Below are positions 1 to 22,484 of a stretch of 22,484 bases of DNA, one piece after another (position 1 is the stretch's first letter; each line of letters starts with the position of its first letter). Source of the stretch: a virus. The notes under the pieces are model-generated. The model did not search any database and was not told the DNA's origin. It was given only the letters and a program-made list of their open reading frames with translations. Both the position numbers and the translations under genes were made by a program. The stretch spans positions 1 through 22,484 of IMG/VR virus record IMGVR_UViG_3300030060_007748; one strand, written 5' to 3'.

Positions 1-398
1 TTACTTCTATCCTCAAGTGTTCTATTGGTTTGTAATCTCCAAGCATAAGAACCACTAACATAATTATAAAATTCTAAACTGTTGTCACCAGTAGAACTTA
101 ATTCAGCACCACCAAAATTACTTCCTGCACTACCAGCCGAAAATATCATTCTTCTACCATTGGAGGTATCAATACCTAATTTAATCCAACAACTAAATGT
201 CCAAGTTTCTTCTGTACCAGCACCTGAAAAAGTCTTACCAAGTTTAGGGTCATCTGGACTATTAAATATAACACTATTAGCAATCGTCCCACTATCAGTA
301 AAAGGCACGAACCTACCTACCCTTTGACCTGCTCCGTTGCCTTCATAAATTATTGGAAAGAAATGTTCTTCGCCATTTGGTATTGTTGGTGCTGCCAT
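1..398 (-). CDS. LamG-like tail protein, 3' end cut by window edge
   Basis: The reading frame is open from an ATG at 398 to base 1 with no stop, giving 132 residues of a longer protein. Residues about 50-90 (TFSGAGTEETWTFSCWIKLG) match the start of a LamG/concanavalin A-like jelly roll and align with the same region of the next gene upstream, so the two are paralogs. LamG domains in phage tail proteins usually bind surface glycans; that role is inferred. The start is supported by the Shine-Dalgarno AGGGAGT just upstream, which lies in the last codons of the preceding gene, whose stop is 1 base away. Translation is therefore probably coupled. The remainder of the protein lies outside the window. 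Confidence 0.75.
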   Translation of the reverse strand, partial: MAAPTIPNGEEHFFPIIYEGNGAGQRVGRFVPFTDSGTIANSVIFNSPDDPKLGKTFSGAGTEETWTFSCWIKLGIDTSNGRRMIFSAGSAGSNFGGAELSSTGDNSLEFYNYVSGSYAWRLQTNRTLEDRS

Positions 399-399
399 A

Positions 400-1770
400 T
401 TAACTCCCTAAATTCTTTGTACAAATTGCTAAAAAACCATCTGGCACAGTATAAAAAAAATTACCAATTTCATTTGCATCTGTATTACCTTGAGCTGTTT
501 TAGCTCCAGCAAAAGTTCCGTCTTGACCAAAGTTATATGTAGCTGTGCCAGAACTACTATTTCTTGATGCCATTACTAAATCTTCTCCACTAAATCCAGT
601 TATAACAACTCCACTACTTAAAGCATTACTACTTAATGTTCCAACATACCATCCAGAATCATCTCGTAAAAATACTTGTCCTGTTGAAGCATCTAATCCC
701 ACACCTATAACATCACCAGCAGCAGGTTTACTTATTACACCTTGAACATTAGTAGTATTTTGATAACTACCAGTGTTGTAAAAAGCTACAGAACCAACAT
801 CTTGACCAATGACTGTAGAACCAGGAGTTATTATTGATGAAAGCATCCAACCAGTAGAAAAATAATCACCAGTCAAACTACCTACTACTTCATAATACCA
901 TTTACCAGTTGACCCACCTTGAATATGAACTGTGCCTCTTATTGCTGCACCAGTAAAATTAGAAGTTGAATCAATAGTTAAATTACCTTGAGTAAAAGTA
1001 CAAGGAACATTCTCTATTGAATTCATTACACAAAAATTATTTGTTGGTGAGTCAAGAACTTGGTCATGTGCTGCAAGTCCATTTGCTGTAAAATCATTAC
1101 CATTTCCTGATTCATCATCTCCTAAATCTGAACTATCTCTACCATCAATTTTATATCCATTAGTTCCATAGCTGCCATTATATTCTTTGGGTATCCACAA
1201 ACCATTACTTGTTGTTTCGCCAAAAAATTCTGGTCCATAACTAATACCATCTAAGAAATGTATTTCTGCCATATAGCCATCAAAATAATTACTGCCATTA
1301 ACTATTCTACCAATATAATTTTCTAATGTAGATGTATAGATGTTTGCAGATGCATTTAAAGAAGGATAACTTGCTGCACTAAAACTTGTTTCTCTTTGTC
1401 CATTTACATATAATCTTACTCTTTCAGAAGATACTGCTTGAGTAGAATCAACAGATAAAACAATATGATACCAAGCTGATGGGTCACGGAACACTCTGTT
1501 TGTATTTAAAGCTGTTGTGCCAAATAGATATACTCTTATAGTATCATCAGCTTCAAACTCTAAAGGAACATCTTGTCTAAACGATAACAAAATTTGTCTG
1601 CTTGTTATGTTACCTCGTTTAACCCAAAAACTAAAAGTAAACTTTTGCTTATCTCCAGCTCCACTCCAAGTTTTACTTAAATATGCAGAATCATCATCAT
1701 TAAACCTAATGGATTGGTCTATTGTGTAACCAGTTGCACTTTGGCTGTTACTTGGAATTATTAAAGGCAT
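400..1770 (-). CDS. LamG plus SPRY-like tail fibre/receptor-binding protein
   Basis: A 456-residue protein with two beta-rich regions. Residues about 20-180 form a LamG-like domain (KFTFSFWVKRG at 43-53, FDGYMAEIHFLDG at 163-175). Residues about 285-425 resemble a SPRY/B30.2-type domain (GKWYYEV at 289, GDVIGVGLDASTGQVFL at 352). The C-terminus (NFGQDGTFAG, then GFLAICTKNL) is a pattern I recognise from marine phage tail proteins. It probably decorates or forms a tail fibre and contacts the host surface. It is preceded directly by the 197-residue gene with zero spacing, and its GGAGG ribosome site lies inside that gene. Domain names rest on motif recognition, not on a search. An alternative role as an adhesin of the capsid surface cannot be excluded. 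Confidence 0.75.
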   Translation of the reverse strand: MPLIIPSNSQSATGYTIDQSIRFNDDDSAYLSKTWSGAGDKQKFTFSFWVKRGNITSRQILLSFRQDVPLEFEADDTIRVYLFGTTALNTNRVFRDPSAWYHIVLSVDSTQAVSSERVRLYVNGQRETSFSAASYPSLNASANIYTSTLENYIGRIVNGSNYFDGYMAEIHFLDGISYGPEFFGETTSNGLWIPKEYNGSYGTNGYKIDGRDSSDLGDDESGNGNDFTANGLAAHDQVLDSPTNNFCVMNSIENVPCTFTQGNLTIDSTSNFTGAAIRGTVHIQGGSTGKWYYEVVGSLTGDYFSTGWMLSSIITPGSTVIGQDVGSVAFYNTGSYQNTTNVQGVISKPAAGDVIGVGLDASTGQVFLRDDSGWYVGTLSSNALSSGVVITGFSGEDLVMASRNSSSGTATYNFGQDGTFAGAKTAQGNTDANEIGNFFYTVPDGFLAICTKNLGS

Positions 1771-2364
1771 TTAGAAGTCCTCCAGCTTTGGAAACTCCCC
1801 TAAAGGTCTTGTCATTACAGGTTTTGATTCTGTACCTGTGTTGGTGTAAGTATATAAAGTTTCTAAAACTCTTACATCTTTTGTTGCTTTTATTCTTGTT
1901 ACCATATCATTAGATTTTGCTCGCACCGCAGTTCTAAATTTAGAAATATTGTCAGGTACTGAATAATCTGAAACCTCACTTGCTTTTATAACCATCCAAT
2001 CTGTTGGCTTTAATATTTGAAAAGCTTGATTATTAACTTCATTAACTTTTTTAGTTTTTAATCCCTCAACAGTTACACCATCAACTGTTTTATCTTCCAT
2101 TTCATGGTCTTCTGCTGTCTTCCAAACTTTTTTTACCACTTTGTTTGTTGCATCAAATTGAAAAGACTCCCCTCGGTTTTTGTAGAATATAGGATCTTTA
2201 TAATTTGTATTGTCATCTTGTACAGGATACAAACCTATAGCTTCCTTTTCTGCATTACTCCAGCTTGTAAAAATATTAGAGGGATGTTTTATGTCATTAT
2301 GTTCAAAAGCTTGATTGCCGTTGAAAATTTTAATAACCTGATTTGCTTTTACTAACGCCCACAT
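1771..2364 (-). CDS. Conserved tail-region protein of unknown function
   Basis: A 197-residue protein starting MWALVKANQVIKIFNG with a following PSNIFTSWSNAEKEAIGLYPV stretch. This N-terminal pattern is familiar from genes next to tail fibres in marine phages and is reminiscent of tail-fibre-associated or assembly proteins, but I do not recognise a catalytic or named domain. The second half is charged and mostly helical. It has no signal peptide or membrane segment. It lies between the collagen-like fibre gene (8 bases away) and the LamG gene (abutting), which supports a tail-fibre accessory or assembly role. That role is inference from position. Confidence 0.6.
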   Translation of the reverse strand: MWALVKANQVIKIFNGNQAFEHNDIKHPSNIFTSWSNAEKEAIGLYPVQDDNTNYKDPIFYKNRGESFQFDATNKVVKKVWKTAEDHEMEDKTVDGVTVEGLKTKKVNEVNNQAFQILKPTDWMVIKASEVSDYSVPDNISKFRTAVRAKSNDMVTRIKATKDVRVLETLYTYTNTGTESKPVMTRPLGEFPKLEDF

Positions 2365-2372
2365 AATTTCTC

Positions 2373-3455
2373 CTAACTCAATGTTAATGCAAGGTTTCTT
2401 CCAACCTCAACAAATTTTGCACCATTATAATAAAAAACAAAAAAATCACCTAACGAAGCAGTTGTCGTTAAGGTTGGAGCTGTGTCCGATGCAAATTCAT
2501 AGTTTGATGCAAAAGATAAAGTTCTCGATCCAGTACCATCTTGGACTATTAAAAGGCTTACAAATTGACCTGTGACACCATTCGTTGCGTTATTTAATGT
2601 TCTGTTACCTGCTAATGTAACTTTGGCAACTGGCTTCGCTTGTAAATCCCAATCTATATTTGTACCATCCGTCAATGTCTGTTCAGGAATATACGCAGCA
2701 TCATTAAATTTAAAACGACCAGAACCTTTAGCAGTAAAAGCTAAACCAACATTTGTATCTCCACCTGTAACTGCAAGTCCTACATCATTTCCTGTAGCTG
2801 CATTTGTTATCTCAAGCTCATTAACAGCACTGCCTGTTTCTTGAAAAATTATTTGTTCATTTCCATTTGAATCAGCAATAAAACCAGCATCAGCAATTCT
2901 TGGTTTTGTCAAAGTCACTGCACTAACTGTGCCTCCTGCAATTGTTGCTGAGTTGGCAATAGCACCTGTAGTAGTTGCACCATTGATAGTTGGACTGGTC
3001 AATGTTTTATTTGTAAGTGTGTCGGTAGAGGATGTATTAATTATTCCTGTATCAACAACATTTGTGCCATCAGCAAATAATACTCTAACTGATTTATCAG
3101 CAGCAACAAAAGTATATCCTGTACCACTAGCTGTTTTGAACTGTACTGTATGAGCACCTGAAGTGCCATTTGAAACGATGTAAACTTTTTCTATGCTATC
3201 AGGAACAGTAACAATTCTATTTCCTGTAATTGTTCCTGTTAGTTTAAGCACCATGTTTCGAGCATTAGACGCTGAACCATCTGACATTGCTAATGCAGTA
3301 GTTCCTGCACCACCAGCAATAGATACTTCTTCGTATCCACCAACGGCTTGTTCTACTAACTCTAAATTTGTATTTGTTTTTGTACCCCAAGTACCAGCGT
3401 TTTCACCAGTTGCTTGTAATTCTAATTTTAAACTTGTTGAGAATGTTGAAGCCAT
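2373..3455 (-). CDS. Tail fibre protein, beta-rich marine phage type
   Basis: A 360-residue protein. The N-terminus (MASTFSTSLKLELQATGENAGTWG) and the block NRIVTVPDSIEKVYIVSNGT followed by HTVQFKTASGTGYTF form a small beta domain that is very common at the start of marine phage fibres. The middle contains the fibre-shaft signature TDTLTNKTLTSPTINGATTTG and many G/T/S/N residues. The end (SLLIVQDGTGSRTLSFAS, FFVFYYNGAKFVEVGRNLAL) is a typical beta-sandwich tip. No enzymatic motif is seen. It probably forms a trimeric fibre for host attachment. The ribosome site AAGGAA lies 8 bases before the ATG. The tail assignment is fairly secure; the exact position on the virion is not. Confidence 0.8.
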   Translation of the reverse strand: MASTFSTSLKLELQATGENAGTWGTKTNTNLELVEQAVGGYEEVSIAGGAGTTALAMSDGSASNARNMVLKLTGTITGNRIVTVPDSIEKVYIVSNGTSGAHTVQFKTASGTGYTFVAADKSVRVLFADGTNVVDTGIINTSSTDTLTNKTLTSPTINGATTTGAIANSATIAGGTVSAVTLTKPRIADAGFIADSNGNEQIIFQETGSAVNELEITNAATGNDVGLAVTGGDTNVGLAFTAKGSGRFKFNDAAYIPEQTLTDGTNIDWDLQAKPVAKVTLAGNRTLNNATNGVTGQFVSLLIVQDGTGSRTLSFASNYEFASDTAPTLTTTASLGDFFVFYYNGAKFVEVGRNLALTLS

Positions 3456-3490
3456 ACTATTCCTTTATATTAATTCACATTATAAATCAT

Positions 3491-3931
3491 TTATGCTGCT
3501 CTATCAACCTCTGTCCATACAACAGAGGTGCCTACATCAACCTCTGCCCAATTTATTAAATTGATAGACCCAAGTGAAGCAGTTATATCAAAACCTGTAA
3601 TTGCAATTTCAACATCTGCAAAAGTAGTTACAGAACCTAACGCAGAGGTTATAGCAACTCCACTAGGTGACTCAATGCTGTCGTTGAAAAAGTTTATTGA
3701 CCCTAGAGTCATTGTTGAACTCAACCCACTTGGCTGAGCTACAAAATCTGTAAAACCTACTGCTGTTCCTAAAGATGAAGTTAAAGCTATTCCTGTGGCT
3801 TCGCCAACTGTCGTTTGTGTAAAACCACCTAAAGATAAAGTTAGAGAAAAACCAGTAAGGGATACAATTTGATCACCCTGTTGACCCCAAAGTCCTTCAC
3901 CCCAAGTAAGTTGTCCCCATCCGTTGGACAT
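3491..3931 (-). CDS. Tail-region protein with five 22-residue repeats
   Basis: A 146-residue protein beginning with a tryptophan/glycine-rich lead (MSNGWGQLTWGEGLWGQQG). After it come five tandem repeats at residues 26-45, 46-67, 68-89, 90-111 and 112-133, each starting T/S-G-hydrophobic and carrying S-x-LG about 8 residues later, for example SGVAITSALGSVTTFADVEI. The last four repeats are exactly 22 residues. The sequence ends WTEVDRAA. The WG-rich lead is common in small marine phage tail proteins. Repeats of this kind usually build an elongated beta structure, such as a fibre or spike; this is inference. It sits inside the tail gene block, 8 bases before the 145-residue structural gene on its other side. 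Confidence 0.65.
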   Translation of the reverse strand: MSNGWGQLTWGEGLWGQQGDQIVSLTGFSLTLSLGGFTQTTVGEATGIALTSSLGTAVGFTDFVAQPSGLSSTMTLGSINFFNDSIESPSGVAITSALGSVTTFADVEIAITGFDITASLGSINLINWAEVDVGTSVVWTEVDRAA

Positions 3932-3939
3932 ACTCTACT

Positions 3940-4377
3940 CTATGTAACTCTTAGTATAGCTGCACTTGCACTAAAAGCAGGAAACTGAATGGTAAATGTT
4001 CCTGATGTTGCTGTTTTATCGCCTCCAAAATCTAATACGCAAACAGCAGGATCACCTGATGCTGTGTCGTTATAAATTAAAGCACCTCTTGCAGTTAAAG
4101 TAACTCCAGTAAACGATCTATCAGCAAAATCAACAAGTGCCGTGTTTGTTGATAATGATGTCCCACCATTAACAAGAGCACCACCACCACTTGTATATTG
4201 ACCTGAATTAGATACTTGTGCATCCGTGGTAAAACTTGTAGTGGATTTACCTAAAACAGCACTGTTTGTATACAGTGATAACTTGAATGAGTTACCACCA
4301 GTTTGTTTAAAATTATGTGTTCCTTCAAAAAGTTCTTTTTTAAAAGAATTACAAATTACACTAGTTGTTATTGCCAT
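3940..4377 (-). CDS. Small beta-rich structural protein
   Basis: A 145-residue protein starting MAITTSVICNSFKKELFEG, with the blocks SFKLSLYTNSA, DFADRSFTGVTLTARGALIYND and VCVLDFGGDKTATSGTFTIQFP. These blocks match a family I know from marine phage tail regions, always annotated as hypothetical or structural. It looks like a single beta sandwich with no signal peptide or catalytic motif. The ATG has a GGAG ribosome site about 8 bases upstream. Position between the adaptor-like gene and the repeat/fibre genes suggests a tail or neck component. The precise function is unknown. Confidence 0.65.
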   Translation of the reverse strand: MAITTSVICNSFKKELFEGTHNFKQTGGNSFKLSLYTNSAVLGKSTTSFTTDAQVSNSGQYTSGGGALVNGGTSLSTNTALVDFADRSFTGVTLTARGALIYNDTASGDPAVCVLDFGGDKTATSGTFTIQFPAFSASAAILRVT

Positions 4378-4391
4378 ATTTACTCCATTTT

Positions 4392-5042
4392 TTAAGGCGA
4401 GGGTGATTGAATTTGTACTCTAGGCACTCCTTCTTCATACTGCCCTCTTCTTCTTTGTCCCATTTGTTGTAGTCCAAACGCTTGAACTTCTTCATTATAC
4501 TTGTCTAAATACACTTTGTACATATCCATCGGACCTTTTAGATAAGAAAAACATTCAGTTAAAACACCATACAATAAAACATTTTCATAGTAAGTCGATA
4601 AATAAGTTGAATTTGATGAAGTAAAATGAGGAGGATCAATAATGTAATTAATTTGAATTGTAAAAGCAGCATTCGGAACAGGTGCAATTGCAATGTTTTG
4701 ATCATCCCAATTTGCATAATATTTAGGCACTCCTGTAGTATCACTACTGTTATATTCAGATATAAAACTTGTATCTCTTTTTTCTAAAAAGTCTCTTACT
4801 CCTGAGTTTGTAATTTGTACAGAACGCAAATAAATTAAATCCGAAGGCATACTCAGATATCTTTGTGATGCAATAGTTGAAGTCGTTGCATATTTTCTTA
4901 AGTCATCATAGTCAACCTTACCAGCAACATCTAATTCGACATTTCTAATAAATTGATCTATTAAAGTGTCCGATAATACATTACTATCTACCTCTGTATA
5001 GTTTCTTACTTGTGTTAAAAAATCTGAATGTGTAATTGCCAT
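4392..5042 (-). CDS. Head-tail adaptor-like protein
   Basis: A 216-residue protein. The first 75 residues (a helical segment LIDQFIRNVELDVAGKVDYDDLRKY at about 27-51, then RYLSMPSDLIYLRSVQI) and the middle IAIAPVPNAAFTIQINYII, followed by a helical C-terminus (YYENVLLYGVLTECFSYLKGP), follow the layout of gp4/gp11-type adaptor proteins. These sit as a ring between portal and tail in podoviruses. The Q/R-rich tail (GQRRRGQYEEGVPR) may contact DNA or a neighbouring subunit. It lies 3 bases after the cupredoxin-domain gene. A second protein of similar plan is encoded at 7160-7849, so which one is the true portal adaptor is not settled. Confidence 0.6.
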   Translation of the reverse strand: MAITHSDFLTQVRNYTEVDSNVLSDTLIDQFIRNVELDVAGKVDYDDLRKYATTSTIASQRYLSMPSDLIYLRSVQITNSGVRDFLEKRDTSFISEYNSSDTTGVPKYYANWDDQNIAIAPVPNAAFTIQINYIIDPPHFTSSNSTYLSTYYENVLLYGVLTECFSYLKGPMDMYKVYLDKYNEEVQAFGLQQMGQRRRGQYEEGVPRVQIQSPSP

Positions 5043-5045
5043 AAT

Positions 5046-5816
5046 CTATCCTGATATATTTATTGATCCACCCATACCTGAATGAATGCTACAATAATAA
5101 TATAATGTGCTTGGTGCGTCACTAGCTACAGTGATTTGTGTATACTCTGATGTAGTGGATACACCTGTTGTATAAGCAGTTCCTGAATGATGTGTACCAT
5201 CGCTAGTCTCACTTATGCGTAAAGGATGAGCACTTGCACTTTCTGGCTGTGAAAATCTATAAGTATTTCCTCTTACAAAGTTAGGGGTTGCTTGTCTTAC
5301 ACCATCAATAAAATATTTGTTTCCATCAGCCGTGCTTACAACAGTGACAGCTAGTATTGTTACAGCAATTGCATCAACTGTTATTTTACCAACTTCGGCT
5401 GTTAACTGTCTTTTTCTATTTTCTTCTGAACCATCATCAGGAACCATACTTCCGTAAGTTGGATTGGCGTCTGTAGATGTCAAAGAGACTGAACCATCCG
5501 TTCTAAATGCAAAATCACCTGGTAAAGTTAAATTAACAACTGCTTGACCTCCTCCTCCTGAATCAGTTTTTGTTTGATCTGTTGTTGAATCATTTATAAA
5601 AGGTTGTATTGGTTGTTGAAATTTTTGACTTTTAGCGTTAGCTAAAGCTATGGGATCAGCAGTAATATGTTTTCTTCTTATCTGAGGATGTTTTGCTTCA
5701 TACTCTGACTTGTGAACAAGTGAACCATTCCATTCTCTTACCATTTCATTATAAGGAAATGCCATACCAGAGCGATCCGAAATTGCTTTTGCATATTTAC
5801 CTCTTGCGTATGCCAT
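5046..5816 (-). CDS. Virion-type protein with C-terminal cupredoxin domain
   Basis: A 256-residue protein in two parts. Residues 1-50 (MAYARGKYAKAISDRSGMAF, then EMVREWNGSLVHKSEYEAKHPQ split across the turn) are a module common in phage structural operons. Residues about 155-256 look like a cupredoxin beta barrel with all four type-1 copper ligand positions present: H197 (SAHPL), C242, H245 and M248 (YYYCSIHSGMGG). The C-x2-H-x2-M spacing equals that of amicyanin. A glycine-rich linker (residues about 84-90) separates the parts. Known cupredoxins carry electrons or store copper; whether this one binds copper is not shown by sequence alone. It shares a 1-base TAATG overlap with the preceding gene. 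It is most likely a virion component, since it lies among head-tail genes. Confidence 0.7.
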   Translation of the reverse strand: MAYARGKYAKAISDRSGMAFPYNEMVREWNGSLVHKSEYEAKHPQIRRKHITADPIALANAKSQKFQQPIQPFINDSTTDQTKTDSGGGGQAVVNLTLPGDFAFRTDGSVSLTSTDANPTYGSMVPDDGSEENRKRQLTAEVGKITVDAIAVTILAVTVVSTADGNKYFIDGVRQATPNFVRGNTYRFSQPESASAHPLRISETSDGTHHSGTAYTTGVSTTSEYTQITVASDAPSTLYYYCSIHSGMGGSINISG

Positions 5817-6739
5817 TAATATACTCCTGTAAACCTTTTACCACGAATAGCTGCTTTACCACCCTTACTCATTTTAACAGCTCCTCCTTTTTTTGCAGTC
5901 GTTAAAGGTGTTCCGTAAGAAGCGTATGGATTCACAAAAGGTTTTGGTTGGGTTGTATTTGAGCTACCAAACCCCATACTAGAATAAATGTTTTGAGCAT
6001 TAACTTGATTAGAAGAAGGTTGATTCAATTGAGAAAAAAACCTATTTTCATGTCTTCTTTGAAGTCTTTGGATTTCATTAAATTTTTTATCATAGTCAGT
6101 GTCCCCTGTTTTTTGTGCTCTTGTCGTAGTTTCTGTGTACTTTTCTTGACCTATAGGTCGATATTGACCTTTGTTAGTTGGGTCTGAAAAATATCTGCCT
6201 TGATATAAATCCCCCTGTACCTCTCTTGAACCTTCTGGTAATTTGTAAACAGTTTCTATTTTTGTAGTTGTAGGTCCTGGACCAACTCCTGAAGTTTGAA
6301 CATACTCATATTTTGGTCTTGTTCTCTGTCTAGATTCGGTAATTGTTAAGCCTGCTAATTCTTTTTCTGCTTCACTTATTTCAGATGATAAGTCTCTATA
6401 ATAACCAGTAGTTGACGGAGCTTTTGTTTTGTCAAGGGAATAATAAGTATATGTAGGTTTGAACTTTTGTCCTAAACTGCTTTTTACTTGTTTAAATTGT
6501 GTGTCTGTTGGTTTTGAATACTCTTTTTCTATTGATGCAATATAAGCATCTCTTTGATTTTTAGGCATGTTCATGGTGGCTGCATATTGAATGTTAGCTC
6601 TTTTATCAAAAGTTTGTTGCTCACCACTATCTAACCTATCTCTATAATTTTTAATTGTTGTAAACAATTCAGGTTTTGATTGTTCAAGTGCTGAGAGATA
6701 ACCCCCTGTAGCTTTTTTATATAACTTCATACCTTTCAT
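5816..6739 (-). CDS. Lysine-rich structural-operon protein, paralog of next gene, with large insertion
   Basis: A 307-residue soluble protein. Residues about 40-98 align with residues about 43-101 of the 136-residue protein encoded next (QTFDKRANIQYAATMNMP versus DTFKKRAGQQIAAYRNMP; KEYSKP versus TKYSAP; SSLGQKFKPTY versus KSLEGKYRPVY). Both proteins begin MKG and end in the same tag (AIRGKRFTGVY versus AIRGNKFKGVF). The 307-residue copy has about 170 extra polar residues between these shared ends. I know no function. It may be a virion-interior or neck protein. Start: MKG is shared with the paralog, supporting the ATG at 6739, which overlaps the upstream stop as TAATG. Confidence 0.65.
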   Translation of the reverse strand: MKGMKLYKKATGGYLSALEQSKPELFTTIKNYRDRLDSGEQQTFDKRANIQYAATMNMPKNQRDAYIASIEKEYSKPTDTQFKQVKSSLGQKFKPTYTYYSLDKTKAPSTTGYYRDLSSEISEAEKELAGLTITESRQRTRPKYEYVQTSGVGPGPTTTKIETVYKLPEGSREVQGDLYQGRYFSDPTNKGQYRPIGQEKYTETTTRAQKTGDTDYDKKFNEIQRLQRRHENRFFSQLNQPSSNQVNAQNIYSSMGFGSSNTTQPKPFVNPYASYGTPLTTAKKGGAVKMSKGGKAAIRGKRFTGVY

Positions 6740-7149
6740 TAAAAAACGCCTTTAAATTTATTTCCTCGTATTGCAATACCTCCTGTTTTAGCTAATCCCA
6801 ATTCTTTATAAATATCTTGAGCAACAGTCGGTTTGTTTTTTCTAGTTGCTGCAACTTGATAAACAGGTCTATATTTGCCTTCCAAACTTTTATTAATATC
6901 ACCAAATGTCTCTTGTGTTGGTGCTGAATATTTTGTAGTCATTTCAGAAACAAAAGCTTTTTGTTGTTCTTCAGGCATGTTTCTATAAGCTGCAATTTGT
7001 TGTCCTGCTCTTTTTTTAAAAGTATCTTGTTTTCCTGGATCTTTTATATTAGATAACATGGCACTGTAAGATTTAGCCAACACAGGACTTACACCTTTTA
7101 TAAACTCTAAATTTGCATCTCCACCTGTTTTTAATCGTAATCCTTTCAT
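6739..7149 (-). CDS. Small lysine-rich protein with RGxxFxGV tag, short paralog
   Basis: A 136-residue protein, the compact member of a tandem pair with the 307-residue gene that follows. Helical middle (QDTFKKRAGQQIAAYRNMPEEQQ), then KYSAPTQETFGDINKSLEGKY, then a C-terminal TGGIAIRGNKFKGVF. The same ending occurs in its neighbour and, in weaker form, in the protein at 19259-19969. No domain of known function is seen. The ATG follows a strong AAGGAG ribosome site. It lies directly after the adaptor-like gene at 7160-7849, so a role in the head-tail connector or as an internal virion protein is possible. Confidence 0.65.
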   Translation of the reverse strand: MKGLRLKTGGDANLEFIKGVSPVLAKSYSAMLSNIKDPGKQDTFKKRAGQQIAAYRNMPEEQQKAFVSEMTTKYSAPTQETFGDINKSLEGKYRPVYQVAATRKNKPTVAQDIYKELGLAKTGGIAIRGNKFKGVF

Positions 7150-7159
7150 TTTTTTCTCC

Positions 7160-7849
7160 TTATAATCTAGTTGGATAATATGATTGTGGTGTTATATATA
7201 CTGATGTTCTTTGCCCATCCTCCACAAGTGCTCTTTGTAATTCATCTTCATAAATAAGTTTATTTTGTTGAACTACTTGTGGGTTATATTTCATAGACAG
7301 ATAATAAGCTAGTCCAGCAACCATGCATGGAATAAATCTAAATACCACATCAGCAGTATTTGTGTATGCTCCAGAGTCTTCAATTCTTTTTAAATAATAA
7401 TATTTTAAATATGTATATGTTGAAGCATTTGGCGTTTGATACAAAGTGATTTGTGGAGTAGTTTGTCTATCAACATAATATTGTGAAGGTTGCCCTCTAG
7501 ATCCTTTGTTTGGAAGAGCAGCATATTCACTTCTTGATATTTTAGTTATTGAAACATCGTTAGTTGAAGAGGTAGTTCCTGTTGTTGTGCTGATGTATGC
7601 CTCTAGTATGTCGTTTGCATTTGTTGGTGCTGTATAAGTTGAAGTGCCTGCTGTCAACAACTGCTCTTTTAATTCAACCTTCCATAGGTGAACACCTCTA
7701 TTACCCCACTCACTAAATAAGATATTAAGACTGCGTCTTGCTGATTTTAAATCATACCCACTATTAGTTCGTTTACCACATCTTTCGTAGGCTTCCTGAA
7801 TAATATCGTCTATATTAAGGTCAAAAGTAGCTGAATCTGAAGTTGCCAT
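7160..7849 (-). CDS. Head-tail adaptor / neck protein
   Basis: A 229-residue protein whose first 60 residues (FDLNIDDIIQEAYERCGKR, then SARRSLNILFSEWGNRGVHLW) carry the pattern of gp4/gp11-like phage adaptor proteins: an acidic helix with xxIIQEAYERCG, then a helix of the form ARRSLNxLxxEWxNRGxxLW. The middle has LTAGTSTYTAP, and the C-terminus has two helices around FIPCMVAGLAYYLSMKY. Adaptors form a dodecameric ring under the portal and connect it to the tail nozzle. This one is the better match of the two candidates in the window. It starts at an ATG preceded by AGGGGA. Confidence 0.7.
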   Translation of the reverse strand: MATSDSATFDLNIDDIIQEAYERCGKRTNSGYDLKSARRSLNILFSEWGNRGVHLWKVELKEQLLTAGTSTYTAPTNANDILEAYISTTTGTTSSTNDVSITKISRSEYAALPNKGSRGQPSQYYVDRQTTPQITLYQTPNASTYTYLKYYYLKRIEDSGAYTNTADVVFRFIPCMVAGLAYYLSMKYNPQVVQQNKLIYEDELQRALVEDGQRTSVYITPQSYYPTRL

Positions 7850-7857
7850 ACATTCCC

Positions 7858-8238
7858 CTAGCTTCTGTGAATTTTAGTTGGGTCTTTTACACCTTGAAGT
7901 GCCATACCACCAAATTTCTTTTTTTTAAGACTTTTTTGTTCAATAACATAGTCATCTAGTTTTTTACCACCTTTTTCACCAGTGATATCAACACCTGCGT
8001 CTTCTAATTCTTTTTTAAATCTTCTTTCATTTTTAATTTCTTTATATTTAGTAGCTAGTTTTTTACCGATTTTTTTTGCACCTTTTACGACTAATGGAGC
8101 TGCTCGTAATAAACCACCAAGATAAGCCTGATTACTCATAGCCTCTTCAATAGCTTTTCCTCTTTTTTCTTCATAACTTGTCAATATACCATCTTTGTCA
8201 AGATCGGCTTTATTTGGATTTTTAAGTGAATTTTTCAT
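7858..8238 (-). CDS. Small basic protein with an EF-hand-type calcium loop
   Basis: A 126-residue protein. Residues 12-23 (DLDKDGILTSYE) fit the 12-residue EF-hand loop with acidic ligands at D12, D14, D16 and E23, G17 at position 6 and L19 at position 8. Only one loop is present. Residues about 36-75 are an apolar/basic stretch (AYLGGLLRAAPLVVKGAKKI), probably an amphipathic helix. The rest is lysine-rich and ends GMALQGVKDPTKIHRS. A single EF loop in a small virion-type protein could bind calcium as a structural ion in seawater; that is inference. It lies 2 bases downstream of the basic 206-residue gene. Confidence 0.6.
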   Translation of the reverse strand: MKNSLKNPNKADLDKDGILTSYEEKRGKAIEEAMSNQAYLGGLLRAAPLVVKGAKKIGKKLATKYKEIKNERRFKKELEDAGVDITGEKGGKKLDDYVIEQKSLKKKKFGGMALQGVKDPTKIHRS

Positions 8239-8240
8239 AA

Positions 8241-8861
8241 TTAAAGTATATCCTTATAATAGTTCTTTGCAAACCCTCCCTTTGCAAAATCAAAGTTACC
8301 TTCAATACTTAGTTGCCTTGAAATTTTTCCTGTCTTGTTATCTTTAGCAATCTGCCCTCGTACTCTACCATATTTTCCTCCAATTTTACCAACAACTCCT
8401 TTAGTTTGTTTTTTGTCTTCATAAAAAGGTGTTTTAACATCCGTATATTCTTTAAACAGTTCAACAGAAACATCAGGTAATTTTTCATTTGTTTTTTTAA
8501 GTTCGACAGCAGGTCGCTTATAACTACGCTTTACATCTCCTAAATTAATTTCACTAAAATCAAATTTAGGTTTCAAAGAGAATTTTTTTCTTGGTTTAAC
8601 TATAAATTTACCATTATCCGCAAAGGTTTTTACATTTGTAGGTTTACCACCTACACCTTGAGCTTTTGCTCTTTTTCTTTTTACTGCACTTTTTCTTTGT
8701 GATTCTGACATTCTTCGTGCCTTTGCTAAAGGAACACACTTAGGGTATTTTCTTTTTTTATCAGTTTTAAGTTTACTTCGACCACATTTAGAATATGATC
8801 CATCAGCTTTCTTGGAGCCTATATCAACCCAATTTTGTGAGAACCACTTTTTTAAACCCAT
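8241..8861 (-). CDS. Basic Cys/Trp motif protein (DUF5872-like) with NYYKD tag
   Basis: A 206-residue, very basic protein. Residues 4-66 (KKWFSQNWVDIGSKKADG, then KCGRSKL, YPKCVPLAKARRMSESQRKSA) contain two tryptophans and two cysteines (C26, C42) in an order I associate with the DUF5872 family found in large phages; that name is from memory. The remainder is lysine-rich and ends KGGFAKNYYKDIL, sharing the last residues with the next gene. Such basic proteins may associate with packaged DNA, but no function is proven. Coupled by TAATG to the preceding 99-residue gene. Confidence 0.6.
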   Translation of the reverse strand: MGLKKWFSQNWVDIGSKKADGSYSKCGRSKLKTDKKRKYPKCVPLAKARRMSESQRKSAVKRKRAKAQGVGGKPTNVKTFADNGKFIVKPRKKFSLKPKFDFSEINLGDVKRSYKRPAVELKKTNEKLPDVSVELFKEYTDVKTPFYEDKKQTKGVVGKIGGKYGRVRGQIAKDNKTGKISRQLSIEGNFDFAKGGFAKNYYKDIL

Positions 8862-9160
8862 TACATTAAATCTTTATAATAATTTGAAGCAGAAGGATTT
8901 GTTATCGTGTCACCATCAACATCCACACTCACTGGTGAACCCATGACAGCGTGTCCTCCAACATTAAATTCATAATTTGTTTCAGCAAAAATTCCTTTAT
9001 TGGCAGGTTTAGGTCCTTTAAAATCTTTTCGCTTTACACCACTTGGATCTTTAATTTTACCTGCACAAATTTTGGATGCATAAGCATTTGCATATGCACT
9101 TGGATAAACCTTAAATTTTCTTTTTGCAGCAGCTTTGCCTCTAGCACATAGTTTTGTCAT
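8861..9160 (-). CDS. Small basic conserved protein with NYYKDLM tag
   Basis: A 99-residue protein. Residues 5-48 (CARGKAAAKRKFKVYPSAYA, then KICAGKIKDPSGVKRKDFKG) are strongly conserved in my memory of marine phage and algal-virus proteins: a lysine/arginine-rich element with C5 and C32. The C-terminal half is acidic and ends ASNYYKDLM, like the end of the following gene's product (KNYYKDIL). No enzymatic motif. A DNA-associated or capsid-interior role is possible but not shown. A GGGGGT sequence about 7 bases upstream of the ATG may serve as ribosome site. Confidence 0.65.
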   Translation of the reverse strand: MTKLCARGKAAAKRKFKVYPSAYANAYASKICAGKIKDPSGVKRKDFKGPKPANKGIFAETNYEFNVGGHAVMGSPVSVDVDGDTITNPSASNYYKDLM

Positions 9161-9266
9161 ATTTATACCCCCATCTATTTTCAGATAAATCCCAAACTTG
9201 TTTTGTTTCTTTTGGTATTTTAATTACGAAATTGCTAAACTTAATTATATTTTTGGTTACTTGCAT
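9141..9266 (-). CDS. 41-residue micro-ORF filling the gap between two genes
   Basis: An ATG at 9266 with an excellent ribosome site (AAGGAG, 8 bases upstream) opens a 41-residue frame: begins MQVTKNIIKFSNFVIKIPKE, continues KQVWDLSENRWGYKYDK, stops TAG. It overlaps the end of the 73-residue gene by 26 bases and the start of the 99-residue gene by 20 bases, and so fills the only gap between them. I do not recognise it. The ribosome site and exact fit argue that it is translated; the length leaves doubt. Confidence 0.5.
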   Translation of the reverse strand: MQVTKNIIKFSNFVIKIPKETKQVWDLSENRWGYKYDKTMC

Positions 9267-9462
9267 CTATAAAACTCCTTATAATATCAATTTTATGTTC
9301 ATTACTTGATACAATATCTACTTGTTTATCTATTTCATCTATTATATTAGGATGTTCACCTATTCCAACAGCGTTTTCTAGATAAATTTTTATGGTTGCA
9401 TTTGCCTTTTCAATATTTGCTTCATAAACTTTTACCAAAGCATTTATTATATCATCTTTCAT
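9241..9462 (-). CDS. 73-residue conserved helical protein
   Basis: A 73-residue acidic, helical protein with the central motif NAVGIGEHPNIIDEIDKQ. I recognise the VGIGEHP element from small proteins in many marine phage genomes, always of unknown function. Two helices flank the motif (IINALVKVYEANIEKANATI and a C-terminal helix). It starts at an ATG that overlaps the stop of a 33-residue basic ORF by one base (TAATG), so its translation is probably coupled. It lies downstream of the endolysin. Confidence 0.6.
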   Translation of the reverse strand: MKDDIINALVKVYEANIEKANATIKIYLENAVGIGEHPNIIDEIDKQVDIVSSNEHKIDIIRSFIDASNQKYN

Positions 9463-9563
9463 TATGTTATCACTTTTTTTTTATTCTTTCTAGTCTTTGC
9501 AAACTTGCGTTTCTGTCGAGTTTTCTCAATTTGTTGTTTCATTTGGCTTCTACCTATGACCAT
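9462..9563 (-). CDS. 33-residue very basic micro-ORF
   Basis: The frame starts MVIGRSQMKQQIEKTRQ and ends KFAKTRKNKKKVIT; roughly two in five residues are lysine or arginine. The ATG at 9563 lies 10 bases inside the end of the endolysin gene, with GAGG about 10 bases upstream. The stop overlaps the next ATG as TAATG, the same junction used by several clear genes here. That architecture supports translation. It may bind nucleic acid; nothing more can be said. Confidence 0.5.
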   Translation of the reverse strand: MVIGRSQMKQQIEKTRQKRKFAKTRKNKKKVIT

Positions 9564-10015
9564 GGAAAATACCTCGTCTTTCCTTTAGCATCTTTATAAG
9601 CCTTTAAAAATTGTTTGCGACAATCATCGGTATATGATACATGCACCCATCCGCTATTTGGACCTTCTGATTCTTTATAAAATTCTAATATCAGCTGATC
9701 ATATTTAATATTGTTATGAATCCAACTCGCAAGAATTTTATTATCTAAACCAAATATTTCAATGTCTGCAGCCTCACCTTTACAGTGTTGGGATTTACCT
9801 GAAGAACCTATAGCTTCACTCAATCGAGCTGACCTAAATCCTGAAGATATAATAACTGGTTTTTCAAATTTATTGCGAATTGGCTGAAGAACATTTTCGC
9901 AAAGTTTTGTTAATGCTAAAACTTGCATCTGATTTGGTTTATTGTCAAACCCTAGCCGAGTTGATGTTTGTGACTTTGTTAGTTCTGCCAGAGAAAAGTT
10001 TTCTGTTAAATTCAT
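9554..10015 (-). CDS. Endolysin, M15-family L-Ala-D-Glu / D-Ala peptidase
   Basis: A 153-residue single-domain zinc peptidase of the M15 (VanY/endolysin) type. The N-terminus NFSLAELTKSQTSTRLGFDN is characteristic. Zinc ligands are visible as H77 and D84 (SQHCKGEAADIE) and H125 (GWVHVSY); E111 (LILEFY) is the probable catalytic base. It would cleave peptide bonds in peptidoglycan to release progeny. It has no signal peptide, so it needs a holin or a membrane partner. The ATG at 10015 has no clear ribosome site and lies 71 bases inside an overlapping membrane-protein ORF; translational coupling is likely. A later ATG (residue 30) would remove the conserved N-terminus, so the long start is preferred. 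Confidence 0.85.
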   Translation of the reverse strand: MNLTENFSLAELTKSQTSTRLGFDNKPNQMQVLALTKLCENVLQPIRNKFEKPVIISSGFRSARLSEAIGSSGKSQHCKGEAADIEIFGLDNKILASWIHNNIKYDQLILEFYKESEGPNSGWVHVSYTDDCRKQFLKAYKDAKGKTRYFPWS

Positions 10016-10136
10016 ATAATTTATTGATTGGATAAGAAATTATTGCCCAAACACCCCATATTGAAAAGAAAAATAAAAAACCTATGAATAAAATTAAAGT
10101 TACTAAAACATCCAAGATATCACTAATAAACCACAT
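9945..10136 (-). CDS. 63-residue membrane ORF overlapping the endolysin start
   Basis: A 63-residue frame with one long hydrophobic segment at residues about 4-34 (LVTLILFIGFLFFFSIWGVW) followed by a basic tail (KLYEFNRKLFSGRTNKVTN). The last 71 bases overlap the endolysin in another frame, and the first 34 overlap a 37-residue membrane ORF. It has no clear ribosome site. Position next to an endolysin and the single membrane helix make it a candidate lysis protein (holin, antiholin or pinholin type). It could also be chance; an independent holin-like gene lies at 18295-18663. Confidence 0.45.
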   Translation of the reverse strand: MWFISDILDVLVTLILFIGFLFFFSIWGVWAIISYPINKLYEFNRKLFSGRTNKVTNINSARV

Positions 10137-10216
10137 AATACAATCACTATAAGATCTTTATTAGTAACATACAAGTCTTTTATCATATCTTTATAAAATT
10201 TAATTTTTTCTAACAT
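10103..10216 (-). CDS. 37-residue single-helix membrane micropeptide
   Basis: The frame from the ATG at 10216 reads MLEKIKFYKDMIKDLYVTNK, then a hydrophobic helix DLIVIVLCGLLVISWMF ending at the stop. The ribosome site AGGAGG lies 8 bases upstream; an earlier ATG at 10222 is too close to it. The gene overlaps the preceding basic-protein gene by 7 bases. A basic, cytoplasmic N-terminus followed by a C-terminal membrane anchor would fit a lysis accessory or membrane-bound regulator. I do not recognise a named family. Confidence 0.55.
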   Translation of the reverse strand: MLEKIKFYKDMIKDLYVTNKDLIVIVLCGLLVISWMF

Positions 10217-10518
10217 CTCCATCTCCTCCTTGCTTGGCAAATTCGTTTGTTAGGTGTTTTTCTACAGTTTACATTGTGCATCTTCATTTGTCCACGACTC
10301 CTAGCACAATAAGATTTTCTTCGTTTAGATCTAGATTTACTCGGTTTTTTTTCTGTTACAGCAGTTTGTAGTTTTGAACCAGGATTTTTACGCCTGTAAG
10401 CTTTCACTCCTGCTTCGGTCATTCCAGCTCCAGATTTAGTAGGTCTATAATTTTTTTTATTACGAGCAGGCATACCTCCTGCTTTAAGACCTAATAAATC
10501 CAAAACATAATTATCCAT
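10210..10518 (-). CDS. Arg/Lys/Cys-rich small protein (DUF6321-like)
   Basis: A 102-residue highly basic protein. Residues about 27-100 (RPTKSGAGMTEAGVKAYRRK, NPGSKLQTAV, KSKRRKSYCARSRGQM-like stretch, ICQARRRWRC) match a widely distributed small phage protein family that I associate with DUF6321 (name from memory). It may bind DNA or act inside the virion. The start chosen is the ATG at 10518, which overlaps the preceding stop (ATGGATAA). The same frame is open further upstream to 10590 but that extension lies entirely inside the preceding gene. An internal ATG at 10473 has its AGGAGG only one base away, too close to work well. Confidence 0.65.
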   Translation of the reverse strand: MDNYVLDLLGLKAGGMPARNKKNYRPTKSGAGMTEAGVKAYRRKNPGSKLQTAVTEKKPSKSRSKRRKSYCARSRGQMKMHNVNCRKTPNKRICQARRRWRC

Positions 10519-11116
10519 AGTAAACTGTTGCACTTCCTGCAGAACCTGCAGGAATATCAATATAAGCTCCTGCATTAAACAAAATACCATCGTCAGGAAT
10601 GTAAGGCTCTATATAATCTTTAGTTGTTGTAGCAACTAAAAAAGAAAATAAAGTTGTTCCTGATGGAGAAGTATTTTTAAATGCAATAGTGTCAATAGTT
10701 CCACCTGTAGTAATCTGCATTCCTTTTACTCTCGTTCTACCAGCAAAAATTACTCCTGTCACATGATTTGAGTGACCTATAGAAGTATTAGTTGAAACAG
10801 ATCCATTAGTTGCTACTTGACTTACTGACTTATAAAACAAAGTAGTAAAAACAGTGGTAGAATTTGGTCCTGCTATAACTTCACTTTGTGCATCTCCATT
10901 AACATCTGTGCCTGTTACAGTAAAATTTACTCCAGATATATTACCACTAGATGTAAATGATACTTTTGGAGCAGTATTATCATTTGCATAAGTACCATTT
11001 GTTGAAGCTGAAGTAAGGGTAAAATTAGCAGCTCCTGATACTGTCTGAGCGACCCCCAATGCCGTGGTGGAAGCTGCTACAGGTACAAAAGTTTTGACTT
11101 GTAATTGTAAACCCAT
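10511..11116 (-). CDS. Beta-rich structural protein
   Basis: A 201-residue protein rich in T, S, G, N and V, with repeated beta-strand patterns (NFTLTSASTNGTY, VSFTSSGNISGVNFTVTGTD) and a C-terminal DGILFNAGAYIDIPAGSAGSATVYYG. No signal peptide or membrane helix. Composition and position right after the first gene of operon B suggest a virion surface or tail protein. I recognise similar proteins in marine phages only as hypothetical structural proteins. The ATG follows AGGAGT. Confidence 0.6.
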   Translation of the reverse strand: MGLQLQVKTFVPVAASTTALGVAQTVSGAANFTLTSASTNGTYANDNTAPKVSFTSSGNISGVNFTVTGTDVNGDAQSEVIAGPNSTTVFTTLFYKSVSQVATNGSVSTNTSIGHSNHVTGVIFAGRTRVKGMQITTGGTIDTIAFKNTSPSGTTLFSFLVATTTKDYIEPYIPDDGILFNAGAYIDIPAGSAGSATVYYG

Positions 11117-11124
11117 GATAACTC

Positions 11125-11844
11125 CTATCTGTCTGAAGCAGCAAACATATAATCAATTGATGTAACTTTAGTTCCAGTAGCATTACCTGATAAAGACATT
11201 GCAGCTACTGTTAAAATTTCATCAGTTGGAATATTATCTGTATGTGTTGCAACTAATTTTCTATTTACAAAAAAGTCAACTTTTCCTGTGCTCTGACAAC
11301 GAATACTTAATGTAACATCAGTATCGTTTGTCATATCAATACCAGAATCTGTTGAAGTTTCTGTACCATCTTTTTCTGTTTTACAAAGAATTGATGCATC
11401 ACCATCGTCTTTTTGAAATACAATTCTGTCCGTTGCTGTAAGCATAGCTTCAGGATTGGTTGCAAAATTAATAGTAAAACCAAAACATAGATCGGTGTCA
11501 GTTACATCAGATGTTCTAACTTTAGTTTCAAACCAAAGATCTTTGTTAGCTTGTACTTGAAAAATTTCATTTTTCTGAATCGAAGCACCATCGTTATCTG
11601 TGGTTGCTGTTGAATTAAGATTGACTAAACCATTAAGTTGATCCGCTGCAATAGCTACAGATGCACCTGAGTCTTTTACGACAGTCCATCTGTGACCTGT
11701 ATTAGAATCAAATCCAATTCTATCGAAATCATCAAAATAAACTACATAATCTGGGTTTTTATCAATCGGTAAGTTTTCAAACCATTTCTTTTCATTATTT
11801 TTTCCTGCGAAAAGAATAGGTCCTGTAAAATGTACTCCTGCCAT
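11125..11844 (-). CDS. Jelly-roll-type structural protein, first gene of operon B
   Basis: A 239-residue protein. The N-terminus MAGVHFTGPILFAGKNN, the block PDYVVYFDDFDRIGFDSNTG, then DLWFETKVRTSDVTDTDLC, FATNPEAMLTATDRIVFQ and GKVDFFVNRKLVATHTDNIP form a beta sandwich like concanavalin A lectins. I recognise this family from many marine phage structural modules; it is probably a virion surface or decoration protein. It is the promoter-proximal gene of the leftward operon and has AGGAG 6 bases before the ATG, which fits high expression. No catalytic residues are evident. Confidence 0.7.
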   Translation of the reverse strand: MAGVHFTGPILFAGKNNEKKWFENLPIDKNPDYVVYFDDFDRIGFDSNTGHRWTVVKDSGASVAIAADQLNGLVNLNSTATTDNDGASIQKNEIFQVQANKDLWFETKVRTSDVTDTDLCFGFTINFATNPEAMLTATDRIVFQKDDGDASILCKTEKDGTETSTDSGIDMTNDTDVTLSIRCQSTGKVDFFVNRKLVATHTDNIPTDEILTVAAMSLSGNATGTKVTSIDYMFAASDR

Positions 11845-11862
11845 TTTTTCTCCTAGTTAAAA

Positions 11863-11902
11863 GATATAGTCCTCTAGGGTGTCTGCCAAGCCAGTCTATA
11901 TC
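11863..11902 (-). promoter_or_regulatory. Structured leader of operon B with inverted repeat
   Basis: The 170-base gap 11845-12011 separates the divergent operons. Within it a perfect 7-base inverted repeat, GATATAG (11863-11869) and CTATATC (11896-11902), brackets a 26-base loop. A second, imperfect dyad begins CCAAG (11886-11890) and ends CTTGG (11916-11920). Both would lie in the 5' leader or promoter of the leftward operon. No leftward promoter is clear: TTGGCA-17-TATCTT is the best candidate and is weak. A phage-specific late promoter or a leader RNA structure is possible. Confidence 0.4.
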
Positions 11903-11957
11903 CAGTTTATATTGTCTTGGTTATTTAATTGTACTCTTAATAAAAAAAAAGTAAATA

Positions 11958-11990
11958 TTGTGTTGACATCACATCTAAAATATGTATAAA
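11958..11990 (+). promoter_or_regulatory. Sigma70-type promoter P1 with operator-like dyad
   Basis: A perfect -35 box TTGACA (11963-11968), 16 bases, then TATAAA (11985-11990). The dyad TGTGTTGACATCACA covers the -35 box. Transcription would start near 11997, leaving a leader of only about 15 bases before the ATG at 12012, with AAGGAG at 12000-12005. The same promoter recurs at 13603-13636. Confidence 0.75.
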
Positions 11991-12011
11991 TAAGATAATA
12001 AGGAGAAAAAA

Positions 12012-13253
12012 ATGAAACAAATTAAAGAAATAATATTAAATAAGACTATCGCAGTTGAAGAAAATCGTGAGTTCAAAAGAGGTTTAGACAGACTTAATAA
12101 AAAGTTAAAAAAATTAAATCTACCTGAAACAGAAATAATTAGTAAAGAATATAAATTAACTGTGCATGAAGATTCAAGAGGAAGAAGAGAAATTTGTGAA
12201 TTTCATTATAAAATTAAAACACAAACTCAAATTAATCCTGATTATGAATTATTAGGTGTTGTTGAAAAAGTTGGTAAAGATATTTGGGTACAAAGAAGTT
12301 TTCAAGAAGATGTAGGTGATTTAACCCCAAACCATAAATTAACTTGTAGTCATTGTAATAAAAAAAGATTAAGAAAAAGATATTTTGTTTTTAAGAAAAA
12401 CAATGAATTAGTTTATATTGGTTCTGATTGTCAAGATCATTACATAAGTTTTGATCCAAGTTTTTTTAATTTTTGGGATACTGATTCTCCTAACATTGAA
12501 GTAGGTGGTTCAGGAAGTGATTTTACTTTTCCATTAAATAGATTTTTAAATATCGTTAGAAAGATTGTAAAAGAAGATGGTGAATATATCTCAGTAGCTA
12601 AATCAGTAAGTATGTATCAATTAATGAATGAAGATGCTACCAATGATGAAATAAATGCTCTTGGAGATAAATTTGCAACCAAAAAAAAGGTTGACGATTT
12701 TATTGCTCGTTCTTCTTTTGAAGAACTTTCTAAGATTTCTAATAATGATAAAGAAATTAATGAAATTATTACTACTGTTAAAAATGATTTATCTGATGCT
12801 AAATCTGATTATGAAATTAATCTTAAAAATGGTTTATCAACTGAATATGTTGTTGCTAAATCAAGAGGGATAGTAGCGAGTGTATTTGCTTATTTAGATA
12901 ATAAAAAAAGAAAAGAAGAATTAGACAGAATTAAAGCTGAAAAAGAAGCACAAAAAGATAGTTTAAAGCATATTGGGACTGTTGGGGAAAAGCATGTTCT
13001 TGATGTTAAACTTGTAGATAGAAGATGGATAGATAATCCATTTGGTGGTTCATATTTGTGGACACTAACTACTAAAGATAATCAAATTATTAAGTCATTT
13101 AGTAATTCTTCGATATTTGATTTTTTCTACAATGATGAAAAAGAAATAATTAAAGACAAATTTATTAAGTTTAATGCAATAATAAAAAAACATGGCGAAT
13201 ACAATGGATTTAAAGAAACTTTAATAAAGGTTTCTAGTAGGAAACCTATTTAG
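12012..13253 (+). CDS. Zinc-motif and OB-fold protein, probable early/nucleic-acid-binding
   Basis: A 413-residue protein. Residues 112-143 hold a zinc-type motif, C112-x2-C115 then C140 with H143 (CSHCNKKRLRKRYFVF, then IGSDCQDHY), a pattern I recognise from plasmid and phage proteins of the form CxHCxxxRxRxxxYxV...GxxC. Residues 295-318 are a charged helix. Residues about 319-413 form an OB-like beta domain ending in KFNAIIKKHGEYNGFKETLI, a motif typical of small OB domains. It probably handles single-stranded nucleic acid, but the substrate is unknown. It is the first gene of the rightward island, with promoter P1 and a good ribosome site. Its DNA looks even more AT-rich than its neighbours (by eye). 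Confidence 0.7.
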   Translation: MKQIKEIILNKTIAVEENREFKRGLDRLNKKLKKLNLPETEIISKEYKLTVHEDSRGRREICEFHYKIKTQTQINPDYELLGVVEKVGKDIWVQRSFQEDVGDLTPNHKLTCSHCNKKRLRKRYFVFKKNNELVYIGSDCQDHYISFDPSFFNFWDTDSPNIEVGGSGSDFTFPLNRFLNIVRKIVKEDGEYISVAKSVSMYQLMNEDATNDEINALGDKFATKKKVDDFIARSSFEELSKISNNDKEINEIITTVKNDLSDAKSDYEINLKNGLSTEYVVAKSRGIVASVFAYLDNKKRKEELDRIKAEKEAQKDSLKHIGTVGEKHVLDVKLVDRRWIDNPFGGSYLWTLTTKDNQIIKSFSNSSIFDFFYNDEKEIIKDKFIKFNAIIKKHGEYNGFKETLIKVSSRKPI

Positions 13254-13261
13254 GAGAAAAA

Positions 13262-13330
13262 ATGGAAATAGTCTTAATTTATATGATCTTAGGTTTAGCT
13301 GTTTATTTTTGGGAGGGTAAACAAAAATGA
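13262..13330 (+). CDS. 22-residue membrane micropeptide
   Basis: The frame MEIVLIYMILGLAVYFWEG plus KQK starts 8 bases after the preceding stop, with AGGAG 5 bases before the ATG, and ends with a TGA that overlaps the next ATG (ATGA). It is almost entirely one membrane helix with a short basic cytoplasmic end. Ribosome site plus ATGA junction make it more likely to be translated than not. Its role is unknown; its in-frame GGGAGGG supplies the ribosome site of the next gene, so coupling may be a purpose. Confidence 0.55.
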   Translation: MEIVLIYMILGLAVYFWEGKQK

Positions 13331-13566
13331 CAAAAAAATATATACACATAAATCAACATAAAATAAGAAGTAATTTAAAAAATAATTTAAATGAACCTGT
13401 AATAACAGTCAAAACAAGTAAACAAAATATCTACGGACACGAAGTAACTATCCTCGGTGAATCAAAAGTATTATATGGAGGGAATAACAAACCAATATTA
13501 AGTTGTGGAGCTAGAGTAGTTATAGAAACACATAGCGATGTTTTAGTAGATGGAAAAAAAATTTGA
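13327..13566 (+). CDS. 79-residue conserved protein of unknown function
   Basis: A small protein beginning MTKKYIHINQHKIRSNLKNN, followed by PVITVKTSKQNIYGHEVTIL and SCGARVVIETHSDVLVDG. I recognise this family as frequent in marine phages but without known role. It looks like a single small beta domain with a basic, helical N-terminus. Start is fixed by GGAGGG and an ATGA overlap with the preceding micropeptide. It lies in the rightward island with a nucleic-acid-binding-type protein, so an early or regulatory role is conceivable. No membrane segment or catalytic motif is seen. Confidence 0.65.
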   Translation: MTKKYIHINQHKIRSNLKNNLNEPVITVKTSKQNIYGHEVTILGESKVLYGGNNKPILSCGARVVIETHSDVLVDGKKI

Positions 13567-13602
13567 ACCATTTACAATCCTAAATCGTTTAATAAGTAGA
13601 TA

Positions 13603-13636
13603 ATGTGTTGACATCACATCTAAAATACTATATAAA
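13603..13636 (+). promoter_or_regulatory. Sigma70-type promoter P2 with operator-like dyad
   Basis: TTGACA (13608-13613), 17 bases, TATAAA (13631-13636). The 17-base dyad ATGTGTTGACATCACAT (13603-13619) is nearly palindromic (only the centre and two symmetric bases break it) and covers the -35 box. It shares a 24-base and a 16-base identical block with P1 (11959-11982 and 11985-12000), the blocks being 3 rather than 2 bases apart here. Confidence 0.75.
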
Positions 13637-13668
13637 TAAGATAATATTAATTTAACGGAGAAAAAAAA

Positions 13669-13929
13669 ATGAAAACAAAAACTGAACTATTTGAACAATT
13701 TGATAAAGATATTTTAGATTTTTATAAAGGAATGGTCATTTCTTTAAAAGAAAATCATAATCAAACACCTGACAACCAAAGCGAAGACTGTATGTCCATT
13801 GAAGATTATACAGTAAGAGCTATTTGGCTAAATAAGGCATGTGGAATAAGCAAATGTTTTGAGGAACATTATACTGTTATAAAAGAAAAGTTTTATCAAT
13901 ATGGATTAAAATTAATAAAAGCTAATTGA
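13669..13929 (+). CDS. 86-residue acidic protein of unknown function
   Basis: A helical protein (MKTKTELFEQFDKDILDFYK...) with three cysteines (EDCMS, NKACGISKCFEEHY) and no signal peptide. I do not recognise a family. It has its own promoter P2 and an ACGGAG ribosome site 8 bases before the ATG, and is followed 10 bases later by the strong bidirectional terminator. A separately controlled small gene of this size at the end of the island could be a regulator or anti-host protein, but that is inference from arrangement only. Confidence 0.6.
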   Translation: MKTKTELFEQFDKDILDFYKGMVISLKENHNQTPDNQSEDCMSIEDYTVRAIWLNKACGISKCFEEHYTVIKEKFYQYGLKLIKAN

Positions 13930-13939
13930 TCGTACTAAT

Positions 13940-13969
13940 AAAAAAGGGGACTTTCGTCCCCTTTTTTTT
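13940..13969. terminator. Bidirectional intrinsic terminator
   Basis: Stem GGGGAC (13946-13951) and GTCCCC (13956-13961) with a TTTC loop, flanked by six A and eight T residues that extend the stem and give a T-run on either strand. It lies between the converging 86-residue gene and the capsid gene and should end both transcripts. Confidence 0.9.
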
Positions 13970-13985
13970 ACGAAGAAAAAAAAAT

Positions 13986-14897
13986 TTAAGCTGCACCAGG
14001 TGAGCCAAAAATTCCTCTTGGATCAGAGAATCCAAAAGAGTATCTCTCTCTCGCCTTAAACCTAACATTACCAGTATCAAAGTCTCCTTCAATAGCAGTT
14101 TTGATAGGACTTCTAACGAATTGTTTCATTCCGTTAGGTGCATCCGTCATAATAAAGAAAGCATCAGTATCTGTCAAATAATGATTTACTCTATAGCCTT
14201 GTGGCATCATGCCCATAGAAGCCATAGCATTAATGTCATTATCAGCAGTGCCAACTCTCTGAGGTGATCTTAAAATTCTTTCAGCAGTAAACTGAAGTTC
14301 TTTTGGAATAATCAGTTTAACACCCTGCATCGCAATTTTTAGACCTCTCTCATCAACAAATGCAGCAATGTCAATTAGAGATTGCTCCAATGAAGTTTCT
14401 GATAAATCTGCCGCAGTCGATAATTCGTTTGCGAATGTACCACCAGTAGCGATTGGATGAGCTGTTGAACAAAGTTCTACACCATCACCACCAGCAAAGC
14501 TTGAATTAAATGCATTGTTAAGTACATTTGCAGCTTTCACTTGTTTAGTGTTTGCCATAGAACGAGCCAAAGCTCTTGTGTATCTTGCAGCTAATCTATC
14601 ATAAAGATTATCTTCAATTGCTTCCTCAGTGATAGCAAACGCCATAGCGATTGTTTCGTGAGTGTATCTCGCAGTGAAAGATTCTGTAGCTTGGTCAAAA
14701 GTGACTGCACTACCTTCTTCTTTTACTGGAGCACTACCGAAACCACTAAGCATTACTTCTTCTTCGAAAGCTCTATCAGATGCTTCAGATGTAAAGACTT
14801 CTGCGTGTTCGTTTTCATAACGATTGTATTCTAAGCCAAAGAGAGCATTTAAACCAGGCTCTAGCTCTTTGACCAATTGTGATCTTGAAATAGCCAT
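13986..14897 (-). CDS. Major capsid protein
   Basis: A 303-residue protein with the layout of an HK97-like capsid subunit of the type found in marine podoviruses: helical N-terminus (SQLVKELEPGLNALFGLEYN), an E-loop-like region (TARYTHETIAMAFAITEEAI), a long spine-helix-type segment (LYDRLAARYTRALARSMANT) and the C-terminal ARERYSFGFSDPRGIFGSPG. The TKQVKAANVLNNAF and CSTAHP pieces are typical. It assembles the icosahedral head with the scaffold encoded upstream. It is the last gene before the terminator and has AAGGGAG before its ATG. The fold is inferred, but gene order (portal, scaffold, capsid) supports it well. Confidence 0.85.
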   Translation of the reverse strand: MAISRSQLVKELEPGLNALFGLEYNRYENEHAEVFTSEASDRAFEEEVMLSGFGSAPVKEEGSAVTFDQATESFTARYTHETIAMAFAITEEAIEDNLYDRLAARYTRALARSMANTKQVKAANVLNNAFNSSFAGGDGVELCSTAHPIATGGTFANELSTAADLSETSLEQSLIDIAAFVDERGLKIAMQGVKLIIPKELQFTAERILRSPQRVGTADNDINAMASMGMMPQGYRVNHYLTDTDAFFIMTDAPNGMKQFVRSPIKTAIEGDFDTGNVRFKARERYSFGFSDPRGIFGSPGAA

Positions 14898-14909
14898 AAT
14901 AAATCTCCC

Positions 14910-15509
14910 TTATACGCCTGTATCCCCTGCAGCAGCAGGTGGATTCAGAAAATGGTTTTGTATACGAACAATAATGTTTGCGTTTGCAGCACTAGTGTCC
15001 TCGTTGTTAACATCTTGGCATATATCTACAGCTTGCAATGGAATTGCATTTGTAGAATCTGCTGTGCTTGTATCTAATTGCACTTTAGATATACCTGTTG
15101 TTGTATTACCAGTTACATTTGTTGTTTTATAACCAATAAACAGACCTGCTCTTGTAAAAGCGTCATCTGAATCAACTAAAAACAATGTATTTGGGTCATC
15201 GATTACATTTGCAACAATATCACTGGCAACAATATTACCAGGATAATAATTACTAAATGTAGGTTTCTTCGTGGTTGGATCCGTATAGAAAACACCATTG
15301 AAAACTCCTATGGGTTTTACAGCACCACTACTTGCTGTAACATCGTATCTCTCGATATTACCAGCAGCTACTGGAACAACCAAGTCTCCTTGGAAAATTG
15401 CTGTACCATAATTGCTTGCAATAGTATACCTATTTTGGGCGTTATTCCACGGAGCACCATTGAGCGATTTATAAGGTCTAAGACCAAACTTTTCACTTAC
15501 ATTAGCCAT
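14910..15509 (-). CDS. Capsid-associated (decoration-type) protein
   Basis: A 199-residue protein starting MANVSEKFGLRPYKSLNGAP. It is beta-rich, with AIFQGDLVVPVAAGNIERYD and KPIGVFNGVFYTDP, then a region ending in INNHF-like IIVRIQNHFLNPPA. I recognise the KFGLRP...GDLV layout from proteins next to capsid genes in marine phages, usually thought to be head decoration proteins. It sits 12 bases before the capsid gene with AAGGAG ahead of its own ATG. The decoration role is an inference from position and composition. Confidence 0.65.
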   Translation of the reverse strand: MANVSEKFGLRPYKSLNGAPWNNAQNRYTIASNYGTAIFQGDLVVPVAAGNIERYDVTASSGAVKPIGVFNGVFYTDPTTKKPTFSNYYPGNIVASDIVANVIDDPNTLFLVDSDDAFTRAGLFIGYKTTNVTGNTTTGISKVQLDTSTADSTNAIPLQAVDICQDVNNEDTSAANANIIVRIQNHFLNPPAAAGDTGV

Positions 15510-15579
15510 AATAAGTTTCTCCTTTTAATTAGGCATTAATATTAAACAATTACTAACAGCGATGGCTTTAATCAAAAAA

Positions 15580-16050
15580 CTATGATTTACGACCACCACC
15601 AAAAGTTACACGAGATTGTCTGTTAATATTAACAGGCATCTCTGGTCGTTGTTCCCTTAAAATATCGTTGTCAACGGCTTTAACTTGATCAGCAGTAACA
15701 TTTTTAAAATACTGCTTGCGTTGTTCGACTATTTCTTCAGGTATTCTTGCCAACACAAGACCACCAACCCCAATTAACCCCTGATACTGTCCCTTACGGA
15801 TTACTGGATAATCATGATCACCAAGATTGTTTTTAATTTCTTCAGATCTCACAAATTCCCATCCTTCTCTGAGTTTTTTAGATACATTACCTGTATCTTC
15901 TTGACCCATGAATTCAGTTCTTATCCATCTATGTACATATCCTTTAGGTGCAGGAGGTGCATCTAGACTTGATGGAGGAGTCCAAGGTTTGTTTCTGACG
16001 CTTTTTGTTTCACTTGAACTGCGTGAGGTTCTTTTAATAGTTTCATTCAT
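15580..16050 (-). CDS. Conserved head-region protein
   Basis: A 156-residue protein: N-terminal basic/serine-rich segment, then KPWTPPSSLDAPPAPKGYVH, RWIRTEFMGQEDTGNV, REGWEFVRSEE and IGVGGLVLARIPEEIVEQR, ending VTFGGGRKS. This domain order is familiar from a protein found between scaffold and capsid in many marine podoviruses. No function is known; it may assist head assembly. It starts at an ATG with AAGGAG about 8 bases upstream. A 70-base gap (15510-15579) follows, with nothing visible except the next ribosome site. Confidence 0.65.
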   Translation of the reverse strand: MNETIKRTSRSSSETKSVRNKPWTPPSSLDAPPAPKGYVHRWIRTEFMGQEDTGNVSKKLREGWEFVRSEEIKNNLGDHDYPVIRKGQYQGLIGVGGLVLARIPEEIVEQRKQYFKNVTADQVKAVDNDILREQRPEMPVNINRQSRVTFGGGRKS

Positions 16051-16054
16051 AATT

Positions 16055-17017
16055 TTACTCCTTCACGAATTTTGCGTATTCTTCTAGTGGCACTCCTAAT
16101 TTTTTGGCTATAGCCACCTGTGATCGAGTGAGTGTCACAGTCTTGCGACCTAACTGTTTTCTTCCAGCAGAAGCTACAGTTTGTATCGGTTTGTTATCAT
16201 TCATAAACTTTTGAGGAAAGTATCCCCTCATTTGTTTATCTACTTCATTGTAATACTCATCAGACTCAAGGTCAAACCCTTGCTCAACTAAGTCTGCGTG
16301 AACACCAAATGCAGCGTTTGTCATTGCTTTGTCCTGACCAAACCAAGTGTTTTTTGTTGCCCAAGCTTTAGCTCTAGGACTAGCTTGTGGTTTTTCAACA
16401 GGTTTTTGTTCAGGTTGTTGAACTTTTTGCTCAACAGTTTGTTCTTTTTTTTGTTCTATTTCTTGTTTTCTTTGTTCTTGAAGTATTCGTGCTTTTTCTT
16501 TCTCAACAGACAACTGAGTTAATTTATCATTTGCCTCCATGATTGCCTTTGAATCGTTAGCTTCAATAGCAACTTGTAAATTATGTTTTACTTGTTCTCT
16601 TTGAGCATCAATCCTAGCATCAAATTCTTTTGCATAATTATCATCAATTACAGATGATCTTTTTTCAACATCAGAATATTTTTTTTGTAAACCTTTCGCA
16701 TAATCAAGAGCAGCCTTTTCCCTTCTTTCCGACTCTCTAAACTTTCGAGTTAGTTGATCAATTCTTTTTTGAACATTTTCAGTGACTTGATTAAGATTCT
16801 CCTGTTCAGGTTTTTCTTCTGTTTCAGTTTCGTTATCTGTTTTTTCTTTTTCTTTATCGACTACTTTTGATTTAGTGCTTGCTTTTATAGGGTCACTATA
16901 CCCCAAATCAACTTCACCTATTTCAGGTTTAGTATCTATTTTTTCTTTTTCTTCAATTGCAATATCTGTTTCGTTAACATCATCTGTGTCAAGTTCAACT
17001 TTATCGGTTTCAGTCAT
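16055..17017 (-). CDS. Capsid scaffolding protein
   Basis: A 320-residue protein with classical scaffold composition: an acidic N-terminus (residues 1-75, many E and D), a long coiled coil (about 80-215, with QKRIDQLTRKFRESERREKA and EKARILQEQRKQEIEQKKEQ), a QP-rich linker, and a C-terminal section ending in a basic helical region (GRKQLGRKTVTLTRSQVAIA) that would contact the capsid subunit. Scaffolds guide procapsid assembly and then leave or are cleaved. Gene order co-chaperonin, scaffold, head protein, capsid supports the call. No protease domain is visible in it or next to it. Confidence 0.8.
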   Translation of the reverse strand: MTETDKVELDTDDVNETDIAIEEKEKIDTKPEIGEVDLGYSDPIKASTKSKVVDKEKEKTDNETETEEKPEQENLNQVTENVQKRIDQLTRKFRESERREKAALDYAKGLQKKYSDVEKRSSVIDDNYAKEFDARIDAQREQVKHNLQVAIEANDSKAIMEANDKLTQLSVEKEKARILQEQRKQEIEQKKEQTVEQKVQQPEQKPVEKPQASPRAKAWATKNTWFGQDKAMTNAAFGVHADLVEQGFDLESDEYYNEVDKQMRGYFPQKFMNDNKPIQTVASAGRKQLGRKTVTLTRSQVAIAKKLGVPLEEYAKFVKE

Positions 17018-17025
17018 AATTACTC

Positions 17026-17457
17026 CTAGAATAATGCGAGGATGTCCTCTGGTTTATTTATTGTTCCAATGATTTCATCATCGTTCAAAATACGATGTTC
17101 ACCATATTTCGTTTTAAATCGAGCTCCAGTATATCGTCCATAAACGACAAACTGTCCCTCTTTACACCAAGCTCCTGTAGGAAATTTATTTTTATCCTTG
17201 TAACAAAGATCTCCCATCTTAACAACAAAACCTACAACAGTGGTAAGTTGTTGAGTTTCAAGTGTCTTCTCTGTTAAATAAAGACCACCTTTAGTTTTTT
17301 CTTTTGGTTGATAAGGTCTAACTAAAAGTCTATAGCCTACTGGTTTGGGTAATACTTTAAGATATTGTTCCACTTCTTTTGCACCTTTTGGAACTAAAGG
17401 TTCGTCCTCATCATTCGTTGGAACGACAAGTTTTTTTTCAGGTTTGATCAATGTCAT
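17026..17457 (-). CDS. groES: GroES-like co-chaperonin
   Basis: About 143 residues with a GroES fold signature: PVGYRLLVRPYQPKEKTKGG, a mobile-loop element KTKGGLYLTEKT where GGLYL takes the place of GGIVL in bacterial GroES, VVGFVVKMG, GQFVVYGRYTG and a C-terminal DDEIIGTINKPEDILAL. It would cap the host GroEL and help fold phage proteins, most likely the capsid protein. A 40-residue polar extension precedes the barrel. Three in-frame ATGs occur at 17466, 17463 and 17457; GAGAGG is 0, 3 and 9 bases away respectively, so 17457 is chosen. It overlaps the preceding gene by 20 bases. Confidence 0.85.
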   Translation of the reverse strand: MTLIKPEKKLVVPTNDEDEPLVPKGAKEVEQYLKVLPKPVGYRLLVRPYQPKEKTKGGLYLTEKTLETQQLTTVVGFVVKMGDLCYKDKNKFPTGAWCKEGQFVVYGRYTGARFKTKYGEHRILNDDEIIGTINKPEDILALF

Positions 17458-17644
17458 CAACATCATCCTCTCTATTTTGCAGGTCTTTAAGATCCTGAAG
17501 CACAGCTTCTAAAGCTGCGAGCTTGCCCTTAGCATAATGTAGATTCTCTAGTTTGTCTATACCATAGCATATATGATCTTTAGTCTTATCAATTTCTTTT
17601 CTAATATAATGTCGAATTGTTTGTATTGTTTCTATATCAAGCAT
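17438..17644 (-). CDS. 68-residue coiled-coil protein
   Basis: A short helical protein (MLDIETIQTIRHYIRKEIDK, then GKLAALEAVLQDLKDLQNRE) ending in an acidic stretch EDDVDDIDQT. It looks like a small coiled coil. Similar small proteins occur next to co-chaperonin and scaffold genes in marine phages; function unknown. Its end overlaps the start of the co-chaperonin, and its sequence AGAGAGG acts as that gene's ribosome site. It starts at an ATG that overlaps the end of a 40-residue basic ORF. Confidence 0.6.
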   Translation of the reverse strand: MLDIETIQTIRHYIRKEIDKTKDHICYGIDKLENLHYAKGKLAALEAVLQDLKDLQNREDDVDDIDQT

Positions 17645-17759
17645 GTCTTAAATGTGACTTAGGTCCTAATTTTTTTCTATGTCTTACACCAACTTTATTA
17701 TACCTTCTTTTTGTTTTTTTGGTAAAGGTTATTACTTGTTTGTGGAGTCTCTTTGGCAT
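17637..17759 (-). CDS. 40-residue very basic micro-ORF
   Basis: The frame MPKRLHKQVITFTKKTKRRY continues NKVGVRHRKKLGPKSHLRHA and stops 8 bases inside the next gene (ATGCTTGA junction). It bridges the 53-base gap before the 68-residue gene, and about half its residues are basic (K, R, H). Its ribosome site is weak (AGAAAG) and 62 bases overlap the 61-residue basic gene in another frame. Possibly a nucleic-acid-binding peptide; it may also be chance. Confidence 0.4.
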   Translation of the reverse strand: MPKRLHKQVITFTKKTKRRYNKVGVRHRKKLGPKSHLRHA

Positions 17760-17883
17760 ATCTTTCTACTAATACAGGATTTTTTACCACAGGTGATTTA
17801 TATTCTCTAGTTCTTTTTTTAGGAAATTTGTAATCATCTCTTCTTTTATGGCGTATAACTATTGCCTTTTCCTCTCCAGTCAC
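17698..17883 (-). CDS. 61-residue basic protein with GTG start
   Basis: The open frame extends to a GTG at 17931, but a second GTG at 17883 follows a strong AGGGGAG site about 6 bases upstream, so that start is chosen. The protein reads VTGEEKAIVIRHKRRDDYKF, then KSPVVKNPVLVERYAKETPQ, and ends in lysines. I do not recognise it. The gene overlaps the end of the Cys-rich exported protein by 38 bases. The high K/R content is like other small proteins here. Confidence 0.45.
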   Translation of the reverse strand: MTGEEKAIVIRHKRRDDYKFPKKRTREYKSPVVKNPVLVERYAKETPQTSNNLYQKNKKKV

Positions 17884-18172
17884 GCTTATCTCCCCTAGGT
17901 ACTTGTATTTGTTTTTCACACGCAAAATCACTGTGTGTATTTATAACCATCTCTTCCTTATCAGTACAAACATAAAAACATTTTACGGAATCTTCGCCTA
18001 AAAAAGGCTCAACTCTTTTTTCTTTTGTTAAACGACATGTCACAAAATATTGATTTCTTTCATCATACAACTGACCTTTTCCTGACCATTTGTAATTTTT
18101 TGTAAAAGCAGAGTCACAAAAAAATAATGGGAGCAAAAGAGCTCCCATTAAATTATTTTTCAGCACAGGCAT
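17846..18172 (-). CDS. Exported Cys-rich protein, unknown function
   Basis: A 108-residue protein with an N-terminal signal peptide (MPVLKNNLMGALLLPLFFCD, probable cleavage near DSA-F at 20-23) and a mature part with four cysteines (C46, C65, C69, C85) that could form disulfides in the periplasm. The segment VKCFYVCTDKEEMVINTHSD is the best-defined part. It is not a typical lipoprotein or spanin. The ATG at 18172 lies 20 bases inside the PqqA-like ORF and has a weak ribosome site; an ATG at 18148 is an alternative. The hydrophobic core of the signal is encoded by the terminator hairpin and its T-run. Position after the PqqA-like peptide may be coincidental. Confidence 0.6.
   Translation of the reverse strand: MPVLKNNLMGALLLPLFFCDSAFTKNYKWSGKGQLYDERNQYFVTCRLTKEKRVEPFLGEDSVKCFYVCTDKEEMVINTHSDFACEKQIQVPRGDKRDWRGKGNSYTP
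18118..18150 (-). terminator. Intrinsic terminator after the PqqA-like ORF
   Basis: On the minus strand a perfect 10-base inverted repeat, TAATGGGAGC (18150-18141) and GCTCCCATTA (18134-18125), with a 6-base loop, is followed by seven T residues (18124-18118). It begins 2 bases after the stop codon of the 24-residue ORF. It lies inside the signal-peptide codons of the next gene, so it can act as a terminator or attenuator of operon A. Confidence 0.75.
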
Positions 18173-18227
18173 AACTGTTAATCTCTAGACCAACAGAAAT
18201 TTCTGTAATTATTGGTTTTGACCACAT
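18153..18227 (-). CDS. pqqA: PqqA-like PQQ precursor peptide
   Basis: A 24-residue ORF with a strong AAGGAG site 7 bases before its ATG. It starts MWSKP and contains EISVGLEINSYACAE. PqqA peptides are about 22-29 residues, often start MWxKP, and carry a conserved Glu and Tyr three residues apart (E-x3-Y); here these are E15 and Y19, preceded by G13. In PQQ synthesis PqqE joins that Glu to Tyr, with PqqD as peptide chaperone, and the product becomes the redox cofactor of PQQ dehydrogenases. No PqqB, C, D, E or F is seen in this window, so host enzymes would have to process it. It is followed at once by an intrinsic terminator. The call rests on motif recognition in a very short peptide. Confidence 0.72.
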   Translation of the reverse strand: MWSKPIITEISVGLEINSYACAEK

Positions 18228-18277
18228 AATTATCTCCTTAGTTTGAAGTGCTGGTTATCTTACTGATCGCAGTCCAC

Positions 18278-18293
18278 TTAGAAAGTATTCTAA
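18278..18293. repeat. Small perfect inverted repeat upstream of the PqqA-like ORF
   Basis: TTAGAA (18278-18283) and TTCTAA (18288-18293) with a 4-base spacer, one base after the stop of the holin-like gene (on the minus strand). No T-run follows, so it is not an intrinsic terminator. It could be an operator or an RNA-processing hairpin. The remaining gap to the PqqA-like gene shows only a weak -10-like TAAGAT and the ribosome site. Confidence 0.4.
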
Positions 18294-18294
18294 T

Positions 18295-18663
18295 CTATTT
18301 TCTAATCTTTGCAATACCTTTTAATCCAAAGGATCCTGCAATCGAAGCTAACATGCCATAAGATATCCAATCAGGACAATCGTTCTTTAAAAATAAAAAC
18401 CCTTGTTGCATATAAGGTTGAAGTGCAGGAAAAAATGAGGCAAAAAGTATAAAAATAAAGGTAAGAGTCCAAGCTTCGTCTTTCCACGAATTATCTGATG
18501 CTTTCATAGCTGATTCATCCCAATTACCATCTTTTTCAATTTTGGTTTTTGTCGCTTCTAATTTAGTTAACTCAACTTGACTTTTAAGTTGTGCTTTTTT
18601 TTGTTTGCCCTCTATCCATGTTTTTGCCAAACTTGCAACAGGACCTAAAATTGCTGTAAACAT
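18295..18663 (-). CDS. Holin-like membrane protein
   Basis: A 122-residue protein. An N-terminal amphipathic segment (FTAILGPVASLAKTWIEGK) and a charged helix (20-45) are followed by DNSWKDEAWTL and two membrane segments at about 65-82 (WTLTFIFILFASFFPALQ) and 99-117 (WISYGMLASIAGSFGLKGI). This layout, especially NSWKDE before the first membrane helix, is known from the '3TM holin' family of marine phages and gene transfer agents (family name from memory). It would permeabilise the inner membrane and let the M15 endolysin reach the wall. The gene overlaps the preceding methyltransferase gene by one base (TAATG). Confidence 0.65.
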   Translation of the reverse strand: MFTAILGPVASLAKTWIEGKQKKAQLKSQVELTKLEATKTKIEKDGNWDESAMKASDNSWKDEAWTLTFIFILFASFFPALQPYMQQGFLFLKNDCPDWISYGMLASIAGSFGLKGIAKIRK

Positions 18664-19262
18664 TATATCTCCTTTTGATAAATAATTTTATTATCGCCTT
18701 TTTCAACAACACTAAAATTATAAGTCTTTAGAAGCATGTCGACAATACCCATCTGTAGGTGTTGGTAATCGTCAATAATAAATACAGCTTTTGAATCTGA
18801 GCGAGGTATAAAAAAATTTAACTCATTAATAACATCTTTTGTCGTATGAGGTCCATCAAAGTGAACCACCTTATACAAACCATACAACATTAAATTATCA
18901 TTTACATTGAACTGATGTCCCTCATGCATGGTTTTAAAATAATAATCATCCGTCATATGGTAAAAATCAAACTCAGGATAATTCTGATAAAGTTCGCAAA
19001 CAGTTTTTTGTTTCATTTCTTCAGTGTAGTCAGCTACAACGCTAGCTTTATTATCGTAGTGTTGATAATTTAAATTATTGTAAGGATCAATAGCAATATG
19101 TTTATATAGTTGTGGCTTGTGATCACGAACTGCGTCCATGATCAATTTAGATCCCAACCCTTCCCTTAACCCAATTTCGCAAGTCAAAGTGACTTGTTCA
19201 ATGTTTAAACTGCCTATGTGTTTTGTTATCAGATGGTACTCTGATGAATCACCTTTTATCAC
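18663..19262 (-). CDS. Class I SAM-dependent methyltransferase-like protein
   Basis: A 199-residue protein with a Rossmann-type SAM motif (CEIGLREGLGSK, E29-x-G-x5-G), an acidic residue at the end of strand 2 (HIAIDPYNN, D59), then VVHFDGPHTTKDV (D136, H139) and VFIIDDYQ (D164, D165). This matches Methyltransf_24-type proteins of marine phages. The substrate is unknown: a nucleotide, sugar or small metabolite is possible, and no DNA methyltransferase motif (DPPY) is seen. The start is GTG, overlapping the previous stop as GTGA; a later ATG (residue 42) would delete the SAM motif. It sits in a late structural operon, which is unusual for a metabolic enzyme. Confidence 0.65.
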   Translation of the reverse strand: MIKGDSSEYHLITKHIGSLNIEQVTLTCEIGLREGLGSKLIMDAVRDHKPQLYKHIAIDPYNNLNYQHYDNKASVVADYTEEMKQKTVCELYQNYPEFDFYHMTDDYYFKTMHEGHQFNVNDNLMLYGLYKVVHFDGPHTTKDVINELNFFIPRSDSKAVFIIDDYQHLQMGIVDMLLKTYNFSVVEKGDNKIIYQKEI

Positions 19263-19969
19263 TTAATTCCTATAAATTTTTTGCCTTTAACCTGAATGTC
19301 AGATATTCCTTTTATATCACTTTTTATACCATTTTCTCTATGAGGGCAACCTGTTCCACCTTTTTTTAAACCCATAGTTTCTTTAGTTGAAATACCTGTC
19401 TCTTCTTTTTTAGGATTGTAAGCAACAAAATTCATTTTGTAAGGAGTGGTTCCTTCTTGTTGATAAAAATCACTTTGAGCCTGATTTATAATATTTTTAA
19501 AACGAGCATCTAAGTCTCCTTTGAACATTCCTGTAACAGTTTCTCTAAGAATTGACTTTTTATTTTTATTAAACTGATTGCCTAAATAATTTACAAACTT
19601 TTCACCTTGACTTTGACCTCCTTTTTGCATCCCTTGTGGCTGAGGTCCTTTTTTCGGTGGAGCTCCAAATGCTTTGCCACCAGTTTTTCTTGCAAAAGGT
19701 TTGTGTTTATAATTTTTTTCACCTCTTTTGAATATTGGACTTGTGCGTCTTTTTAAACCTTCTCTCAAAATCCTATCTTTTTCTGTTATTTTTTTTATTT
19801 TTTTGTACTGAGGAGGATCTGAAGCTAAAGTGCTGTAGTCATATTTATCACGATCAATAAGATCACCATCTCTATCATAAGTTTGATAATATTTTGTTAA
19901 TTCTTTTTTTTCAGGACTAGGTTCTGGCAGTTCTATAATAAAACCTGATTTTCTTGGTCTATCACTCAT
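19259..19969 (-). CDS. Lysine-rich protein with C-terminal GKKFxG tag
   Basis: A 236-residue polar protein. The first half is charged (SDRPRKSGFIIELPEPSPEK), the middle has a G/K/Q-rich linker (PPKKGPQPQGMQKGGQSQGE), and the end is a conserved block: GGTGCPHRENG, then DIKGISDIQVKGKKFIGIK. That block, with a Cys-x-His, is familiar from marine phage proteins located near the portal; the final KGKKFIGIK resembles the RGxxFxGV endings at 5816-7149. It may be a virion-internal or assembly protein. The start lies inside a 34-residue ORF, overlapping it by 8 bases. Confidence 0.6.
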   Translation of the reverse strand: MSDRPRKSGFIIELPEPSPEKKELTKYYQTYDRDGDLIDRDKYDYSTLASDPPQYKKIKKITEKDRILREGLKRRTSPIFKRGEKNYKHKPFARKTGGKAFGAPPKKGPQPQGMQKGGQSQGEKFVNYLGNQFNKNKKSILRETVTGMFKGDLDARFKNIINQAQSDFYQQEGTTPYKMNFVAYNPKKEETGISTKETMGLKKGGTGCPHRENGIKSDIKGISDIQVKGKKFIGIK

Positions 19970-20066
19970 TTTTGTTCTCCACTTTTATCCATTGACTCCA
20001 TGTCGGTGTAAGTTGCCAATGGTAATTATATTTATAAACATCTTTTTCTTCTTTTTTACCTTTCAT
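19962..20066 (-). CDS. 34-residue micro-ORF between portal and next gene
   Basis: From an ATG at 20066, 11 bases inside the end of the portal gene, the frame reads MKGKKEEKDVYKYNYHWQLT then PTWSQWIKVENKNE and stops 8 bases inside the following gene. AAGGA lies 8 bases before the ATG. It fills the 86-base gap exactly, and tryptophan content (W17, W23, W26) is high for chance. Function unknown. Confidence 0.5.
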   Translation of the reverse strand: MKGKKEEKDVYKYNYHWQLTPTWSQWIKVENKNE

Positions 20067-22443
20067 CTTTTGCTTCCTTATCAAATTCTTTAAGAACCTT
20101 GGCTCGTGCAACATCTAACTTCTCATCAGCAACACGGATTCTTTGTATTGAAGAGTCCTGAGCGTCTTCTCTTTTCATTTTTTCCAAGTCTATCTTTTGT
20201 TCGAATTCATTTGTTTTTCTATCTGTATCACTCATAAATTCACCAACTTTTCGTTGCATATCCATAGCTTTTAAATCAATCTCTTGTTGTTTTAATTGAA
20301 TTAATGGGTCTTGTTTATCAGCATCATTAATTCTTTCAAGTTCTTGTAGCTCAGCAGTCAACGCAGCCACTCTTTCTGCAACCATAGACTCCGTATAAGT
20401 TTGATACGCTTCCATATTAACCTTAGCTAACTCCTGAAACTCAGGCATTTTCTCCATAATCTGTAATACCTGACCACGAGCCTTGAACGATAAGTGTTCA
20501 GAAATATGAGCTTGCAGTAAAGCATAAACCATAGGGTTGATTTGTACCATGCGTGTGCGAATAAAAGAAGAATGAGCCATGATATGTGCATCATGACTTT
20601 GTAAAGGAAACGCTTTTGGTACTTTCATCTGTAAAGCTCTCGCATTTTCAATCGCTGGATCTAAAGGTTGTGGTACTTCATCAGGTTTTAACAACGCATC
20701 GACCTGTTTTGTACCTAAAGCTTCATAAACTCGTCTATACGCCTCTCGAACATTGTGAATTTGAGGGTTCGACTGTGCAATCTGTAATTGTGTCTGTGCA
20801 AGGGTGACTTTTTGTGCCATAGAAAAGACATTAGGGTCAGCAACAGGTATAACATCAACCTCTTCACCAAAATCAGCGACTTTTACGAAACGATTACCTC
20901 CATAAACAGCATATGGATACAAAGGTGGTAAATATGTCGAGAAAACTTTGGCTAATAACCTAAATTCTTGTCGCATAGCATAGTAACAACGCTTGTGAAT
21001 AGCACTCATGACCCTTGAGCCACGCTCCATGAGAGCAATTGTAGTGCCCACGGCTCTATTTTGTGTGTCATTGCCTATTGCCATGTCAGCAATTGACGCA
21101 AAACGCTGTCCTGCAGCTACGCAATATTGTAATAAACTAAATAATGTGGCATCAGGACCTTTAAATGGTAAAAATTGAAACTGATCTTTAATATTTCCAC
21201 CAGGTGCATCAACATCTCTGAACTCACCAGGTTGAAATGGTTGATCTTCATCCCTGATTCTAATACCACGAGACTTAAAACCAGCAGGGAGATTGCTTAA
21301 AGTCCCTGCATCAAGTAATTGTCTTAACGCTGCAGTAGCCGTTTTACTTAAACCACCAATCATATGAATTAAACCAAAGCCATAAAACCCTAAACCTGGT
21401 AAAAATTTGAAATGTACAAAATATTCTTTGCGTTTATAGGTTTCATCAAAAGGCTGATAGTTTCTATATATACTTAAAATTTGTGAAGAGCCTTCATCAA
21501 TTGTTACGATGTAAGGAACTTTAACATTTTTCGATGCGTCTTCGATTTCATACTCTTCTAAATCTAAATCAACATGCATTTCTAAAATATTAAATTGATA
21601 ATCTTTATCTGCTGACGGACTTACACCTTCTATTTCTTGATATTTAGATTCAATTTGATCATCATCCATTTGAGACGGAGCAATTTCTACATCTCTATAA
21701 AAACCACTTCTTTGTTTTTTCAACAATTCATTCTCGCTCATTTTAAGCACATGTGTAATTCTTTCACAATCTTTTAAATCGGTTGCGTAATAAGGAACAA
21801 CTAAATCTTCAGCGTGTACAAATTTACTTACAGGTCTTTGCATAATGTCATCGAAGTATATTTTTTTAAATGCTGAACCTGTTAAAGGTAAATAAAATAA
21901 TAATTGATCAAAGTCAGGTGTATATTCTTCCATCTGATCCATGAGCATATAATTCATAAACTCTTTTACTCTTTGTGCTTGCTCTTCTCTTTGAAAATTT
22001 ATTTCACCAACAACTTGAGTTCTTACAGGACCATCACTTGGTAATAATTCTTTATAAGCTTGTGCTTGAAATTGTGTCACGGCTTCTGATAACAACGGAT
22101 GAGTTACACCACTTGCACCTTTAAAAGGTTGTCCTTCATCATTGTATTTAAATCCTAATAAATCTAATCCTGAAGTATAGCCTTTTTCCCAATCCCCTCT
22201 TGACTCTTTATCTTTTTTGTAATCAGTGACTAATTCATTTGCAATACGAGACAAAACTCGTTCATCAAGATCAATGGCTACATTTTTGTAAAATGTTTCC
22301 AATAATTGTTGTTGAGCGTCAACGACTTCTTCAGGACTCACCTCTTCCTCAGTATCAACAACTTCGACTTCGAGATCTTGTTTTTTTTCTTCGTTAGCCT
22401 CTTCCTGATTCTCTTCAGATTGAGTGTTTTTTTCTACAGCCAT
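20056..22443 (-). CDS. Portal protein (P22-like)
   Basis: A 795-residue protein, in the size range of P22-type portals. Residues 1-40 are acidic and disordered. The core includes KGASGVTHPLLSEAVTQFQA (about 108-128), LPLTGSAFKKIYFDDI (185-200), GFYGFGLIHMIGGLSKTATA and the APGGNIKDQFQFLPFKGPDA loop, a set typical of podovirus portals. The C-terminal 110 residues are a helical barrel or coiled coil rich in Q, E and K. It forms the dodecameric ring at one capsid vertex through which DNA is packaged. The ATG at 22443 follows AAGGA. A terminase gene is expected upstream but lies outside the window. Confidence 0.9.
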   Translation of the reverse strand: MAVEKNTQSEENQEEANEEKKQDLEVEVVDTEEEVSPEEVVDAQQQLLETFYKNVAIDLDERVLSRIANELVTDYKKDKESRGDWEKGYTSGLDLLGFKYNDEGQPFKGASGVTHPLLSEAVTQFQAQAYKELLPSDGPVRTQVVGEINFQREEQAQRVKEFMNYMLMDQMEEYTPDFDQLLFYLPLTGSAFKKIYFDDIMQRPVSKFVHAEDLVVPYYATDLKDCERITHVLKMSENELLKKQRSGFYRDVEIAPSQMDDDQIESKYQEIEGVSPSADKDYQFNILEMHVDLDLEEYEIEDASKNVKVPYIVTIDEGSSQILSIYRNYQPFDETYKRKEYFVHFKFLPGLGFYGFGLIHMIGGLSKTATAALRQLLDAGTLSNLPAGFKSRGIRIRDEDQPFQPGEFRDVDAPGGNIKDQFQFLPFKGPDATLFSLLQYCVAAGQRFASIADMAIGNDTQNRAVGTTIALMERGSRVMSAIHKRCYYAMRQEFRLLAKVFSTYLPPLYPYAVYGGNRFVKVADFGEEVDVIPVADPNVFSMAQKVTLAQTQLQIAQSNPQIHNVREAYRRVYEALGTKQVDALLKPDEVPQPLDPAIENARALQMKVPKAFPLQSHDAHIMAHSSFIRTRMVQINPMVYALLQAHISEHLSFKARGQVLQIMEKMPEFQELAKVNMEAYQTYTESMVAERVAALTAELQELERINDADKQDPLIQLKQQEIDLKAMDMQRKVGEFMSDTDRKTNEFEQKIDLEKMKREDAQDSSIQRIRVADEKLDVARAKVLKEFDKEAKDER

Positions 22444-22484
22444 TAATAAATCCTTGTTTTTTTATTTTTTCCTAGTTTACATTT
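22444..22484 (-). other. Leader of the portal gene
   Basis: This 41-base end holds the portal ribosome site (AAGGA about 7 bases before the ATG) in an A/T-rich stretch. No gene end can be assigned; stop codons occur in more than one frame. Confidence 0.4.

Follow-up and report, generated by a model that had tools for sequence, protein, structure and literature searches.

A pqqA gene in the late module of a marine phage

The window analysed here is the whole stretch of viral DNA, 22,484 nucleotides in length, and equals a complete virus contig of IMG/VR. Its features around the gene of interest and in the surrounding late module are as follows.

18153–18227, minus strand: pqqA, encoding the predicted 24-residue PQQ precursor MWSKPIITEISVGLEINSYACAEK with crosslinkable E15 and Y19 (PF08042, TIGR02107, pN/pS)
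18234–18239, minus strand: Shine-Dalgarno sequence AAGGAG, 6 nt 5′ of the pqqA ATG (read from the sequence)
18125–18150, minus strand: intrinsic-terminator-like hairpin, 10-bp stem followed by TTTTTTT, beginning 2 nt 3′ of the pqqA stop (−18.8 kcal/mol, z −5.8)
18295–18663, minus strand: upstream neighbour, 122 aa, probably membrane- or holin-like by its appearance, phrog_2524 of unknown function; anchor of the pqqA slot
17846–18172, minus strand: downstream neighbour, 108 aa, signal-peptide-like N-terminus, start overlapping the last 20 nt of pqqA (ORF call)
20056–22443, minus strand: portal protein (phrog_1216; 66.6% identity to Pelagibacter phage HTVC023P; tree)
17026–17466, minus strand: GroES-like co-chaperonin of the late module (PF00166, phrog_3188)
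13986–14897, minus strand: major capsid protein of the late module, same strand as pqqA (PF25209)

Translation of 18153–18227 on the minus strand yields 24 codons and a stop. The initial annotation had described a PqqA-like peptide of this length, preceded by AAGGAG and carrying G13-L-E15-x3-Y19, and this description proved accurate: the core G13-L-E15-I-N-S-Y19 is present, and the profile search that had been proposed as a check was passed with both curated PqqA models. The peptide scored 33.3 bits with the Pfam profile PF08042 (E = 4.6e-8; curated cut-off 21.1) and 39.1 bits with the NCBIfam equivalog model TIGR02107 (E = 4.6e-10; cut-off 20). A six-frame scan of the record with PF08042 returned pqqA as its sole match (E = 1e-8), and the same scan of 14 control genomes gave zero matches. 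The peptide thus exceeds the family-model cut-off, shows the Glu/Tyr spacing and is encoded by a short ORF that stands alone and is preceded by a ribosome-binding site of its own. A chance ORF is ruled out by the scores with the curated models and by the selection described below, and on sequence evidence the ORF is a genuine phage-encoded PqqA. It has the length, the MWxKP start and the G-x-E-x3-Y core in common with the family (PF08042/TIGR02107) and nearly equals a bacterial pqqA type in sequence, but differs from bacterial PqqA in being phage-encoded, within a structural-gene module and away from pqqBCDE.

The Glu and Tyr three residues apart supply the atoms of PQQ. The initial annotation had made its reading depend on whether the reading frame and E-x3-Y are kept in related phages, and both are conserved there. 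All 18 PqqA finds that were made with the model, in 50 related records, cover model positions 1–19; the pattern scans described below demanded E and Y and hence give no independent evidence for the conservation of these two residues. Three features on which the initial annotation was silent are the location on the minus strand, the start of the next ORF (18172–17846) inside pqqA, whose last 20 nt the two share, and the hairpin after the stop.

The minus-strand module runs in the order portal, methyltransferase, 122-aa protein, pqqA, 108-aa protein, GroES-like protein, scaffold-like protein, major capsid protein, tail proteins and endolysin, such that pqqA lies on a bona fide viral genome among its structural genes (portal, major capsid protein, GroES, endolysin, tail). 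The 108-aa downstream protein had no family match in PHROG and Pfam profile searches. Amid the minus-strand late genes, a cluster of plus-strand ORFs (413, 79 and 86 aa) occupies 12012–13929, and its 413-aa member matches phrog_2319, whose function is unknown. We assign the window phage to the HTVC023P-like group. The Pelagibacter phages HTVC023P and HTVC027P, both isolated on SAR11, have the portal, capsid and GroES module and the gene order in common with it, but HTVC023P, unlike the window phage, is without a PqqA match.

The placement of the gene in a late operon, as had been claimed from the window, was borne out more widely: among the matches listed, pqqA points the same way as the portal, major capsid, scaffold or GroES genes in all 118 cases that could be tested, not every one of them independent. 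Within the HTVC023P-like group, it is found in the portal–GroES interval, on the upstream side of the portal gene, or 147–173 nt downstream of the major capsid gene (nine loci among the matches listed).

An accessory gene under purifying selection

Two pattern scans of the viral collection found at least 119 and at least 120 stretches, and by our own rough arithmetic chance alone would produce less than one match to the pattern across the entire collection. There are two large families among the matches listed, type A (...E-I-x-V-G-L-E-I-N-[SC]-Y-A-C-A-E) and type B (MWTKPxATEMRFGFEVTMYVMNK). Positions of type A that were left free in the pattern are conserved nonetheless, with W2 and N17 present in 96/96 and C21 in 95/96 distinct genes among the matches listed. 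At three or more shared ORFs, the pqqA-bearing contigs among these matches form 46 groups, five of them large; a criterion of one shared ORF links 283 of 289 contigs, and the count of independent acquisitions is therefore inexact. Predicted phage PqqA is thus widespread, in host-like types and at several genome positions.

When the 122-aa neighbour rather than the peptide is used as the anchor, 46 related loci carry pqqA in the slot that follows it and 36 do not, a few contigs being counted twice. Slots without pqqA are empty or are filled by a different small ORF or by a lysozyme- or endolysin-like gene, or else the 108-aa gene follows at once. For this reason, we class pqqA as accessory within the late module. 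Where it is present, it is under strong purifying selection, with a pN/pS of 0.053 as compared to 0.171 for the neighbouring gene at the same loci. In a portal tree, the window falls into a clade carrying its PqqA type, with several losses, while the NCYACAE type occupies a separate portal clade and the methylotroph type others. This tree has some very long branches and was built from rows gathered through PqqA patterns, so that it shows that the type follows the phage clade, but not how frequent the types are.

Unannotated pqqA in cultured phages

Type B PqqA is encoded by the cultured Methylophilales phages Venkman, MEP301, MEP401, MEP402 and Melnitz (four strains) and by Methylophilaceae phage P19250A. 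The gene is unannotated in all nine records (MT375522.1, KX815270.1, MW452941.1, OP830906.1, OP830907.1 and MZ577095.1–MZ577098.1). The suspicion that an ORF this short would escape most gene callers was well founded: no feature is annotated over pqqA in five of the nine records, and in the remaining four the place is taken by a called hypothetical protein, which in the one Melnitz record inspected (MZ577097.1) is antisense to pqqA. In four of the six cultured-phage loci that we read, the M(K)WTKP-type ORF is intact and preceded by a purine-rich site, and the loci of P19250A and MEP301 read WTTPAATEMRFGFEVTMYVMNK and WTSPKATEMRFGFEVTMYVMNK, respectively.

In a collection of 50,697 phage records, PqqA queries matched nothing beyond these cultured methylophages, an uncultured phage from freshwater and two entries labelled "Acinetobacter phage". 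When the window peptide and a type A2 peptide were run against this collection with tblastn, neither gave a match, so that no deposited phage with type A came to light; a Pseudomonas-type PqqA query matched no Pseudomonas or Klebsiella phage in it. MEP431–434 and other named Methylophilales phages were not among the PqqA matches, and the collection may not contain them. One match, "Acinetobacter phage MD-2021a" (CAKLQF020000010.1), was rejected, as it is bacterial chromosome by content, its pqqA being accompanied by ppk, pqqBCD and a gene for a radical SAM protein. The collection thus contains a mislabelled bacterial contig, the larger one of that assembly. The Venkman pqqA DNA gave no useful match among plasmid sequences. 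The published descriptions of MEP401/402, MEP301 and Venkman make no reference to PQQ or to pqqA as phage-encoded, and our literature search found no paper that combines OM43, phage and pqqA.

Candidate host

The C-terminus NSYACAEK is also found on peptides encoded by genomes of a single marine alphaproteobacterial family, which includes a record titled HIMB59-MED-G10. Of the genomes checked with this ending, 20 of 21 belong to the MED-G10 family, and the remaining one is a Verrucomicrobia MAG that is probably mis-binned. The window PqqA equals the MED-G10-type host PqqA at 20 of 23 residues (W to K), and the segment EISVGLEINSYACAEK, which includes E15 and Y19, is identical between the two. 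In this family, pqqA is present in 31 of 32 genomes (0.9–2 Mb in size) with one to five copies, and a PQQ-dependent alcohol dehydrogenase is above cut-off in 20 of the 32. Both pqqE and pqqC exceed their cut-offs in 22 of 26 PqqA-bearing alphaproteobacterial genomes, mostly of the MED-G10 family; in the majority of the genomes tested, the two genes are no more than about 3 kb away from one of the pqqA copies. Because the family combines a near-identical PqqA with pqqC/pqqE and a PQQ-alcohol dehydrogenase, a MED-G10/HIMB59-like alphaproteobacterium is most likely the host of the window phage. It counts against this assignment that HTVC023P, the nearest relative in culture, is a SAR11 phage and is without pqqA.

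We also sought a host link through infected cells and MAGs. A portal search in the 32 family genomes gave one phage contig of 56% identity, which carries no pqqA and may be a binning artefact; among 385 genomes of the class, all portal matches were distant, and no single-cell genome tying the window phage to a host was found. Contigs of pqqA phages in MAGs of Maricaulis (NZMJ01000006.1) and Flavobacteriaceae (PANU01000007.1) are most likely mis-binned and were not accepted as host links.

The streamlined genomes of the MED-G10 family have up to five scattered pqqA copies, mostly outside the pqq operon. At the single locus inspected by eye, with two orphan copies, no PQQ dehydrogenase was evident alongside.

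A recurrent hairpin 3′ of pqqA

A terminator search of the region found 2 sites where 0.4 were expected, the two being both strands of the site after pqqA. Among the matches listed, and counting distinct downstream sequences, a terminator-like hairpin follows pqqA in 29 of 59 cases for type A1 and in 50 of 119 for type B, as compared to 5% after other ORFs; the signal is weak for type A2 (4/52, p 0.07). The median energy of the first 45 nt 3′ of pqqA is −13.9 (A1) and −11.6 (B) versus −3.9 kcal/mol, and the enrichment persists with one value per phage cluster (p about 1e-6). None of the six cultured-phage loci read satisfies the strict terminator rule. Host pqqA copies also show a 3′ hairpin, half of them at or below −9 kcal/mol. 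The recurrent 3′ hairpin is thus a trait of pqqA across different phages.

In the window, the first part of the 108-aa ORF, with its start and signal-like codons, spans the end of pqqA and the entire hairpin. Expression of this ORF would therefore need read-through of the terminator, and, given this overlap, part of the hairpin conservation in the window clade may have another cause. In Methylobacterium, pqqA gives rise to a short, abundant pqqA-only transcript.

Possible role of a phage-encoded PQQ precursor

As a homologue of a host metabolic gene that is retained by selection, phage pqqA has the attributes of an auxiliary gene. We propose, with a probability of roughly 0.75, that it is an auxiliary metabolic gene that maintains or raises the supply of precursor to the host PqqD/PqqE in late infection. 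The peptide would be made in quantity from the structural-gene transcript, and the 3′ hairpin would either shield the short pqqA mRNA or raise its abundance over that of the downstream message. Host PqqD and PqqE would then crosslink E15 to Y19, and the remaining host enzymes would complete PQQ, so that the PQQ-dependent alcohol dehydrogenase of the periplasm may stay charged and respiration may continue as host expression falls.

PqqA is destroyed 1:1 in PQQ synthesis. Host enzymes made before infection would persist and turn over, while the peptide must be made afresh. Since one PqqA is consumed per PQQ whereas the enzymes turn over, supplying the peptide rather than the enzymes makes sense. 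The assertion that the phage contributes substrate only stands as far as it could be tested: neither PqqE nor a PQQ-alcohol dehydrogenase was above cut-off in 50 pqqA-bearing phage records, which fits this assertion, the window itself being a 22-kb fragment of a phage that may carry further pqq genes elsewhere. From the literature, purified PqqA in a cell-free extract is converted to PQQ at 70–80% (PMC9851590), and overexpression of pqqA or pqqAB raises PQQ (PMC7936290). A methylotroph has five pqqA copies (PMC9851590), among them orphan copies that likewise stand alone outside the pqq operon and add precursor dosage, with the difference that the window copy is virus-borne.

The initial annotation had left two roles side by side, supply of precursor and a decoy for PqqD/PqqE, of which the first fits better and the second is less likely. 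As a decoy, the phage peptide would occupy these proteins and block host PQQ synthesis, which could redirect host metabolism, and it agrees with this that the phage encodes only the peptide that PqqD/PqqE bind. However, E15, Y19 and their surroundings equal those of the putative host peptide throughout the segment described above, and host-like sequences are kept in different phage lineages. A decoy would also be expected to show changes at the crosslink residues in some lineages, and the model-based finds in related records show none. We thus regard inhibition as unlikely and favour supply, because the E/Y region is host-identical and because dosage is in keeping with the host type, the gene position and the expression signals.

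A different job for a PqqA-derived peptide, be it as a RiPP or regulator matured by another radical SAM enzyme or as an unmodified peptide, was considered in view of the C-terminal YACAE, whose cysteine lies outside PQQ chemistry and is so strongly conserved in type A (95/96 distinct genes among the matches listed). The same C-terminus is found on host pqqA copies, which makes it a trait of host PqqA too, and the peptide matches a model at equivalog level, such that this reading is quite improbable. That pqqA is a functionless bystander acquired by chance from a host is very hard to maintain, for although the presence of the gene at its one slot is variable, its pN/pS is low, it is spread over many phage groups and several positions, its 3′ hairpin recurs and its Shine-Dalgarno sequence is intact.

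Relation to known viral pqqA and implications

Virus-encoded pqqA is already known. The Lake Baikal virus population VP_266, described in 2020, carries pqqA together with methanol dehydrogenase and was proposed to feed PQQ-dependent methanol oxidation of its host (PMC7678222), and in 2026 pqqA was listed among the auxiliary genes of reservoir-sediment viruses (PMC13188868). As in the window, PqqA is thus on a viral genome in both cases. The Baikal virus differs in having methanol dehydrogenase, whereas no dehydrogenase or pqq enzyme was found here, and by their descriptions both are set apart from the window phage, which is marine and HTVC023P-like, with an alphaproteobacterial PqqA type. What seems to be new is that the gene is spread through many phages in host-like types, that cultured phages carry it unannotated, that its position and hairpin recur, and that a marine phage of the HTVC023P-like group has it.

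Taking these observations together, we lean slightly towards a more general view, in which phages of PQQ-dependent (methanol- or alcohol-oxidising) aquatic bacteria would repeatedly have captured host pqqA alone and placed it on the late transcript with a 3′ hairpin, as precursor-only supplementation, with the pqqA type doubling as a host label. Should the peptide function in the proposed way, viruses would steer the oxidation of methanol and other alcohols by abundant, streamlined aquatic bacteria through a gene of about 24 codons that gene callers skip. The PqqA type could help to assign hosts to uncultured phages. The presence of pqqA in cultured phages of OM43 and LD28, whose hosts can be grown, makes the proposal directly testable. 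Furthermore, surveys of auxiliary genes should cover RiPP precursors below the usual length limits.
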